DNA of 64,000 nucleotides from contig PAAX01000026.1 in NCBI GenBank assembly GCA_002698995.1, positions 186,001 through 250,000 on the forward strand, given 5' to 3'. Made by a program: the position numbers and the translations under genes. Position 1 is the stretch's first letter. The number at the start of each line of letters is the position of its first letter. The notes below the pieces were generated by a model. It had not been told where the DNA came from, did no database searches, and was given only the letters and a program-made list of their open reading frames with translations. Below are positions 1-64,000 of the stretch, one piece after another. Origin of the DNA: Ignavibacteriota bacterium. GTDB lineage: Bacteria > Bacteroidota > Ignavibacteria > Ignavibacteriales > Melioribacteraceae.

Positions 1-9
1 TATATTTGA

Positions 10-16
10 CCTCCTT
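10..16 (-). promoter_or_regulatory. Shine-Dalgarno of a divergent gene starting left of the window
   Basis: Read on the minus strand this is AAGGAGG, a near-perfect ribosome binding site, followed by nine bases up to the window edge. A start codon would therefore lie at or just beyond base 1. The gene itself is not visible, so its identity is unknown. The 155 bases between this site and the Crp/Fnr gene would then be a shared divergent promoter region; I see no convincing promoter boxes in it. Confidence 0.45.
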
Positions 17-171
17 ACTTGGGAAATAATTATTAAAATCAAACTTAAATATACTTTTTAGGCGCTCAAATTTCAATGACATTCATTTGTTAAATTTTTA
101 TAAATAGTGTATTTTCTCTAGCAAATTATTAAAAATAATATTAATAAGAATCCACAGTAAGAGGGGTTTTA

Positions 172-855
172 ATGAGTTCATTAACTGATTTTTTACTTTA
201 TGTACCTATCTTTGCCGATCTGCCTCAAGAAACTTTAGAGAAAATTTCTAAAATTGGTACAAACAGAACTTATAAAAAAGATTCTGTTATTTTAATGGAA
301 GAAGATGCCGGAAGCGCATTATTTGTTATTGTGCGGGGTAAAGTAAAAATATCTAGAACCAGCAATGACGGCAGAGAAGTAATCCTTACTTATTTAACCG
401 ATTCAGACTTTTTTGGTGAGATGGCTATACTAGACGGAATGACTAGATCTGCAACTGTTATTGCTTCGGAAGATTCCGAACTTTTTATAATTCAAAGAGA
501 TGATTTTCTAAACCTGTTAAAAGACCATCCTGAAGTTTCGATTGCTCTTTTACAAGAATTAACAAAGCGGTTAAGAGCTGCCGATATGAAAATTAAATCT
601 CTTTCCTTAAAAGATGCCGAAGGTAAAGTTGCTACTGTTCTTCTTCAATTAGCTGATGATATTGGAGTGATTAAACAAGGTATTGTTGAGATTGAAAAAC
701 TGCCACTTCAGCAGGATTTAGCAAATATGGCAGGAACCTCAAGAGAAACTATCTCAAGAACTCTTCATTCATTTGCTAAAAAAGGATTAGTGGAACTTGA
801 CGGATCAAAATTGAAAATCATGAACTATGAACAATTCAAAGAACTTTTTGCTTAA
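172..855 (+). CDS. Crp/Fnr family transcriptional regulator
   Basis: A cytoplasmic DNA-binding regulator of 227 residues, the usual family length. Residues about 12-125 form the cyclic-nucleotide-type beta-roll, with the phosphate-binding cassette GEMAILDG at 82-89 and R92-S93, the positions that hold the phosphate in CRP. Residues about 150-220 are the winged helix, with recognition-helix motif SRETISR at 190-196 (R191, E192 and R196 match the DNA-contacting residues of CRP). The N-terminal cysteine cluster of FNR is absent, so an oxygen-sensing [4Fe-4S] role is unlikely and an effector-binding role is more likely. The ATG is preceded by GAGGGG. The PHP gene starts two bases after the stop, so the two are probably co-transcribed. 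Its ligand and targets cannot be told from sequence. Confidence 0.93.
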   Translation: MSSLTDFLLYVPIFADLPQETLEKISKIGTNRTYKKDSVILMEEDAGSALFVIVRGKVKISRTSNDGREVILTYLTDSDFFGEMAILDGMTRSATVIASEDSELFIIQRDDFLNLLKDHPEVSIALLQELTKRLRAADMKIKSLSLKDAEGKVATVLLQLADDIGVIKQGIVEIEKLPLQQDLANMAGTSRETISRTLHSFAKKGLVELDGSKLKIMNYEQFKELFA

Positions 856-857
856 TA

Positions 858-1700
858 ATGATTAGTAGAATTGATTTACATACACATACAGTTTATTCCG
901 ATGGTTCTTTAACACCAAAGGAATTGTTGGATTACGCTAAATCAGTCCACTTAACAACAATAAGCATTACAGATCACGATACCATTGATGCAATTCCCGA
1001 AGCTAAAAAATACGGCAAGGAAATTGGAGTTGAAGTAATACCCGGATTAGAAATAAGCACCGATATTGAAGACAAAGAAGTTCATCTACTTGGATATTTT
1101 ATTGATATTAACGATGAAGAGCTCAAAAAATATCTTCGTTTTTTTAGAGAAGAAAGATTTTTCCGTGCAAAAAGAATGATAAAAAAATTGAATGATCTGA
1201 ATATAGATATTTCAATAGATGACGTACTTAAAATCGCAAAAAATTCGGCAATAGGAAGACCGCACATTGCCGCTGCCCTTTTAGAAAAGGGTTATATAAA
1301 TAATTTTTATGAAGCGTTCAATAAATATATTGGTGATAACGGTCCGGCATACGAAAGAAAGATTCATGTTTCAGCACAAAGTGCTGTTAAATTAATTGCT
1401 GATGCGGGAGGTTTATGTTTTATTGCACATCCCGGGCATTTGAAGGAATCGATATTAACAAATTTAATAAATGCAGGAATTGATGGAATTGAAGTTATCC
1501 ATCCTTCTCATAATGATTTTCAAGTGAAATTTTATAGAGGTATTGTAAATCAATATTGTCTATTAGAATCGGGCGGATCAGATTTTCACGGCTCAATTAA
1601 AGGTGATGAAAGGAATTTAGGTAAATATTATATTTCCAAAACAAAATTTGAAAACATGAAAAAAATGCTCTCTAAAAGTGAAAGGAGTTTTGATGATTAA
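858..1700 (+). CDS. PHP-domain phosphoesterase (RNase AM / nucleoside 3',5'-bisphosphate phosphatase type)
   Basis: A 280-residue metal-dependent phosphoesterase. The PHP metal ligands are visible: H8 and H10 in LHTHT, D15, D39-H40 in TDHDT, E65 in PGLEIS, H191 in AHPGH, and D242/H244 in SDFHG. Length and the GRPHIAAAL motif fit the YciV/RNase AM group, whose members hydrolyse nucleoside 3',5'-bisphosphates such as pAp and trim short RNAs 5'-3'. Substrate is inferred from the family only. It follows the Crp/Fnr gene by two bases and overlaps the ribH start by eight, suggesting one transcript of regulator, phosphatase and riboflavin enzyme. Confidence 0.85.
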
Positions 1701-2157
1701 TACAATTGAAGGGAAATTATCAGCTAAGGATTTTAAATTTGCTATTGTTGTAAGCAGATTTAATGATTTAATTTGCAGCAGATTACAAGAAGGTGCAGTT
1801 GATTGTCTTAAAAGACATCACGCAGATGAAGAAAATATTACTATTGTAAAAGTACCGGGCTCGTATGAAATTCCAGTAACAGCAGAGAAAATTGCAGCCT
1901 CAGAAAAATATGATGCAGTAATTTGTTTAGGTGCTGTAATTAGAGGAGCCACTCCTCATTTTGAATACATTTCTGCTGAAGTAACTAAAGGTATTGCACA
2001 AGTTGGAATGAATTACAAACTGCCTGTAGTATACGGAGTAATAACAACCGATACATTAGAACAGGCAATTGAAAGAGCAGGTACTAAATCCGGCAACAAA
2101 GGCTGGGATGCTGCTTTAAGCGCCATTGAAATGGTTAATGTTTTTAAACAATTGTAA
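1693..2157 (+). CDS. ribH: 6,7-dimethyl-8-ribityllumazine synthase
   Basis: Lumazine synthase of 154 residues, the standard length. It condenses 5-amino-6-ribitylaminouracil with 3,4-dihydroxy-2-butanone 4-phosphate in the penultimate step of riboflavin synthesis, usually as a 60-mer or pentamer in the cytoplasm. Signature stretches are [29 protein letters not shown] with the catalytic His, and [13 protein letters not shown] chose ATG 1693 because AAAGGAG lies six bases upstream; a GTG at 1678 in frame would leave that site inside the gene. The first bases overlap the end of the PHP gene. No other rib genes are in the window, and no FMN riboswitch is visible. A hairpin terminator follows the stop. 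Confidence 0.96.
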
Positions 2158-2163
2158 TTTATT

Positions 2164-2197
2164 AACTTGTCCTTATTAAGTTAGGGACAAGTTTTTA
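2164..2197 (+). terminator. Rho-independent terminator after ribH
   Basis: Arms AACTTGTCC (2164-2172) and GGACAAGTT (2185-2193) are perfect complements around a 12-base loop, and the right arm runs into a short T tract. It closes the Crp/PHP/ribH unit. Confidence 0.75.
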
Positions 2198-2253
2198 ACT
2201 TTTGAACTTCAGTAAATTTCATATCTTTTGCATCAAGTTAAAATTAGGTTAAT

Positions 2254-4455
2254 ATGAAAAAGATTTTTTTTGCATTAATAATTCTTTCATTAGCAGTAAC
2301 AGCTCAAGAATGGCAAAGCTATACTTCAATGAGAAACAGCAATGGTTTAGCCTTAGACCAAAACGGTATATGGGTTTCTACAAACGGCGGTATTTTTCAT
2401 TACAATTTTTCTACAAATGAATTTCAAAAAGTAATGAAAGAACAGGGTTTAGGAAGTCATAATACAACTGCATTAAATCTTGATGAAAACGGGAATGTCT
2501 GGATTGGTACTCTAGAAGGAATAATTAATATATATAACCAGAATGCAAAAGAAGTTGAAAATATTAATGAGATTTTTAATTCAGATAAAACTGATAAAAG
2601 AATAAATTCAATTTATACTTCAGGTGATACGGTTTTAGCTGCAAGCAATTTTGGTATTTCACTTATAAATGCTAACACTTTAGCTTTTAGAGAAACTGCT
2701 TCGAAGCTGGGTAATTTTCAAACTGATTTTAAAGTTAATTATGTAACAAAGATTGACGGCAGAATTTATGCATGTTTAGATGCAGGACTTGCAGTCCAAA
2801 AAATAAATTCGAATAACATTGCCGCTCCAGAATCATGGAATTCAATTTCGATAAATTCAGTTCCGGGAGCAAATACCATATCGCAAGTTTTAAAATTCAA
2901 CAACAAAATAACTTTACTTACAAACAATGGAGTTTATCAAGAGATAACCAACGGAACTTGGTCATTATTGGCATTAGATGATACAGAACTTAGAAAAGGT
3001 ATGATCAAGAATAATATTCTTTATGTCTCTTCATTGACCAATATTTACAAAATTGAAAATTCAAGTCCGGTATCGATTTATAATTCCGGCTCAAATCAAA
3101 TTGCTGATTTTATAATTGGTGAAAATGAAGAAATATATGTTGCTTCTGCCAATTCCGGATTAATAATTCATACGGATGGTAATTCCGAGTTTATTTATCC
3201 AAATGGACCGGTAACAAATTTATTTTCTAGTGTAACTGTAGATGATAACAGCAATGTTTGGGTAGGTTCGGGAACCGATGTTTCGGGAAGAGGTATTTTT
3301 AGATTGACCCAAAACGGATGGATAAACTATACTGCTCCCAATGATAACATCCCGTCAAATTCTTTTCACAAAGTTTTTTCAGAAGGAAATAAAGTATTTT
3401 TTGCTAATTGGGGATTTGGTTTTACAATATTCGAAAATGATGAATTTACAACTTACAATACAACAAATACTGATTTGATTGGGGTTCAGCAGAATACCAA
3501 TTTTCTTGTAATTGGAGATGTTCATACTGATAACAACGGAAATGTTTGGTTTATAAATTCAGAAACAATCAGCAGAAAACCTTTAGCTGTTTTAACAAAT
3601 AATAACGAGATTATTCAATTTGAGTTTAACAATCCACGGATAAATGCCGGAGTAAAACTAGAACATTTGGTTGTTGACCAATATGATACTAAATGGTTTT
3701 CGGTTAGGGATGAAGGATTGTATTATTTTAATGAACAAAATACTTTAAGTAATTTGAATGATGATTTTGTTGGAAGATTATCATCATCTAATGGATTGAA
3801 CTCTAATTTGATAACTTCTCTTGCTGTTGACAACAGAGGAGAATTGTGGATTGGAACATCTCAAGGATTGAACGTTATATATTCTCCCAATTCCCCGACT
3901 TCAAGAGCTCCTGCAAATATTTTTGGATTACGTGCTCAATCAATAACTGCAATTGAAGTTGACGCTCTAAATAGAAAATGGGTTGGAACTACCAATGGTG
4001 TTTATCTGCTATCATCTGATGGTTTGACTGTAATTGCACAGTACACAGAAAGAAACAGTCCTCTCCCCTCTAATATTATTAAAAGCATTGCAATTGATGA
4101 TAATACGGGAATTGTATATTTCGGTACTGACTTTGGTTTAACTTCATTAAAAACCGAAGCTGTAAAACCAAAACCAAGTTTTACAACAATATTTTCTTAC
4201 CCAAATCCGTTCATAATTGATAACAATAATAATTTGTTGACAATTGAAGGACTAATTAAGGATTCTCAAATTAAAATTTTATCTGTAAGTGGTAAATTGG
4301 TAGCCGAATTTAATTCACCCGGCGGAAATGTAGCTTTTTGGAATGGTTTAGATTCTGATGGGGAAAAAGTTTCATCTGGAGTCTATTTAATTGTTGCTTA
4401 TGATAGTGAAGGAAACGAAGTGGCTACCGGTAAAGTGGCTGTCTTAAGGAAATAG
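2254..4455 (+). CDS. PorZ-like two-propeller protein with T9SS C-terminal domain
   Basis: A 733-residue exported protein. Residues 1-17 are a signal peptide (hydrophobic, ending TAQ). The body holds two-component-regulator-type propeller blades, seen as repeated WIGT/WVGS/WIGTSQG/WVGTTNG motifs, which suggests two beta-propellers. Residues about 650-733 are a T9SS-type sorting domain (SYPNPF, then SSGVYLIVAYD and a basic C-terminus). Propeller pair plus CTD-like end and the early segment starting WQSYTS resemble PorZ, a surface component of the T9SS attachment complex that handles the anionic LPS anchor. The alternative is an ordinary T9SS cargo propeller. The ABC-F gene starts five bases after the stop, so the two are probably co-transcribed. 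Confidence 0.75.
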   Translation: MKKIFFALIILSLAVTAQEWQSYTSMRNSNGLALDQNGIWVSTNGGIFHYNFSTNEFQKVMKEQGLGSHNTTALNLDENGNVWIGTLEGIINIYNQNAKEVENINEIFNSDKTDKRINSIYTSGDTVLAASNFGISLINANTLAFRETASKLGNFQTDFKVNYVTKIDGRIYACLDAGLAVQKINSNNIAAPESWNSISINSVPGANTISQVLKFNNKITLLTNNGVYQEITNGTWSLLALDDTELRKGMIKNNILYVSSLTNIYKIENSSPVSIYNSGSNQIADFIIGENEEIYVASANSGLIIHTDGNSEFIYPNGPVTNLFSSVTVDDNSNVWVGSGTDVSGRGIFRLTQNGWINYTAPNDNIPSNSFHKVFSEGNKVFFANWGFGFTIFENDEFTTYNTTNTDLIGVQQNTNFLVIGDVHTDNNGNVWFINSETISRKPLAVLTNNNEIIQFEFNNPRINAGVKLEHLVVDQYDTKWFSVRDEGLYYFNEQNTLSNLNDDFVGRLSSSNGLNSNLITSLAVDNRGELWIGTSQGLNVIYSPNSPTSRAPANIFGLRAQSITAIEVDALNRKWVGTTNGVYLLSSDGLTVIAQYTERNSPLPSNIIKSIAIDDNTGIVYFGTDFGLTSLKTEAVKPKPSFTTIFSYPNPFIIDNNNNLLTIEGLIKDSQIKILSVSGKLVAEFNSPGGNVAFWNGLDSDGEKVSSGVYLIVAYDSEGNEVATGKVAVLRK

Positions 4456-4460
4456 ATTTT

Positions 4461-6425
4461 ATGCTTGATATTATTGATCTCTCAATTCAGTATGGCGGAA
4501 AAGAACTTTTTGAAAATGTTAATTTAAAAATAAATCCATCAGATAAAATTGCACTAATCGGTTCAAACGGAACCGGTAAATCTACTTTGTTAAAATTAAT
4601 CTCGGGAAAAGAAACTCCGGAAGCGGGTAAAATACAGTATCAAAAAGGATTAAAGATTGGTTATCTCCCGCAAGAAATTTTAAATAAATATGAAAAAGTA
4701 ATTTTTGACGAAGTAAAATCCTCATTAACTAACATAATTGATCTTGCCGTAAAGGAAGAAGAACTAAATAACCAGTTGAAAAATGAATTCCTATCGGAAG
4801 ACGAAAAGGATAAAATAATTCATAAAATTGGTGAGATTCATGATCAAAAACTGCATACAGATTTTTATAAAATTGATTCGGATATAGAAAAAGTCTTAAT
4901 GGGATTAGGTTTCACAGAAAATGATTTTGATAGACCATTAAGTGAATTTTCCGGCGGCTGGCAGATGAGAGTTGAACTTGCAAAACTTCTTCTTAACAAT
5001 AATGATTTAATTTTACTGGATGAACCAACTAACCACTTGGACCTTGATTCCCTGAGATGGCTTTTAAATTTTCTAAAAAATGCAAAAGAAGCTTTACTAA
5101 TTGTATCCCATGATAAATATTTTCTTAACGAAATTACCAATAAGACTATAGAAATATTCAATAGGAATGTAACTCTTTATAATGGCAAATATGATGATTA
5201 CATTGAATATAAAAGAGAAAGAGATGAACTGCTGATAAAGCAAAGACTAAATCAAGAAAAGAAAATTAAAGAAACAGAAAAATTTATAGAGCGATTTAGA
5301 TACAAGGCAACCAAAGCAAGGCAAGTACAAAGTAGAATTAAACAGCTTGAAAAAATAGATATTTCTGATCTTCCCGAATATGAAGATGAAATTAATCTGA
5401 GATTTCAAGAGCCTGAAAGAAGCGGTTCAGTTCCTGTAAATATAGAAGATTTATCATTCGCTTATGAAGCTGATAATTTTATTCTGAAGAGCATCGATTT
5501 GAATATTACAAGAGGTGAAAAAATTGCTCTAGTTGGACCTAATGGTGCAGGTAAAACAACTTTAGCAAAATTAATTGCAGAAAAATTAAAACCTTCAAAA
5601 GGTAAATTGATAATCGGTTACAATACTACAACTTCATATTATTCTCAAGAAGTAGCTGATAATTTAGACTTGTCAAAATCTATTTTGGAAACTCTTGAAG
5701 ATTCAGCAAAAGATTATACTACTCTTCAATTAAGAATTGTGCTTGGCTCTTTTCTCTTTAGGGATGATGATGTTTTTAAGAAAGTAGGAGTTCTTTCCGG
5801 GGGTGAAAAAAGCAGAGTTGCATTAGCCAAAATTATGCTCAATAAAGCCAATCTGATTATACTTGATGAACCGACTAACCATTTGGATATGAATTCGAAA
5901 AGAATTCTGCAGAAGGCATTAGCCGAATTTGGAGGAACACTCATAATTGTTAGTCACGATGTTGATTTCTTAAGACCGATAGTTGATAAGGTTGTTGATG
6001 TTAGAAATAAAAATATAAAAATCTTTGAAGGTGATATTGATTATTACCTTTTTAAAACTAATTTCTTTGAAGAAAATAATTCCCAGCTAAAACAAATTAC
6101 AGTTGATGAAGAAAAAAAAGAAAATAGAAAAGATAGAAAAAGACTTGAAGCTGAAGTAAGAAATAAAAAACATGAAGCAACAAAAGATTTAAAGAAAAAA
6201 ATAGATACTTGTGAAAATAGAATATCTGAATTGGAAGCAGAAAAAGAAATTTTAGAAAAAGAATTAATAGATGAAAAAATTTATACCAATGCCGAAACTG
6301 CAAAAGCAAAAACAAGTAGATACGAAAAAATAAAAAATGAATTAGAAAAGAATTATGAAGAATGGACGACTCTTCATGATGAATTAGAAAAAATAGAAGA
6401 GTCGTTTAATAAAATGTTAAGCTAA
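4461..6425 (+). CDS. ABC-F family ATPase (Uup/YdiF-like)
   Basis: A 654-residue cytoplasmic protein with two ABC domains and no membrane segment. Domain 1 has Walker A GSNGTGKST at 34-42, signature FSGGWQMR and Walker B LILLDEPTNHLD. Domain 2 has GPNGAGKTT, LSGGEKSR and LIILDEPTNHLD. A charged linker (about 240-300) separates them and a lysine/glutamate coiled coil occupies about 550-654. This layout is that of the ABC-F translation factors that act at the ribosomal E site; the long C-terminal coil points to the Uup or YdiF/YfmR branch. Antibiotic-resistance members also exist, but nothing here favours that. Its 3' end overlaps the convergent ROK gene by nine bases. Confidence 0.92.
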   Translation: MLDIIDLSIQYGGKELFENVNLKINPSDKIALIGSNGTGKSTLLKLISGKETPEAGKIQYQKGLKIGYLPQEILNKYEKVIFDEVKSSLTNIIDLAVKEEELNNQLKNEFLSEDEKDKIIHKIGEIHDQKLHTDFYKIDSDIEKVLMGLGFTENDFDRPLSEFSGGWQMRVELAKLLLNNNDLILLDEPTNHLDLDSLRWLLNFLKNAKEALLIVSHDKYFLNEITNKTIEIFNRNVTLYNGKYDDYIEYKRERDELLIKQRLNQEKKIKETEKFIERFRYKATKARQVQSRIKQLEKIDISDLPEYEDEINLRFQEPERSGSVPVNIEDLSFAYEADNFILKSIDLNITRGEKIALVGPNGAGKTTLAKLIAEKLKPSKGKLIIGYNTTTSYYSQEVADNLDLSKSILETLEDSAKDYTTLQLRIVLGSFLFRDDDVFKKVGVLSGGEKSRVALAKIMLNKANLIILDEPTNHLDMNSKRILQKALAEFGGTLIIVSHDVDFLRPIVDKVVDVRNKNIKIFEGDIDYYLFKTNFFEENNSQLKQITVDEEKKENRKDRKRLEAEVRNKKHEATKDLKKKIDTCENRISELEAEKEILEKELIDEKIYTNAETAKAKTSRYEKIKNELEKNYEEWTTLHDELEKIEESFNKMLS

Positions 6426-7379
6426 AAATTCATCCGCTAATGCAAGTCCGCCGAATAAAGGAGCATCATCTCCAAGTTTAGTAATTTTAATTTTCACAAT
6501 CTTTCCTGGTTCGGGAAGGACACTTTTGGCAAATGATTTTTCAATCTTAGGAAGCATATAATCACCAAGTGCTTCAACAACACCGCCCCCCAATACAATT
6601 GTATCTATATTCAACAAAGTAGTTAAGCTTCCCAATACCGAACCAATTATTCTGCAAGAATTATTTATATGTTTGGTAACAACTTTATCCCTCTTTTTTA
6701 CCGAAGTCTGTAAAGCTTTACTTTTTATTCTTTTCCCTTTTGGAACGAGTTTAGACAAAACTGAAGTCTCCCCTTTTTTAATATCTTTCTGAATCGATTT
6801 AACAACAGCAGTCCGGCTGGCAATTTGTTCGAATGTAGCTTTTCCGTTTGCCGAAATTTCCCCTTTATCATTAACTTTAATATGTCCTATTTCGCCGGCA
6901 TAAAAAGATGAACCTCTGTACATTTTTCCGTTAAATATTAATGCACCTCCAATACCGGTTCCAACAAATACCACAAGGGCATTTTTTAATTTGTCTTCAT
7001 ACTCAAAAAGTTTAATACCAAGACCGGCAAGATTCACATCATTTTCTATAAGAACAGGTACTTCAATATGTTTTTGAATACTTCTTTTTATGTTGTAATT
7101 CTTGATTTTCAAATTAGGAGCATTTCCTATAATTCCGGTCTCAGGATTAACTGTACCGGGGACTCCCAAGCAGACAGCCCTTAAATCCTTTTGATCTGTT
7201 CCTGTCTTGCTGAGCAATTCATTTATTGAAGAAATAATATCTTTAACAATTACATCCGCACCATTAGTATAATTTGTAGGAAGTTTTACTCTTTCAATAA
7301 TTTCATTTTCAGAATTAAGTATTGCAGAAAGAATTTTTGTTCCGCCTAAATCAACAGTAATTATTTTTTTTGCCTTCAT
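6417..7379 (-). CDS. ROK family sugar kinase/regulator-like protein without the zinc motif
   Basis: A 320-residue ROK protein. N-terminal ATP-binding motif VDLGGTK, then sugar-binding ENDVNLAGLG, the phosphate loop VGTGIGGA, GEIGHI with the ROK histidine, and the C-terminal VLGGGVVEAL segment. Most ROK glucokinases carry a CXCGXXGCXE zinc site directly after the GHI segment; here the matching stretch is GEISANGKATFEQ with no cysteine, so the zinc site is lost. No N-terminal DNA-binding helix is present, so it is kinase-like rather than a NagC-type repressor. ATG 7379 is chosen because GGAG lies seven bases upstream; an in-frame TTG exists 12 bases earlier. Substrate not predictable. It is convergent with the ABC-F gene. 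Confidence 0.88.
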   Translation of the reverse strand: MKAKKIITVDLGGTKILSAILNSENEIIERVKLPTNYTNGADVIVKDIISSINELLSKTGTDQKDLRAVCLGVPGTVNPETGIIGNAPNLKIKNYNIKRSIQKHIEVPVLIENDVNLAGLGIKLFEYEDKLKNALVVFVGTGIGGALIFNGKMYRGSSFYAGEIGHIKVNDKGEISANGKATFEQIASRTAVVKSIQKDIKKGETSVLSKLVPKGKRIKSKALQTSVKKRDKVVTKHINNSCRIIGSVLGSLTTLLNIDTIVLGGGVVEALGDYMLPKIEKSFAKSVLPEPGKIVKIKITKLGDDAPLFGGLALADEFLA

Positions 7380-7486
7380 TAAATTCTCCAATTATAAGCT
7401 TTCAAAGTAATGCAGAATTATAATCAAAAATCTTTTTATATACATCTTTTTTGAATAACTTAATTTTTTTAATAAAAGTGAATTTT

Positions 7487-8260
7487 ATGATTCGTCCTGT
7501 AAAGTCTCTAGGTCAAAATTTCTTAAGAGATGAAAACATTATCAAAAAAATTATTAATGAAATTAATCCTTTGCCAAATGAGACTGTGATTGAAATTGGT
7601 CCAGGTGAAGGCGCATTAACAAAACATTTAATAAAAAGTGAAGCCGCTTTTACTGCCATTGAATATGATAGAAGAGCTGTTGAGCATTTACAAATTGAGT
7701 TTCCCACTCTGAAAATTATTCAAAATGATTTTCTGAAATTTGATTTGAAGTCATTAAGCAAAGATAAACTAAGAATAGTAGGAAATATTCCATACAATAT
7801 TACATCACCAATAATCTTTAAAATGTTGGAGAACAGAGAATTGGTTAACGATTCCGTTATGATGATACAATATGAAGTTGCAAAAAGAATTACTTCTAAA
7901 ATTGGGACTAAGGATTACGGAATATTATCAGTTCTATTAAATACTTTTGCCGAAACAAAATTTTGTTTTAAGGTTTCTCCAAATGTTTTTTATCCAAAAC
8001 CAAAAGTTGATTCTGCGGTAATTCATATTTATTTCAATAAAAAAATTGATCCGGAATTAAATGAAGAATTATTCATAAAACTTGTTAAAGCATCATTTAA
8101 TAATAGAAGAAAAACTTTAAAAAATTCCTTATCTAATAGTATATTTAGGGTTTATGATTTGAACAAAATCGATTTTGATTTTTCAAAACGTGCTGAACAA
8201 TTAACAATTTCCGAATTTATAAATCTTGCAAAAATATTTGATAATTTAACCAATGAGTGA
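7487..8260 (+). CDS. rsmA: 16S rRNA (adenine1518-N6/adenine1519-N6)-dimethyltransferase
   Basis: KsgA/RsmA of 257 residues that dimethylates two adjacent adenines in the 3' terminal loop of 16S rRNA during small-subunit maturation. Visible motifs are KSLGQNFLRD at the N-terminus, SAM-binding EIGPGEGALT, catalytic NIPYNI (the N-L/I-P-Y motif), and C-terminal FNNRRKTLKNSL. I chose ATG 7487, giving the canonical MIRPVKSLGQNF start; an in-frame TTG 36 bases upstream would add 12 unlikely residues. It overlaps mgtE by eight bases, so the two are translationally coupled. Confidence 0.96.
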   Translation: MIRPVKSLGQNFLRDENIIKKIINEINPLPNETVIEIGPGEGALTKHLIKSEAAFTAIEYDRRAVEHLQIEFPTLKIIQNDFLKFDLKSLSKDKLRIVGNIPYNITSPIIFKMLENRELVNDSVMMIQYEVAKRITSKIGTKDYGILSVLLNTFAETKFCFKVSPNVFYPKPKVDSAVIHIYFNKKIDPELNEELFIKLVKASFNNRRKTLKNSLSNSIFRVYDLNKIDFDFSKRAEQLTISEFINLAKIFDNLTNE

Positions 8261-9644
8261 AAAAATTGACAAAATAGATGTTAGAGATGTAATTCAAGTA
8301 GACAGTGAGCTAATTGAAAATATTTCTACATTGATTGAAAATCAAGCTAAAGAAAGCTTGATGAATATTTTTGCAAATTTACACCCTGCCGATATTGCCG
8401 AAATTATAAATAACCTTAATATTGAAAAAGCATCTTTTGCTTTTGAGCTGCTTGATAATGAAACTGCAGGTGAAGTTCTAATTGAGCTTGATGAAAATCT
8501 TAGAGAAAAGCTTTTAAAAAGAATTGATGCAGAGACAATTTCTGATATAGTTGAAGAACTTGATACTGACGATGCAACAGATATTGTTAGTGAACTTCCT
8601 GAAGAATTAGCAGATGCTGTATTGGAAAAACTTGACCGTGAGGAATCTGAAGATGTAAAGAAACTTCTTGAATATCCTGAAGATTCTGCTGGCGGTATTA
8701 TGAATAGTGACTTCGTATATGTTTACGAAGACAACACTATTAAAGGGGCAATTAAGGAAATTAGAAAACATGCTGAAGAATTTGAACATATTTATCATAT
8801 TTATGTTTTGAATCATAGTGATCAGCTTGTTGGTATTGTTTATCTCAAATCATTGTTAACTAATCCATTAAGACAAAAAATTACTTCCGTTATGGAAGAG
8901 GATTTGATTTATGTAAATCCGAATACAGATCAGGAAGAAGTAGCTGCTTTAATGGATAAGTATGATCTTGTTGCAATTCCCGTTGTTGATTCAAACAAAG
9001 TAATGTTAGGCAGAATTACTATAGATGACGTAGTTGATGTTATTAACGAAGAAGCATCTGAGGATATTCAGAAAATTGTCGGTCTTTCAGAAGAACAGGA
9101 AAGCAGTGACTCTGTTTTCAGAATTTCCAGAATCCGTCTTCCTTGGCTAATAATAGGTTTGGTATTGGAAGTTTTAAATGCTCTTATACTAAGCAATTAT
9201 GAAGCCTCCTTAACTCAAATTCTAGTAGCAACCTTTTTTATGCCGATTGTAATGGCTGTTGGAGGAAGTTCTGGTACTCAATCAGCTATTGTTATGGTTA
9301 GAAGTCTTGGCTCTAAAGAAATTTGGTTAAAGGAAGTTGCCAAAAAACTTGGCAAGGAATTATTTGTTTCGCTGATTAATGGAATCGTCCTTTCTTCAAT
9401 TTTATTCAGCCTAGTATTTTTGTTCTTCTCGCAAGAAACAGTAACTATTTCATTTACATTAATTCTTTGTCTTTCACTCCAAATAATAATTCTATTTTCA
9501 ACTATGATGGGAGCAGCCATTCCTATAGTATTAAAGAAAATGGGATTAGATCCGGCAATAGCAACAGGTCCATTTGTAACCTCATCCAATGATATAATTG
9601 GATTATTAATTTATCTTAGTCTAGTAACCTGGTTTATGCTATAA
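8253..9644 (+). CDS. mgtE: Magnesium transporter MgtE
   Basis: A 463-residue inner-membrane Mg2+ channel. Residues about 1-130 are the acidic superhelical N domain (HPADIAEII), followed by two CBS domains (about 140-260) that sense cytoplasmic Mg2+, a plug helix, and a C-terminal domain of five membrane segments from about 285. The pore signatures MAVGGSSGTQS and GLDPAIATGPFVTSSND are intact, including the conserved aspartates. Its ATG lies inside the end of rsmA, and the PAP2 gene starts two bases after its stop. No M-box riboswitch is visible upstream, as expected for an internal operon gene. Confidence 0.95.
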   Translation: MSEKIDKIDVRDVIQVDSELIENISTLIENQAKESLMNIFANLHPADIAEIINNLNIEKASFAFELLDNETAGEVLIELDENLREKLLKRIDAETISDIVEELDTDDATDIVSELPEELADAVLEKLDREESEDVKKLLEYPEDSAGGIMNSDFVYVYEDNTIKGAIKEIRKHAEEFEHIYHIYVLNHSDQLVGIVYLKSLLTNPLRQKITSVMEEDLIYVNPNTDQEEVAALMDKYDLVAIPVVDSNKVMLGRITIDDVVDVINEEASEDIQKIVGLSEEQESSDSVFRISRIRLPWLIIGLVLEVLNALILSNYEASLTQILVATFFMPIVMAVGGSSGTQSAIVMVRSLGSKEIWLKEVAKKLGKELFVSLINGIVLSSILFSLVFLFFSQETVTISFTLILCLSLQIIILFSTMMGAAIPIVLKKMGLDPAIATGPFVTSSNDIIGLLIYLSLVTWFML

Positions 9645-9646
9645 TT

Positions 9647-10594
9647 ATGAAATTAAAGAAACTTATTCTCAATCTAAATCCAACAGATTTACTGATAGTG
9701 GTTTATTCTCTTTATCTAAGTATAGTTAATATTATCTTTTTTGATAAAGTGGAAGAATGGTACTTACTAGTATCTTTTAATGCTTTCCTAATCTTCTTCG
9801 TATTTACTATTGCTTATTTAGATAAAAATAAAAGTCATTTTTTAATAATGCAGCTTCATTATTGGTATATAGTTCCCCTAATTTTAATAATATTTAAGCA
9901 GCTTTATTTTATGGTAAAGCCTATAAGAAATGTTGATTATGATCATGTGCTTATTGAAATAGACAGGTGGATGTTTGGATTTGATCCGACTGTTGAACTA
10001 TATAAAATCGCTAATCCTTATTTAACCGAACTTCTGCAGATTGTTTACGGAATGTTCTTCTTCCTCCCTATTATTCTTGCTGTTGATTTAATGATTAATA
10101 AAAGAATCGGTAATGTAAAATATGAAGCTTTTATAATTTTATACGGCTTTTTACTTTCTTACATTGGATATATTTTAGTTCCGGCAATTGGTCCCCGTTT
10201 TACTCTTCATGATTTTTATTTAAAGGGAGCAGAACTTCCGGGATTGTTTTTAACAGAATTTTTAAGAGAAATTGTTAATTCGGGTGAATCAATTCCAGGT
10301 GGAACTATAGATGCGATTGATAAAGTTCAGAGAGATGTTTTCCCAAGCGGGCATACTCAAATGACTTTATTAACAATGTACTTAGCAGTCAAATTCAAAA
10401 CTAAAACTAAGAATTTCTTTCTAGTAGTTGGAACTCTTTTAATATTTGCAACCGTTTACTTAAGATATCATTATGTAATTGATTTAATAGCCGGATTTTT
10501 CTTTATGGTGTTTACTCTTTGGAGCGGCTATCATTTATACAATTGGTGGATGAACAAAACAGGTGAAGAAAAATTTGAATACGGTAAATATTAA
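9647..10594 (+). CDS. PAP2 superfamily membrane phosphatase (Aur1/Ipt1-like)
   Basis: A 315-residue integral membrane protein with about six hydrophobic segments. The PAP2 catalytic motifs are present late in the chain: FPSGHTQ (motif 2, with the catalytic His) and RYHYVIDLIAG (motif 3); the upstream VPAIGPRF segment takes the place of the classical KXXXXXXRP motif, as in the inositolphosphotransferase (Aur1/Ipt1, PAP2_3) branch. Proteins of this type dephosphorylate or exchange lipid head groups at the membrane. The exact lipid cannot be told. It follows mgtE by two bases, and its stop shares four bases with the convergent Cys-rich gene. Confidence 0.82.
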   Translation: MKLKKLILNLNPTDLLIVVYSLYLSIVNIIFFDKVEEWYLLVSFNAFLIFFVFTIAYLDKNKSHFLIMQLHYWYIVPLILIIFKQLYFMVKPIRNVDYDHVLIEIDRWMFGFDPTVELYKIANPYLTELLQIVYGMFFFLPIILAVDLMINKRIGNVKYEAFIILYGFLLSYIGYILVPAIGPRFTLHDFYLKGAELPGLFLTEFLREIVNSGESIPGGTIDAIDKVQRDVFPSGHTQMTLLTMYLAVKFKTKTKNFFLVVGTLLIFATVYLRYHYVIDLIAGFFFMVFTLWSGYHLYNWWMNKTGEEKFEYGKY

Positions 10595-10914
10595 GCTGCT
10601 TGTTCATCTACTTTTTGAATAGTTTCTACAATTAATCTGAAATAACGATCTAATGAACAGTTTGAATCTTCACGTAAATAACAGTCACCATCAGAATCCT
10701 GTGCTTTGCAGTTATGGCAAACAACATTTTTCAGATTGTTATAATAATCTTCTATCTCATCAGAATCTGTTTTGTGAACAACGTCTATTATTTCAGGAAG
10801 AAAATATTGAACAGCACAAATTTCTCTTTCATTTAATGTACATTTGCCGGTTTCGCTGCTGTCGGCACAAATTGAACATATATTTTCTTTTATCGCTTTT
10901 AAATATTTTTCCAT
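10591..10914 (-). CDS. Duplicated four-cysteine small protein, function unknown
   Basis: A 107-residue soluble protein I do not recognise. Its eight cysteines fall in two tandem sets with identical spacing: C13-X2-C16-X8-C25-X7-C33 and C66-X2-C69-X8-C78-X7-C86. Each set is followed a few residues later by YF and a helix rich in Ile, Val and Glu, and each contains a G-(K/D)-C-(T/Y)-L-X-E pattern around the third cysteine. This is an internal duplication, and each half could hold one Zn2+ or one Fe-S cluster. There is no signal peptide. The ATG is preceded by CGGAG at good spacing. The opposite strand also has an open frame (10653-10982), but the Cys periodicity and ribosome site support this strand. 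It sits divergent from ubiE/menG, 64 bases away. Confidence 0.8.
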   Translation of the reverse strand: MEKYLKAIKENICSICADSSETGKCTLNEREICAVQYFLPEIIDVVHKTDSDEIEDYYNNLKNVVCHNCKAQDSDGDCYLREDSNCSLDRYFRLIVETIQKVDEQAA

Positions 10915-10978
10915 TTATACTCCGTTTTAAGCAAAGACAAATTAGCAATAGTAGTTTCATTTTTCAAGTTGGATATTT

Positions 10979-11659
10979 ATGAATAAGAAAACACAAGTAA
11001 AAAGAATTTTTGACTCAATCTCTAGAAGATATGACTTATTAAATCATTTATTAAGTGCAGGAATTGATTTCTACTGGCGTAAAAAATCATTAAAGCTTAC
11101 TAAAATTTCAGCAGATTCACATCTACTTGATGTTGCATGTGGTACTGGCGATTTTGCAATTGCGGCTAAAAAGTTTGGAGTCAAAAAAATAATTGGTGCA
11201 GATTTATCAATCAATATGCTAAAAGAATTTAACAGGAAGAAAAATTGGAGTATCGGCACAACAGTTCAAACTGTTGCTGAACACATTCCTTTTAAGAATG
11301 AAACATTCACAAATATTACAGTAGCATTTGGAGTTAGAAATTTTTACGATATCCCCGAAGGTTTTAGATCTTTTAATAGAGTTCTGAGAAAGAATGGAAA
11401 GGTTACTATTCTAGAATTCAGACTTCCAAAGAATTTTATAGTAAAGGGGCTTTATAATTTTTACTTCAATAAAATTCTTCCTTTAATCGGTAAAATAATT
11501 TCAAAAGATCAGGAAGCTTATACTTATCTGCCGGAATCTGTTAATGCGTTTGATGAAAATGTAAATATTGCCAAACTCCTTTCAGAAACCGGTTTTAAGA
11601 ATATTCAAGAATTTGCTTTAACATTTGGAATTGTTCAGGTAATTATAGCAGAAAAATAA
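10979..11659 (+). CDS. ubiE: Demethylmenaquinone methyltransferase (UbiE/MenG)
   Basis: A 226-residue class I SAM methyltransferase. Signatures are the N-terminal FDSISRRYDLLNHLLS, SAM loop DVACGTGDFA, the family motif VAFGVRNFYD, and the C-terminal segment TGFKNIQEFALTFGIVQVIIAEK (seen in parts). It adds the C-methyl group to demethylmenaquinone; in this lineage the quinone is menaquinone, so MenG is the apt name. No other men genes are in the window. It ends at a compact hairpin shared with the convergent lipoprotein gene. Confidence 0.94.
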   Translation: MNKKTQVKRIFDSISRRYDLLNHLLSAGIDFYWRKKSLKLTKISADSHLLDVACGTGDFAIAAKKFGVKKIIGADLSINMLKEFNRKKNWSIGTTVQTVAEHIPFKNETFTNITVAFGVRNFYDIPEGFRSFNRVLRKNGKVTILEFRLPKNFIVKGLYNFYFNKILPLIGKIISKDQEAYTYLPESVNAFDENVNIAKLLSETGFKNIQEFALTFGIVQVIIAEK

Positions 11660-11660
11660 T

Positions 11661-11682
11661 TGGCGGACTTTTCAATCCGCCA
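11661..11682. terminator. Short bidirectional hairpin between convergent genes
   Basis: Arms TGGCGGA (11661-11667) and TCCGCCA (11676-11682) pair perfectly around an eight-base loop. It sits directly between the stops of ubiE and the minus-strand lipoprotein gene; neither side has a strong T tract, so efficiency is uncertain. Confidence 0.6.
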
Positions 11683-11688
11683 TAATTC

Positions 11689-12543
11689 TTATTTCAAATC
11701 ATAACTTACTAAGGTTTCTCTAACAATAGCAGTTGTATCTGCTAAATCAATTCCGTTTCCATTAATTGAATTGATTAAGAAAGCACTTCCTTCAAGCTTT
11801 GTTAAACCAACATCTTTTGTGTACCAGCCGTAACCATAAAACTCACGACTAATAAGATTGATTGGATTTTGAGGATTGGTAAAGTTAATCGGGTTCTCAG
11901 GATCAGGAAGTGAGAAAATCAGAGTATATTTTATTTTTTCTGATTCGACAGAATTATTTAATGCCGGAACAACTATTGATTCTTTACCTTCATAAGTTCC
12001 TTTCACTTCTATAACTGTAATTGGAATTTGTACGCCAAGAAAGTTGATAAGAACATTAAACTTAAATGCACTCCATTCCTTACCGCTAAAAAGTGGTAGA
12101 GAAAAAATATTTATTTCAGGATCAATCTCAAATCCGGATACAACGGAAACAATTAATGAATCTGTAAGAAGTTCATCAAGTGCAGATGAGAAACCGGTTG
12201 TATCAATATAAATATACAAACCGTTTTCCCCTCTTCTGAAATTCAATTCAGTCTCTATGCTATTATTAGCTATAGTAGATATATTTTTCTGAAGAATATA
12301 TTCTATTGAATTTTTATTTACAGTTGATTCAAAAGTAGAAACTCTTGTTCCAACCTGACTAAAATTGGTATTAACTAAAGCCGTATCTGTGTTGAATGTA
12401 AAAGTACTGCCAATATTTCCGGGATAGTAAGATGTTATTTCACTTACATCATCTGGATTAGGTGTAACCGGATCATCTGATCCGCCGCATGATGCTAACA
12501 TCAGAGATATAATTAACAATAAAGCTATTTTTATTTTATTCAT
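11689..12543 (-). CDS. Predicted lipoprotein, function unknown
   Basis: A 284-residue lipoprotein. The N-terminus is a signal peptide with lipobox LASC at about residues 16-19, followed by a glycine/serine/aspartate/proline linker. The remainder is predicted to be beta-rich, with alternating hydrophobic residues, and contains FRRGENGLYIYIDT and FYGYGWYTKDVGL segments that resemble extracellular carbohydrate- or protein-binding folds found in Bacteroidota. I cannot assign a family. It starts four bases inside the end of the ITPase gene, so it is at the tail of the minus-strand housekeeping run from uvrA. Confidence 0.78.
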   Translation of the reverse strand: MNKIKIALLLIISLMLASCGGSDDPVTPNPDDVSEITSYYPGNIGSTFTFNTDTALVNTNFSQVGTRVSTFESTVNKNSIEYILQKNISTIANNSIETELNFRRGENGLYIYIDTTGFSSALDELLTDSLIVSVVSGFEIDPEINIFSLPLFSGKEWSAFKFNVLINFLGVQIPITVIEVKGTYEGKESIVVPALNNSVESEKIKYTLIFSLPDPENPINFTNPQNPINLISREFYGYGWYTKDVGLTKLEGSAFLINSINGNGIDLADTTAIVRETLVSYDLK

Positions 12544-13133
12544 AGTATTTTCCTTTCAATCAATTTGTTTCTTAAACTTCTAAACGCAATTCCTCTGTGA
12601 CTAATTTCATTTTTTTCTTCTGTTGTCATTTCTGCTAATGTTTTAGTAAATCCATCCGGTATAAAAATAGGATCATAACCAAATCCGTTGCTGCCTGAAC
12701 CATTTTTTATTATTTCGCCGTTCAATTCTCCAATTGAAATTATTTTTTCATTGCCGTTAAAGTAGAGAGCGCAACTAACAAATTTTGCTTTATGCGGTTC
12801 AGGAAAATCCTTTAAAGCATTTATTACTTTATTATTGTTATCTTCATAAGTACAATTTTCACCGGCATATCTTGCTGAAATAACCCCAGGTTCACCATTG
12901 AGCTGTTCTATTGAAAGTCCTGAATCATCAGAAATGACCGGTTTTCCAAACAGATTAAATATCACTTCAGCTTTAATAAACGCATTTTCTTCAAATGTTA
13001 ATCCGTCTTCTATTATTTCCGGTATATCTTCAAAATCTTTTAACGAAAGAATTTTTATATCATGGTTAGAAAAGATTTTAGATACTTCTTTTAATTTACC
13101 AAGATTGCCGGTAGCAAAAATTAATTCTTTCAT
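12540..13133 (-). CDS. rdgB: Non-canonical purine NTP pyrophosphatase (RdgB/HAM1)
   Basis: A 197-residue ITPase that hydrolyses ITP, dITP and XTP to monophosphates, keeping deaminated purines out of nucleic acids. Motifs are ATGNLGKLKEV at the N-terminus, SDDSGLSIE, SARYAGE, GFGYDPIF and the C-terminal EISHRGIAFR. The ATG overlaps the preceding amidohydrolase stop by one base (TAATG), indicating translational coupling. Confidence 0.95.
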   Translation of the reverse strand: MKELIFATGNLGKLKEVSKIFSNHDIKILSLKDFEDIPEIIEDGLTFEENAFIKAEVIFNLFGKPVISDDSGLSIEQLNGEPGVISARYAGENCTYEDNNNKVINALKDFPEPHKAKFVSCALYFNGNEKIISIGELNGEIIKNGSGSNGFGYDPIFIPDGFTKTLAEMTTEEKNEISHRGIAFRSLRNKLIERKIL

Positions 13134-14473
13134 TAAACTGCTCTTTCCATTAATTTTTTCAATTCTGCTTTTGAATTACTGATAATTTCTCCTTCATCAT
13201 AAATTAATGATTTACCATTAACTACAACTTGATCTCCTTGAATAAATACTGAAGAAACATTTTCCTTTGACGCAGAATAAACAATGTCCGAATAAATATT
13301 TTCATCGTTAGATAAAACAGATTGATTTGCTTTTTCCAAATTGAGCAATACAATATCTGCTTTCTTTCCTACTTTTATGGAACCTATTTCATTTTCTAAA
13401 TGAAGAGCTCTTGCTCCTTCTATTGTAGCTAATTTGAAAACTGTTTTTGCATCCATCGAGGTTGGACCATGAATTGGTTTTTGAATTAAAGCCGCCAATC
13501 TCATTTCATTAAATACCGAAAGATTATTGTTGCAAGGTGCTCCATCTGCACCAAGAGAAACATTTATTCCTTCACTTAAATATTTAGGAATATTGGCAAT
13601 TCCTGATCCAAGTTTTAAGTTGGATGAGGGACAATGAGATACTCTAGAATTCTGTTTTTTCATTGTCTTCATTTCGGAATCATTAACATGAATGCAATGA
13701 GCTAAAACAGTGTGATCATCAAGAACACCAATTGAATTGAAGTATTCGATATTTTCTTTACCAAATCTTTTTCTTACTTCTTCAACCTCTGATTTATTCT
13801 CGGAAGAATGTGTATGATAAATTGAACCGGGAAAATCCTTCATAATTTGTTTTGTTTCAATAAGCAACTCTTCAGAACATGAAAGGACAAATCTAGGTGC
13901 AAAACCATATCTGATTTTTCCATTAATATCATGAAATTCTTCTGCTAGAGAAACTGTATAATCTAATTCTTCTCTTGTTGATTTTTTAAAAGAGGGATAA
14001 AGATCATTATAATCCATCATACATTTACCGGCAATTGCTCTCATTTTGGATCTTATCAATTCATCAAAAATTACTTCTTGATGATTAACAGTCCCCATAT
14101 CAAGCAATGTAGTTGTTCCTGATGTCTGCAGTTCATGAATTCCGAGCTGCGCCGAAAATCTTAAGCTTTTTGCATTGTGTGCATTTTCAAATGGGAATAT
14201 TCTTAGCTGCAGCCAATCTAGAAGTTCCAAATCATCTGCTAATCCTCTGAATAAAGTCTGGCATAAATGTATGTGCGTCTGAACAAATCCAGGAATAAGA
14301 ACATGATTTCCAAAATCATGCTTTTCATAATCGGGATAGGAAGTAATTTCCTTTTGATCAATTATTTTTGATATAAATCCATTCTCAACTAGAACGGCTT
14401 TGTCTCTCAATATTTCGTCATTCTGATTATTGGTAACAATAGCTTGGGCAATAATTAATTTTTTATTCTTCAT
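13133..14473 (-). CDS. Amidohydrolase, MtaD/SsnA-type (adenosine-derivative deaminase-like)
   Basis: A 446-residue metal-dependent deaminase of the amidohydrolase superfamily. Metal ligands are visible in VQTHIHLCQT (HXH), YHTHSSE, LAHCIHV and the aspartate in LGADGAPCNN. The pattern matches 5-methylthioadenosine/S-adenosylhomocysteine or 5'-deoxyadenosine deaminases, which act in nucleoside and SAM by-product salvage. Guanine- or chlorohydrolase-like specificity cannot be excluded. It overlaps the CMD-family gene by 11 bases and touches rdgB, so it is mid-operon. Deaminase next to ITPase makes sense, since both handle deaminated purines. Confidence 0.87.
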   Translation of the reverse strand: MKNKKLIIAQAIVTNNQNDEILRDKAVLVENGFISKIIDQKEITSYPDYEKHDFGNHVLIPGFVQTHIHLCQTLFRGLADDLELLDWLQLRIFPFENAHNAKSLRFSAQLGIHELQTSGTTTLLDMGTVNHQEVIFDELIRSKMRAIAGKCMMDYNDLYPSFKKSTREELDYTVSLAEEFHDINGKIRYGFAPRFVLSCSEELLIETKQIMKDFPGSIYHTHSSENKSEVEEVRKRFGKENIEYFNSIGVLDDHTVLAHCIHVNDSEMKTMKKQNSRVSHCPSSNLKLGSGIANIPKYLSEGINVSLGADGAPCNNNLSVFNEMRLAALIQKPIHGPTSMDAKTVFKLATIEGARALHLENEIGSIKVGKKADIVLLNLEKANQSVLSNDENIYSDIVYSASKENVSSVFIQGDQVVVNGKSLIYDEGEIISNSKAELKKLMERAV

Positions 14474-14822
14474 TTTTCTCTTCTGTTAAAATTTCATCAA
14501 GCTGTTCCATTGCAAATCTTAAATGAGGAATTACAATTGAACCCCCAACAATTAGGGCAATGTTAAATGATTCATAGAGTTCTTCTCTTGTTGCACCTTC
14601 TTGAATTGATCTATCAATATGATAAAGAATGCAGTCATTGCATCTTAAAACCATTGAAGCAACCAATCCCATTAATTCTTTCATTTTACTTGGTAATGCA
14701 CCGTCGATATATGCTTTATTATCCAAAGCAAAAAATTTGTTAAAATCTCTAAATCCTGAATTCAAGATTTTATCGTTCATATCTTGTCTGTATTTCTTGA
14801 ATTCTGTTAAAGTAGTTTTCAT
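14463..14822 (-). CDS. Carboxymuconolactone decarboxylase / AhpD-like protein
   Basis: A 119-residue all-helical protein of the CMD/AhpD superfamily. The redox motif RCNDCILYH (CXXC followed three residues on by His) is present, as is the helix EGATREELYESFNIALIVGG typical of the family (given here as its key run). AhpD-like members are peroxidase or disulfide-reductase partners; plain CMD members are ring-cleavage enzymes, but the CXXC-H favours the former. GAGG precedes the ATG. It lies 10 bases after uvrA and overlaps the amidohydrolase start. Confidence 0.85.
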   Translation of the reverse strand: MKTTLTEFKKYRQDMNDKILNSGFRDFNKFFALDNKAYIDGALPSKMKELMGLVASMVLRCNDCILYHIDRSIQEGATREELYESFNIALIVGGSIVIPHLRFAMEQLDEILTEEKNEE

Positions 14823-14832
14823 ATATTCCTCA

Positions 14833-17664
14833 TTATCTTTCTAGTTCTGCTTTAAGAAATTTTCCTGTTAAGCTTTTTTTATTTTTAATTATTTCTTCAG
14901 GAGTGCCTTCGGCAATAATTTTACCGCCATGTTCTCCCCCTCCCGGGCCTAAATCAATTACATAATCTGCAAATTTTATAACATCCAAATTATGTTCAAC
15001 AACAACAACAGTATTCCCTTTAGTTACAAGTTTATTCAATACCTTTAGAAGAATATTAACATCTTCAAAATGAAGTCCAGTAGTAGGTTCATCGAGAATA
15101 TAAATAGTTTTACCTGTACTAACTTTACTTAATTCAGTAGCAAGTTTAACCCTTTGTGCTTCACCGCCGGAAAGAGTTGTTGCCTGCTGACCTAGTTTAA
15201 CATATCCCAATCCTACATCGTTAAGGGATTTAATTTTTCTTTTAATTCTTGGTAAATCATCAAAAAAAGTTAGTGCTTCTTCAACTGTCATTTCAAGAAC
15301 ATCTGAAATTGATTTGGTTTTGTATAGAACTTCCAGAGTTTCTCTGTTATATCTTTTTCCGTTGCATACTTCACATAAAACATAAACATTTGGGAGAAAA
15401 TTCATCTCAATCTTCTTTAAACCATCTCCTTGGCATTCCTCACATCTTCCACCTTTAACATTAAAACTAAATCTGCCCGGGGCATAACCTCTCACTTTCG
15501 ATTCAGGCAATTGTGCAAATAAATCTCTTATAAAAGTAAAAAGTCCAGTGTAAGTTGCCGGATTTGATCGAGGAGTTCTTCCAATTGGAGATTGATCGAT
15601 TTCAATTACTTTATCAATATTGTCCAATCCTAATACTTCATCATATTTAAGCGGAACTACTTTTGACTGATAAATATCCTTTGATAAAATTCTTACAAGT
15701 GTTTCATTAATTAATGATGATTTACCAGAACCGCTTACTCCGGTAATTGCAGTAAATGTTCCCAATGGAATTTTCAAATCAACATTTTTGAGATTATTCC
15801 CTTTTGCTCCTTTAATTTCTATAAATCCTTTATCAAGTGATCTTCTCTCATTAGGAGTTTCAATCTTCTTACGATTTTTAAGATAATCCATTGTTAATGA
15901 AGTGAAACCATTTTTAGATTTTACAATTTGATTGGTTTCTCCAACCAAACAAACCTCTCCCCCATGTTCTCCTGCTCGTGGTCCTAAGTCTATAATATAA
16001 TCTGAGCTTTCTATTGTTTCTCTATCATGCTCAACAACCACAATAGTATTTCCTAAATCCCTTAAATTTTTCAATGATTCAATCAACTTAACATTATCAC
16101 TTTGATGTAGACCTATACTTGGTTCATCAAGAACATAAAGAACACCAGCTAATTGCGAACCGATTTGAGTAGCTAATCGTATTCTTTGTGCTTCTCCACC
16201 GGATAAAGTTCTAGCAGATCGATTAAGTGTTAGGTAATCAAGTCCTACATCCAGCAAGAATTTTAATCTGCTTCTAATCTCTTTTAGAATTTGATTTGAA
16301 ATTACCTGTTCTCTTTCAGTAAGATTAAGTTTCTCAAAAAACTGAGCGGCTCTTTCTATTGAAAGTGAAGTAACTTCGGTAATATTCTTTTCATTAAATT
16401 TAACGGCAAGCGATTCCGGTCTGAGTCTTCCCCCATTGCATGTAGAACAAGTCTGTGTATTCATAAATGATTCAGCCCATTCACGAATCTTATTTGAGCT
16501 TGTTGTTTCGTAATAATGTTTTATATAATTGATAACTCCGGTAAACTTATGCATATATGTAATTGATTTGCTGGAACCGTAGGAATATGAAAACGGAATT
16601 TTTTCTTTACTTCCATTTAGTAACACTTCACGCTGTTCTTCATTTAAATCTTTTAGCGGAGTATCATAAGTGAATTCAAATTTATCTGCAACTCCTTGAA
16701 GTTGATTAAAGAACCAGATATTTCTTGGTTTACCGATTGCAATAATTCCTTCTTCATTTATTGATTTATTCCAATCGGGAATAATTAAGTCCAAATCCAA
16801 TTCTCTCTTTTCACCTAAACCGTCGCAGTCTTTGCATGAACCATAAGGAGAATTGAATGAAAATGAATTCGGGGCTAATTCAGGATAACTAATTCCACAA
16901 TGATGACAAGCTAAATTTCTGCTAAAAATAGTGTCTTCATTTCCGGAATTAATAATTACAGTTCCACTGCCGTAATTCAAAGCAACTTCAATCGAACCGC
17001 TTAATCTAAATCTTGATTTCTCAGCAATCTTTATATTTCTATCAATAACTATTTCAATGTTGTGAATTTTATATCGATCAACTTTATAACCTTTTTCCAA
17101 TTCTACTATCTCGCCGTCAACTCTAACTCTATTAAAGCCATCTTTCATTATATCTTCAAAAAGCTCTCTGTAGTGACCTTTTCTTCCTCTAACAACCGGA
17201 GCAAAGATACTTATTTTCTCATCACTCAACTTTTCAATAATAGTATTAATTATCTGCTCTGAGGATTGCTTTTCAACTGGTCTGCCGCAATTATAACAGT
17301 ATGGTTTTCCTACTCTTGCATATAATAGTCTTAGATAATCATAAATTTCTGTAACAGTTCCAACAGTAGATCTTGGATTTCCGGAAGTTGATTTTTGCTC
17401 TATAGAAATAGCAGGACTTAAACCTTCGATTAAATCCACATCAGGTTTTTCCAACAAATTTAAAAATTGTCTGGCATAAGCTGAGAGAGATTCGATATAT
17501 CTTCTTTGTCCTTCAGCATAAATTGTGTCAAAAGCTAAAGAAGATTTACCTGAGCCTGAAAGTCCGGTAATTACGGTTAAAGAATCTCTGGGGATTTCCA
17601 AATCTATATTTTTAAGATTATGCTCTCTTGCCCCTTTTATTACTATTTTATTTTGATTATCCAT
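14833..17664 (-). CDS. uvrA: Excinuclease ABC subunit A
   Basis: UvrA of 943 residues, the normal length. This is the damage-recognition ATPase of nucleotide excision repair, acting as a dimer with UvrB. Two ABC modules are present, each with Walker A (GLSGSGKSS and GVSGSGKSS) and signature LSGGEAQR. Zinc-finger cysteines are seen as CHHCG with CKDCDG, and in the second module as CEECQGDG with CEVCNG. The ATG is not preceded by a strong ribosome site. It leads a minus-strand run of uvrA, CMD protein, amidohydrolase, rdgB and lipoprotein. Confidence 0.98.
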
Positions 17665-17736
17665 AAACCTGAGTGTGAAAAAATTTAAAATGTTATTTTA
17701 GTCATCATAATTATTAAAAACAAATTTTTCGGTAAA

Positions 17737-18360
17737 ATGGTTTTACCTTTATCAATAAAAACAATTTTAGAAAATTCAACTACGGAATTTAAGGAAAAAG
17801 GATCTCGTTTTATTGGTCAAATTTATCATGCTAAAACTGATCATGAAGTAAATACAATTTTAGAAAAAGTTAGAAAAGAACATTATAACGCAACTCATCA
17901 TTGTTATGCATACCGATTTTTAAACAATGACATTAAATATTCGGATGATGGTGAACCTAACGGAACTGCCGGAATTAGAATATTGAATGCACTTCAGCAT
18001 TTTGATCTGTTTGATAACTTAATTATAGTTATAAGATATTACGGCGGTACAAAACTCGGTGTTGGACCATTAGGTAAAGCTTATTATAATTCAGCTAATT
18101 TGGTTATAGAAAATTCGAAAATAATTACACTTGAAAATTTCACAAAATTAAGTCTAGAATATGATTATGATTTCAGCAGTCAAGTTCATTACTTGTTAAA
18201 TCAATTTGAAGGAAAAATTATCGACAACACTTTTACAGATAAACCAAGAATTATATTTTTTGTAAAAGCTGACGTTGTAAATAACATCGAGAATAAATTA
18301 ACCGAACTCTCCTCAGGCAGATATAAAATTGATGTAAAAGAAGAAAATATATTCAGATAA
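17737..18360 (+). CDS. YigZ / IMPACT family protein
   Basis: A 207-residue two-domain protein. The N-terminal IMPACT domain shows KGSRFIGQI, HHCYAYRF, YSDDGEPNGTAG and the hallmark IRYYGGTKLGVGPLGKAY. The C-terminal half matches the DUF1949 (ferredoxin-like) domain of YigZ. Eukaryotic IMPACT inhibits GCN2; the bacterial role is unsettled, with proposed links to translation or RNA. It faces away from uvrA across a 72-base gap. Confidence 0.93.
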   Translation: MVLPLSIKTILENSTTEFKEKGSRFIGQIYHAKTDHEVNTILEKVRKEHYNATHHCYAYRFLNNDIKYSDDGEPNGTAGIRILNALQHFDLFDNLIIVIRYYGGTKLGVGPLGKAYYNSANLVIENSKIITLENFTKLSLEYDYDFSSQVHYLLNQFEGKIIDNTFTDKPRIIFFVKADVVNNIENKLTELSSGRYKIDVKEENIFR

Positions 18361-18420
18361 AAAAATCTCAAGACAAAATGAACTTTTTTTAAAAACTGCT
18401 GTTAAACAGAAATTGAATTA

Positions 18421-18449
18421 TTGACAAAAAGATTTCATTTACTTATTTT
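18421..18449 (+). promoter_or_regulatory. Possible sigma-70-type promoter of the Rrf2 gene
   Basis: TTGACA (18421-18426) is a perfect -35 match and TATTTT (18444-18449) is a partial -10 match at exactly 17 bases spacing. The Rrf2 ATG follows 62 bases later. Just upstream lies a small inverted repeat CTGTT-A-AACAG (18399-18409) that could be an operator. An A+T-rich background makes chance matches common. Confidence 0.35.
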
Positions 18450-18510
18450 TATTTTAAGATAATTAAGTCTCTTAAAGAAATTATTAACAATATACTATGA
18501 GGAATCATAA

Positions 18511-18939
18511 ATGATCTACACAAAAACTGGAGAGTACGCAATAAGAGCGATTTTATTTCTTGCAAGACAACCGAAAGAAAATTTAATCATGTCTTCAGAA
18601 ATTGCAAAAAGTGAAGATATTCCTGCTCATTATTTAGCAAAAATTTTGCAAAGAATGGCAAAATATGGTTATGTAGATTCCTTCAAAGGAAGAGGCGGTG
18701 GATTCAAAATTACTGAACTTGCTAAAAAAAGTTCTATTCTTGAAATAGTTGAACGTGTTGAAGGTCCGGTTATTAATTTAAAATGCGTAACAGGATTAAA
18801 AGAATGTTCAGATGAAAATCCTTGTCCGTTACATGAAGAATGGGCAGAATTAAGAAATAGAATTTACAATCTTATCTCAAGTAAATCAGTTCAAGAAGTT
18901 GCTGAAAAATACTCTGAGACTTTAAGAAGATCAAACTAG
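18511..18939 (+). CDS. Rrf2 family regulator with Fe-S cysteine triad
   Basis: A 142-residue winged-helix regulator. Residues 1-65 are the Rrf2 DNA-binding domain (TKTGEYAIRAILFLA at the start, helix SSEIAKSEDIPAHYLAKIL). The sensor loop has C92, C99 and C105 followed by H108 in the PCPLHEEW motif, matching the cluster ligands of IscR and NsrR. It is therefore likely an iron-sulfur or nitric-oxide sensor. No isc or suf genes are adjacent, so the regulon is elsewhere. GAGG precedes the ATG. It stands alone between a likely promoter and a clear terminator. Confidence 0.92.
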   Translation: MIYTKTGEYAIRAILFLARQPKENLIMSSEIAKSEDIPAHYLAKILQRMAKYGYVDSFKGRGGGFKITELAKKSSILEIVERVEGPVINLKCVTGLKECSDENPCPLHEEWAELRNRIYNLISSKSVQEVAEKYSETLRRSN

Positions 18940-18950
18940 TATTCTTTTTT

Positions 18951-18992
18951 AATGTCATTCTAAATTTCATTTTTGATTTTTAGAATGACATT
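18951..18992. terminator. Strong bidirectional terminator
   Basis: Arms AATGTCATTCTAAA (18951-18964) and TTTAGAATGACATT (18979-18992) are perfect 14-base complements around a 14-base loop, with T-rich sequence on both outer sides. It separates the Rrf2 gene from the convergent minus-strand hypothetical gene. Confidence 0.8.
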
Positions 18993-18996
18993 TCTT

Positions 18997-19431
18997 TTAA
19001 TTTTTTCTCTCTTTTAGAGAGTTAAAGTACATTTTAATCCTTTCCAAATCACTGCATAAATTATTTAGATTAGATAAACTTTCATGTGTCAATTGGAAAT
19101 ATTTCTCTCTAAATATTTCTTGGATAAAATTTGAACCTGAACTGATTATCACTTCAACGCCGGATTTTACTTTTTGTATGTTATCCGAATATTCTTTTTT
19201 TACTTTTTCAAAATATTCATCATCTATGCTGTTATCTCTGTTTTGGATTATTCTTAACAATCCTTTTGTAAACTTTGCATAAAACGAAATCTCTTCCAAA
19301 TCTTTTAGTTTATTCTCTTTGAATGACAATTCCAAAAGTCTGATAATGTCCTCTTCATTAAGAATTTTTCCGCGGGAAAAATTGATAAGTTCATTATAAA
19401 AATGATGGGATGCTTCTTTATAATTATCCAT
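18997..19431 (-). CDS. Hypothetical helical protein
   Basis: A 144-residue protein I do not recognise. It is highly charged and helical, without signal peptide, membrane segment or cysteine cluster (one Cys near residue 126). It begins one base inside the O-methyltransferase stop (TAATG overlap), so the two are translationally coupled, and it is the last gene of the lepA-lepB-subtilase-methyltransferase run. Nothing in the sequence indicates its job; the tight coupling suggests a connection with the methyltransferase or simply operon packing. Confidence 0.72.
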   Translation of the reverse strand: MDNYKEASHHFYNELINFSRGKILNEEDIIRLLELSFKENKLKDLEEISFYAKFTKGLLRIIQNRDNSIDDEYFEKVKKEYSDNIQKVKSGVEVIISSGSNFIQEIFREKYFQLTHESLSNLNNLCSDLERIKMYFNSLKERKN

Positions 19432-20075
19432 TACTTTATTTTAATCCCCAAACCTAAACCATCTCCAATTGGTAATAGCGTTGACTTTAAAGTAGGATGC
19501 GATAAGAAAAGAATATTAAAATTTCTAACGTGCTTTGTTGAGTTTCTAAATTTTGGGGGTACTTTACTTGAAGCTGCATATCCATGCCACAGAAGATTAT
19601 CTACCAATATTATTCCGTTTTTCTTTAATAACATTAATGAGAAATAGAAAAGTTTTTCGTAATCTTCTTTATCAGCATCTAAAAAGATAAAATCATATTT
19701 GTTTGAGAGATTAGGCATTACTTCAAGTGCATCCCCTTCTATAATATTTATTTTATCTTTAACATTGGACTTATCAATATAAAATTTAGCTTTCTTTATG
19801 TTCTCTTTGCTTACTTCAATCGTATCAATAACACTTTTCTTTTTAAGATTTTTTGCGATTCTTATTGTTGAATAAGCAATCGCACATCCAATCTCAAGAA
19901 CTCTTTTTGGTTTATGAATTGTTATAAGCTGTTCCAAAAATTGAGCTGAATCGGGAGTTAGAATTGGTACTTTTCCCTTTTTTGCAAACTCTTCCATTTC
20001 TATTATGAGTTCGTCAATTTCATTACGAAATGATTTAATATAATTTTCTTGTGATGTATAAAGAATTTTACTCAT
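19431..20075 (-). CDS. SAM-dependent O-methyltransferase (family 3, TrmR-like)
   Basis: A 214-residue class I methyltransferase. SAM-binding LEIGCAIAYSTI is followed by the metal-binding FIFLDADKEDY and the LVDNLLWHG motif, which together mark the cation-dependent O-methyltransferase family 3 (COMT/CCoAOMT fold). Bacterial members include TrmR, which methylates 5-hydroxyuridine at tRNA wobble position 34. Small-molecule methylation is the alternative. It overlaps both neighbours by one base (TAATG on each side). Confidence 0.87.
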   Translation of the reverse strand: MSKILYTSQENYIKSFRNEIDELIIEMEEFAKKGKVPILTPDSAQFLEQLITIHKPKRVLEIGCAIAYSTIRIAKNLKKKSVIDTIEVSKENIKKAKFYIDKSNVKDKINIIEGDALEVMPNLSNKYDFIFLDADKEDYEKLFYFSLMLLKKNGIILVDNLLWHGYAASSKVPPKFRNSTKHVRNFNILFLSHPTLKSTLLPIGDGLGLGIKIK

Positions 20076-22048
20076 TACTTTAAGAAGACCATTTTCTTTA
20101 TTTGATAATTATCATTAACTCTTATAGAATAAAAATATACTCCGCTTGGAGCCAAATTACCTTTGTCATCTAATCCATTCCAAGATGTTTCATAAAATCC
20201 AATAGGACGAAAATCATTAACTAAAGTAGAAATTCGTTCTCCAAGAATATTGTAAATCTCCAATGTTACATTTGCCGCAACAGCAACTTTATATTCAATA
20301 ATTGTTCTATTATTAAAAGGATTAGGATAATTTTGTGCTATAGAAAAACCGCGGATTGATTCGTCATCATCAATTGAAACCGGAGAATCTACAACTGCAA
20401 TATTATACCATAATTTATCTAAATGATAATAACCGGATTGCGGCGCTCTTTTGATTTCTCCATTAACTTCATAATTAAAATAGAAGAAGAAATCTTTATT
20501 GAATTCTGTATCGAGAAGATCAAAATTAAACCTAAGTGAATCGGTTTTACTAATTGTTTTCGAACTTTCAATTCCATCTATAAAATAATGAATATCAGCA
20601 TAAGCTAAGTCAGGAGCATCAGTAAATATTTTATGAATAATATATGAATCAATTCCCTTCTCATAATTTGGGTAAGAAATTGCTTTGCTGGTTGAAAGCA
20701 GACCATAACCTTTATTGTTATCAGGATTTTCACTTTGATCTGCAGTATATGTTAAAATAAATCTCATTTGTTTGTTTGATAGATGTGGTTGAGCTTGTTT
20801 CAACAGACCGGCTACTCCGGCAGCAATAGGAGCTGCGGCAGAAGTTCCATTTGCAAATCCAACACTGCCGCTTGAATTTGCACCGGCAACAGAAACACCT
20901 TGAGTTACAACATCAGGTTTAATTCTTCCATCATAAGTTGGTCCGTGACTTGAAAATCCGGCGAGATTATTTTGAGAATCAACTGCACCAACAGCAATTG
21001 TGTTAACTCCATCAGCCGGAGCAGTAATATAATACCAAGATGAATTTCCTTCATTACCTGCCGATGTAATAGTTAAAACACCAAGTTGAAAAGCAAGTTC
21101 GGCAGCTTGAGTACAAATTGTTGTGCTCCCGTCCATTTGTGAATAAGAATAAGATTCCGCAGGGCTATCAAATTCACTATAACCCAATGATGAACTAGTA
21201 ATATCAACTCCAAGACCTTCCATCCATTCTAAAGCTGCGGCATAATTATCTTCCTCAACTCTTGTTTCAGTCGGAACATATTCAGTTTTGGCTAGAAGAA
21301 AATCGGCATTATAAGCAGCACCAATCAATTCTCCATCTTTATAACCGCCAACAATACCAAACACATAAGTTCCATGAGAACTTTGAGATGGAGTATCTGA
21401 TCCTTCATTACCGGTAAAATTATCTTCAAATACAAAATCATATTCATCAATAACATTTGCATTAGCAAAAATTGGATTAGTCATCCATTCGAAGCCTGTA
21501 TCAAGTAATCCAATTAATACATCTTTCCCATTTAATCCCAAATCGTGAACTTCGGGAATATTACTTAAGTTTAATTGAGCTTCTGAAAAACCGTAATCTA
21601 ATTCAAAATTTGATTCATTACCTTTTTCAAGAATATTTTGAGACCGGAGTTCAAATTGTTTTTTTGATTGGAAAGTCTTTACCTTCTCAATTTTATTAAC
21701 AAATGATAAATTATTAATTGTCTGCTTTTGGAAATCATTTAAATAGGCTGAAACTGCATTAAACCATTTCAATTCTCTTTGTATTTCTATTCCTAATACC
21801 TTTAGAGAATTTTTATAATCTTGATAAATCGGAACATCTTCATATAAAATATAATTTTCACCTAATATTTTTTTTCTTCTTTCAATTGCTCTTTGAGTTA
21901 AAGTTTCTTCAGCTTCTTTATATGCTTCAGTAGTTTTGCTGAAGTTCATTTTATTTGTTTCCCCTTTATCTACAAAGTAGATTAAATATTTTTCTTGAGC
22001 GGAAACTATTGAACCGATAAGTAATACGAAAAGAATAATCTTTTTCAT
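20075..22048 (-). CDS. Subtilisin-like S8 serine peptidase with T9SS sorting domain
   Basis: A 657-residue secreted protease. Residues 1-17 are a signal peptide, about 20-150 a pro-region, and about 165-450 the S8 domain with the catalytic Asp in LLDTGFEW, His in SHGTYVFG, oxyanion Asn in TSAGNEG and Ser in NGTSAAAPIAAG. Residues about 570-657 are a T9SS type A sorting domain (AQNYPNPFNN, LEIYNILGERI, SGVYFYSI). It is thus predicted to cross the outer membrane by T9SS and be released or anchored. It is 60 bases downstream of lepB. Confidence 0.93.
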   Translation of the reverse strand: MKKIILFVLLIGSIVSAQEKYLIYFVDKGETNKMNFSKTTEAYKEAEETLTQRAIERRKKILGENYILYEDVPIYQDYKNSLKVLGIEIQRELKWFNAVSAYLNDFQKQTINNLSFVNKIEKVKTFQSKKQFELRSQNILEKGNESNFELDYGFSEAQLNLSNIPEVHDLGLNGKDVLIGLLDTGFEWMTNPIFANANVIDEYDFVFEDNFTGNEGSDTPSQSSHGTYVFGIVGGYKDGELIGAAYNADFLLAKTEYVPTETRVEEDNYAAALEWMEGLGVDITSSSLGYSEFDSPAESYSYSQMDGSTTICTQAAELAFQLGVLTITSAGNEGNSSWYYITAPADGVNTIAVGAVDSQNNLAGFSSHGPTYDGRIKPDVVTQGVSVAGANSSGSVGFANGTSAAAPIAAGVAGLLKQAQPHLSNKQMRFILTYTADQSENPDNNKGYGLLSTSKAISYPNYEKGIDSYIIHKIFTDAPDLAYADIHYFIDGIESSKTISKTDSLRFNFDLLDTEFNKDFFFYFNYEVNGEIKRAPQSGYYHLDKLWYNIAVVDSPVSIDDDESIRGFSIAQNYPNPFNNRTIIEYKVAVAANVTLEIYNILGERISTLVNDFRPIGFYETSWNGLDDKGNLAPSGVYFYSIRVNDNYQIKKMVFLK

Positions 22049-22108
22049 TTTTGCTCTTTTTTTAGTAACAAATTAATCAATATGAAATAAATATCAAGTG
22101 GATAAAAA

Positions 22109-22981
22109 TTACAGAAACTTCATCATTCTGGACCATCTTATTCCTCTAAAGAAATCCATGAATGATTCATTCTCAATTGTTTCATCAACTGACCAATAAA
22201 TCATAAAAGCCTGTCCTAATATTTTATCATCCGGAACAAATCCCCAAAATCTGCTGTCTGCACTTTCATCTCTGTTATCACCAAGCACAAAGTAATAATC
22301 CTGCTTAATTATATATGTTGATATTTCATTTCCGTTAACAAATATTTTATGATTGTTGATTTCAACTGAATCATCTTTTAGTTCATATTTAATTATTGGA
22401 AAGTACAACCCGACATTCTTTTTGGAAAAAGTTACCGTATCACCTTCACTTGGAATAATAATAGGACCGTAATAATCTTCATTCCATTTAGAATCATTAG
22501 GATAAATTTTTGGATTAGGAATACTTCTTGGTCGACTTTTCTGTTTAGTAAAAAGTAAATTTTCTGGATTAGTTATAAGTGTGTCATTAATAAAAATTGA
22601 ACGATTTACGATTTCCAGTTTACTGCCCGGAATTCCGATACATCTTTTGATATAATTTTGATGATAATCATAAACATATTCGTGATTTTCATAAGGGAAT
22701 TCAAACACAATCAGATCATTCAATTCAGGTTTTGATATATAAGGAAGTTTGAAACTTGGAATTTCTATCTCGGAAAAAGGGATGCGATTAGGTGTTCTTG
22801 CTCCATAAATGAATTTATTTACCAGAAGATAATCGCCGGGAAGTAAAGTATTTTCCATCGATTTAGTAGGAATGCGGAAAGCCTCTATAATAAAGGCTTT
22901 GAAGACCAGTGCAATAGCAACCGCAACTATTATTATTTTTACAAAGCGAAGAATACTATTTAGAAAAGATTTTTTTTTCAT
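22109..22981 (-). CDS. lepB: Signal peptidase I
   Basis: A 290-residue inner-membrane peptidase that removes Sec/Tat signal peptides. One N-terminal membrane segment (about 12-32) is followed by box B with the catalytic Ser41 (RIPTKSMENTLLPGD), box D with the catalytic Lys (YIKRCIGIPG) and box E (GDNRDESADSRFWG). It is nine bases downstream of lepA, the same lepA-lepB order as in many bacteria. Confidence 0.95.
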   Translation of the reverse strand: MKKKSFLNSILRFVKIIIVAVAIALVFKAFIIEAFRIPTKSMENTLLPGDYLLVNKFIYGARTPNRIPFSEIEIPSFKLPYISKPELNDLIVFEFPYENHEYVYDYHQNYIKRCIGIPGSKLEIVNRSIFINDTLITNPENLLFTKQKSRPRSIPNPKIYPNDSKWNEDYYGPIIIPSEGDTVTFSKKNVGLYFPIIKYELKDDSVEINNHKIFVNGNEISTYIIKQDYYFVLGDNRDESADSRFWGFVPDDKILGQAFMIYWSVDETIENESFMDFFRGIRWSRMMKFL

Positions 22982-22990
22982 TAAAAATAA

Positions 22991-24784
22991 TTACTCATCA
23001 ATCTGAAGCACAGCTAAAAAGGCTTCTTGAGGAATTTCAACATTTCCAACCTGTTTCATTCTTCTTTTTCCTTCTTTCTGTTTTTCAAGCAATTTTCTTT
23101 TACGAGAAATATCACCGCCGTAGCATTTTGCTAAAACATTTTTTCTAAGTGCTTTAACTGTTGTTCTAGCTATAACTTTAGTTCCTAAAGAAGCTTGAAT
23201 AGCTATTTCAAACATTTGTCTAGGAATTAAATCTTTAAGTTTATTTGTAACCTTTCTGCCCCAGTCGTATGCTTTAGTTTTATGAACAATTACGGAAAGA
23301 GCATCAACTTTATCTCCGTTAAGCATTATATCTAGCTTCTGCAAATCAGATTCACGATAACCGATAAATTCATAATCCAAAGATGCATAACCGCGGGAAA
23401 TGGATTTGAGTTTATCATAAAAATCAAAAATGATTTCTGAAAGAGGAAATTCAAATTGTAAATCGGCTCTGGTAGGATCAATATAATTTGTGTTTATATA
23501 TACTCCTCTTTTATCCATAGCTAATTTCATAATGCTGCCGACATATTCACTAGGACATACAATCTGTGATTTCACATAAGGTTCCTCAATCCAGTCAATA
23601 TCGCCAACAGGAGGCATAAGTGCCGGATTATCAACAATTACTTCTTCACCATCTTTTTTATAAACAATATATTCAACGTTTGGAAGTGTTGTAACAATAG
23701 ACTGCGAATATTCTCTTTCCAATCTTTCTTGAACAATTTCCATGTGAAGCATTCCAAGAAAACCGCATCTAAAACCAAAACCTAAAGCGGCAGAAGTTTC
23801 GGGAATGTATTCCAAAGCAGAATCATTCAATCTGAATTTTTCTAAAGCATCTCTTAAATCTTCGTAATCATCGGAATCAGTAGGATATAAACCGCTGTAA
23901 ACCATTGGTTTAACTTCTTTGTAACCTGGTAAAGGCTTTTCAGCTCCTCCCTTTAAGTGAGTTACAGTATCACCAACTTTTGTATCATGAACATCTTTGA
24001 TACCAGAAATTAGATATCCAACATTTCCTGCAGCCAGTTCATTTTTTTTAACTTTTTGAAGACGGAGAGTTCCTAATTCTTCAACATCATAAATTTTATC
24101 GCTTGCAAAAAATTTAATTCTTTCATTCTGCTTAAGAGTTCCGTTAAATATTCTTATATAAGCAATAGCGCCACGGTAAGCATCGTATACCGAATCAAAA
24201 ATTAATGCCTGCAAAGGTGCGTTTGGATCTCCTTTGGGAGGCGGAACTCTCTTAACAACTGCTTCAAGAATTTCATCAATTCCAATTTTTGATTTTGCAC
24301 TTGCTAAAATTATTTCTTCATCTTTGCAGCCGATCAAATCTATAATTTGATGTTTTACAGTATCAATCATTGCACTCGGAAGATCAATTTTATTTATTAC
24401 CGGAATAATTTCCAATCCGGCTTCAATTGCCATATAAAGATTGCTAATTGTTTGCGCTTCAACTCCCTGAGCAGCATCAACTACCAATAACGCTCCTTCG
24501 CAAGCTGCTAATGAACGCGATACTTCATAAGAAAAATCAACATGACCCGGAGTATCAATTAAATTGAGAGTGTAAACATTATTATCTAATGATTTATACT
24601 GCATTTGAATGGCATGAGATTTTATTGTAATTCCTCTCTCACGCTCTAAATCCATGCTGTCTAAAAGCTGTGCTTTAGCTTCTCTTTCGGAAATTGTTTT
24701 TGTAGCTTCTAAAAGTCCATCTGCAATAGTAGATTTTCCGTGATCTATATGTGCTATTATACAAAAGTTTCTATATTGATTCAT
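22991..24784 (-). CDS. lepA: Elongation factor 4 (back-translocase LepA)
   Basis: A 597-residue translational GTPase. G1 [10 protein letters not shown]2 region [12 protein letters not shown]3 DTPGHVDF and G4 NKIDLPSA are intact, followed by EF-G-like domains and the LepA-specific C-terminal domain ([20 protein letters not shown] in part, ending [17 protein letters not shown]). ATG 24784 gives the standard [16 protein letters not shown] start and has TGAG upstream; an in-frame ATG at 24817 would add 11 residues not typical of the family. Confidence 0.97.
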
Positions 24785-24955
24785 AAACTCATTTTTTTTA
24801 ACTAAGTAATATATCATTAGATATGGCTATTATCAATTGAATAGGAATTGGATAACCGATTTCTGAAATAAAATCTATTTGTGAACTCACTTTTTTCAAT
24901 CTCAGTAAAACTGAAACTAGAATAAAATTTGATTTTTTGTGATTTGGGTCAAAAT

Positions 24956-25005
24956 AATAGGATAATTTATCTGGCTTACCAGATAATCATAGCTTTTATC
25001 CTATT
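24956..25005. promoter_or_regulatory. Nested palindrome upstream of the haem/YceI operon
   Basis: Two perfect inverted repeats are nested. The outer arms are AATAGGATAA (24956-24965) and TTATCCTATT (24996-25005). The inner arms are TTATCTGG (24967-24974) and CCAGATAA (24979-24986) around CTTA. The unit ends 39 bases before the ATG of the 25045 gene, in the divergent gap between lepA and that gene. No plus-strand gene ends nearby, so it is not an obvious terminator. The inner 8-4-8 palindrome has the geometry of an operator for a dimeric regulator; an RNA hairpin in the 5' leader is the alternative. Confidence 0.5.
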
Positions 25006-25044
25006 TTATTTTTAAGTTAAAAAAATTTATTAAAGGTTAAGTTA

Positions 25045-25482
25045 ATGGCTAAACTTGTTTCCCTTCGGATTACTTTTATTATTGTACTTCTTTCCCTATT
25101 AATAACTTCAGGTTGTGCCGATAAAATTGTATCTGAATGTGATTGTGATCCAATAATTAATGTTGGTAATTTTACTACCTTTTCAGATATTCAAAAGAAT
25201 GTATTTGATATAAACTGTACCACTTCCGGATGCCATGGAACTGAATTTACTCAAGCAAATTTAGTTTTGGTAGAAGGACAATCTTATACAAATCTATATG
25301 ATGTTCAAAGTTTTCTTTACCCTGGCAGTAAAAGAGTTGTTCCAGGAGATAGTGAAAACAGTCTTTTAATTAAAGTGTTGAAGGGAGATGGTGTTCCACA
25401 AATGCCTCCAACCGGAAAAATTGATAATGCACTTATTGATTCAGTCGCAGCTTGGATTGATAGAGGGGCTTTACCCGAATAA
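25045..25482 (+). CDS. Cytochrome c-like lipoprotein with CX4CH motif
   Basis: A 145-residue lipoprotein. The signal peptide ends in the lipobox-like ITSGC (Cys at about 24). The mature part resembles the small cytochrome c domain common in Planctomycetes and Bacteroidota: a Cys...CH site written CTTSGCHG (CX4CH rather than CXXCH), then GDSENSLLIKVL, QMPPTGK with a candidate Met ligand, and AAWIDRGALPE at the end. CX4CH haem sites are known from tetrahaem cytochromes, but haem attachment here is unproven. AAAGG precedes the ATG. It leads a four-gene plus-strand operon; the YceI gene starts 14 bases later. Confidence 0.83.
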   Translation: MAKLVSLRITFIIVLLSLLITSGCADKIVSECDCDPIINVGNFTTFSDIQKNVFDINCTTSGCHGTEFTQANLVLVEGQSYTNLYDVQSFLYPGSKRVVPGDSENSLLIKVLKGDGVPQMPPTGKIDNALIDSVAAWIDRGALPE

Positions 25483-25496
25483 CAATAGGAGAATAA

Positions 25497-26060
25497 ATGA
25501 AGTTAACAATAATATTTTTATTTATACTAGTCTCTCTTTCTGCTCAGGAATATCAAGTTGATAAAGCAAAAGAGAATTTAGTTAAATTCATTTCTGATGC
25601 TCCAATTGAAAGTTTTGAAGGAACTACCAATAATATAGACGGATATTTATACTTAACCTCATTTGATGATTTAACTAAAAATCAACTCTATTTTGAAGTT
25701 GATTTGAATACACTTGATACCGGAATCGGTTTAAGAAATAGGCATATGCGGGAAAATTATCTTGAAACAGAAAAATATAGATATGCTTTTTTTGATGGAA
25801 AAATAATAGAAATAAAACAGGAAAAAGATAATGAATATTCAGTATTGGTTGAAGGAGATATGAATATTCACGGTAAAACCAAGAAGCTTTCCATTTCAGG
25901 TAAAATTATAAATGAAAAAGATTTACTTAGAGTCAAAACCAATTTTGATGTTTCTCTAAGTGATTATGAGGTTGAAATTCCAAAACTAATGTTTATGAAA
26001 ATAAATGAAGTAATTAAATTGGAATTAAACTTCTATTTAAAGCGTTTCGAAAGTAACTAA
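25497..26060 (+). CDS. YceI family periplasmic protein
   Basis: A 187-residue exported protein of the YceI lipocalin-like fold. Signal peptide at 1-16 (ending LSAQ). Family features are the FISDAPIESFEGTTNNIDG segment, RNRHMRENYLET and the DMNIHGKTK motif. YceI proteins bind polyisoprenoids or amphiphilic compounds in a beta-barrel and are often near membrane redox genes. AGGAG precedes the ATG. It lies between the haem lipoprotein and the DUF5777 barrel gene, 25 bases before the latter. Confidence 0.9.
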   Translation: MKLTIIFLFILVSLSAQEYQVDKAKENLVKFISDAPIESFEGTTNNIDGYLYLTSFDDLTKNQLYFEVDLNTLDTGIGLRNRHMRENYLETEKYRYAFFDGKIIEIKQEKDNEYSVLVEGDMNIHGKTKKLSISGKIINEKDLLRVKTNFDVSLSDYEVEIPKLMFMKINEVIKLELNFYLKRFESN

Positions 26061-26085
26061 ACTCCTAATTATAAATGGTGTTTGA

Positions 26086-26928
26086 ATGAATATATTTCTT
26101 TTGTATTTAATGATTCTTATAACTGTGCCAATTTTCTCTCAAGAATCTAGAATAAGCTGGCAAAGAGAGAAACCTGATACGCAGCTTGATTTATATCTCT
26201 TTCATTCAGTGCAGTCCGTTAACCTTCCCACTACAGAAACTCTTCAGAAAAATGATTTAGAATTTGAAATTTCGCATAGATTTATTCCGACAATAAAAAG
26301 CGGCAGTAAAGAATTATGGGGATTTGATGGACCGGTAAATATTCGTTTTAGTCTTGCCTATGGAATAACAAACAGAACTCTGGTAACTTTAGGAAGATCA
26401 AATTTAGATGACAATTATGATCTTTCCGTAAAGCAAAAAATCGTTCAATTAAGAAATGATATTCTTCCCACGGTAATCGGAGCAAGAATAGGAGGTGCTT
26501 GGAATACTGATATCCAAAACAGAAAAGCATCTCATAATAGAAATTTTCATTACTTCGCTCAATTGATAATTAATACAATGTATGATAATAAACTTGCAGT
26601 TGGCCTCACTCCATCATACTTATATAATTCTGATCCCGTCTGCCCTAAAGTTCAATATTCATTTACTGTGGGATTGTATTCACAATATTATATCAGTGAA
26701 TTACTAAGTGCTTTAATTGAATGGAATCCTACTGTAACCGGTTGGCGCCAATATCATAATCCGGTTTCATTTGGAATTGAATTGGAGACAGGCGGACATT
26801 TTTTCAAGATAATTCTTACTAACAGCGTCCACTTAAATACAACACAATTTTTAAGCGGTGCTGATTTACCTTTTAATGACGGTAATTGGAGAATCGGATT
26901 TAACATAACTAGATTACTTAAACTATAA
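26086..26928 (+). CDS. DUF5777-type outer-membrane beta-barrel protein
   Basis: A 280-residue protein with a signal peptide (about 1-18, ending IFSQ). The mature protein is beta-strand rich with alternating aromatic residues; the early run LPTTETLQKNDLEFEISHRF and the YGITNRTLVTLGRS and NFHYFAQLIINT segments match what I know of the DUF5777 family, predicted outer-membrane barrels. Function unknown. The stop shares a base with a possible ATG of the next gene, so the operon continues. Confidence 0.8.
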   Translation: MNIFLLYLMILITVPIFSQESRISWQREKPDTQLDLYLFHSVQSVNLPTTETLQKNDLEFEISHRFIPTIKSGSKELWGFDGPVNIRFSLAYGITNRTLVTLGRSNLDDNYDLSVKQKIVQLRNDILPTVIGARIGGAWNTDIQNRKASHNRNFHYFAQLIINTMYDNKLAVGLTPSYLYNSDPVCPKVQYSFTVGLYSQYYISELLSALIEWNPTVTGWRQYHNPVSFGIELETGGHFFKIILTNSVHLNTTQFLSGADLPFNDGNWRIGFNITRLLKL

Positions 26929-26939
26929 TGGGGTGCTAT

Positions 26940-28553
26940 ATGACTTTTAAAAGTCTTACATATATTTTTTTGTTAGTAATATTTACGGTATCACTATCTG
27001 CAAGAAGTTTTAGAGTTTCACAAATACCTAATGGAAATAAATTCAGCTGCCAAACATGCCACGTTTCCCCAGCCGGAGGAGATGAAAGAAACGCATTCGG
27101 TAAGCTTGTTGAAAAAAGATTTCTTACTTCACCTACCGGAAATGTTATTTGGGGACCTGAACTTGCATCTCTGGATGCTGATGGTGACGGCGTTACAAAT
27201 GGACAAGAACTTTTAGATCCGTTTGGAATATGGACTTCGGGTTCACCAAATCCAGGCAATTCTTCTTCAGTTACAGCTCCGGGGAATAATGCCGATTATT
27301 CTATTTTTAACCTTACTATATTTTTTACTAACATGAATCCGCATAACGGACAAATGCTCTATATAAGAATCTATGAGAAATCTACACTAAAAGAAGTATA
27401 CAGAACATCACAAACTATTACTGAGTCCTTCAATGTGATAGTTAATAATTTTATCACTTGGGATAATGAATATATTGTTGATTTTTTTGCAGATCATAAT
27501 GGGAACGGTTTATATGATGCTCCCCCCACTGATCATGCTTGGAGAATGGAATTAAATACCAGCAGTTTTAATCAACTATCTTTTTCCCACAATACTGAAT
27601 TTACTGATATAAAATGGCCTTATACTTTTATTCTTAATTTGAATTCAATGAATCCCCATGTTGGGCAGTTAATTGAATTTGCTCTGGTTGAAGAGGATTC
27701 AGACAAGGAAATTGATAGATATAGAATTGAACAACTTGCTTCAGATATTACATTTGCAAAGTTTGTTGGACTTGAAATCGGTAAAAATTATAAAGTTATT
27801 TTTTATGCTGATCATAACAGTAATGGGATGTATGATGCTCCCCCAGCCGATCATGCTTGGGAGTTAAGTTTTACTTACAGTAATGGACTGGAAGAAAACT
27901 TCACTCATAATACTTCTTTTACCGATATTAACTGGAAATATTATGCACAGCTTAATTTACTATCAATGCTTCCTCATTTAAATCAATTATTTGAAATTAG
28001 GTTGGTAGAAAGTAATTCCAATTCGGAAATTTCTAGATTTAGTCTGGAAAATATTTTAGTAGAAAACTACTCAATTAAACTGCCAGGATTGGAAGACGGC
28101 GTAAATTATAACTTGGATTTCTATTCAGATCATAATGGAAGCGGTAGTTATGACGCCCCCCCAACTGATCATGCTTGGAGAATTAGTTTTACTGCAGATG
28201 GTAATTATGTTTCTAACTTTTCACATAATACAAGCTTTACCGATATTCAATGGCCTGGAGCTACTTCAGTCGATGATTTAATAGTTCCGGATAAATTGAT
28301 GTTATCTCAGAATTATCCAAATCCGTTTAATCCCACAACCAGTATTGAATACTCAGTACCGAATAGTGAGTTTGTTATTCTAAAGGTTTATGATATTCTA
28401 GGTAATGAAGTTGCCACTTTAGTAAATGATTTTATTCAAGCCGGAACACACAGAATTACATTTAACGCAGCTGATTTAGCAAGCGGAATTTATGTTTATA
28501 AAATTGTTTATGGTAATAAATCATTAGTTAACAAAATGCTTCTTTTAAAGTAG
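26940..28553 (+). CDS. T9SS protein with one CXXCH site and three 106-residue repeats
   Basis: A 537-residue secreted protein. Signal peptide about 1-20 (ending LSARS). Next comes one haem-c motif CQTCH in a segment KFSCQTCHVSPAGG, then a calcium-binding-like DADGDGVTNGQELLDP. Residues about 115-435 hold three tandem repeats of 106 residues, each with DHNGNGLYDAPP-type and DHAW motifs and ending in HNTSFTDI-W. The last 85 residues are a T9SS type A domain (NYPNPFNPTTSIEY, YDILGNEV, SGIYVYKI). I chose ATG 26940 because GGGGTG lies five bases upstream; ATG 26928 is an in-frame alternative overlapping the preceding stop. No family recognised for the repeat. It closes the haem/YceI/DUF5777 operon before a strong terminator. 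Confidence 0.87.
   Translation: MTFKSLTYIFLLVIFTVSLSARSFRVSQIPNGNKFSCQTCHVSPAGGDERNAFGKLVEKRFLTSPTGNVIWGPELASLDADGDGVTNGQELLDPFGIWTSGSPNPGNSSSVTAPGNNADYSIFNLTIFFTNMNPHNGQMLYIRIYEKSTLKEVYRTSQTITESFNVIVNNFITWDNEYIVDFFADHNGNGLYDAPPTDHAWRMELNTSSFNQLSFSHNTEFTDIKWPYTFILNLNSMNPHVGQLIEFALVEEDSDKEIDRYRIEQLASDITFAKFVGLEIGKNYKVIFYADHNSNGMYDAPPADHAWELSFTYSNGLEENFTHNTSFTDINWKYYAQLNLLSMLPHLNQLFEIRLVESNSNSEISRFSLENILVENYSIKLPGLEDGVNYNLDFYSDHNGSGSYDAPPTDHAWRISFTADGNYVSNFSHNTSFTDIQWPGATSVDDLIVPDKLMLSQNYPNPFNPTTSIEYSVPNSEFVILKVYDILGNEVATLVNDFIQAGTHRITFNAADLASGIYVYKIVYGNKSLVNKMLLLK
27492..28180 (+). repeat. Three-copy 318-bp coding repeat (core blocks)
   Basis: The block starting GATCATAA recurs at 27492, 27810 and 28128, exactly 318 bases (106 codons) apart, and each runs on through TATGATGCTCCCCC or a close variant to GATCATGCTTGG. 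The blocks are more alike in DNA than the rest of the repeat unit, which points to selection on the DHN...DAPP...DHAW motif or to recent homogenisation. Confidence 0.85.
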
Positions 28554-28564
28554 GATTATAATTC

Positions 28565-28610
28565 TTGTCCCGGAATTCAATTTTTATAATTCCGGGACAA
28601 ATTTATTTTT
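28565..28610 (+). terminator. Rho-independent terminator of the haem/YceI operon
   Basis: Arms TTGTCCCGGAATT (28565-28577) and AATTCCGGGACAA (28588-28600) are perfect 13-base complements, followed by ATTTATTTTTT. It follows the stop at 28553 by 11 bases. The rest of the gap to 28816 shows no further structure. Confidence 0.85.
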
Positions 28611-28816
28611 TGAATCGTTGCACTTCATATTAAGGGAATCAAATTTTCTCTCCTAAAAAGTAAATCCTATTTAGAGCTATTCCTACTATTTTAATTTCAA
28701 TCCAATATTAGTATTAACAGATCAAAAACTTTTCCGATAATGAAGTGATTGTTTTATTAATTAATTCATTTTGGACAAATTACGCTATATTTACAATAAT
28801 TAATTATGGATTTTTA

Positions 28817-30844
28817 ATGTCATTTCCTTTTCTGAAAATAGCAGCTTTAATTTTACTTCTATCGAACATCCCAAACTTTTCTAATATACAGAAAATTGAT
28901 TCGTTAATTTCTAAGTTAGGTTCTCTTGAATTAAATGAAAAGATTGAGACCTATAAAGAAATAATAACTTTTTACACAAGGTTTGATCCTCAAAAATCAC
29001 TTCTCTTTGCAGAAGAAGCTTTAGCGATTTCCAAAAAAAATAATTATAAAAAAGGTGAAGCAGATATACTCTATTTAATGGGAGTCAGTAGTCACGCTTT
29101 AAGTGAATTTAAGAATTCATTAAAATATTATGAAGAATCCTATAAAATTAGGAAAGAAATTAAAGATAGTGTTGGAATTGGAGAATGCCTAAATCGTATT
29201 GGATTAATTTATAATGTTAAGGGAGATTTTGCAAAAGCGCTTGATTATGCAATTCAAGCAATAAGAATATTAGAAAATCAAAATGATAAAAAAGCTTTGG
29301 GAAGAGCATATAATTATCTTGGTATTGCATATTATGTTGCAAAGGATGTTGATAAAGCAGAACAAATATCACTCGATGCCCTTTTCTTTAATAAAACAGT
29401 AAATGATGACTTAATATTAGCTATCTCACATGAACATTTAGCTATTATCTATATCAAAAAAAGAAATTTTGAAAAAGCTATTGAACATGTGAACAGTACG
29501 ATTGAACTTCGTTCCAAAAATCTTGACAGCCTTGGCTTAGCCGGTTCTTATGAAAATATGGCACTTATTTATAGAATTCAGAATAATTATAGTGAAGCAT
29601 TAAAATATTACGATAAGTCATTACAGTTAAAAGAAAAATTAAACAGTCAACGAGGATTGGCTTCTACCCTAGCCGGAATCGGTGTTACATATCAAAAGAT
29701 GGGTAATTATTCTAAAAGCATTGAACTTCTTAAACGCTCAATTGAAATTAGAAAAAGATTAGGTGATATGCGGGGAATGGTCTCTTCACTTGAACAAATT
29801 TCGGAAGCTTACGAAACAATTAACGATAATAAAAATGCATTAAAGTATATTAAGCTGGCACAGACTTACAACGATTCTCTTTTAAATGAACAAAAAAATA
29901 GAGCAATTGCCGAACTTCAAGAAGAATTTCAAAATGAAAGAAAAGAAAAGGAAATCTTACTTCTGCAAAAAGAAAATACAATTCAAAAACAATTCGGTAA
30001 TTTTTTAATACTTCTTTCAGCATTATTAATTGTTGTTGTAATTTTGATTTTCTTCGGTTATAGATCGAAAAGGAATATGAATAAGTTTCTTAAGAAAACT
30101 AATAAAGAAATAACCGAACAAAAAGAAGAATTGCAGAAACTAAATGATCAGTTGAAAGAACTAAATGCAACAAAAAATAAATTATTTTCAATTATAGCAC
30201 ATGATTTGAAGAGTCCTTTTCAAGGTATGATAGGTTTAACCGAAATAATAGATGAAGATTTTGATGAGTTAACAAAAGAAGAGATAAAGAATTATAATGT
30301 ATTGATAAGGAATGCGACTAATAACATTTACAAACTGCTTGAAAATCTTCTTGAATGGACGCAGCTGCAAAGAGATTTGGTAAAGCTTGAAATCACTAAA
30401 ATTAATTTGAGGGAATTGGTTAATACAATTATCGATATTCAATCAACAAACGCCGGTAATAAGAATATCAAAATTGCAAATAATATTTCGAGTGATATTT
30501 TCATTAACGCCGATAAAAATATGATTCTAACTGTTTTGAGAAATCTTTTATCTAATGCTATTAAATATACACCTAAAGATGGAACCGTTGAGGTTTTCTC
30601 TGAATTGAAAGAAGGCAGTACAAAAGTCTGCGTAAAAGATACAGGAATAGGCATACCAAGTAAACTGCTTAAAAATCTTTTTACTGTTGGGGAAAAAACA
30701 TCAAGACCCGGAACGGAAGGTGAACCAAGTACCGGATTGGGATTGGTGCTTTGTAAAGAATATATTGACAAGCACAATGGTGAGATTTCTATTGAATCAA
30801 AGGAAAATTTAGGAACTACATTCTGTTTTACCATACCAGACTGA
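28817..30844 (+). CDS. TPR-containing sensor histidine kinase
   Basis: A 675-residue membrane kinase. An N-terminal hydrophobic segment (about 1-22) acts as signal or anchor, then at least six tetratricopeptide repeats (about 60-370) form the periplasmic sensor, a coiled coil, one membrane helix (about 395-415), a second coiled coil and the kinase core. The phosphoacceptor is H462 in IIAHDLKSPFQG; the ATPase domain shows NLLSNAIKYTP, DTGIGIP and STGLGLVLCKEY. There is no receiver domain and no response-regulator gene beside it, so it is an orphan. I chose ATG 28817, which gives a signal-like start; a GTG at 28745 is in frame. TPR kinases of this build are frequent in Bacteroidota. Confidence 0.92.
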   Translation: MSFPFLKIAALILLLSNIPNFSNIQKIDSLISKLGSLELNEKIETYKEIITFYTRFDPQKSLLFAEEALAISKKNNYKKGEADILYLMGVSSHALSEFKNSLKYYEESYKIRKEIKDSVGIGECLNRIGLIYNVKGDFAKALDYAIQAIRILENQNDKKALGRAYNYLGIAYYVAKDVDKAEQISLDALFFNKTVNDDLILAISHEHLAIIYIKKRNFEKAIEHVNSTIELRSKNLDSLGLAGSYENMALIYRIQNNYSEALKYYDKSLQLKEKLNSQRGLASTLAGIGVTYQKMGNYSKSIELLKRSIEIRKRLGDMRGMVSSLEQISEAYETINDNKNALKYIKLAQTYNDSLLNEQKNRAIAELQEEFQNERKEKEILLLQKENTIQKQFGNFLILLSALLIVVVILIFFGYRSKRNMNKFLKKTNKEITEQKEELQKLNDQLKELNATKNKLFSIIAHDLKSPFQGMIGLTEIIDEDFDELTKEEIKNYNVLIRNATNNIYKLLENLLEWTQLQRDLVKLEITKINLRELVNTIIDIQSTNAGNKNIKIANNISSDIFINADKNMILTVLRNLLSNAIKYTPKDGTVEVFSELKEGSTKVCVKDTGIGIPSKLLKNLFTVGEKTSRPGTEGEPSTGLGLVLCKEYIDKHNGEISIESKENLGTTFCFTIPD

Positions 30845-30933
30845 GCCCTTTCAATTAATATACAATTTACAACCAAAAATCTTTAAATAGAATTGTGTAA
30901 ATTTGGTTTTCAATTCACAAATAAATTAGCAAA

Positions 30934-32796
30934 ATGAAAACCATAAGAATTCTAATACTAATTTTAATTTCGTATCTGCAGTTAAATGCACAAGATTTTC
31001 AATTCGCTTGGTTGACCGATCTTCATATTGGTTTTACCAATGCAGATGTTGATTTAGAAAACTGTATAAACAAAATCAACAACAATCAAAATATTAAGTT
31101 TGTTATTGCATCGGGAGATATCACCGAAAAAGGGCGCAATTCCGAATTAGAAAAGGTGAAATCAATATTGGAAAAACTTAATAAACCATATTATATAATT
31201 CCGGGAAATCATGATACAAAATGGAGTGAAAGCGGATTAACAAAGTTTACAGAATTATTTGGAGATAATAAGTTTTCATTTAAACAAGGGAACAGTTTAT
31301 TTATTGGACTTAACAGCGGAATTCCTTGGCGAGGCGGAGGCGGACATATTTCTCCCGAAGATTTAAACTGGTTAACGGAAGAATTAGAATCAAATTCTTT
31401 TAAGGAATTATTTTTCGTTGTTCATCATCCGTTAAATGATGGAATTGATAATTGGTATAAAGCGGTAAATATTCTTAATGATTATCCAACTAAACTTGTT
31501 ATGGTTGGGCATGGACACAACAATGAATTATTGAATTTTAGCGGACTTCCCGGTGCAATGTCGAGAGCAGCAATTTCAAAGAATCGTGATTCGTACGGTT
31601 TTACTTTAGTCAGTAATGAAACCGATTCAATTAAATTTTATGAAGTTGATTCTTCGTCAATTGCAAAATACTGGGGAGGAATTGATAAGAGTTTACCTTT
31701 ACAAAGTAATGATATTGATTCAGCAGAAACAATAGTTTATGATGCAGAAATAGTTGCGGATTTTTCAATCAATGAAACAATGGTTGCTCCAGTTGAATAT
31801 TGGAATGGAAATTTAATTACTGCATCAAATTCAGGTTTAGTTTCATGTTATGATACATTAGGAAATGAGAAATGGAGTTTTGATGTTTTTGGTAATGTTT
31901 ACAGCAAACCTGTTGTAACAGACAATGGAATTGTTCTAGTCGGTACACTTCAAGGTGACCTTTATTCAATCAATATAAAAACCGGAGAACAAATTCAATC
32001 AATTGGATTTGGTAATGCAATAACTTCTAAGCTGATTGTAATTGATTATAAAGGGGAAAAGAATTTGATGATTCCCAAAAACAGCAGTGATGATGATGCT
32101 GTTGTTGTAGGCTTAAGCAATGGCGAGGTTTATTGTTATGATGTTGAAACACTACAAGAATTTTGGAAGAACAATTCCGCTAAAGGAATGATAGAGACCG
32201 AACCGCTTTATTATAATGACAGAATTTATTACGGATCATGGGATGGAAATTTCTATTGTATCGATGCAAAAAAAGGATGGCTGATTTGGAAATGGAATGA
32301 AACAAAAAATTTCTATTTCTCCCCTGCTGCAGTTAAACCTATAACCGACGGGAAACATATTTATTTAACAACACCGGATAAAATTGTATATAAACTTGAA
32401 ATGAATCTTGGTAAAACAGTCTGGAAAAATGATGATTATGATGTGTGGGAATCAATTGGAATAACTAATGATAATAATACATTGCTGCTTAAAGGAATTA
32501 ATGGAAGTTTTCATACTCTTTCTGCTTCAAATGGAAGAACACATATAGAATATAAAATTGGATATGACTTAGATACAAATCCAATCGAAATAGCATCGGT
32601 AAACAATTTAGCACTGTTCGGTACTAAGCAAGGAGATGTTTATAGAATAGATCTGAATCAGAAAAAATATAAGAAATTGCTTTTCTTAGGAAATGCCAGA
32701 CCGCATTCAATTAAGGTTTTAGATAGTGATAAGTTTTTATTTTCAAACATGGATGGCAGAGTAGTCATCTTTAAATATTCCGAAAAGGAGAATTAA
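30934..32796 (+). CDS. Exported metallophosphoesterase fused to a PQQ-like beta-propeller
   Basis: A 620-residue protein. Signal peptide about 1-19 (ending LNAQ). Residues about 22-230 are a calcineurin-like phosphoesterase with the metal motifs WLTDLHIG, SGDITEKG, GNHD, VVHHP and GHGHNN all present. Residues about 270-615 form a PQQ-type propeller with repeated G(D/N)-LYSI/FYCID and EKWSF/IWKWN blade motifs. The fold suggests a periplasmic phosphatase whose propeller binds a partner or substrate; the substrate is unknown. TAAATTTG at 30898 resembles the Bacteroidota -7 box. The HAD gene starts one base after the stop. Confidence 0.88.
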   Translation: MKTIRILILILISYLQLNAQDFQFAWLTDLHIGFTNADVDLENCINKINNNQNIKFVIASGDITEKGRNSELEKVKSILEKLNKPYYIIPGNHDTKWSESGLTKFTELFGDNKFSFKQGNSLFIGLNSGIPWRGGGGHISPEDLNWLTEELESNSFKELFFVVHHPLNDGIDNWYKAVNILNDYPTKLVMVGHGHNNELLNFSGLPGAMSRAAISKNRDSYGFTLVSNETDSIKFYEVDSSSIAKYWGGIDKSLPLQSNDIDSAETIVYDAEIVADFSINETMVAPVEYWNGNLITASNSGLVSCYDTLGNEKWSFDVFGNVYSKPVVTDNGIVLVGTLQGDLYSINIKTGEQIQSIGFGNAITSKLIVIDYKGEKNLMIPKNSSDDDAVVVGLSNGEVYCYDVETLQEFWKNNSAKGMIETEPLYYNDRIYYGSWDGNFYCIDAKKGWLIWKWNETKNFYFSPAAVKPITDGKHIYLTTPDKIVYKLEMNLGKTVWKNDDYDVWESIGITNDNNTLLLKGINGSFHTLSASNGRTHIEYKIGYDLDTNPIEIASVNNLALFGTKQGDVYRIDLNQKKYKKLLFLGNARPHSIKVLDSDKFLFSNMDGRVVIFKYSEKEN

Positions 32797-32797
32797 T

Positions 32798-33457
32798 TTG
32801 CAGAATAATGGAAATAAGTTTGATGGATTTATTTTTGATATCGATGGTACAATTACAGCTACTAATGAATTGATTTTTGAAACATTCAGACATGTTTCTA
32901 AAAAGTATTTAAATAAACATGTATCTGATGAGGAGATTATTTCTTTATTTGGTCCAACTGAAGATTATATTTTGCAGAATTGGATGAAAGAAAAGTATCA
33001 TGAAGCAAGAGTAGATTATTTCGATTTTTACAAAAGTAATCATGCTGAAATGGCAGCAGCTTACGAAGGAATAGTCGATTTAATCAAAGAGATAAAAAGT
33101 AATGATAAACTCCTATCAATTTATACCGGTAAAGGGAGAGATTCTTCATTAATTACTTTAGAAGAGGTTGATGCACTAAAATATTTTGATATGATTGTAA
33201 CTGGCGATGATGTAGAGAATCATAAACCTTCCCCGGAAGGAATTCTAGTTTTTCTTGAAAAATATAATTTGAGTAAAGATAAAGTATTGATGATTGGTGA
33301 TGCTCCGGCAGATATTAAAGCAGCTCGTGATGCCGGAGTGAAAGTTGCTTCAGTTTTATGGGACAGCTATGCAAAAGATCAAGTTCTTCAAATGAAAAGC
33401 GATTTCTATTTTGAAACAGTTGATGAATTGAGGGAATTTGTGAGGAGTTCATTTTAA
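32798..33457 (+). CDS. HAD superfamily hydrolase (phosphoglycolate phosphatase-like)
   Basis: A 219-residue HAD phosphatase of subclass I. Motif I is FDIDGTITATN (nucleophile and acid Asp), motif II YTGKGRD, motif III Lys in ENHKPSPEG, and motif IV MIGDAPADIKAARDAG. A helical cap lies between motifs I and II. Substrate is not predictable; phosphoglycolate or pyrophosphate-like small molecules are usual. The start is TTG 32798, supported by AAAAGGAG seven bases upstream; the nearby ATG at 32808 is out of frame. It is co-transcribed with the metallophosphatase. Confidence 0.88.
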   Translation: MQNNGNKFDGFIFDIDGTITATNELIFETFRHVSKKYLNKHVSDEEIISLFGPTEDYILQNWMKEKYHEARVDYFDFYKSNHAEMAAAYEGIVDLIKEIKSNDKLLSIYTGKGRDSSLITLEEVDALKYFDMIVTGDDVENHKPSPEGILVFLEKYNLSKDKVLMIGDAPADIKAARDAGVKVASVLWDSYAKDQVLQMKSDFYFETVDELREFVRSSF

Positions 33458-33482
33458 GATTGATTTTACTATAGAATAGTTC

Positions 33483-33677
33483 TTTAGATTCAGGTATTGA
33501 TTAAAAGAGATTCAAACCGGAATGACATTATTAAGTTTTCTTTTTTGATTTCTGTATATCAAGTACATTTTTGATTTGTCATGCCGGTTCCCGATTTTTG
33601 GGAGACCGGCATCTCAAAGAATAAATACAATTTTAGATTCTGGTATTGATTAAAAATCTATCAAACCGGAGTGGCAG
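33483..33677. repeat. Imperfect 45-bp direct repeat pair flanking a hairpin
   Basis: TTTAGATTCAGGTATTGATT (from 33483) recurs as TTTAGATTCTGGTATTGATT (from 33632), both continuing through AAA and a variable stretch to TCAAACCGGAATGACA or TCAAACCGGAGTGGCA. The copies are 149 bases apart and bracket the hairpin at 33581-33612. The arrangement fills most of the 237-base gap between the HAD gene and the convergent outer-membrane gene and looks like a small non-coding repeat element. Confidence 0.65.
33581..33612. repeat. REP-like palindrome
   Basis: ATGCCGGT (33581-33588) pairs with ACCGGCAT (33605-33612), extended inside by TCCC (33589-33592) and GGGA (33600-33603) with one bulged G, leaving a seven-base loop. 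It is markedly G+C-rich against its surroundings. It lies between two convergent genes and could also stop transcription, although no long T tract follows. Confidence 0.65.
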
Positions 33678-33694
33678 AAAAACAGACAACTGTT

Positions 33695-35029
33695 TTAAAA
33701 ACTAAAAGGATAAATAAATGAAACTCTCGGTTCAATTCTCTTCTGAGGTTCATAGCCGATGATGTTATCATCATTATCTCTTAGTGGGGTAAATGTCCAA
33801 TTATAAACCATTGATACAAGAATGTATTTCATGGGTTTATAACCTAACTCAAAAAACAAATATGATCTATCATCAAGAGTAAACAAATCTTTTTCATCTT
33901 GAATATTAATTTTATCATATCCCGCTCTCGCAAGAAATGGAGCTTCTTCAGGTGCAACTTCACTTGCTAAATGAAGGATACCGCTCTTTGGATAATCATC
34001 CAATCTTTGATAACTGCCAATAATATCAAACAATCCAAGGACATCAACATACAACTCGCCATAGAAACCATTTCCAACAGACTGGAGATTTTGCAGTGTT
34101 TGAATTTTACTTGTTACATTTCCGCTAACCGGATCATATTTGAATCTTTCAATTTCATAAAGTGAATTAAAGTAAGATGGAATATAATTATCACCATTAA
34201 ATCTACGTTCAAGTTTGAAGTTAACATCAACCAAACCGAGTCCCTTAAATCTAGAGATAAATCCTAATGCCGTACCGCTTCCAAAATCAATAATTTTATT
34301 TACATCAAAATATAAATCTAAATTAAACATAGAAGTATTTACGATCGGAATGCCTATATCAAAACCGATGATATTGAGTGACCCTAAATCATTTGTTGAT
34401 TGAAACTCACCATTTGGATTTATGAATCCGGAAGTAACGCCAGTATTTTTATTAAAATCGGTTACAAATGTAGCACCGACTTCTATACTTCCTAAAACTG
34501 GAACTGATCTTAAATCGGTAAACTGTAAAGGTCTGGTATAACCGCGCAGACCAAAAATTCCAGCTTCACCAAAGCTTCCGTATACCGATTCGACTCCAAA
34601 AGTATTAAAATCGATGTCAAACTCCAGACCAATTTTTCTAGAGTCGAAACTTGCTCTGTTATTGTACATGTAAAGAATTGTACCATGCCCAAGAGAAGCA
34701 TAATCCAAAGCACCTAATCTTACGTATAAAGGATCATTTTTCTGACCATATCTTACGTAACGAATAATACTTGCGTAATCTGAAAACTCATTAAAATTTT
34801 CAGTTCTTAATTTTCCGTTTGAATCAAAATCGAGGTTGAGATCGAGTCCAACACCAAAATTTGCAAAAGCAACTTCGGGATTTAATCTAAATGTATAATG
34901 GGGCTGACCATCAATCCAAGTCATACCCAATCCCCCGCCTAAATTTCCTTGATTAGGAAGAAGGTTTGGATTGTACTGAGTAAATAGGATCGAAGTAAAT
35001 AATAGAAATGATAAAATATATCTGCGCAC
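33695..35029 (-). CDS. Predicted outer-membrane beta-barrel protein
   Basis: A 444-residue exported protein. Signal peptide about 1-18 (ending LFTQ). The mature sequence alternates hydrophobic and polar residues with many aromatic strand ends (for example RLGALDYASLGHG, FNLDLYFDV) and ends in IYPFSF, a terminal Phe typical of Bam-inserted barrels. Exact family not recognised. The start is GTG 35029 with GGAG five bases upstream; the nearby ATG at 35040 is out of frame. It lies 50 bases after the T9SS gene that precedes it on the minus strand. Confidence 0.8.
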   Translation of the reverse strand: MRRYILSFLLFTSILFTQYNPNLLPNQGNLGGGLGMTWIDGQPHYTFRLNPEVAFANFGVGLDLNLDFDSNGKLRTENFNEFSDYASIIRYVRYGQKNDPLYVRLGALDYASLGHGTILYMYNNRASFDSRKIGLEFDIDFNTFGVESVYGSFGEAGIFGLRGYTRPLQFTDLRSVPVLGSIEVGATFVTDFNKNTGVTSGFINPNGEFQSTNDLGSLNIIGFDIGIPIVNTSMFNLDLYFDVNKIIDFGSGTALGFISRFKGLGLVDVNFKLERRFNGDNYIPSYFNSLYEIERFKYDPVSGNVTSKIQTLQNLQSVGNGFYGELYVDVLGLFDIIGSYQRLDDYPKSGILHLASEVAPEEAPFLARAGYDKINIQDEKDLFTLDDRSYLFFELGYKPMKYILVSMVYNWTFTPLRDNDDNIIGYEPQKRIEPRVSFIYPFSF

Positions 35030-35079
35030 AACAACTCCATTTTTTGTTTAGCGCAAATATAAAGATTTAAGAGGTAAGA

Positions 35080-35859
35080 TTATTTGATGAGGTTCATTTT
35101 TTTAGTAATTGATTTATTTCCATAAGTCAGTTTGTAGAAATAAATTCCGCTTGAGAGACCTTCACCATTAAAAGTAATTTCATAAGTACCGGGAGATTTT
35201 TGTTCATTTACCAGAGTGCGGATTTCTTTACCAAGAATATCGTAAACTTTTAGAGTTACAATCACACCGTCATTACGAGATGTAGTAGAAGCAATTTGTA
35301 ATTCATTAGATTGCCACGTCGCATCGCCTGAAGTCGAGCTCCTCGCAATGACACTATTTTTTGAAATTGTGTATCTAATTTTTGTAGTCGGATTTCCCGA
35401 AGGAATGGCTTCGCCATAAGGATTTGGGTAATTCTGACTTAATGAAAATTCTATAGGAATATTATCTTCAAGTTCTACAGAAGTAATTGATATAGAGAAA
35501 GTAATTACTTCTGAATACTCTAATTTACCGTCGTTATCAATCTGCTGAAGTCGATAATAGTAAGTGTTAGATTCTACAATTGTTGTATCAGTAAAATTAT
35601 AATCCTTGGGAGAAAATGAAGTACCATGACCAAAAACAAAACCAATTACATCCCAATTAAGTGAATCAACAGACCGCTGGATATTAAAACCAAAATTATT
35701 AATTTCAGTCGCAGTTCCCCAAAAAAGTTGAATTGTATTTCCTTCAATATTACCGTTAAAATAAACAAGTTCAACCGGTAACGTATCATTTGGCTTTTGG
35801 GCTATTAGGTTGATAATAAATAAAGTATTTAACAAAAAGAATACTATTCTAAATTTCAT
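35080..35859 (-). CDS. T9SS sorting-domain protein carrying two repeat insertions
   Basis: A 259-residue secreted protein. Signal peptide about 1-21 (ending LIAQ), then a fibronectin-type segment (ELVYFNGNIEGNTIQLFWGT and YYRLQQIDNDGKLEYSE in parts), then a T9SS type A domain from about 140. The sorting domain is interrupted twice, both in frame: the NPFNP motif reads NPYGEAIPSGNPTT, and 28 extra residues (170-197) sit between YTISKNS and GVIVTLKVYD. The second insert is an 84-bp palindromic DNA repeat. The end (SSGIYFYKLTYGNKSITKKMNLIK, in parts) is normal, so the domain may still work. ATG 35859 is chosen over a TTG nine bases earlier. The N-terminal part is short for T9SS cargo; its function is unknown. 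Confidence 0.83.
   Translation of the reverse strand: MKFRIVFFLLNTLFIINLIAQKPNDTLPVELVYFNGNIEGNTIQLFWGTATEINNFGFNIQRSVDSLNWDVIGFVFGHGTSFSPKDYNFTDTTIVESNTYYYRLQQIDNDGKLEYSEVITFSISITSVELEDNIPIEFSLSQNYPNPYGEAIPSGNPTTKIRYTISKNSVIARSSTSGDATWQSNELQIASTTSRNDGVIVTLKVYDILGKEIRTLVNEQKSPGTYEITFNGEGLSSGIYFYKLTYGNKSITKKMNLIK
35269..35352. repeat. 84-bp palindromic repeat inserted in frame in a coding region
   Basis: Terminal inverted repeats GTCATTACGAG (35269-35279) and CTCGCAATGAC (35342-35352) match at 10 of 11 positions. Inside lie GATTGCCACGTCGC and GAAGCAATTTG, the same word set as the GTCATTGCGAGGAGC...GTGGCAATCT intergenic repeats known from many bacterial genomes. The length is a multiple of three and the element begins exactly on a codon boundary, so the host reading frame is kept. 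Confidence 0.8.
35394..35417. repeat. Twin mini-hairpin insertion in the NPFNP motif
   Basis: TTCC-CGAA-GGAA (35394-35405) and ATGGC-TTC-GCCAT (35405-35417) are two adjacent perfect small hairpins; read on the coding strand the first has a TTCG loop. They make up the 24 bases that expand the T9SS motif from NPFNPTT to NPYGEAIPSGNPTT. Confidence 0.6.
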
Positions 35860-35997
35860 TTTTAACAACTTTTTTTGGTGTTTGATTTTTTTTTCGCTTC
35901 TTTTAAACTTATTAAAAGCATGTTTCAGTATAAATTAAGTATAGCTTAAGGGCTCTTTCCGTATAAGTACATACCTTTTAATTGGGTTTGAAATGCT

Positions 35998-36039
35998 TTT
36001 CAAATGCCTTTCAAATGGGTTTCAAATGCCTTTCAAATC
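35998..36039. repeat. Four 11-bp iterons
   Basis: TTTCAAATG recurs at 35998, 36009, 36020 and (as TTTCAAATC) 36031, exactly 11 bases apart, or about one helical turn each. The array is in the 254-base gap between the C25 peptidase stop and the 35859 start, 139 bases upstream of the latter, so it could be a regulatory site for that gene. The rest of the gap is A+T-rich without other structure. Confidence 0.6.
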
Positions 36040-36113
36040 GTATTCATGAACTATCTTTGTACTGTTTAAGAATCTTTTTCCTGATACTGAAACTCTGATA
36101 AATTCTTAAATGC

Positions 36114-39100
36114 TTATCTTACAATTGCCATTTTTTGAGTTTCGGAAATTGTTTCTTCAGAATCTTTCAAAGTAACTTTGTAAAGATAAGTACCATTTGC
36201 AACCGGATCACCATCTTCATCTTTACAATCCCAATAAATTTTATTGAAGTTAAGTTTCAAATCGGCTGTAGTAAGATTTAATTTTTTGATTAATCTACCG
36301 GCAATAGTATAGACCTTAATTTCTAGTTCATCTGGAACCTTGGTAAGCATAAAAGTAAAATAAGTATCGTTATTTGTCGGATTAGGATAAGTATAAACAT
36401 CCATTAATCTAAATTCATCGGAAACAATAAAGTTTGCTGTATAACCGTCAGTTACTTCAAGGTTACCGATAAGATTTCTTCCTCTTACAGCAATATTATA
36501 ATTACCGGATTCAAGCACCGGTTTATAAGAATAGATAATTTTTCGGTTGATAGTATCAAATTCCTTAAGACTCATTTCCCCGTTATGAATTCTGATATTG
36601 TTCAAGAAAAGATTTACTTCTGAAGTATCGGAATAATTGTAGCCTAGATTATAATCTAATTCAATATCAATTTCGGGAGTTGGAGAAACGTAATCACCGT
36701 CAAAGATTTGATTACCATCAAATTTGACTATCACCTTTGCTGAATTAACTGAAACGGAGGTATCCTTTACAACTTTAAAAGGAATTCTGTAGAAGTTATT
36801 ATCCTCAAAGAACTCACGGACATTATTCTCAGAATCAATAGAGATATTAAAGGCAAGTTCACCCGTTCCATCTTCAATCTTAGGGATATAATCGACTGAG
36901 AACTGTTTTCTATCCATTGAATCAATAAGAGCAATTTTCTGATCGAATAGAATCCGTTTTGAATTATCAGCTTTCTGAAGTTCAACTTTCACCTTAAAAT
37001 TCTGTGCGGGAGACTCACCGACATTATAAACCATAAAGTTGAGTTTGTTATTCTCCCCTTGCGTAATTGAATCGCGCTCAACAGAAACAACTTGGTAATT
37101 AATTGCAAGTTCGGCATCATCGGTATAATCAACACCTAGTGAATAAAGCTCGGGTGAAGTTCCGTCATCAGCGGAATTAAGTTCAGCTTTAATTTTGAGA
37201 TATGGATACTGCTCAGCATTAATAAAAGATAAATCGGCAACCCCATTATTAAGAGTTAGTGTGCTCAAAGTATCTGCAGAATCTGTCTCGGTTAAAGCAA
37301 TAGGTATATAATTAATTGAAGAGTTAGAGAAGGTACTGTCGCTTACAACCAGTTTATCCCATTTGGTTGTAGGACCTATTTTGGTGGTGGTTAGGGAGCC
37401 ATTAAAGACCGGGATTTCATATTTTTTTGATAAGAATATCGAGCCATCATAAACCCCCTTGACTTGTTCAATGGCTTGCTCTGGAGTTCCCCCTTTATAA
37501 CCAATGATTGCCCAAGAACCACGGAATACTAGACTATCAATTTTTGTGCTTCCAAGTGTTTTTATCGCTGTTCTTAGTCTAGCTATCAATCTATGTTGTC
37601 CATCATCAGCAACCCCCATCACAACTAATTTCCCTTGTTCTATAGATTCAATTTGTGCCGCTAAAGCATTTGCATTTTCAGTATTATTGAATAATTGATA
37701 CCAATTACTAGACTCAACTTCTAAAGTATTAGGATCAAATACAACTATGCCCATTCCAGCAAAAAATGAATTCGACAATAGGTTGATTCCGTTTTTAGCA
37801 ATTACACAAGTTGCTCCAGCATTCCAACCAGCTGAAAGAACAGATATTTCAGTAGAATCTTTTCCTAGTTTTATTAATTGATTAGAAAAGGCAACATTCG
37901 ATTTGGTTTGATTATATATTGAAACAGAATCTGATATGAAGAATTTATTGCCGGAAATATTACTAAATGATCTTACTATTCCTGTTTGATTACTGTTATT
38001 ATCTTTGAATTTATACCAATATCTAGACTGATCATTATTAGTAAAATTGAATTTCGAAATAACAGTATCTAATTCGAGGTTGTATTCATCAAAGGATGTA
38101 AAATCTTCGTCCTTTGATAATTGAATTGAAAGATTAGGAGCAATTTCAGAACTTAAAACCGGATTCAAAAAGTTAATCGTTTCTAATCTTGGGTTTTCAA
38201 AATTGTATCTTACAAAATCTTTTACTGAATTTGAGTAAACATTGAAATTGAATTCCACATTGTTATCATTCTCATAAATTTCTTCAATCTCATTTTCAGT
38301 ATCCAATTGGATTAACAATTTATGCTGTCCAGCAAGATTTTTAATATTTACTTTAATTAACAAAGTATCGGAATTATCCGGTAACTGCTTTACTAAAGCC
38401 ACAGAATCTAAAAAATTATCTTGATAAAAATGGCTAATATTCATTTTATATGATTTGTTAAATGATAATCCTAAATTTTTTACTATAACTCTTACTTCTG
38501 CAGAATCTAATTGATCAGTAATTTCAGAATTCAACAAAGTAATTTCATTTCCATTAATAGACAAGTTTGGTTTCTGTGGTACTTTTAACTTAACTGAAGG
38601 ATCACCTAGGAGAACGTTTGAGTTGACAAAAACTTTATTTACCGATGATGAGCCATAATTAGTTAATAACTCATACTTCACACTTAAATGTGCTTCGCCG
38701 ACTGTTAAAGCGGAATCGGATAATATATTCTTATAAAATAAATAAGGAACCGTTGTTGCAGTTGATAAAAATCCAAGCGAAGAATTGCCAACATAACCAA
38801 TTGCCTGCCCATCAGCATCAAGTAAAAATCTTTCACCAAAGCAAATAATATCATATTCACCAAATTTATTAGTAGAACAACCAAAATCTGTTATTAAAGG
38901 ATTTCTATTTACTGAATTCTTTAACTGTTCAACATTATTAATACTATTATCCCAAGTTGCTGTACCGCTGTGTCCCAGATAAGAGATGAAAACACTGCCG
39001 TCACTTATAGCCTTTGAAATCACATCTTCAGAAAAAGGTCCAAAATCAGTCTGAGGAGACGAAGTTTTATAAAAATGATGATAATTCCCAGCAATTGGTT

Positions 39101-41435
39101 TAGGAGCAACTAATTCACTTACGACCTTATCATTAGCGAATTTTAATATTGAAAGTTCACTTGGATTTGATCCATTACCGCTTGAGAAAAACAAAAACTT
39201 CTTATTCCATTCGTTAAACTGAGCTTCATTATTATTTTTAATCTTTTCAAAGTAATGAGAAAATTGTTCTTTATCTAAAAATGGAATCCTGCCGACTATC
39301 ATTTGTGGATAAACTGAATTATTCCATTGTACATACCAATAGTCACTTAAAGGATTTCCAAAACTAGGGACAATATTCTGGCTCAGTTTAACATTATTGT
39401 GATTTGCCAGATAATCTTTGTAATCATAACTAGCATCACCAAATAATGTTAGATAAGTCGGTTTATCACCTTCAGCATTATTAAAATAAATTTCTAAAAA
39501 AAGTTTTATAGATTCAGGAGTTGGATACCCATAACCAAATTCATTATAAATATCTTCGACAAAAAATAGTTTAGTAGTAAAAGCATTATAGCTTGACAAA
39601 TATTCTAAATACTCATTTACTTCATTCTGAAACTGATAACTTGTTAAAGCAATATAATCAGATTGACTATTTTCATTTCTTAGATTGTTAAAGTCAACTT
39701 TTCGGGCATTGGAAGGTTTGAGCAGTTGATTTGTTTCAAAGATAGAATAACTTTTATCTGCATCTAATGTATCACTAAATATTAGATCGTTCTCTGTAAA
39801 GCTATAATTACTAATTAATTTTGGATTATCTCCGTTTCTGTAAATTATATATTCCAAGTTAGGATTAGCACCATTAAAAGTGAAGTTATATACTCCATTG
39901 GTCAGTGACGAATCAACCGTGAAATTTAGTTTACCATTTGCAATACTTAATATTTTTGGATACTCAACTTCATACCAATCAAGTGCAAAGGAATTTGGAA
40001 TTGTACCATTATTTTTATTGCTAACTACGAATTTGTTATTTCCATTAACCAACAAGTCAGAATTAAATGAACCTTCTAGAATGACCTGATCAAATCTATT
40101 TACATTTTCGAAATCAATTGTATCATTCAGAAATAATAATGAAATTTGATGAGCATTATTGACAATATTTGAACCACCACTTACAAATTTAGCAGAAATC
40201 TTTACTGGCTTATTATTATACTTTTCAGAAATCGTGAAGTTATAATTTACAGGAGAAGTAAAGAGCCAATTCCAATAAAAGGTCTTGTTTTTATTCCAAT
40301 TAGATAACTGATTCGAGACTTCGTCATTATTGAGATTCTGATACATTGTATTAGTTTCATAATGATCTTTTTTAATAAAATAATCGATGATGTTATTACT
40401 TGCGGCAAATGAAGAATCTTTTCTAATTCTATTTCCATTTAGATTATCTATAGTAAGGAAATAGTAAGACGTATCGCTGTATCTATTCATATACTCATTA
40501 TACTCTTGATTACTTTGATTGACTATTCTATAGTTTTCCTTTGAATAGTTCTTTTGTCCATAAAATTCTATATAGTCCCCTTCATTAAAAACGTTGTCTT
40601 CTTGTCCAGATACATAAATAGGAATCTCTATTCCGGATTCATATAGTTTAATTTTTTGTGGATCGATGCCATTAAAATTTAGACCAATTCCAGATAGATA
40701 GTCATAATCAAGCCTATAAATTCCATCTTCTATAATACTAAGTTTATAATATGGGTTATTAAAATTAATCCAATCCTGATTTGAATCAGAAATAACTTTA
40801 TTCGGTTTTGATCTAAATTGTTCGGCGATCTGCCAATTTGCAAAAAGATCTTTGAGGTTTTCATCAAATATTGACTTAATTTGTAATGGAGAATTATCTT
40901 GAAGAATTAATTGCTTATTCATCTTGACTGCAATTTCAATTTGATCAATCTCCTGTATTGATAAGGTTGTTGGATTAAATCTATGTGTATTGATCGGTAT
41001 TTCAGCACAATAAAAATCCCTCAACCAAAAATATTTAATTTCATCTATTATATTTTTAGTTGAGGAAAGATTAGGCAAATGGACATTTTCGTAAAAATAA
41101 TTAATACCTTCATCAGACTTTTTAACTATTGGATTATTTATGGGAATAGTATTTGAATGAATTATTTCATTTTTCGATTTTAATTCAGCATAAATAGTAG
41201 AATTCGGTGGAATGGCAATAATTATACTCTTTTTTGGAAGTTGATAATTAGTTTGGTTATCTGGATCAGCATATTCGAAATAGTTTCTGTAATTGACATT
41301 CTCAGCTGTTGAATCAATATATGAAGACGATTCAAAATTAATCTTTAAAGAAAAAGAATTACTTGATACGTTTTCAATGGTCTGTGCAGAAAGCAAAGTA
41401 ATTAGATACACATATGGGAATAGAAATTTTTTCAT
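36114..41435 (-). CDS. Giant C25 (gingipain-like) peptidase with CARDB, ILEI/FAM3-like and sorting domains
   Basis: A 1773-residue secreted protein. Signal peptide about 1-18 (LLSAQ). The N-terminal 600 residues are beta-rich and contain the PYYKLSIIEDGIYRLDYDYL-type segment seen in large C25 proteins. The C25 domain (about 620-940) has LTLFGDASYDYKD, catalytic H822 in YLGHSGTATW and C853 in DFGCSTNKFGEYD. CARDB-like Ig domains follow (about 950-1065 and 1430-1560). Residues about 1190-1310 match the ILEI/PANDER fold of FAM3 proteins: GIVVFDPNTLEVES, VVMGVADDG, then LVFRGSWAIIGYKGG. The end is a FlgD/T9SS-type domain (YPNPTNND, NGTYLYKV). It could be a PorU-like sortase, but PorU is shorter and lacks such a tail, so a secreted protease or adhesin is more likely. 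It starts 11 bases after the wecG-type pseudogene. Confidence 0.85.
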   Translation of the reverse strand: MKKFLFPYVYLITLLSAQTIENVSSNSFSLKINFESSSYIDSTAENVNYRNYFEYADPDNQTNYQLPKKSIIIAIPPNSTIYAELKSKNEIIHSNTIPINNPIVKKSDEGINYFYENVHLPNLSSTKNIIDEIKYFWLRDFYCAEIPINTHRFNPTTLSIQEIDQIEIAVKMNKQLILQDNSPLQIKSIFDENLKDLFANWQIAEQFRSKPNKVISDSNQDWINFNNPYYKLSIIEDGIYRLDYDYLSGIGLNFNGIDPQKIKLYESGIEIPIYVSGQEDNVFNEGDYIEFYGQKNYSKENYRIVNQSNQEYNEYMNRYSDTSYYFLTIDNLNGNRIRKDSSFAASNNIIDYFIKKDHYETNTMYQNLNNDEVSNQLSNWNKNKTFYWNWLFTSPVNYNFTISEKYNNKPVKISAKFVSGGSNIVNNAHQISLLFLNDTIDFENVNRFDQVILEGSFNSDLLVNGNNKFVVSNKNNGTIPNSFALDWYEVEYPKILSIANGKLNFTVDSSLTNGVYNFTFNGANPNLEYIIYRNGDNPKLISNYSFTENDLIFSDTLDADKSYSIFETNQLLKPSNARKVDFNNLRNENSQSDYIALTSYQFQNEVNEYLEYLSSYNAFTTKLFFVEDIYNEFGYGYPTPESIKLFLEIYFNNAEGDKPTYLTLFGDASYDYKDYLANHNNVKLSQNIVPSFGNPLSDYWYVQWNNSVYPQMIVGRIPFLDKEQFSHYFEKIKNNNEAQFNEWNKKFLFFSSGNGSNPSELSILKFANDKVVSELVAPKPIAGNYHHFYKTSSPQTDFGPFSEDVISKAISDGSVFISYLGHSGTATWDNSINNVEQLKNSVNRNPLITDFGCSTNKFGEYDIICFGERFLLDADGQAIGYVGNSSLGFLSTATTVPYLFYKNILSDSALTVGEAHLSVKYELLTNYGSSSVNKVFVNSNVLLGDPSVKLKVPQKPNLSINGNEITLLNSEITDQLDSAEVRVIVKNLGLSFNKSYKMNISHFYQDNFLDSVALVKQLPDNSDTLLIKVNIKNLAGQHKLLIQLDTENEIEEIYENDNNVEFNFNVYSNSVKDFVRYNFENPRLETINFLNPVLSSEIAPNLSIQLSKDEDFTSFDEYNLELDTVISKFNFTNNDQSRYWYKFKDNNSNQTGIVRSFSNISGNKFFISDSVSIYNQTKSNVAFSNQLIKLGKDSTEISVLSAGWNAGATCVIAKNGINLLSNSFFAGMGIVVFDPNTLEVESSNWYQLFNNTENANALAAQIESIEQGKLVVMGVADDGQHRLIARLRTAIKTLGSTKIDSLVFRGSWAIIGYKGGTPEQAIEQVKGVYDGSIFLSKKYEIPVFNGSLTTTKIGPTTKWDKLVVSDSTFSNSSINYIPIALTETDSADTLSTLTLNNGVADLSFINAEQYPYLKIKAELNSADDGTSPELYSLGVDYTDDAELAINYQVVSVERDSITQGENNKLNFMVYNVGESPAQNFKVKVELQKADNSKRILFDQKIALIDSMDRKQFSVDYIPKIEDGTGELAFNISIDSENNVREFFEDNNFYRIPFKVVKDTSVSVNSAKVIVKFDGNQIFDGDYVSPTPEIDIELDYNLGYNYSDTSEVNLFLNNIRIHNGEMSLKEFDTINRKIIYSYKPVLESGNYNIAVRGRNLIGNLEVTDGYTANFIVSDEFRLMDVYTYPNPTNNDTYFTFMLTKVPDELEIKVYTIAGRLIKKLNLTTADLKLNFNKIYWDCKDEDGDPVANGTYLYKVTLKDSEETISETQKMAIVR

Positions 41436-41446
41436 AGATTATTATT

Positions 41447-42160
41447 TTAATTGTTAGTAAAACTGTTTTCTATCTTAAGTTTAATTATGCGAATTATAAA
41501 CATAGGAATACCAATAAGATATCTTTTCCATAAACGTTTGGGTTCTGTTACTAATCGAAATACCCATTCAAATCCAGTATTATGTAGCAAGAGAGGTGCT
41601 CTGCGAACGGTTCCAAAATAGAACTCTAAAAAATTACCGACACAAATTAAATGTAAGTGAGGTATTTTATTTGATATTTCAAAGGCTAATTTTTCTTGTT
41701 TTGGACTGCCCATCCCTAAAATAATTGTTTTTACATTTGATTCATTAATTTGAGCAATTAGATCCTCTATATTTTCAACATTTTCATAACCATTGAAATA
41801 CATTTTCAAATTCATCGGACATTTATTTAGAATTTTTTTTTCAAATCTTCCACCGATTAAAATTACCGGTATAAAGTCTCTAACTAAAAAAGAAAAAATT
41901 TGTTCATTTATTTCAGAAGCATTAAATCTGGACTTAATATTTTGTCCAAGTATTTTAAGAGCAAGATACATTCCGACACCGTCTAAATAAACTTTGAATT
42001 CATTATCTAATTAGTTCTTAAAATCTTTATCCTCGCAAATAATGTTAAATGAGTGTTGATTAAAATACGTCAATAAAAGAGATTCATTAAATTGATCTTT
42101 AAAGACTAAATTAAGAATATCTGTCTTATCTGTAATAATTCTAACAATTGACTGTTGCAT
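41447..42160 (-). pseudogene. WecG/TagA/CpsF glycosyltransferase with an in-frame stop
   Basis: Reading from ATG 42160 gives a 237-codon frame of normal WecG/TagA length, interrupted once by TAA at codon 50 (42011-42013). The first part contains LLLTYFNQHSFNIICEDKDF, matching the family's early LTYxNAHS...DxEF segment; directly after the stop the same frame continues EFKVYLDGVGMYLALKILG, matching PDGxGVVLAxKLLG. The rest carries the family core ILGMGSPKQEKLA, VGNFLEFYFGTVRRAP and GFEWVFRLVTEPKR. One base change would restore the gene. Intact members transfer N-acetylmannosaminuronic acid or ManNAc to a lipid-linked sugar in surface-polymer synthesis. A truncated protein could start at ATG 41971, but it would lack the N-terminal catalytic region. 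Confidence 0.82.
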
Positions 42161-42174
42161 TAAGATATTTGATA

Positions 42175-43293
42175 TTATTTATATACTACGTCAATAATCC
42201 TATTAACTAAATCCTCTTTTGAGAATTTTTTACTAAATTTAATTAAATTCTCAGAGCAGTTGGAATAGAAAGCTTGATTTGAAATAATCTTGTGAAGATT
42301 TTCTTCAAAGTCAAAATTTTTATTGTAATCAATAAACAGTCCTTTGTTCAAAATTTCTTCAAACTCGTTGATGCCCAAACCATTATTAGAGAAAATGGGG
42401 ATTCCTAAAGATAGCATGGTAAGTAAGCTTCCTCGTCTTATTGATGCCCCATCGTTATAATAAGTCAATGCAGCAAAAGAGTTCCATAGTTTAGGTAGAA
42501 TTTCAGATTCATCTAAATTTAAAAAATACTCAAATTTGAAGGTGGACTTTAGTATAAGAGCAATCGATTCATTAAAATACTCCTTAAACTGAGGGTGATA
42601 ACTAATTAGAAATCTGAATTTATATTTTCCTTTATATAAACAATCTATTTGATTGCATATTTCTATAATATTCTCAAAACCTTTATCTGGATATATCATT
42701 CCAAAGTAAACAATCGTTTTTGAATTATAGTCTGAATAATTCTTTGAATCAGTAATGTTTGGGTAAATTGGTATTTTGAAAATTCTACTTTTGTTAAAAA
42801 ATGTACTGACTAATCTTGTTTCATCATTTGTAGTAACAATAATTTTAGATGAGTATCTAAAAAAAAATCTCATAAAGGATTTTCTTAATGAGTGTAAATT
42901 ACTGAATTCATGTAAGTATATAGTTATATTGACTTTTAGAATTCGCAATACTAACACTAAAAAAAATATTGATAAATTATATTTTCCATAAAGAATACCT
43001 GGATACTGAAGTAAAACATAAGATTCATTTTTTTTGATAAGAAGTACTAGTTGGGATAATTCTTTTATACTCCAATCAATTTTTATAATAGAATTGTTAT
43101 CCAATATTTCTTTATGATTTGTAGTAACTAATAATTTATTATTAGTTCTTTTTGAAATTTCATTAAATAAAATGTGAGAATGATCGCCAATACCTGAAAT
43201 AAACTTTGGATAATCGGCAGATATTAAAACAATATTTCTTGCTGAAAGCTTAAGTGGATTAGTTTTATTTTGGTAAATTTTATTTATTTCCAT
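42175..43293 (-). CDS. GT-B glycosyltransferase (family 1/4-like)
   Basis: A 372-residue cytoplasmic transferase. An N-terminal Rossmann domain (LISADYPKFISGIGDHSHIL) leads to a C-terminal nucleotide-sugar half with VYFGMIYPDKGFENI and, near 300, LTYYNDGASIRRGSLLTMLSLG in place of the usual EGFGLPxLEAMA motif. The sugar is not predictable. It overlaps the next glycosyltransferase gene by 14 bases and is 14 bases upstream of the wecG-type pseudogene. Confidence 0.85.
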   Translation of the reverse strand: MEINKIYQNKTNPLKLSARNIVLISADYPKFISGIGDHSHILFNEISKRTNNKLLVTTNHKEILDNNSIIKIDWSIKELSQLVLLIKKNESYVLLQYPGILYGKYNLSIFFLVLVLRILKVNITIYLHEFSNLHSLRKSFMRFFFRYSSKIIVTTNDETRLVSTFFNKSRIFKIPIYPNITDSKNYSDYNSKTIVYFGMIYPDKGFENIIEICNQIDCLYKGKYKFRFLISYHPQFKEYFNESIALILKSTFKFEYFLNLDESEILPKLWNSFAALTYYNDGASIRRGSLLTMLSLGIPIFSNNGLGINEFEEILNKGLFIDYNKNFDFEENLHKIISNQAFYSNCSENLIKFSKKFSKEDLVNRIIDVVYK

Positions 43294-44287
43294 TTATTGC
43301 AAGGACTTGTTCTATCATCTGGATAACATTTTGTTCAAAAATTGAAAAATTATGGTGTGTTCTAACATAGTCAAATGCTTTCTTTGAATAATAATCATAC
43401 TTAGACCCTATCTCATTTATAGCTGTGACAAACTCATCAACAGAATTATTTTGTACAAAAAACTGTGGTATTTCAGCTTTTAGTTCATCATAGTATCCAA
43501 TATCGTTTATAATAACAGGTAATCCAGCGGCCATCGCCTCCAAAGGTACAAGAGGAAATCCTTCATACCTACTAGGGAAAATTAAAATGAAATAATCCTT
43601 ATAGAGTTGAACCATATCTCTATTAGACCTAATTTTTAACCAATTAAGGTCACTGCCAGGATCTTGATCAGTTATACAATCTATTGCGAATCCAAGATTA
43701 GATAATGACTTGGCTACATCAAATCCTTTTAAAAAATGCTCATTTGCTCTACCGACAAAAAGAAGTTTATTATTATGGCTACAATTTCCTTTTAGGTTTT
43801 GACTATCTATTTTTGCGCAACCATTCATAATAAAATCAGTTTTTACATTCTGCTTGAGCAAAAGTCCTTTTGTCATTTCTGAAACCGCCACAATATACTT
43901 CCCCTTAGCAGCAAGTTTTTGAATGATAGACAATATCCTAAATCTAATTATAGATTTCATTTTTAAATGAGGTCTTAGATATCTTATGTATCCTAGATAT
44001 GTCCCATGATAAATACATATACAACTAGGGTGACTAATTCCCCACCCATGCTCACCATTACATATCACTAAGTCGTAATTGTCAATATTGATTTGAAATT
44101 TTCTAGTCAAAATAGAATCAACTGTCAGTTTAGCAATAAATTTTATAATGGGATTTTGAGGGTATTTATAAGGAGCAAGAATTTCAACTATATGATTTCT
44201 ATTTTCAAGTACTTCTTTCAAATGATGATGATAAACCTCAACGCCACCGTGGAAATCACTATATTTATTTATTATTGCAATTTTCAT
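43280..44287 (-). CDS. Glycosyltransferase family 4
   Basis: A 335-residue GT-B enzyme. N-terminal HGGVEVYHHHL, then LLFVGRANEHFLKGFDVA for the donor domain, and the catalytic E-X7-E motif in FPSRYEGFPLVPLEAMAAG. It is typical of glycosyltransferases that build surface polysaccharides on a lipid carrier at the inner face of the inner membrane. It overlaps the 42175 gene and follows the next transferase with a 51-base gap. Confidence 0.9.
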   Translation of the reverse strand: MKIAIINKYSDFHGGVEVYHHHLKEVLENRNHIVEILAPYKYPQNPIIKFIAKLTVDSILTRKFQINIDNYDLVICNGEHGWGISHPSCICIYHGTYLGYIRYLRPHLKMKSIIRFRILSIIQKLAAKGKYIVAVSEMTKGLLLKQNVKTDFIMNGCAKIDSQNLKGNCSHNNKLLFVGRANEHFLKGFDVAKSLSNLGFAIDCITDQDPGSDLNWLKIRSNRDMVQLYKDYFILIFPSRYEGFPLVPLEAMAAGLPVIINDIGYYDELKAEIPQFFVQNNSVDEFVTAINEIGSKYDYYSKKAFDYVRTHHNFSIFEQNVIQMIEQVLAINGNK

Positions 44288-44338
44288 AAAACCATATTGG
44301 TAATATTCTCCTCATTAAATATGTTATTCGGAGTGTTC

Positions 44339-45544
44339 TCAAATCAGTTCCCTATAAATATTATGATAGTTTTCTGACATTTGAGAAACACTAAATGGGA
44401 GAATAGAATTGTAAATCTTTTCATAAGATATTTTTCTAGACGAGAAAATTATCTGAGCAATATAATCTGGGGTAAGTTCCTCAAAGAGGTAACCATTTAT
44501 CCCATTCTTAATTATTTCTTTATTCCCACCTTTATTGTTAGCTATAATAGTTGTTCCAGAAGCTAAAGCCTCTAAAATCACCATATCAAAAACAACATTT
44601 TCTGAGGTCATTAGAAAGATATCACATGCTTTCATTAGACCAATTATCTCATCATTGTTCAAAAATGGGACAAAGTAAATTTCCTCTTTTAACTTTTTTT
44701 CTTCTACAATTTTCCTCAATGAATCGGTTAAATATCCCTTCCCAACTATTATACAATATGGTTTAATCGAATATTTTTCTTTCAAAACTTGTATAGATAG
44801 GATCAATTTATCAATATTTTTCTCTTTGGTATGTTCAGAAACGCTAAGAATTTTTATATCAGGAGTATACGGTAGCCCCAAAGTAAAATTAATTGGCTTT
44901 ACAGATTCGATATATTTAATATCAATACCATTGTATACAACACGGAAATTACTTTTTTTTCCTATACCTTTTAATTCGCAAAATAAATCCATGGCTGCAT
45001 AACTAGGAAAAGTAATAAAATCTGTATAGTCAAGTATTTTTAATTCATCCTTATCAAGATTAGTAATATATTGTTTTAATATCTTACTACTGCCATAATT
45101 GCTAACTAATTCTTGAATAATTGGACCTTTACTATGAATTGATAAAATACTAGGAACACGAGATTTATATAAACATCTATAACTATATACATCATGGGCA
45201 TGAAATAAGTCATAATTCAATAAAGTTGTTGATTTTTTTTTTAATTTTTTGCGTGCCTTTGAATGGAAGTATCGCAAGTAAATTGGATGCTGAACTATTT
45301 TTCTATAAATTTTTTGCTGATTATATAAGCTATTACCTAATTTGACACTACTGCTAATTGCAGATTTATAATTAATTATATCATCTGTCGATTGAAAATT
45401 ATATTGAAAACTTTCTGAAACAAATAAGTAATCAAAATTAACATAGCTTTCGGAATTAAGCATTTCAAAAACTACTTTATTGGGTCCACCTACATTTCGA
45501 TCAGGGAATCCATTATATGTAGATAAAACAATTCTCTTTTTCAT
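44339..45544 (-). CDS. Glycosyltransferase family 4
   Basis: A 401-residue GT-B enzyme. N-terminal GGPNKVVFEML, the segment HAHDVYSYRCLYKS, then LSVSEHTKEKNIDKLI and catalytic region MTSENVVFDMVILEALASGTT (acidic-Phe-acidic variant of the E-X7-E motif). I chose ATG 45544, two bases after the glf stop; a TTG at 45550 overlapping that stop as TTGA is an alternative. Acceptor and sugar unknown; a galactofuranosyl transfer is possible given glf beside it. Confidence 0.88.
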   Translation of the reverse strand: MKKRIVLSTYNGFPDRNVGGPNKVVFEMLNSESYVNFDYLFVSESFQYNFQSTDDIINYKSAISSSVKLGNSLYNQQKIYRKIVQHPIYLRYFHSKARKKLKKKSTTLLNYDLFHAHDVYSYRCLYKSRVPSILSIHSKGPIIQELVSNYGSSKILKQYITNLDKDELKILDYTDFITFPSYAAMDLFCELKGIGKKSNFRVVYNGIDIKYIESVKPINFTLGLPYTPDIKILSVSEHTKEKNIDKLILSIQVLKEKYSIKPYCIIVGKGYLTDSLRKIVEEKKLKEEIYFVPFLNNDEIIGLMKACDIFLMTSENVVFDMVILEALASGTTIIANNKGGNKEIIKNGINGYLFEELTPDYIAQIIFSSRKISYEKIYNSILPFSVSQMSENYHNIYRELI

Positions 45545-45546
45545 TA

Positions 45547-46632
45547 TCAATTAAATAGCTTTATTATTTTTGCAACTACCTGATCCATATTATAATACTT
45601 ATATTCAGCTAATCGACCTAGGAAACTAATGGATTTAAATTTTTCACTTTCATTTTTGTATTTATCATACATAACTTTATTTTGATTAGTTAACACCGGA
45701 TAAAATGGATCATCAGATGAAGAAGAATATTCTCTGGAGATAGTAGTTTTTTGATTTTTCTGATTAGTAAGTTTTTTGTATTCGGTTACTCGGGTATATT
45801 CATATTTATCTTCGGTATAATTAACTACAGCAGCCTCTTGAAAATTCTCAACTTCCAAAGTTTCCCATTCAAACCGAATTGATCTATAGGGCAATTTTCC
45901 AAACTGATAATCAAAGAAATAATCAATCGGTCCGGTGTAAATCATTTTATCAAATTTAATATCATTTACAATTTCTTTATAATCTGTATTCAGTACTACT
46001 TCAATATTCTTATGGGATAAAATTAGTTCAAACATCTTTGTGTATCCGTGTTTGGGCATAAACTGATATTTATCGGTAAAGTATCTACAATCAACATTTG
46101 TTCTTACCGGTATTCTACCGCAAACGCTTGGACTCAATTCTTTTGGTTCCAAATCCCATTGCTTTTTGGTGTAATGCTTAAAGAACTTTTCAAATAAATC
46201 ATAACCAACTTGATTTACAATTATGTCTTCTGAATTAAGTATCGGATAACGTTTTTCCTTTACGCTGTCAAAATAATTTTTTACTTCTTCATCTGTTGTT
46301 AAATTTAGATTATAAAGTTTATTAATCGTTAACCTATTAATTGGAATCGGATAGAGTTCTTCTCCTATTTTTGCAAGGACTTTATGTTCATAAGGAATCC
46401 ATTCAGTAAAATGACTTAAATAATCAAATACTTGTTTGCTGTTTGTATGAAAAATATGGGGACCGTATTTATGAACTAGAATTCCATCATCATTATACTC
46501 ATCATAGGCATTGCCACCAATATGATTTCTTTTTTCAACGACTAAAACTTTTTTATTCTGCTGCGAAACAAGTCTCTCGGCCATTACCGATCCGGCAAAG
46601 CCGGCACCAACAATAAGATAATCGTATTTCAA
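45547..46632 (-). CDS. glf: UDP-galactopyranose mutase
   Basis: A 361-residue flavoenzyme that interconverts UDP-galactopyranose and UDP-galactofuranose. FAD-binding LIVGAGFAGSVMAERL, VEKRNHIGGNAYDE, GPHIFHTNSKQV, the YTKKQWDLEPKEL segment and RVTEYKKL with the family arginines are all present. It implies galactofuranose in the surface polymer. The start appears to be TTG 46632, overlapping the flippase stop as TTGA. Confidence 0.95.
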   Translation of the reverse strand: MKYDYLIVGAGFAGSVMAERLVSQQNKKVLVVEKRNHIGGNAYDEYNDDGILVHKYGPHIFHTNSKQVFDYLSHFTEWIPYEHKVLAKIGEELYPIPINRLTINKLYNLNLTTDEEVKNYFDSVKEKRYPILNSEDIIVNQVGYDLFEKFFKHYTKKQWDLEPKELSPSVCGRIPVRTNVDCRYFTDKYQFMPKHGYTKMFELILSHKNIEVVLNTDYKEIVNDIKFDKMIYTGPIDYFFDYQFGKLPYRSIRFEWETLEVENFQEAAVVNYTEDKYEYTRVTEYKKLTNQKNQKTTISREYSSSSDDPFYPVLTNQNKVMYDKYKNESEKFKSISFLGRLAEYKYYNMDQVVAKIIKLFN

Positions 46633-47885
46633 AAAGCAGCTCTTTTCTTAAAGATAAACATCACCATCACAGTACTAACAAAAATCTCAGTAATTAAAAT
46701 GCTTAATGCAGCACCGTTATAGCTAAGCGATGGAACTAAAACAAACATCAAAATAATATTTAATAAAGCTGCTGAAAAAATGATTCTATTAAATTCTTTT
46801 TTATAGTCAAGATTAAGCATTATTTGAATTCCGGCTATGTTGCTTATCATTATTATTGCGGGAACAAACGCTAAAATTTGAAAGACTGAAACTGCTTCAC
46901 TAAAATCTGGTCCCAATACTATTCTAATAATTTGAGGGGCAAAAATGAAAAGTAATAGCCCACTAACAATTGAGAGTCCAACAACTATAACAGAATATTT
47001 TTTTATCTGTGAGAAAGCTTTACTTCTGTTTTCTTTGAATTGTTCTGAAATGTGTGGATAAAAAGTACGACCAAAGTTTCCAAGCAATCCTTGATATGCT
47101 TCACGTATTTTATTTGCACCGGAAAAAATACCAACTGCTTGATTACCAGTTAAGAGTCCCAACAAAAATGTATTTGAAGTAGTGTATAAATTAATTGAAA
47201 GTGTTGATAAGAAAATATGATATCCTTCTTTTAACTGATACAACAAATTATTTTTTGATGGTATTAAAAATTTAATATTCAGTTTTGTGTACACATAAAA
47301 AATTGTGATTAATCCAAGTATTAAAGAAGAAACAGAGTTGATAATTAAATATAGGTCAACATCATTAACAGATTTCACAAATAAAAATATTGAGCTAACA
47401 AAAAGTATTTTTACAATAATTGAAAAGACTGATATCAAATTCATTCTTTCAATTCCTTGAAAAAACCAGCTTGGGAAAAGAACATTACCCAGCACTGAAC
47501 CGAAAGCAATTATATAAAGAATGTAGTTTTTAGAAAATAATTCAAAACTGAAGACTATTATCGAGAAAAATAAAAATCCACTGACAAAAAGAATCAGTTT
47601 TATAAATAAGACAGAATTAAAAATTACACTTAATTCCTTGTTATTATTTTTGTTTAAAGCCGCTTCACGAGTTGCACTAAGATTAAAACCATAATCAGAA
47701 AAAGTAATAAAATATGCAGTAAAAGCTATTACAAAATTTGCCAATCCATAATTTTCAACACCTAAAACACGTACAAGGTAAGGGACGGTAATCAAAGGAA
47801 AAAGATAATTCGAAATCTGTAAAACTGTTAATGCACTAAAATTCTTAATTAACTTTGATTTTGTTTCTCCCTTTAGTTTAAACAA
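46629..47885 (-). CDS. Polysaccharide flippase (Wzx/RfbX-like)
   Basis: A 418-residue inner-membrane protein with about 12 hydrophobic segments. The N-terminal NFSALTVLQISNYLFPLITVPYLVRVLG pattern (key words NFSALT, PLITVPYL, VRVLG) and WFFQGIERM mark the MATE/PST flippases that move lipid-linked oligosaccharides to the periplasm. The first possible start is TTG 47885, which directly follows an in-frame stop and lacks a good ribosome site. It heads the polysaccharide run flippase, glf, three transferases, wecG-type pseudogene; no polymerase (Wzy) is visible in it. Confidence 0.9.
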   Translation of the reverse strand: MFKLKGETKSKLIKNFSALTVLQISNYLFPLITVPYLVRVLGVENYGLANFVIAFTAYFITFSDYGFNLSATREAALNKNNNKELSVIFNSVLFIKLILFVSGFLFFSIIVFSFELFSKNYILYIIAFGSVLGNVLFPSWFFQGIERMNLISVFSIIVKILFVSSIFLFVKSVNDVDLYLIINSVSSLILGLITIFYVYTKLNIKFLIPSKNNLLYQLKEGYHIFLSTLSINLYTTSNTFLLGLLTGNQAVGIFSGANKIREAYQGLLGNFGRTFYPHISEQFKENRSKAFSQIKKYSVIVVGLSIVSGLLLFIFAPQIIRIVLGPDFSEAVSVFQILAFVPAIIMISNIAGIQIMLNLDYKKEFNRIIFSAALLNIILMFVLVPSLSYNGAALSILITEIFVSTVMVMFIFKKRAAF

Positions 47886-47981
47886 TTAATATTTCCTAGG
47901 TAGTTGGTGGATGAATTTATGGTTTAATTGTCTAATTGTTTTATTGTTTTACTGACTTAATGAAGCTACTCCGTAGGCAAG

Positions 47982-48051
47982 CTTGATAAACTTTGCAAAC
48001 TTGATAAACTTTACAAACTTGATAAACTTTACAAACTTGATAAACTTTATA
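47982..48051. repeat. Four-copy 18-bp tandem repeat
   Basis: The unit CTTGATAAACTTTACAAA recurs at 47982 (with GC in place of AC), 48000, 48018 and 48036 (last copy cut short as CTTGATAAACTTTATA). It begins one base before the EnvC stop on the minus strand and lies upstream of the flippase gene, at the seam between the EnvC operon and the polysaccharide locus. No spacers or Cas genes are present, so it is not CRISPR. Confidence 0.8.
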
Positions 48052-48052
48052 A

Positions 48053-49264
48053 CTATCTCCTCACCAACCAAACTTCCGGATTTTGATAATTTCTATCATT
48101 CCAGACTTCAAAATGGATTATACTTCCTTCAAGTGATTCATTAACATAGCCAATTAAATCGCCGGCATTTATTCTTTGATTTTCTTTCAGTTTGATATTT
48201 GTTAAATGTCCATATACAGTTCTGTAATCATTTTTGTGTGTTATAATTACAACACTTCCATAGCCCGGTATCCATTGTATTGCGGAGACATATCCATCCG
48301 CAACAGAATAAACTTCGGCATTTGTTTCGGCTTTAATATCAATTCCGTAATTAAGGGTAATGGTTTTAAGGCGTTCATTCTTATTCTCGCCAAACTTTCT
48401 AATCACTTTCCCCTTTCTAACGGGCCAATTCATTCTTCCTTTAAGATCATTAAAATTTGCTAATGAGGCATAATCATATTTAACTAGTTCTTCGGCAGGT
48501 TTTTCATTTTTCAGTTCAGCCTCTTTTATTTTTGCTAAGCGGGTCCTCTCTTTTTCTATCAAATCATTAATCAAATTCTTAATTCTTACTTCAGCTTTTT
48601 TCTTCTCAATTATTTCCTCTTCAATAAGCTGCGAGTCATTTCTTAGATCAGCAATTAGTTTTTCTTTTTGATTTTTTAATGAGGTTAATCTTTTCTGCTC
48701 ATCACTTTTTTCTTTTATTAAATTAGATTTGGTTTCCTTTTCAACTGCAAGTTTTTTTGTTAATGAATTTAATTCCGATTTCTTCTGGAGTATTTCACTT
48801 TTCGTTTTATTACTTTTTTCGGTAAGATCTTTGAAATATTTGTATCGTACAACTGCTTGATCAATAGATTCAGAATCAAATAAATAGGTAATCAGATTTT
48901 TATCTTTCTGTTTGTAGAGCCAAACTACATAAGTAGAATAATTGTTTTGTATTTTCTCGAGATTTTTTTGAAGCTCTTCTTTTTCTGATTCAGCTTTTAT
49001 AATTCTTCTCTCAATCAGCTTTTCTTCTTTGGATAATTCTTCAATCAGCTTATTAATTAAATGAACTTTCTCATCAATAATCTCAAGTTCACTTAAGCTT
49101 TCTTTCTGGTTTTCTTCATTTTCGGATAACTGATTTTCGAGGAAAGTCAGCCGATTTCTAATCTTACTTAATTCTTCATTTTGATTAGAAATCTCTTTGC
49201 TGGACTGAGGTTTAAGAGGAAGGGTGAATAGTACAATAATTACTATAAAAAGATATTTTTTCAC
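48053..49264 (-). CDS. EnvC-like murein hydrolase activator (degenerate M23 domain)
   Basis: A 403-residue exported protein. Signal peptide about 1-19, a long coiled coil about 25-260 (rich in E/K/L), and a C-terminal LytM/M23 domain (about 280-400). In the M23 domain the first zinc ligand position reads NYGIDIKA rather than HXGXDXXA, while YGHL and IIHFEVW keep later histidines. A lost ligand fits EnvC-type proteins that bind and switch on amidases at the division site rather than cut peptidoglycan themselves. The start is GTG 49264, overlapping the DUF4292 stop as GTGA. Confidence 0.88.
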   Translation of the reverse strand: MKKYLFIVIIVLFTLPLKPQSSKEISNQNEELSKIRNRLTFLENQLSENEENQKESLSELEIIDEKVHLINKLIEELSKEEKLIERRIIKAESEKEELQKNLEKIQNNYSTYVVWLYKQKDKNLITYLFDSESIDQAVVRYKYFKDLTEKSNKTKSEILQKKSELNSLTKKLAVEKETKSNLIKEKSDEQKRLTSLKNQKEKLIADLRNDSQLIEEEIIEKKKAEVRIKNLINDLIEKERTRLAKIKEAELKNEKPAEELVKYDYASLANFNDLKGRMNWPVRKGKVIRKFGENKNERLKTITLNYGIDIKAETNAEVYSVADGYVSAIQWIPGYGSVVIITHKNDYRTVYGHLTNIKLKENQRINAGDLIGYVNESLEGSIIHFEVWNDRNYQNPEVWLVRR

Positions 49265-50046
49265 AATTCTACAATCTTAGCATCTTTTGGATAATTGAAT
49301 TGAAGAGATTTTATATCGTGATTTACTTTTATGTTTCTGTAATCGATTGCAACTTTCTGATTCATTCCGTCATTCTGAACATTAACATTGTAGGGAATAG
49401 GTACTTCATCAAAACTACCGAACTTTTGATAATTCCCTTTAAAATGATAATTATTCTGCATCAGAATTATTTCAAATTTCTGAATAGCAAGATCATCAGC
49501 ATTAACAGTGTAAAAACTCTGCTTACCGCTTAGTGAGTCATTATATGTAAGGAAATATGATTTATCATCAAAGCTATATTCTGAAGGAATTTGTCTTAAG
49601 TTTTCTGTTAGATTAACAGCACCGGCAAATGCATCTACTAAATCATTAAAACTGAGGTTAACTTTGAAAATTCTTTTTAGTATATCTTGATCAACACTTC
49701 CTTTATATAATGTATTCTTCAGTACATCATAAAACATGAAGTTTCTGTCAGTTACAACTGCTTTGGTAAGATCAATTCCAAATGGTCCATAGATAGAAAT
49801 CATTATAGAATCCGGTTTTTTAATAAGTACTTCAAAATTACCTTTTGCACTTAATTCAGGTGATTCGATATTGAGTACACCGTTTCCTTCAAATGTTTTA
49901 ATCTTTCTTCTATTTGCTTCTAATTTTTTAATTAATCTTTCAGCCGGCAGAAATCTTTCTTCCGAAATTTCAGTAGTAGAAGAACAAGAATATATTCCAA
50001 AAACTATAACTGAAATCAATAAAAGATTTATAAACTTTCTAATCAT
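49261..50046 (-). CDS. DUF4292 lipoprotein (LolB/LolA-like fold)
   Basis: A 261-residue lipoprotein with lipobox IYSC near residue 20. The mature part carries the DUF4292 pattern KTFEGNGVLNIESPEL, DSIMISIYGPFGIDLTKAV, and FYDVLKNTLYKG, which resembles the half-barrel of LolA/LolB and suggests lipid or lipoprotein handling at the outer membrane. I chose ATG 50046 because AAGGA is seven bases upstream; ATG 50052 is too close to it. It overlaps the TPR gene by eight bases and is coupled to EnvC by GTGA. Confidence 0.86.
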   Translation of the reverse strand: MIRKFINLLLISVIVFGIYSCSSTTEISEERFLPAERLIKKLEANRRKIKTFEGNGVLNIESPELSAKGNFEVLIKKPDSIMISIYGPFGIDLTKAVVTDRNFMFYDVLKNTLYKGSVDQDILKRIFKVNLSFNDLVDAFAGAVNLTENLRQIPSEYSFDDKSYFLTYNDSLSGKQSFYTVNADDLAIQKFEIILMQNNYHFKGNYQKFGSFDEVPIPYNVNVQNDGMNQKVAIDYRNIKVNHDIKSLQFNYPKDAKIVEL

Positions 50047-51838
50047 TTTCATTTCCTTTTACTTTATTAAGAAGATCTTCATCCTCTTCTCCAAGTTCTA
50101 ATGCCTTTTTCCAAAATTCTAATGCTTTGTCGGACATTCCCATTTTATAATAAACATCCCCAATATGATGAAGCAGAGTCGGATTATCGGGATCGGTAAT
50201 CATAGCTTTCTCAATATTGATTTTTGCTTTTTCTAAATCTCCCAATTTGTAATAAATCCATCCGATAGTATCAAGGAAACTGGAATTATCGGGATCGACA
50301 TCAATTGCTTTCTTTGCCATTTCCAAAGCTTCATCTAACCGGGTTCCCCTTTCGGCTAGAGCATACGCATAATTATTATTCACTAGTGCATCAAGAGGAT
50401 CAATTGTAAGTGCTCGATGGTAAACACTGTCACTCATTGTGTACATTTCAAGATCATCGTAAATTAAGCCGAGAACACCAAGCACTTGAGTATTTTCCGG
50501 TTCAAGTTCAACTGCACGATTCAAATAGACTAAAGCTTCTTCCGGTTTATCAAGTTGATTAAGAGTAAAACCGTAAGCCTGCAGAGCCAGAACATCGGTC
50601 GGATTCAAATCAACAGAACGTTTTAAATATTCGCCTGCTTCTTTATGCTGCTGTTCTTGTGCAAGTGCAAGTCCAAGTATAACATTTATAACATACTCAT
50701 TAGGGAAATTTTGAACAGCTTTTCTCATTTCAACTATTGCTTCTTCATATTTGCCGGTATCAAATAATAACCCACCAAGCCTCATCCAAATCTGCGAATT
50801 CCAAACAGCAAGCTTTGATGCATCCTTCAAATAATTAATTGCAAGTGAATCATTTCCTTCATCAATAAAAATCTGACCAAGATAAGCTTTAACCTGCCAA
50901 TCGGTTGTATCTTTATCTAAATGATAAAGCATATCTTTTGTTGGAGAAAGAAGTGAAGTATCTTGAGAAACTTGTGTTAAAAAACCAGTTATTATTCTTA
51001 ATTTATTTTCGAATGCAACAACATCACTCTCAACAAGCTTTTTATATTCAACTGCTCCTTCATTCCACTTTCCGTTTTGGACAAATGCATTTGCTCTGTA
51101 TTCAATCAATTCAAAATCATCTGGGAAAACCGTTAATGATTCATCGCAGAGTTTTATTGCTTTATCGTATTTTGCAGTTTTAATATAAGATTCGATCAGT
51201 AGTTTTTTCAAATCCAGATTAGTGGGATTAAGATCGAGAAGTTCCTCAACGGTTTTAATTGTTGCTTCAACATTTCCTAATCTTTCGTTTAAGTCCGCAA
51301 CATTAAGAAGAACATTCCATTGAGGTCCGGCTTCCTTAATAATTTTATCATAAAGATTAAGAGCTTCCTGAGGTTTATCTTTTTCATACAATTTAGCAAG
51401 ACTAAACAAAGCTTGGAAATCAGTTGAATCTATTTGAACAATTTTTTCAAAAATTACTGTGGCTGAATCAAAATTTCTTCCGGTAGTATAAATAGTCGCA
51501 AGTAGATTTAGATACTCGGTATTTGTACTGTCAAGAGATACTGCTCGCTTTCCATAATCTCTTGCCTGAGGGAGTTTATTTAAGCGAAGAAAATCTTTGC
51601 TTACGGCATAATTAATTCCTGCAGTATTATCATATTTTAAAGCCTGCTGATATTCAAGAATTGCTTCAGCATACCTTCCCTTTGCACTTAAAAGAGAACC
51701 GTCAATAAAGTGTTTAACAGCTTTATCTTTATTTATTTTAGAAATAGTTTCGTCCGAATAGTCCTTCGGTTCGTTAGTCACATCTGCTGAACAGGCAACT
51801 AAAAATATTAGTATGAGAATTAGGTAAATATATTTCAT
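50039..51838 (-). CDS. TPR lipoprotein
   Basis: A 599-residue lipoprotein. Lipobox LVAC near residue 16, then about 14 tetratricopeptide repeats over almost the whole chain (for example FDSATVIFEKIVQIDSTDF, ALVYLNRAVELEPENTQVL in parts). TPR lipoproteins in this position act as scaffolds for envelope assembly. It is first of the coupled set TPR, DUF4292, EnvC, an order commonly seen in Bacteroidota; the set as a whole suggests a role in envelope or division. Confidence 0.88.
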   Translation of the reverse strand: MKYIYLILILIFLVACSADVTNEPKDYSDETISKINKDKAVKHFIDGSLLSAKGRYAEAILEYQQALKYDNTAGINYAVSKDFLRLNKLPQARDYGKRAVSLDSTNTEYLNLLATIYTTGRNFDSATVIFEKIVQIDSTDFQALFSLAKLYEKDKPQEALNLYDKIIKEAGPQWNVLLNVADLNERLGNVEATIKTVEELLDLNPTNLDLKKLLIESYIKTAKYDKAIKLCDESLTVFPDDFELIEYRANAFVQNGKWNEGAVEYKKLVESDVVAFENKLRIITGFLTQVSQDTSLLSPTKDMLYHLDKDTTDWQVKAYLGQIFIDEGNDSLAINYLKDASKLAVWNSQIWMRLGGLLFDTGKYEEAIVEMRKAVQNFPNEYVINVILGLALAQEQQHKEAGEYLKRSVDLNPTDVLALQAYGFTLNQLDKPEEALVYLNRAVELEPENTQVLGVLGLIYDDLEMYTMSDSVYHRALTIDPLDALVNNNYAYALAERGTRLDEALEMAKKAIDVDPDNSSFLDTIGWIYYKLGDLEKAKINIEKAMITDPDNPTLLHHIGDVYYKMGMSDKALEFWKKALELGEEDEDLLNKVKGNEND

Positions 51839-51950
51839 TTTGTACCGAAAATTAAACAGAAAAGATAAAATGAAAGCTATTTAATAACAAGGTAAAATAT
51901 TGATTTGGTTCACTTAAATGGATATTTTACCCCCTAAAATTTGAGCATAA

Positions 51951-52853
51951 ATGGAAATTTTTGATTTAGCAATTGCATATAAATGGAAATATGATATTGA
52001 CTTTGTAAATCTGATTGAAACTACTTTTCAAGATGCCGGTTTATCAACTTTTGTTGTAGGTGTTCATAACAACGGTGAAGTTTATGATAGAATAATTTCT
52101 AAGACTCTTCATTTCAATTTCTTCTTAGATAGAGCTTCTGACGAAGATGAATCTTTTGAACCTCTTGCAAAACTTATTCAGAGTAAGAAAACCAGAATTA
52201 TAAATGAATATGATAAAATAGAAAAGAGTGTTGATAAGGCTTCAATACAGCCTTTAATGGAGAAGCATAAAATTGTAATTCCCAAAACAGTTATTCTGCC
52301 GACTTACACAGAAGAAAAATTTCCAAAGGAATTAAATAGTATAGTAAAAAGTTTTAGGAAACCTTTTGTTATTAAACCTTCATATTATTCCGGCGGCGGT
52401 GAAGGAGTTAAGATTGACGGAAAGACAATCGAAGATATTCAAACAGAGAGAATTTGGAATGAAGAAGATAGATATTTGATTCAAGAATTTATTGTTCCAA
52501 AAATGATTAATGGAAAGAGGGCTTGGTTCAGACCACTTTATGCTTTCGGAAAAGTTATAATACTTCTTTGGGATGATAAAACTCATGTTTATTCTGATAT
52601 AACCAAGAATGACGAACGAAAATTTGATAAGAAAAAAATAATATCAATTACAAAAAAAATGGCAGAACTCTCAGGGTTAGATTATTTCTCAACCGAAATT
52701 GCAATTGATAAATCCAACCAATATTATGTTATAGATTATATTAATGATCAATGTGATATGCGGATGAAAAGCGAGCATTACGACGGCGTTCCAGATGAAA
52801 CTGTAAAGGAATTCATTATAAATATGAGAGAGTTTGTAGAGAAGAATAAATGA
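51951..52853 (+). CDS. ATP-grasp domain protein
   Basis: A 300-residue cytoplasmic protein with an ATP-grasp fold. The nucleotide-binding loop PFVIKPSYYSGGGEGV, the hinge-type YLIQEFI, and the metal-binding YVIDYINDQCDMR are visible. Such proteins ligate a carboxylate to an amine or thiol using ATP; the substrate is unknown. It stands alone, divergent from the TPR gene and convergent with rsgA, with no biosynthetic partner nearby. Confidence 0.8.
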   Translation: MEIFDLAIAYKWKYDIDFVNLIETTFQDAGLSTFVVGVHNNGEVYDRIISKTLHFNFFLDRASDEDESFEPLAKLIQSKKTRIINEYDKIEKSVDKASIQPLMEKHKIVIPKTVILPTYTEEKFPKELNSIVKSFRKPFVIKPSYYSGGGEGVKIDGKTIEDIQTERIWNEEDRYLIQEFIVPKMINGKRAWFRPLYAFGKVIILLWDDKTHVYSDITKNDERKFDKKKIISITKKMAELSGLDYFSTEIAIDKSNQYYVIDYINDQCDMRMKSEHYDGVPDETVKEFIINMREFVEKNK

Positions 52854-52915
52854 CATACAACAATTAAAACAGATTTTCTTTCTAAAAGAGAACTATTATT
52901 TCAGTGTATAAATAA

Positions 52916-53881
52916 TCAGAAATTCATGTCATCCTCAATATTATCAAGCATATTGAGGTAACTCTCATATCTCAAAACGGAAATTTTTTCCTCTTCAACA
53001 GCATCAATAACTGCACAGCCCGGTTCATGATGATGAGTGCAAGTATTAAATTTGCAGTCATTTATGTATTCTTGAAAATCAACAAAATAATGAGATAAAT
53101 CTTCTTTCTTAATTCCGTAAGGTTCAATTTCTCTCATTCCGGGAGTATCAATCACAAAGGTTGTTTCATCAATTTGATTCATTATTGAAGTAACAGTAGT
53201 ATGTTTTCCTTTATTTGACCAGTCAGAAATTTCACCTACTTTTAGTGCCAAATCATTATACAAAGAATTTAGAAGAGACGATTTACCAACTCCTGAAGGT
53301 CCCCAAAATAGACTTGTTTTTCCTTCCAGATAGTTTCTTAATTCACTTATTCCGATATTCTTTTTAATCGATGTAAGAAATATTTTATAACCTATACTTT
53401 CATAAAGTTCTTTCCAGTAGCTGCTTTCATCGTCGTTATCCAAATCAATTTTATTGATAACCGGAATAATATTTACATGAGAGCTTTCAGCAATAACCAA
53501 AAGTCGATCTAAAATTTTATGATTGAATTGAGGCTGATTTATTGATTTAACAACTACAAGATTATCAATATTGGAGGCAACAATTTGCTCTAATCTTTCC
53601 CCTCTTTGCAGAGAGCCCTTTATTTTTGGGGCTTTGCGGGATATGTAATTTTTCCTTGCATAAACTTGTTCAATTACACCTGTTCCATCATCATTCAACT
53701 GAAATTCAACAATATCACCAACTACTGCAAGATCGAATGTAATTAGCTTATCTTTTTTGTGCTGCAGTTCTTTCTTAAATTTTCCTCTAAGTGAACAGAT
53801 TATTGAATTGCTATTATCTGTTAGAACATAATAATTTCTGCTTTCTACTCTTGTAATCTTACCTTTTATTTTTTCCTCCAA
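52916..53881 (-). CDS. rsgA: Ribosome small-subunit-dependent GTPase A
   Basis: A 321-residue circularly permuted GTPase that checks 30S maturation. An OB domain (about 1-80) is followed by G4 NKID, G1 GPSGVGKSSLLN and G3 DTPGMREIE in permuted order, and a zinc motif CKFNTCTHHHEPGC at the C-terminal end. The start is uncertain: TTG 53881 is the first possible codon, but GGAGG begins within it and ends six bases before an ATA codon, so initiation may be at a non-standard codon just downstream. Confidence 0.94.
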   Translation of the reverse strand: MEEKIKGKITRVESRNYYVLTDNSNSIICSLRGKFKKELQHKKDKLITFDLAVVGDIVEFQLNDDGTGVIEQVYARKNYISRKAPKIKGSLQRGERLEQIVASNIDNLVVVKSINQPQFNHKILDRLLVIAESSHVNIIPVINKIDLDNDDESSYWKELYESIGYKIFLTSIKKNIGISELRNYLEGKTSLFWGPSGVGKSSLLNSLYNDLALKVGEISDWSNKGKHTTVTSIMNQIDETTFVIDTPGMREIEPYGIKKEDLSHYFVDFQEYINDCKFNTCTHHHEPGCAVIDAVEEEKISVLRYESYLNMLDNIEDDMNF

Positions 53882-53887
53882 ATAAAA

Positions 53888-53915
53888 AAAGCATCCTAAA
53901 ATTAAGATGCTTTTC
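53888..53915 (-). terminator. Terminator between the FadL-like gene and rsgA
   Basis: AAAAGCATC (53888-53896) pairs with GATGCTTTT (53907-53915). Read on the minus strand the stem ends in a T run (GCTTTTTTTATT), so it should end the transcript from the 55384 gene. Confidence 0.75.
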
Positions 53916-53941
53916 TTTAAAAAGATAACTTTTATTAATGA

Positions 53942-55384
53942 TTAAAATCTGTATCGTCCGGAAATCATAAAATTGTGAACATTAATATCATCATAATATC
54001 TTGCAAAATTAGAACCATAAACATCACCGAAATCTTTCCACCAGCCGAATGCATAAGCCAGTTCTAAAGTGAAAGGTCCGGTAGCATTAATGCCGGCTCC
54101 AAGTGTAATAAACTTTTTATCATATTCACCGGGATCATTTTTGTAAGCTGACGGCATCATCATAAAACCGGCTCTAAAAGTTGTATTTAAATTTGGGACA
54201 TAAAATTCGCCCCCAAAATTAACGTTTACAACTTGTGTAAAGAGATCCTTCATTTCTGAATTAAGATTATCCATTTCAAATGGATTAAATCCGGAAGTAA
54301 ATTCAGTTTGTGTATAATCGATATATTTTAAATCAGCACTAACTGTAAATAAACTGTATGTGTAACTTATTCCACCTGAAAGTTCAAACGGAGTTTTTAT
54401 ATCATATTCAATTTTTGAGCGGTAAGGTTCATCCAAAAAGAATTCAACATCATTTCCAAATTTCGACTCCGCATCAGTAAAGAAATTTTCTTTAACAAAA
54501 TAGTAACTTGGTAGTTTCACTTGAAAACCAAATCTAAAATTCTGCCTGGTTTCGTAAAGTAAACCAAGTCTTAAATCCCAGCCGCTTATGTCCCAGTCAA
54601 GAATATTCTTCAAGTAAAACGATTGAAAATTCTCAGTCCTATCATCATTGGGGTCGAGTAAAAACCCGGATGGATAAACGTTATCAAAATCATCTTCGTA
54701 ATAATCAAAAGTTCTTTCAAGTTCACCACTTAGATAATTAAAAGTAGCACCAATAAATAAATTCGGCGCAATTTCCATTGAACCGGCAAGAGACCAAGCA
54801 TTTAAATCCCCTTTCTGTTCAATTTTTCCCTCTTGGGTTAACCTTCCACTTATTCTTGTTGTATCTTTAATATAATTATTTGACTGATCGAATACAGGAT
54901 AGCTTAAGCCCAGCAGAAATGCTAAATCATCATTTCCATCGGTTAAATATTCTATATAAGATTTACCTGAATTAAAACCTCTGAAATTGGATGAATAATT
55001 AAAATCATTATACTTAGAATAGCCAAATCCAAGAACCATACTTCCTCTTGCAGTCGGTAAAGGGAACACAAAACCAACTTCACTTATTGCAGTTGAAGTG
55101 TTGGAGTTTGATTCTTCATTTCTTAAAAATCTTGTTGAGTTAGAAAGATTATTGAAATTTAGTCCGCCTGAATACTCAATTACATTTGCTTTACCAATCA
55201 ACGCCGGATTAACCAAAACAGATGAATAACCGGTATAAAAACTTGTAGTTGCATTACCCATTCCCAACGATCTGGTTCCGTTTAAGTATCCGGGAAAACT
55301 TAATCTAAGTGCATCATTATAGTTTTGTGCTAATATTGATGTACTTATCATAATAACTAAGATTAAAAACTTAATTTGCTTCAT
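53942..55384 (-). CDS. OmpP1/FadL-like outer-membrane protein
   Basis: A 480-residue exported barrel. Signal peptide about 1-19 (SILAQ). The plug-like start NDALRLSFPGYLNGTRSLGMGNATTSFYTGYSSVLVNPALIG (key words GTRSLGMGNA and NPA) is the signature of the OmpP1/FadL/TodX family, hydrophobic-compound transporters; PorV of the T9SS is a relative but is shorter. The end is SGRYRF with a terminal Phe. It follows the low-complexity lipoprotein gene on the same strand. Confidence 0.86.
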   Translation of the reverse strand: MKQIKFLILVIMISTSILAQNYNDALRLSFPGYLNGTRSLGMGNATTSFYTGYSSVLVNPALIGKANVIEYSGGLNFNNLSNSTRFLRNEESNSNTSTAISEVGFVFPLPTARGSMVLGFGYSKYNDFNYSSNFRGFNSGKSYIEYLTDGNDDLAFLLGLSYPVFDQSNNYIKDTTRISGRLTQEGKIEQKGDLNAWSLAGSMEIAPNLFIGATFNYLSGELERTFDYYEDDFDNVYPSGFLLDPNDDRTENFQSFYLKNILDWDISGWDLRLGLLYETRQNFRFGFQVKLPSYYFVKENFFTDAESKFGNDVEFFLDEPYRSKIEYDIKTPFELSGGISYTYSLFTVSADLKYIDYTQTEFTSGFNPFEMDNLNSEMKDLFTQVVNVNFGGEFYVPNLNTTFRAGFMMMPSAYKNDPGEYDKKFITLGAGINATGPFTLELAYAFGWWKDFGDVYGSNFARYYDDINVHNFMISGRYRF

Positions 55385-55406
55385 TTCATTGCTCCAGAAT
55401 TAATTT

Positions 55407-55437
55407 AACAAAAGGGATGTTTTACCATCCCTTTGTT
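55407..55437 (-). terminator. Hairpin after the low-complexity lipoprotein gene
   Basis: AAAGGGATG (55411-55419) pairs with CATCCCTTT (55426-55434), and the flanking AAC/GTT extends the stem with one mismatch. It lies just after the stop at 55460 on the minus strand; the T tract that follows is weak. Confidence 0.6.
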
Positions 55438-55459
55438 GAATGCATTTAGGGAAGAAAAT

Positions 55460-56728
55460 CTATCTTCTTGTTCTGCCGCTGCTGTTACTGCTTCCACCAC
55501 TTGATGATCTGCTTGAAGTACCACTGCTTCTCGATCCGGAATTTGATGATCTTGGAGTTGAAACAGAAGGACTACTTTGTCTTGTAGGAGAAGAGTAAGA
55601 CCGTGTTGAAGGTTTACTATTGTTAGAACTACTTTTTCTTTGGTAACCCGCATTATTAGAAGGTTTTGTAGAACTCCTTTTTTTTTCTACACTTCTGCTG
55701 TTACCGGAATTAACAGATGGTTTATTGTTAGAACTTTCTTTTGTTCTATAACTTCCTGGAGGTGTATAGACTTTATTTGAACTTGATGAACTTTCAGGTC
55801 TGCTTTGAACTGATCTTCCTGATCTATCATCTCTTTCAGTTCCTCTTCTTGTTTCATCTACATAAGTTCTTGCATTTCTTTCAGTATTGCTTGATCTTAC
55901 ATTTCTATCCGTAACTCTAGATGTTTCTCTTGAAGAATTATTCCTAACTGCTGGTCTTCCTTTGTCATCATTTCTTGTTGTTCTTATATCATCAAGATAT
56001 GTTCTTTCCGATCTTGAACTTCTTACATCATTTGATCTTGTAATTCTTTCAGAACCGGAAACTCTATTTGATGCGGCATCATAAGTTGTTCTAGCTGATC
56101 TAACATCATTATCTAGCAGTGCATTTGAATTTCTGTCATTTCTATCTCTAACCGGATTATTTCTTCCAGCATAAAGTCCTCTTCCATTACCGCTGTTTCT
56201 TACTCTAGGTGAATAATGGTTTCTATATTTTGTTCCGCCAAAGTTATTGTAGTATGGAGTGTGATAATTCCAATTCCATGCATAAGCCGGGTAAACAACT
56301 ACTGCTGCTGGATAATACCAATAAGGAGAATACCACGGATTGTACCAAGAAACATAATAAGGATCCCAAGGATAATACCATGGATCGTACCAAGGATCCC
56401 AAACACTAAAGCCAAAACTTACTGATACTCCAGGATGATAATAACTTAAATATTTTCTGTAAGGTCTGTATCCATCATAATAATAATTATTTATGATTAC
56501 TTCTCCGTCATCATAAACTTCTTGATCCGAGGTGTAACCATAATCTCTATAAGTATCAGATTCATAATATTCTGTGTTTGTTTGATCTGATGAACTATCA
56601 TAATATTCGTATTCAGATTCATACTGATCATTTCCGTATGCAGAATTATCTTTTGTGGCTAATTGAGTATAGCATCCGCCAACTAAAAAAGATAACATAA
56701 CGGCTGTAAATAAACTTATTCTTTTCAT
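55460..56728 (-). CDS. Low-complexity Trp/Tyr- and Ser/Arg-rich lipoprotein
   Basis: A 422-residue lipoprotein I do not recognise. Lipobox LVGGC near residue 19. Residues about 25-75 are rich in Tyr, Asp and Ser; about 85-150 are dominated by W, Y and P in repeating DPWYDPWYYPWDP-type words; about 160-300 are rich in R, D, N, S and T with VRSS/RDDRSGR words; and about 310-422 are almost entirely Ser, Arg, Asn, Thr, Pro and Gly. The composition suggests an intrinsically disordered surface or matrix protein. ATG 56728 is supported by GAGGTG; an in-frame start 48 bases upstream lacks one and would add residues before the signal peptide. Confidence 0.83.
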   Translation of the reverse strand: MKRISLFTAVMLSFLVGGCYTQLATKDNSAYGNDQYESEYEYYDSSSDQTNTEYYESDTYRDYGYTSDQEVYDDGEVIINNYYYDGYRPYRKYLSYYHPGVSVSFGFSVWDPWYDPWYYPWDPYYVSWYNPWYSPYWYYPAAVVVYPAYAWNWNYHTPYYNNFGGTKYRNHYSPRVRNSGNGRGLYAGRNNPVRDRNDRNSNALLDNDVRSARTTYDAASNRVSGSERITRSNDVRSSRSERTYLDDIRTTRNDDKGRPAVRNNSSRETSRVTDRNVRSSNTERNARTYVDETRRGTERDDRSGRSVQSRPESSSSSNKVYTPPGSYRTKESSNNKPSVNSGNSRSVEKKRSSTKPSNNAGYQRKSSSNNSKPSTRSYSSPTRQSSPSVSTPRSSNSGSRSSGTSSRSSSGGSSNSSGRTRR

Positions 56729-56870
56729 GACCCACCTCGTTGATTTAGACTTATATCCTATCTTTTCAAATAACATGCCTTAATATTCCTTTCTTTTCAG
56801 TCATTTTTCAACGTAAAAAATCATCTTTTGTATACTATTCAAAACTTATGTTCACTTAATTATACAGTAC

Positions 56871-57644
56871 TTATAAAATACCCTTAATGAACTCAACAAA
56901 AATTGCTCTATCAGCTTTATTACTGTTTATTTTCTTATTATTGAGCATATCACGTAAATCCAATCCGATTGTAAAACCTTCACCGGCTGACCATCTAACA
57001 CCCATATTCAAATATCCGTTCCCTTCGCCAATTGCATTTGCTGTATTATCATTTGTAGCAAAATCATACTCAGCTACTAAAGAAACTGCTCCGCCGATCG
57101 TTTTTTCAATTCCAATTCCAAAATTTAAGTCTTTATCACCATCTTCTCTTTCCAAAGTATAATTCACAATTCCATGCAGACTTAAATACCCAAGGAATTC
57201 AAAATTTTTAGAAACTGCTGCATAGAACCCTGGAGATTTAATTTCGAATCTATCCAATCCAGATAAATAAGTTCCTTTTCCTTGCGAATCGAATCCAAGA
57301 GCTAAAGCGGGCTGACTGGCAGTTTCATTTAATAATCTTACTCTGGCATTAACGCCGGGAAGTTTATACCAATCAACAACTCCGGTTCCAATTATATTTG
57401 CCCCGCCGTATGAAATTCCAAAGGAGAAATTTTCAAAAACTCCGACTTCAATTTTTGAAATAACCACACCAAGAGGAAGCACATCAACAGAAACACCAAC
57501 AAAACCTTTTTCCAAAATTCCGGCCGAAGGCATATCGATAAGTGATCTATACTCAAATTTTGCATCTTCACCGGCTGTTCCTTGTCCTTTAACAAAAATT
57601 GTAAAAGCAAAAAGGATTATCGCAATTCTAAAAAGAGTTTTCAT
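56871..57644 (-). CDS. Predicted outer-membrane protein (beta-barrel)
   Basis: A 257-residue exported protein. Signal peptide about 1-20 (FVKGQ). The mature part has many short beta strands with glycine turns (FSFGISYGGANIIG, PALALGFDSQGKG, LNFGIGIEKTIGG, VSLVAEYDFA), resembling the small YjbH-like or DUF-type barrels used in outer-membrane lipid or polysaccharide export. GAGG precedes the ATG. It starts eight bases after the stop of the small membrane protein gene. Confidence 0.8.
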   Translation of the reverse strand: MKTLFRIAIILFAFTIFVKGQGTAGEDAKFEYRSLIDMPSAGILEKGFVGVSVDVLPLGVVISKIEVGVFENFSFGISYGGANIIGTGVVDWYKLPGVNARVRLLNETASQPALALGFDSQGKGTYLSGLDRFEIKSPGFYAAVSKNFEFLGYLSLHGIVNYTLEREDGDKDLNFGIGIEKTIGGAVSLVAEYDFATNDNTANAIGEGNGYLNMGVRWSAGEGFTIGLDLRDMLNNKKINSNKADRAIFVEFIKGIL

Positions 57645-57652
57645 ATTTCCTC

Positions 57653-58024
57653 TTAATTTATTTTAATCTCTTTGTAAATGGGCATTAAAGAATTTTTAGT
57701 TATGAAACTTAATTTAACAATTCCTTCCTTCTTAAATGCTATTATTTTTGTCTCTCGTAAATCACTTAATTCGATAAGCTCTTTACCTTCTAAAATATTT
57801 ATTTCAAAATATGGTTTTGAGGCAAAAGGGATTCTGCTTCCAAACCCATTTAATTCCAACAGCTCAATAGTTACTTCATCATTTATTTTATACGAATCTT
57901 TTGACGGACTAAAAGTTATTTTGGATTCATATACATTAAAAAGGTACATCTTAAGAAACATTAAGATGACAACTACAGCAATAATTAAAAAGGTTATCAC
58001 TTTTTTATTAATCAACTTTAACAA
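57653..58024 (-). CDS. Small single-pass membrane protein, function unknown
   Basis: A protein of about 123 residues. One membrane helix lies near the N-terminus (VITFLIIAVVVILMFLKMYLF, in part), and the outer part is beta-rich (KITFSPSKDSYKINDEVTIEL, in part) like an Ig-type domain. The start is uncertain: TTG 58024, TTG 58015 or GTG further in are all possible, and the beginning overlaps the end of cysS. The opposite strand is also open, but tandem placement between cysS and the outer-membrane gene favours this strand. Confidence 0.6.
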   Translation of the reverse strand: MLKLINKKVITFLIIAVVVILMFLKMYLFNVYESKITFSPSKDSYKINDEVTIELLELNGFGSRIPFASKPYFEINILEGKELIELSDLRETKIIAFKKEGIVKLSFITKNSLMPIYKEIKIN

Positions 58025-59429
58025 TTTTGTATGAAGTCCCTTCCTTTGAATCTTTCAGTTGAACTCCCATTGCGTTCAGTTCGTCTCTAATCTTATCTCC
58101 AAGCTTAAAGTTCTTTTCTTGACGAGCTTCATTTCTTAATTTTATAAGTAATTCTATTAAATTATTTTGTAATGAACTGCTTTCTTCAATTACTTTTTCG
58201 TCAAAACTTAATATTGTTAGAACATCATCCGCAGTTGATTTTAAGAAATTTTTTAGAGTGATATAAAACTCAGAATTAATCTCATTTTTCTTATCACCGA
58301 TAGTTTTATTTGCATCTCTAACAAAATCAAAAATTACTGCTGTTGCTTTCGGAGTATTAAAATCATCATCCATCGCATTTTCGAAGGCAAATTTGTATCT
58401 ATCGATATCAAATTCCGGAGTAATTCCATCTTTTTTATTTCTTAAGATTCCTTCTTTAATTTCCTCAACAAAGTTGTTTATTTTTTCCAAACCTCTTTGT
58501 GCCGATTCTAAAAGATCTTCGCTGTAATTTAACGGTCCGGCATAATGAGTTTGATTAAAGAAATGTCTTATTGATTCTGCTGAATAGTGTTTTAATACTT
58601 CACGAGTAGTAAAAAAATTACCTAGAGATTTAGACATTTTTTCATCGCGAATATTTAGGAAGCCAAAATGAATCCAATATTTTACAAAAGGTTTTCCTGT
58701 TGCACCTTCACTCTGCGCTATTTCATTTTCATGATGTGGAAAAATTAAATCACTCCCTCCGGCATGAATATCAATAGTTTCTCCAAGATGTTTTTGACTC
58801 ATAGCAGAGCACTCGATATGCCATCCGGGTCGTCCATTTCCCCATTTTGATTCCCAATAAGGTTCATCAGGTTTAACCTTTTTCCACAAAGCAAAATCCA
58901 AGGGATTTTTTTTATCTTTATTAATCTCTACTCTTGCGCCTGATTCTAATTCATCTAACTTTTTACCACTTAACTTGCCGTATTCTTGAAAATTTGAAAC
59001 ATTGAAAAAAACATTCCCATCAACATTATAAGCTGAATTTTTCTCTTCCAACTTTTCAATCAATTGTGTAATTTCAGCCATATGTTCAGTGGCTTTCGGA
59101 TAAATATCAGCTTTCTTGATTCTTAATTTTTTTATGTCATCAAAAAAAGCTTGAGTATATTTTTCGGTAATTTCTTTTGTATCGGTATTTTGTTCGTTAG
59201 CTTTTTTAATAATTTTATCATCAACATCTGTTAAGTTCATTGCAAATTTTACTTTATAACCTTTGTATTCCAGATATTTTCTGATTACATCTGCCATAAG
59301 AAATGATCTTGCATTTCCTAAGTGGAAATAGTCGTATACAGTAGGACCGCAGACGTACATATTTACATTGGGAGGATTTAAGGGGACAAAATCTTCTTTT
59401 TTACGTGATATTGTATTATAAATTTGCAT
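58008..59429 (-). CDS. cysS: Cysteinyl-tRNA synthetase
   Basis: A 473-residue class I synthetase of standard length. The HIGH-like HLGNAR follows the first zinc Cys in YVCGPTV; the other zinc ligands are in HIECSAM and the HHENEIAQSEG motif; KMSKSLGN is the KMSKS loop. It loads cysteine on tRNA-Cys. It begins a minus-strand run with the small membrane protein and the outer-membrane gene downstream. Confidence 0.97.
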   Translation of the reverse strand: MQIYNTISRKKEDFVPLNPPNVNMYVCGPTVYDYFHLGNARSFLMADVIRKYLEYKGYKVKFAMNLTDVDDKIIKKANEQNTDTKEITEKYTQAFFDDIKKLRIKKADIYPKATEHMAEITQLIEKLEEKNSAYNVDGNVFFNVSNFQEYGKLSGKKLDELESGARVEINKDKKNPLDFALWKKVKPDEPYWESKWGNGRPGWHIECSAMSQKHLGETIDIHAGGSDLIFPHHENEIAQSEGATGKPFVKYWIHFGFLNIRDEKMSKSLGNFFTTREVLKHYSAESIRHFFNQTHYAGPLNYSEDLLESAQRGLEKINNFVEEIKEGILRNKKDGITPEFDIDRYKFAFENAMDDDFNTPKATAVIFDFVRDANKTIGDKKNEINSEFYITLKNFLKSTADDVLTILSFDEKVIEESSSLQNNLIELLIKLRNEARQEKNFKLGDKIRDELNAMGVQLKDSKEGTSYKIVKVD

Positions 59430-59701
59430 TAATTCTCCAAATATTAAAGAATAAATATACTAATAGCTCCTAGTTTTATCAATGTAACAAATAGTGGAAA
59501 AATTCTTAGTTTATCTATAAAAAGAAAAACCATTTCTCATTTTTTAGAATAAAGAACCGGAAATTATCGGATAAATAGATTGAATATTTGATTTTGGGGA
59601 TTAATAAAGGATTAATAAGTGTTAAATTCCAATTAAAAAATTGGCACACTAAATGATATTTTATAAACGTTAAATAATTTTCTAAAACACGGAGGCTTGA
59701 A

Positions 59702-61231
59702 ATGACGAAAAAAGTACTATTTACTCTTATTGTACTTATTTCTTTTGGTACAATAATTAACGCCCAATCTAATTACTACATTGGCGTTAACAGCGGATCA
59801 TGCCAAGGTTGTCACTCTGATATTATTACTCAGTGGCAGGCTACTGGTCATGCTGAAGCACATCCGGCACCATCAACAAGTTATGGTTATGATTGTTTAT
59901 CATGTCATACAACCGGTTGGGATACTGAAGTTACAAATTTTGGTGCTGATGAATATGTTGTTAAAGATGATAATGCAACCCCAAATTATGTTTATACAGA
60001 TGAAGCTGCTTTTAATTTAAGAGCTCATGTTCAATGCGAAGCTTGTCACGGACCAGTTGGAACATCTACCGGCTCAGTTGATTTTACCCACATTACTCCA
60101 GGTGCAAGAGTGACTGATTATTCTGCAGAAAACTGCGGAACTTGTCACCAAGACAGCCACCATCCTTACTATGAAGAATGGTCAACTTCTGCACACGGAA
60201 GCGGTGCTCCTGGTTTCTTAAATGATAGAGCAAATAGAGCAAGCTGTATGTACTGCCACTTTGGACAAGATTTTGTTGGATTTTTAACCGACGAAAACTA
60301 TGACGGCGCAACATTCCAAGTTGAAGGCGGAGATGCTAACTTAGTTGCTATTACTTGTGCTACATGCCATGATCCTCATGGATCTGAAAATGATGCAGAT
60401 ATCAGAAATTTACCTGCTGGATTTGAAGGTAAAGTTCTTTGCGATGTTTGTCACCAAAACAGAGATGAGGGAGTTGATATAAATACAAGACCTCATAATA
60501 TGACATCAGAAGCTTTAAGCGGTGCACCTACTTTTGGATACCAATATCCAGGTGAAACTTATGAAAATTCTTTCCATTCTAATATTCAAGATAGATGTAT
60601 TACATGTCACGTAAATAGAATTCCTTTTAATTATGGTACAGGTGAAGCAGCAGTAACCGGTCATACATTCAATCCAACTTTGGAAGCTTGCGCTACTTGT
60701 CACCCTGGAATTGAAAGCTTTGACTTAAACGGCTTACAAACAAAAGTAACCGGATTAATGGACGAATTACAAACATTATTAAATGCTGCAACTTCAGAAG
60801 ATTCTACAACAACTATCTTTAAAGCTGCTAACTATAACTTAAGATCAGTTAATGTTGATAGAAGTAAAGGTGTTCATAATCCTAAATTCATCACTAAATT
60901 ATTAGAAGATGCTATAGCTGACCTTTCAACATTAGTTGTATCAGTAAATGAAGTTGAAGGAACACCGACAAATTATAGTTTATCACAAAACTATCCTAAC
61001 CCATTCAACCCTTCAACAACAATTGAATTTTCAATTCCTGAAGCAGGAACAGTGAAATTGGTAGTTTATGATGCACTTGGTAAAGAAATATCAGTACTTG
61101 AAAATAAAGAATTAGCTGCTGGCAAATATTCTTATAACTGGAATGCCGGTGATTTAGCTTCAGGTATTTACTTCTACAAAATGGAATCAAATAATTTTGT
61201 ACAAGTAAGAAAAATGCTCCTAGTTAAGTAA
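59702..61231 (+). CDS. Nine-haem c-type cytochrome with T9SS sorting domain
   Basis: A 509-residue secreted cytochrome. Signal peptide 1-21 (INAQ). Nine CXXCH motifs lie between residues 34 and 334: CQGCH, CLSCH, CEACH, CGTCH, CMYCH, CATCH, CDVCH, CITCH and CATCH, with extra histidines (HHP, GHAEAH, TGHT) that can act as distal ligands. The spacing and the GHAEAH/HGSGAP-type context resemble cytochrome c554-like and other multihaem cytochromes. Residues about 420-509 are a complete T9SS type A domain (NYPNPFNPSTTIEF, YDALGKEI, SGIYFYKM). This suggests a cell-surface electron-transfer protein. GGAGG precedes the ATG. The 272-base gap upstream shows no clear promoter or hairpin. Confidence 0.93.
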   Translation: MTKKVLFTLIVLISFGTIINAQSNYYIGVNSGSCQGCHSDIITQWQATGHAEAHPAPSTSYGYDCLSCHTTGWDTEVTNFGADEYVVKDDNATPNYVYTDEAAFNLRAHVQCEACHGPVGTSTGSVDFTHITPGARVTDYSAENCGTCHQDSHHPYYEEWSTSAHGSGAPGFLNDRANRASCMYCHFGQDFVGFLTDENYDGATFQVEGGDANLVAITCATCHDPHGSENDADIRNLPAGFEGKVLCDVCHQNRDEGVDINTRPHNMTSEALSGAPTFGYQYPGETYENSFHSNIQDRCITCHVNRIPFNYGTGEAAVTGHTFNPTLEACATCHPGIESFDLNGLQTKVTGLMDELQTLLNAATSEDSTTTIFKAANYNLRSVNVDRSKGVHNPKFITKLLEDAIADLSTLVVSVNEVEGTPTNYSLSQNYPNPFNPSTTIEFSIPEAGTVKLVVYDALGKEISVLENKELAAGKYSYNWNAGDLASGIYFYKMESNNFVQVRKMLLVK

Positions 61232-61260
61232 TAAAAAATACATTGTGTGTGTGATTGATG

Positions 61261-61288
61261 AGACCCGGTTTTGCCGGGTCTTTTTTTA
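61261..61288 (+). terminator. Rho-independent terminator after the cytochrome gene
   Basis: AGACCCGG (61261-61268) and CCGGGTCT (61274-61281) pair perfectly around TTTTG and are followed by a run of seven T. It isolates the cytochrome as a single-gene unit. Confidence 0.9.
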
Positions 61289-61342
61289 TTTAAATGAAGT
61301 CTCCTTCCCTTTTTTATATATTTGAATAAAAAAATAATTTAC

Positions 61343-62752
61343 ATGAGAACTGAAAAAGATAAACTTGGAAGGCTTGAACTTCAGGACAACGCTTATTATG
61401 GAATTCATTCCTTAAGAAGTTATAATAACTTTATCAAATCTTCCGAACATACTAACCCATATTTACTTAAAGCTTATCTGCAGGTAAAAAAAGCTGCTGC
61501 AGAAACAAACTATAAATGCGGAATTTTATTTAAGGAAAAGTTTGATGTAATAGATGAAGCAATCGATAATCTTCTTGATGAAGTTGAAGAAGAAATTCAA
61601 CTCGGTGAATCTTTAATCTACGAAAAGTTTATTGTTGATCCTTACCAAGGAGGTGCGGGTACTTCATTAAATATGAATGTTAATGAAGTAATTGCCAATA
61701 CTGCTCTTGAGCTTATGAATAAAGCTAAAGGAGATTATAATTCTATTCACCCGATTGATGATGTGAATATGAGTCAATCCACAAATGATACTTATCCAAC
61801 TGCATTAAAAGTTGCTTCAATTTACTTGATACGAGAATTGGCAGAAGCTTATGCACAGCTTCAACATCAACTTCAAAAAAAGGAAGAAGATTTTAAGGGA
61901 ATCTTAAAATTAGGCAGAACACAATTTCAAGATGCAGTTCCAATTTCATTAGGACAAGAATTTGGAGCTTATGCTCAAGCATTTTCAAGAGATAGATGGC
62001 GTTTGTATAATGCAGAAGAACGACTTCGTTCTGTAAACATGGGTGGAACTGCAATTGGTAATTCTATCTCCGCTCCCAAAGATTATATCTTAAATGTGAA
62101 TTCAATTCTTAAGAAAATCACAAAGCTCCCAATCGCAAAAGCAGAAGATTTAATAGATGCAACACAGAACTTTGATGTTTTTGTTGAGGTTCATGGAATT
62201 ATAAAAGCAGGAGCAGTTTCCATTATAAAAATGTGTAATGATTTAAGATTTCTTTCAAGCGGTCCTCATGGTGGAATTGGAGAGATTACTCTTCCTCCAA
62301 TGCAGACAGGCTCAAGCATAATGCCCGGCAAAGTAAATCCGGTTATTCTCGAAAACTCTATTCAAATTGCAGAATTAGTAAAGGGGCATGATTCAATCAT
62401 TTCCAACCTGGCAGCTTCAGGTAATTTAGAACTGAATGCTTTTGGTCCAATGATTGCCCATCTTTTTCTTAAGTCTTTACAGTTATTAAAATTTACCGTT
62501 GATAACCTTGCTAATAAATGTATTGAAGGAATTAATGCTGATCATGAAAGATGTAAAGAGCATTTAATTAATTCCTCTGCATTAGCTGCATCATTGATTA
62601 ATTCTTTAGGTTATGATGCTGTTCAGGAAATTGTGAGATTTTCTGAAGAGCAAAAAATGCCTTTCATAAAAGCATTAATAAAAAGTAATTTGATTGAAGA
62701 AAATGAATTAAGAAATATTTTTTCAAGAGAAATAGGTTTTGAACTTGACTAA
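61343..62752 (+). CDS. aspA: Aspartate ammonia-lyase
   Basis: A 469-residue fumarase/aspartase superfamily enzyme that converts aspartate to fumarate and ammonia. Signatures are STNDTYPTA, the catalytic-loop GSSIMPGKVNP, and GGTAIGNSISAP. Aspartase rather than fumarase is favoured by the early YEKFIVDPYQGGAGTS segment. It can feed fumarate to anaerobic respiration. I chose ATG 61343, giving MRTEKDKLGRLE; a TTG seven codons upstream is in frame. TATATTTG (61317-61324) is a match to the Bacteroidota -7 box and would give a very short leader. Confidence 0.94.
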   Translation: MRTEKDKLGRLELQDNAYYGIHSLRSYNNFIKSSEHTNPYLLKAYLQVKKAAAETNYKCGILFKEKFDVIDEAIDNLLDEVEEEIQLGESLIYEKFIVDPYQGGAGTSLNMNVNEVIANTALELMNKAKGDYNSIHPIDDVNMSQSTNDTYPTALKVASIYLIRELAEAYAQLQHQLQKKEEDFKGILKLGRTQFQDAVPISLGQEFGAYAQAFSRDRWRLYNAEERLRSVNMGGTAIGNSISAPKDYILNVNSILKKITKLPIAKAEDLIDATQNFDVFVEVHGIIKAGAVSIIKMCNDLRFLSSGPHGGIGEITLPPMQTGSSIMPGKVNPVILENSIQIAELVKGHDSIISNLAASGNLELNAFGPMIAHLFLKSLQLLKFTVDNLANKCIEGINADHERCKEHLINSSALAASLINSLGYDAVQEIVRFSEEQKMPFIKALIKSNLIEENELRNIFSREIGFELD

Positions 62753-63968
62753 AACAGTTCCTCAATCAGAAAGAAAACATATAATATTTGCCGGAAGAAG
62801 AAATGCCGGAAAATCTTCTTTGATGAATAAATTCATTGGACAAGATTTATCAATAGTCAGCAGTTCTCCCGGAACCACAACCGATCCGGTAAAGAAATCA
62901 ATGGAACTTCTCCCTTTTGGTCCCGTTGTTTTAGTTGATACTGCAGGAATTGATGATGAAGGTGAACTTGGAGAAAAAAGAATTTCTAAAACTGTTAAAG
63001 TAATTTCTGAAGGAGATTTTGTAATTGTTGTTTTAGATGGACAGAATAATCTATCAAAATATGAAACTGAGTTATTCGATCAATTGCATCAATTGGAAAT
63101 TCCTTATCATGTAGTTATTAATAAATCTGATCTAGGTATTAATTATGAATTAGTGAATTCACTAAAGGGACTAAAATTAAATTATTCAACTGTATCTTGT
63201 GTTAATGGTGATTCAATTCATCAATTAAAAGAGAAAGTTTCAAAGTTAGTTCCGGATGAATTAGATCATCCGTTAATTAGTGATTTAGTTAAGCAGCATG
63301 ATATAGTTGTTCTTGTAGTTCCAATTGATCTTGGAGCTCCGAAAGGAAGATTAATCATGCCCCAAGTTCAAACAATTAGAGAAGCTCTTGATGAAGATAC
63401 AATTGTGGTTGTAGCCAAAGACAAAGAATTAAGATCAGCTTTAAATTCTTTAAGCAGAAAACCGAAATTAGTTATTACTGACAGCCAAGCTATAATGAGA
63501 GTTGCTGCAGACGTTCCGGAAGATATCCCACTTACAACTTTTTCAATCTTAATGGCAAGATATAAAGGTGATCTTAAAGAATATATGAAAGGAATAAATA
63601 GAATTGATGAGCTGGAAAATGGAGATAAAGTTTTAGTTGCAGAAGCATGTTCGCATCATGCACAGGAAGATGACATTGGGAAAGTGAAAATTCCAAGATG
63701 GTTAAGACTTCATACAAAAAAAGATTTACAGATTGATATTAAAAATGGTCATGATTTCCCGGAGAATTTGAAAGATTATAAATTAATTATACATTGCGGC
63801 GGATGCATGCTTACAAGAAAAGCTATGCAAGTTAGAATAAAACAAGCTAAGTTTATGAATGTACCAATTGTAAATTACGGTGTAGCAATTTCATATATGC
63901 ATGGTGCAATGCCGCGGGCTATTGAAATATTTGAGGATGCAATTTCTGAATGGAATAACAAGAATTGA
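62745..63968 (+). CDS. hydF: [FeFe]-hydrogenase maturation GTPase HydF
   Basis: A 407-residue scaffold for assembly of the H-cluster two-iron subsite. GTPase motifs are GRRNAGKSSLMN, DTAGIDDEGELGEKR and NKSD. The C-terminal cluster-binding set CSHHAQ plus CGGCM gives the CXH...CXXC ligands. It needs HydE and HydG, which are not in the window, but a further gene begins eight bases downstream. The start is TTG 62745 (AGG eight bases upstream) or TTG 62739; both overlap the aspA end. Confidence 0.95.
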   Translation: MTKTVPQSERKHIIFAGRRNAGKSSLMNKFIGQDLSIVSSSPGTTTDPVKKSMELLPFGPVVLVDTAGIDDEGELGEKRISKTVKVISEGDFVIVVLDGQNNLSKYETELFDQLHQLEIPYHVVINKSDLGINYELVNSLKGLKLNYSTVSCVNGDSIHQLKEKVSKLVPDELDHPLISDLVKQHDIVVLVVPIDLGAPKGRLIMPQVQTIREALDEDTIVVVAKDKELRSALNSLSRKPKLVITDSQAIMRVAADVPEDIPLTTFSILMARYKGDLKEYMKGINRIDELENGDKVLVAEACSHHAQEDDIGKVKIPRWLRLHTKKDLQIDIKNGHDFPENLKDYKLIIHCGGCMLTRKAMQVRIKQAKFMNVPIVNYGVAISYMHGAMPRAIEIFEDAISEWNNKN

Positions 63969-63976
63969 GGGATACT

Positions 63977-64000
63977 ATGAAAAATTATTTAAAGGGAACA
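63977..64000 (+). CDS. Partial gene cut by the window edge
   Basis: An ATG at 63977 preceded by GAGG opens a frame reading MKNYLKGT up to the last base. It follows hydF by eight bases, so it is probably co-transcribed, and another hydrogenase-maturation gene is possible, but eight residues do not identify it. Confidence 0.5.

Follow-up and report, generated by a model that had tools for sequence, protein, structure and literature searches.

The loop between strands 1 and 2 of the T9SS type-A sorting domain is a recurrent place of unrelated palindromic repeats, and this is a stronger finding than the single copy in the window, by which we mean the whole analysed stretch of 64,000 nucleotides. 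The window copy, an 84-bp block at 35269-35352, belongs to a dispersed family of structured half-units, is read in frame within such a domain, and faces an empty site in two relatives. The same loop and the same phase are used across genera, and unrelated repeat families share this one site.

The host gene lies on the minus strand at 35080-35868, where a TTG start at 35868 gives 262 aa and an ATG at 35859 gives 259 aa. Its tail was matched above curated cut-offs by TIGR04183 (E 5.1e-9, 36 bits, cut-off 23) and PF18962 (E 1.1e-7, 32.4 bits, cut-off 27), which places a T9SS type-A sorting domain at its C-terminus, as the sequence-only reading had proposed. According to the profile matches and an AlphaFold2 model, the domain flanks the insert on both sides (QNYPNPY...KKMNLIK, 35083-35436, minus strand). 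Read on the minus strand, the block runs GTCATTGCGAG...CTCGTAATGAC; its terminal inverted arms, GTCATTACGAG at 35269-35279 and CTCGCAATGAC at 35342-35352 (minus strand GTCATTGCGAG), match at 10 of 11 positions and are preceded by C and T, giving CGTC and TGTC, respectively. The block starts at codon 170, counted from the ATG at 35859, and adds in frame, on the minus strand, 28 residues (VIARSSTSGDATWQSNELQIASTTSRND, V-I-A-R...S-R-N-D) between YTISKNS and GVIVTLKVYD with no stop codon; the description made of it beforehand was thus borne out on the DNA and on its translation. In the flanks read, no target-site duplication was evident by eye.

The domain was modelled from 42 related sequences with a mean pLDDT of 77.7 and a pTM of 0.66. 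Strands 35-42 and 76-83 enclose the insert, residues 47-74 of the modelled piece, which opens with a short helix (44-50); pLDDT block means across the insert are 73, 57, 60 and 81, the first strand falls in ten-residue blocks of 80 and 73, and from residue 81 on the values are 87-97. A Foldseek search of the PDB gave no match at E 0.001, and its weak matches include the C-terminal domain of mirolase (8qb1, rank 4) and PorZ (5m11, rank 23). A second insert of 7 residues, GEAIPSG, lies at 35395-35415 (minus strand) between PNPY and NPTT, and its DNA appears by eye as two small palindromes. When it was tried as a third dispersed repeat, its DNA turned up once in the genome with up to three mismatches allowed; a look-alike at the protein level, SEAIPNG, is found at C28:194832. 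Rfam gave no match up to E 1 on 34900-36100, and in plasmid records 10 had a match up to E 1, none over 80% of the query, with 31 bases each at E 1 in the five matches listed. The neighbour of the insert-bearing gene, at 36114-41435, encodes a 1773-aa protein with Peptidase_C25, ILEI, CARDB and FlgD_ig, which we take to be probably the T9SS sortase PorU.

Within its own genome (4.23 Mb, 36 contigs) the 84-bp unit is single-copy, the next BLASTN place being 21 bp at E 0.018. The genome search returned the block itself and short partial matches, and a mobile unit in near-identical 84-bp copies was therefore rejected. Taken singly, the window copy is no better than chance: its DNA fold has a z of -0.98, 26 of 200 codon-shuffled versions of the loop have an inverted repeat at least as good, and the arm word with 2 mismatches is found 8 times in the 64-kb window against 7.9 expected. 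The exact arm word GTCATTGCGAG, on the other hand, occurs 5 times in the genome and its reversed pattern once, and the half-unit GATTNCN{5,35}TCGNAATGAC has 34 genome matches with 1 in the reversed-pattern control. The two free bases of this pattern are complementary in all 34 (21 T/A and 13 G/C, among 26 distinct sequences). In the window, the better-kept half-unit of the block, GATTGCC...CTCGCAATGAC at 35309-35352 on the plus strand, is a member of this family by the same pattern. The earlier proposal of a mobile, protein-tolerated repeat thus stands as far as membership of a dispersed palindromic family, the in-frame position and the T9SS domain are concerned; with no near-identical 84-bp copy, activity of the window copy is not established. 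The genome search it had suggested likewise divides, with the whole unit found only once and its half-units many times.

By our reading the 34 matches make 32 places, and the count of coding against intergenic copies gave 5 in open frames (4 sorting-domain loops and one other, L173) and 27 in non-coding DNA. The scoring of open frames covered the 30 matches that had loci, after which L172 and L173 were inspected; the four matches outside this scoring comprise three read as short stretches and C36:48133, whose core is identical to that of the copies on C1, C5, C7 and C18. The sorting-domain loops amount to 0.12% of the genome, and finding 4 of 32 places in them would have a chance of 7e-8 if the places were independent. 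At L172 the half-unit precedes the likely start of a frame taken for pheS. At L173 (C26:22630) it is translated in frame (VISNPALAGEKS) as part of a 649-aa frame other than a sorting domain; half-units in frame outside sorting domains therefore exist, and are rare in the own genome. A fifth sorting-domain copy, at C24:60990, has decayed beyond the half-unit pattern and is still in frame without a palindrome, and a class-A copy on C28 lies in a fragment-like frame of 110 aa.

Other arrangements of the family were noticed in passing. Five GTCATT-class half-units lie within about 600 bp at C29:9039-9653 (L178-L182), with GTCATTCCGG...CCGGAATCTC variants alongside. Near-identical copies of a small element are found elsewhere in the own genome (L154-L157, L163, L164, L168), most of them with GGGGCTGTCTCAAA-like ends; it contains a GTCATTGCGAAGCG(G/A) half-unit and is apparently a miniature element.

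The loop itself was surveyed across the genome with TIGR04183, which gave at least 140 matches (150 of 166 candidates scored); 140 were read and 137 parsed. In 106 of the 137 parsed domains, strand 2 follows the PNP motif at a spacing of 23 residues, and in 23 loops the spacing is 28 or more. These long loops include five GTCATT-class inserts and about ten of an unrelated GTAG class, the latter assigned by reading from a GTAG start or a worn form of it; this sharing of one site had been missed by the sequence-only reading. The GTAG-class inserts read VETLRATSQMQ and near forms in six cases, and also VGTTHELSTQ, VVSTHELSV, VEKGHAPSLQ and VGDANFASPT, with the CTAC end mostly lost. An inverted-repeat score of at least 8 was reached by 13 of the 23 long loops versus 1 of the 106 usual ones, and 12 of 23 versus 5 of 106 beat 95% of their codon shuffles. 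Long loops without a palindrome also occur, e.g. C15:135684 and C21:33518, and a repeat therefore does not account for all of the long loops.

A similar separation was seen beyond this genome. Contigs of titled genomes were scanned with a profile made from the GTCATT-class domain alignment, and the best 80 of at least 583 stretches were kept; 51 of these 80 are titled Ignavibacteria, Melioribacteraceae or Stygiobacter. Of the 79 loops that could be parsed, 41 exceed the usual length by at least 5 residues (net extension +5 to +34 residues); an inverted-repeat score of at least 8 was found in 20 of these 41 and in 0 of the other 38, and 22 of 41 versus 5 of 38 beat 95% of codon shuffles, all these fractions describing the best 80 and not a population, as the ranking favours likeness to the insert-bearing queries. 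By eye, many of the long loops could be assigned to one of several families without relation to each other: GTCATT(T/G)CGA, GTCACCCTGAGC...GAAGGGTCTC, GTCACTCTTCGACAGGCTCAGAGTGAC, GTAG...CTAC types, CCCCTTTA...AAAGGGG and a AGGGTGTCCGAAGGACGGGTGAGGG type. One loop titled Ignavibacteria (L248) has the same sequence as L205 of G011. In the loop of L294, repeats of an ATSQR unit come after a worn palindrome (VQTLHATSQRATSQRATSQR), and the insert seems to have grown by tandem duplication.

The empty site was found by synteny. The marker, the neighbour gene at 33698-35029, is present in 47 of 58 genomes including the own one, none of the same genus, and among 29 relatives with loci a similar cargo protein lies just upstream in two (L135 of G042 and L137 of G034), a number that may be too low, as only the longest frame within 1500 bases was considered. 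At the corresponding place G042 reads NYPNPFNPSTKISFEISVTSQVQLKIFD and G034 reads NYPNPFNPSTIISWQLPANGNVSLKIYD, both without the 28 residues and without the 7-residue insert, so that the suggested comparison with homologues lacking the insert supports an insertion.

GTCATT-class inserts also occur in other genomes of the order. A 37-aa query matched in 4 of 164 genomes, namely the own one (2), G011 (11), G094 (1) and G145 (1), where G011 may have fewer than 11 genes, as one match has a stop and several are at contig ends. G011 has 61 TIGR04183 matches in all. Loop and phase in these three relatives are as in the own genome, the inserts of G011 and G094 beginning a few residues earlier (QFVIPS..., RFVIPN...). 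A 26-aa GTAG query matched in 9 of the 164 genomes, own one included, with 13 matches in the 8 others; by eye, 11 are clear palindromes, L214 is worn and L215 has no palindrome. Stems vary, and some recur between genera: G042 shares GTTGC... with the own genome and GGGATATATCCC with G030. Both protein queries were strict, and all these genome and match counts are therefore minimums.

In order to avoid selection by the sorting domain, a census was started from DNA palindromes. The pattern GTAG[AG]GAC...GTC[CT]CTAC was found 34 times per strand in the own genome, 32 once nested matches were removed, with 0 in the control, whereas GTAGAGAC...GTCTCTAC, sought in seven relatives chosen for having loop inserts, gave 68 in six of them (controls 0) and none in G011. 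The GTAG end, the palindromic stem and the dispersal are those of GTAG-tagged REPs. Of the resulting 100 palindromes in 7 genomes, 32 lie in the strand 1-2 loop (20 in G042, 8 in G030, 2 each in G001 and G137, none in the own genome), 2 in that domain's loop ahead of SGVYFY, 4 in the domain preceding the sorting domain (3 by script and L341 by eye) and 9 in Y1 transposase frames; 15 are in frames unconfirmed as genes, being short or lying before a likely start, and 38 are in no frame of at least 90 aa, one of which (L364 of G137) is flanked by sorting-domain sequence and is possibly a broken copy. Thus, the 47 gene-placed palindromes divide into 32 in the strand 1-2 loop, 9 in Y1 transposases and 6 in two other loops of sorting-domain proteins. 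G042, which supplies 20 of the 32 loop copies, has a completeness of 88% and a contamination of 8%. Of the three phases, two are open and the third contains a TAG stop; the phase beginning VET is used by 32 of 32 loop inserts, while transposase copies use it in 6 cases and the other in 3.

In the own genome, palindromes reading VGTTHELSLQ and VGTSRDLSLQ stand in frame in four paralogues (L326, L333, L334 and L341), in the domain ahead of the sorting one, where FE(I/V)(Q/E)R and WE(K/T)(I/V)GFV flank them. The window gene reads IQRSVDSLNWDVIGFV where four own-genome paralogues carry GTAG palindromes before the sorting domain. In G042, twelve sorting domains (L381, L383, L385-L388, L393-L396, L399 and L400) share GTAGAGACGTCATATATGACGTCTCTAC.

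The GTAG class is associated with Y1 transposase genes: three copies lie in or around the Y1_Tnp match C31:261222-261566, and Y1_Tnp was matched at E 0.01 in 8 of the 9 palindrome-carrying frames, 4 of them above the curated cut-off. At C31:261069-261614 (L340:990-1535) a GTAG palindrome is in frame inside a Y1/IS200-like transposase, and the same is seen in L349, L357, L362, L363, L372, L374, L380 and L390, the nine frames spanning 6 genomes. A HUH-like motif, M(P/S)NHxH, stands shortly before the palindrome in eight of the nine and was unseen in L374. It is likely that the GTAG repeat sits inside its own transposase.

Taken together, the explanation that we consider probable is that of a decayed dispersed repeat in a permissive loop, with repeated uptake followed by domain copying. 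On this view, a dispersed palindromic repeat composed of two inverted half-units with TGTC/CGTC ends landed in frame between beta strands 1 and 2 of a T9SS type-A sorting domain, and the block would be a copy of it that has decayed in part. In this phase GTC ATT gives V-I and CGN AAT GAC gives R-N-D with no stop, and the product would be a polar flexible loop that leaves the core intact. Such a loop, present in tens to more than 100 copies per genome, may well be a permissive site into which palindromic repeats unrelated in sequence would have been taken up more than once. GTAG repeats plausibly arrive via the Y1/RAYT transposases that carry and adjoin them; inserted copies would then multiply by copying or conversion of sorting domains between cargo genes and decay into ordinary loop sequence. 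Mobilisation by RAYT and the neutrality of the inserts are what we infer, as is the share of new insertion versus copying.

How much of the pattern is due to new insertion is best judged against the possibility that one or a few ancestral insertions took place and that the inserted loops then spread as sorting domains were duplicated and passed by gene conversion from one cargo gene to another. In G042, 12 of 12 copies of GTCATATATGAC lie in sorting domains, and in G030 8 of 8 copies of the GGGATATATCCC type; this confinement speaks for domain copying, as the 12 domains of G042 carry one 28-mer, the 8 of G030 nearly one, and these stems were unseen outside sorting domains by the pattern used. 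The inserts of G011 likewise form a few clusters with shared right halves, and a sorting-domain tree with too few columns for a count of events, in which the five class-A rows need 5 changes by a two-state count and 4 by a group table, is compatible with single origins. Yet GTCATT, GTAG, GTCACCCTGAGC, GTCACTCTTCGACAGG and CCCCTTTA types, unrelated by eye, share the loop, and some loop stems also stand elsewhere: GGGATATATCCC of G042 is found, besides one sorting domain, within and next to a Y1 transposase, GAGGCATGCCTC of G137 in two sorting domains and a transposase-like frame, and TCGCCGCGGCGA of G001 in one sorting domain and a non-coding place. Moreover, in the groups compared, inserts within a genome are 95-100% identical, a value inflated by a perfect-palindrome pattern that omits decayed copies, whereas the flanking domain DNA averages 78-84% where alignable (the left flank of the G137 pair, at 25%, is unalignable). 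That contrast fits recent insertion into diverged domains, or conversion limited to the insert. As an account of the whole, copying from few origins is possible, though we hold it to be on the unlikely side.

The remaining explanations are weaker. An element recognising a DNA motif in the sorting-domain gene would account for the near-fixed spot, seen in class-A copies as RND, three residues and V, and in most GTAG inserts as IP with none or one residue before the insert. However, the 12-mers to the left of 32 GTAG inserts are of 28 different kinds, varying at third codon positions, and the motif ATNCC, present at 20 of the 32 loop inserts, is missing from 37 of 38 non-coding copies (present in 1); with flanks so varied and ATNCC so patchy, a DNA target motif was rejected. 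Unrelated repeat families would all need that one target, and the second loop of the domain is used as well (2 copies), which makes site-specific transposition very improbable. Selection of the inserts, as a peptide or mRNA hairpin useful for secretion, expression or domain exchange, would agree with the uniform phase of the loop copies beside the mixed phases in transposases. It would also agree with the 12 G042 domains in which the insert supplies part of strand 2 (TSLR-IYNILG); there the end of GTAGAGACGTCATATATGACGTCTCTAC encodes the start of that strand (TSLR/TSLQ before (I/V)YNILG), so the repeat seems part of the fold. Against it, most own-genome domains keep the usual short loop, the inserts differ in length and sequence, the model shows a low-confidence loop, and the decayed copy at C24:60990 persists in frame without its palindrome; we find selection improbable. 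That no real repeat is involved, and a variable loop merely looks palindromic by chance, might be suggested by the window copy, which is not significantly palindromic and has no second 84-bp copy. A chance palindrome is countered by the half-unit census against its control and by the complementarity of the free bases in every match, and further copies from this loop are strong palindromes, so that chance is scarcely credible.

In-frame palindromic repeats have long been debated since the Rickettsia elements, as tolerated junk or as a source of new protein. With several unrelated families in several genera, one loop and empty sister domains, the sorting domain offers replicated comparisons of insertion, decay and reuse, and the loop is a natural test of how genomic repeats become protein. 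The inserts also point out where the T9SS tag is naturally permissive, and for annotators they mean that part of the length variation of sorting domains is repeat DNA. Perhaps the loop is a landing pad that turns repeats into protein, and near-identical palindromes seed the recombination that homogenises the secretion tags of cargo proteins, an idea that we put forward as speculative and rather doubtful.

The literature searched, with most subscription journals outside its scope, gave no report that we recognised of one loop taken by many repeat families, and a search on the arm word gave no paper on repeats, judged by title. Intragenic repeats as such have been described. Di Nocera et al. 2013 (PMC3733652) place intragenic REPs of the GTAG and CGTC classes in varied unrelated proteins at mostly differing sites, recB of two Xanthomonas species being the named exception, and suggest that loops tolerate them; their CGTC-tagged REPs include RPE-4 and RPE-6 of Rickettsia conorii, and Chlorobi and Bacteroidetes are among the phyla. 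Such CGTC-tagged REPs resemble the GTCATT family in having CGTC/TGTC ends, an A-T stem start and inverted unit pairs, and in being dispersed and sometimes intragenic. The window block has CGTC at its 35269 end and TGTC at its 35352 end, and its half-units are dispersed in the genome well above their control. In contrast to the stem of 8-9 bp with a loop of 4-5 bases in CGTC-tagged REPs, the paired core of the half-units is 5 bases (ATTGC/GCAAT, ATTTC/GAAAT) with a variable middle; instead of the mostly CCA tail, CT follows the inner arm in the copies read; and the family recurs within a single protein loop. Judged by tags and A-T start, the block appears closer to CGTC-tagged REPs than to the Rickettsia elements as described.

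GTAG-tagged REPs with RAYT, according to the same study (PMC3733652), share with our GTAG class the GTAG end, the palindromic stem, a position in or beside Y1/IS200-like genes and the occurrence of intragenic copies; the difference is that here 32 of 47 gene-placed copies share a single loop of a single secretion domain. Rickettsia palindromic elements (Ogata et al. 2000, via the review PMC10969869) are in-frame inserts in unrelated genes and resemble the present ones as palindromic repeats read in frame inside proteins, whereas, going by that description, the inserts reported here are shorter and recurrent in one domain loop. PARCELs (PMC2996958) share coding dyad symmetry in membrane- or surface-targeted proteins, and consist of tandem arrays of a 25-residue motif forming the domain itself. 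Intragenic REPs and Rickettsia elements were thus already known; what seems new here, going by the literature searched, is one loop occupied by many repeat families.
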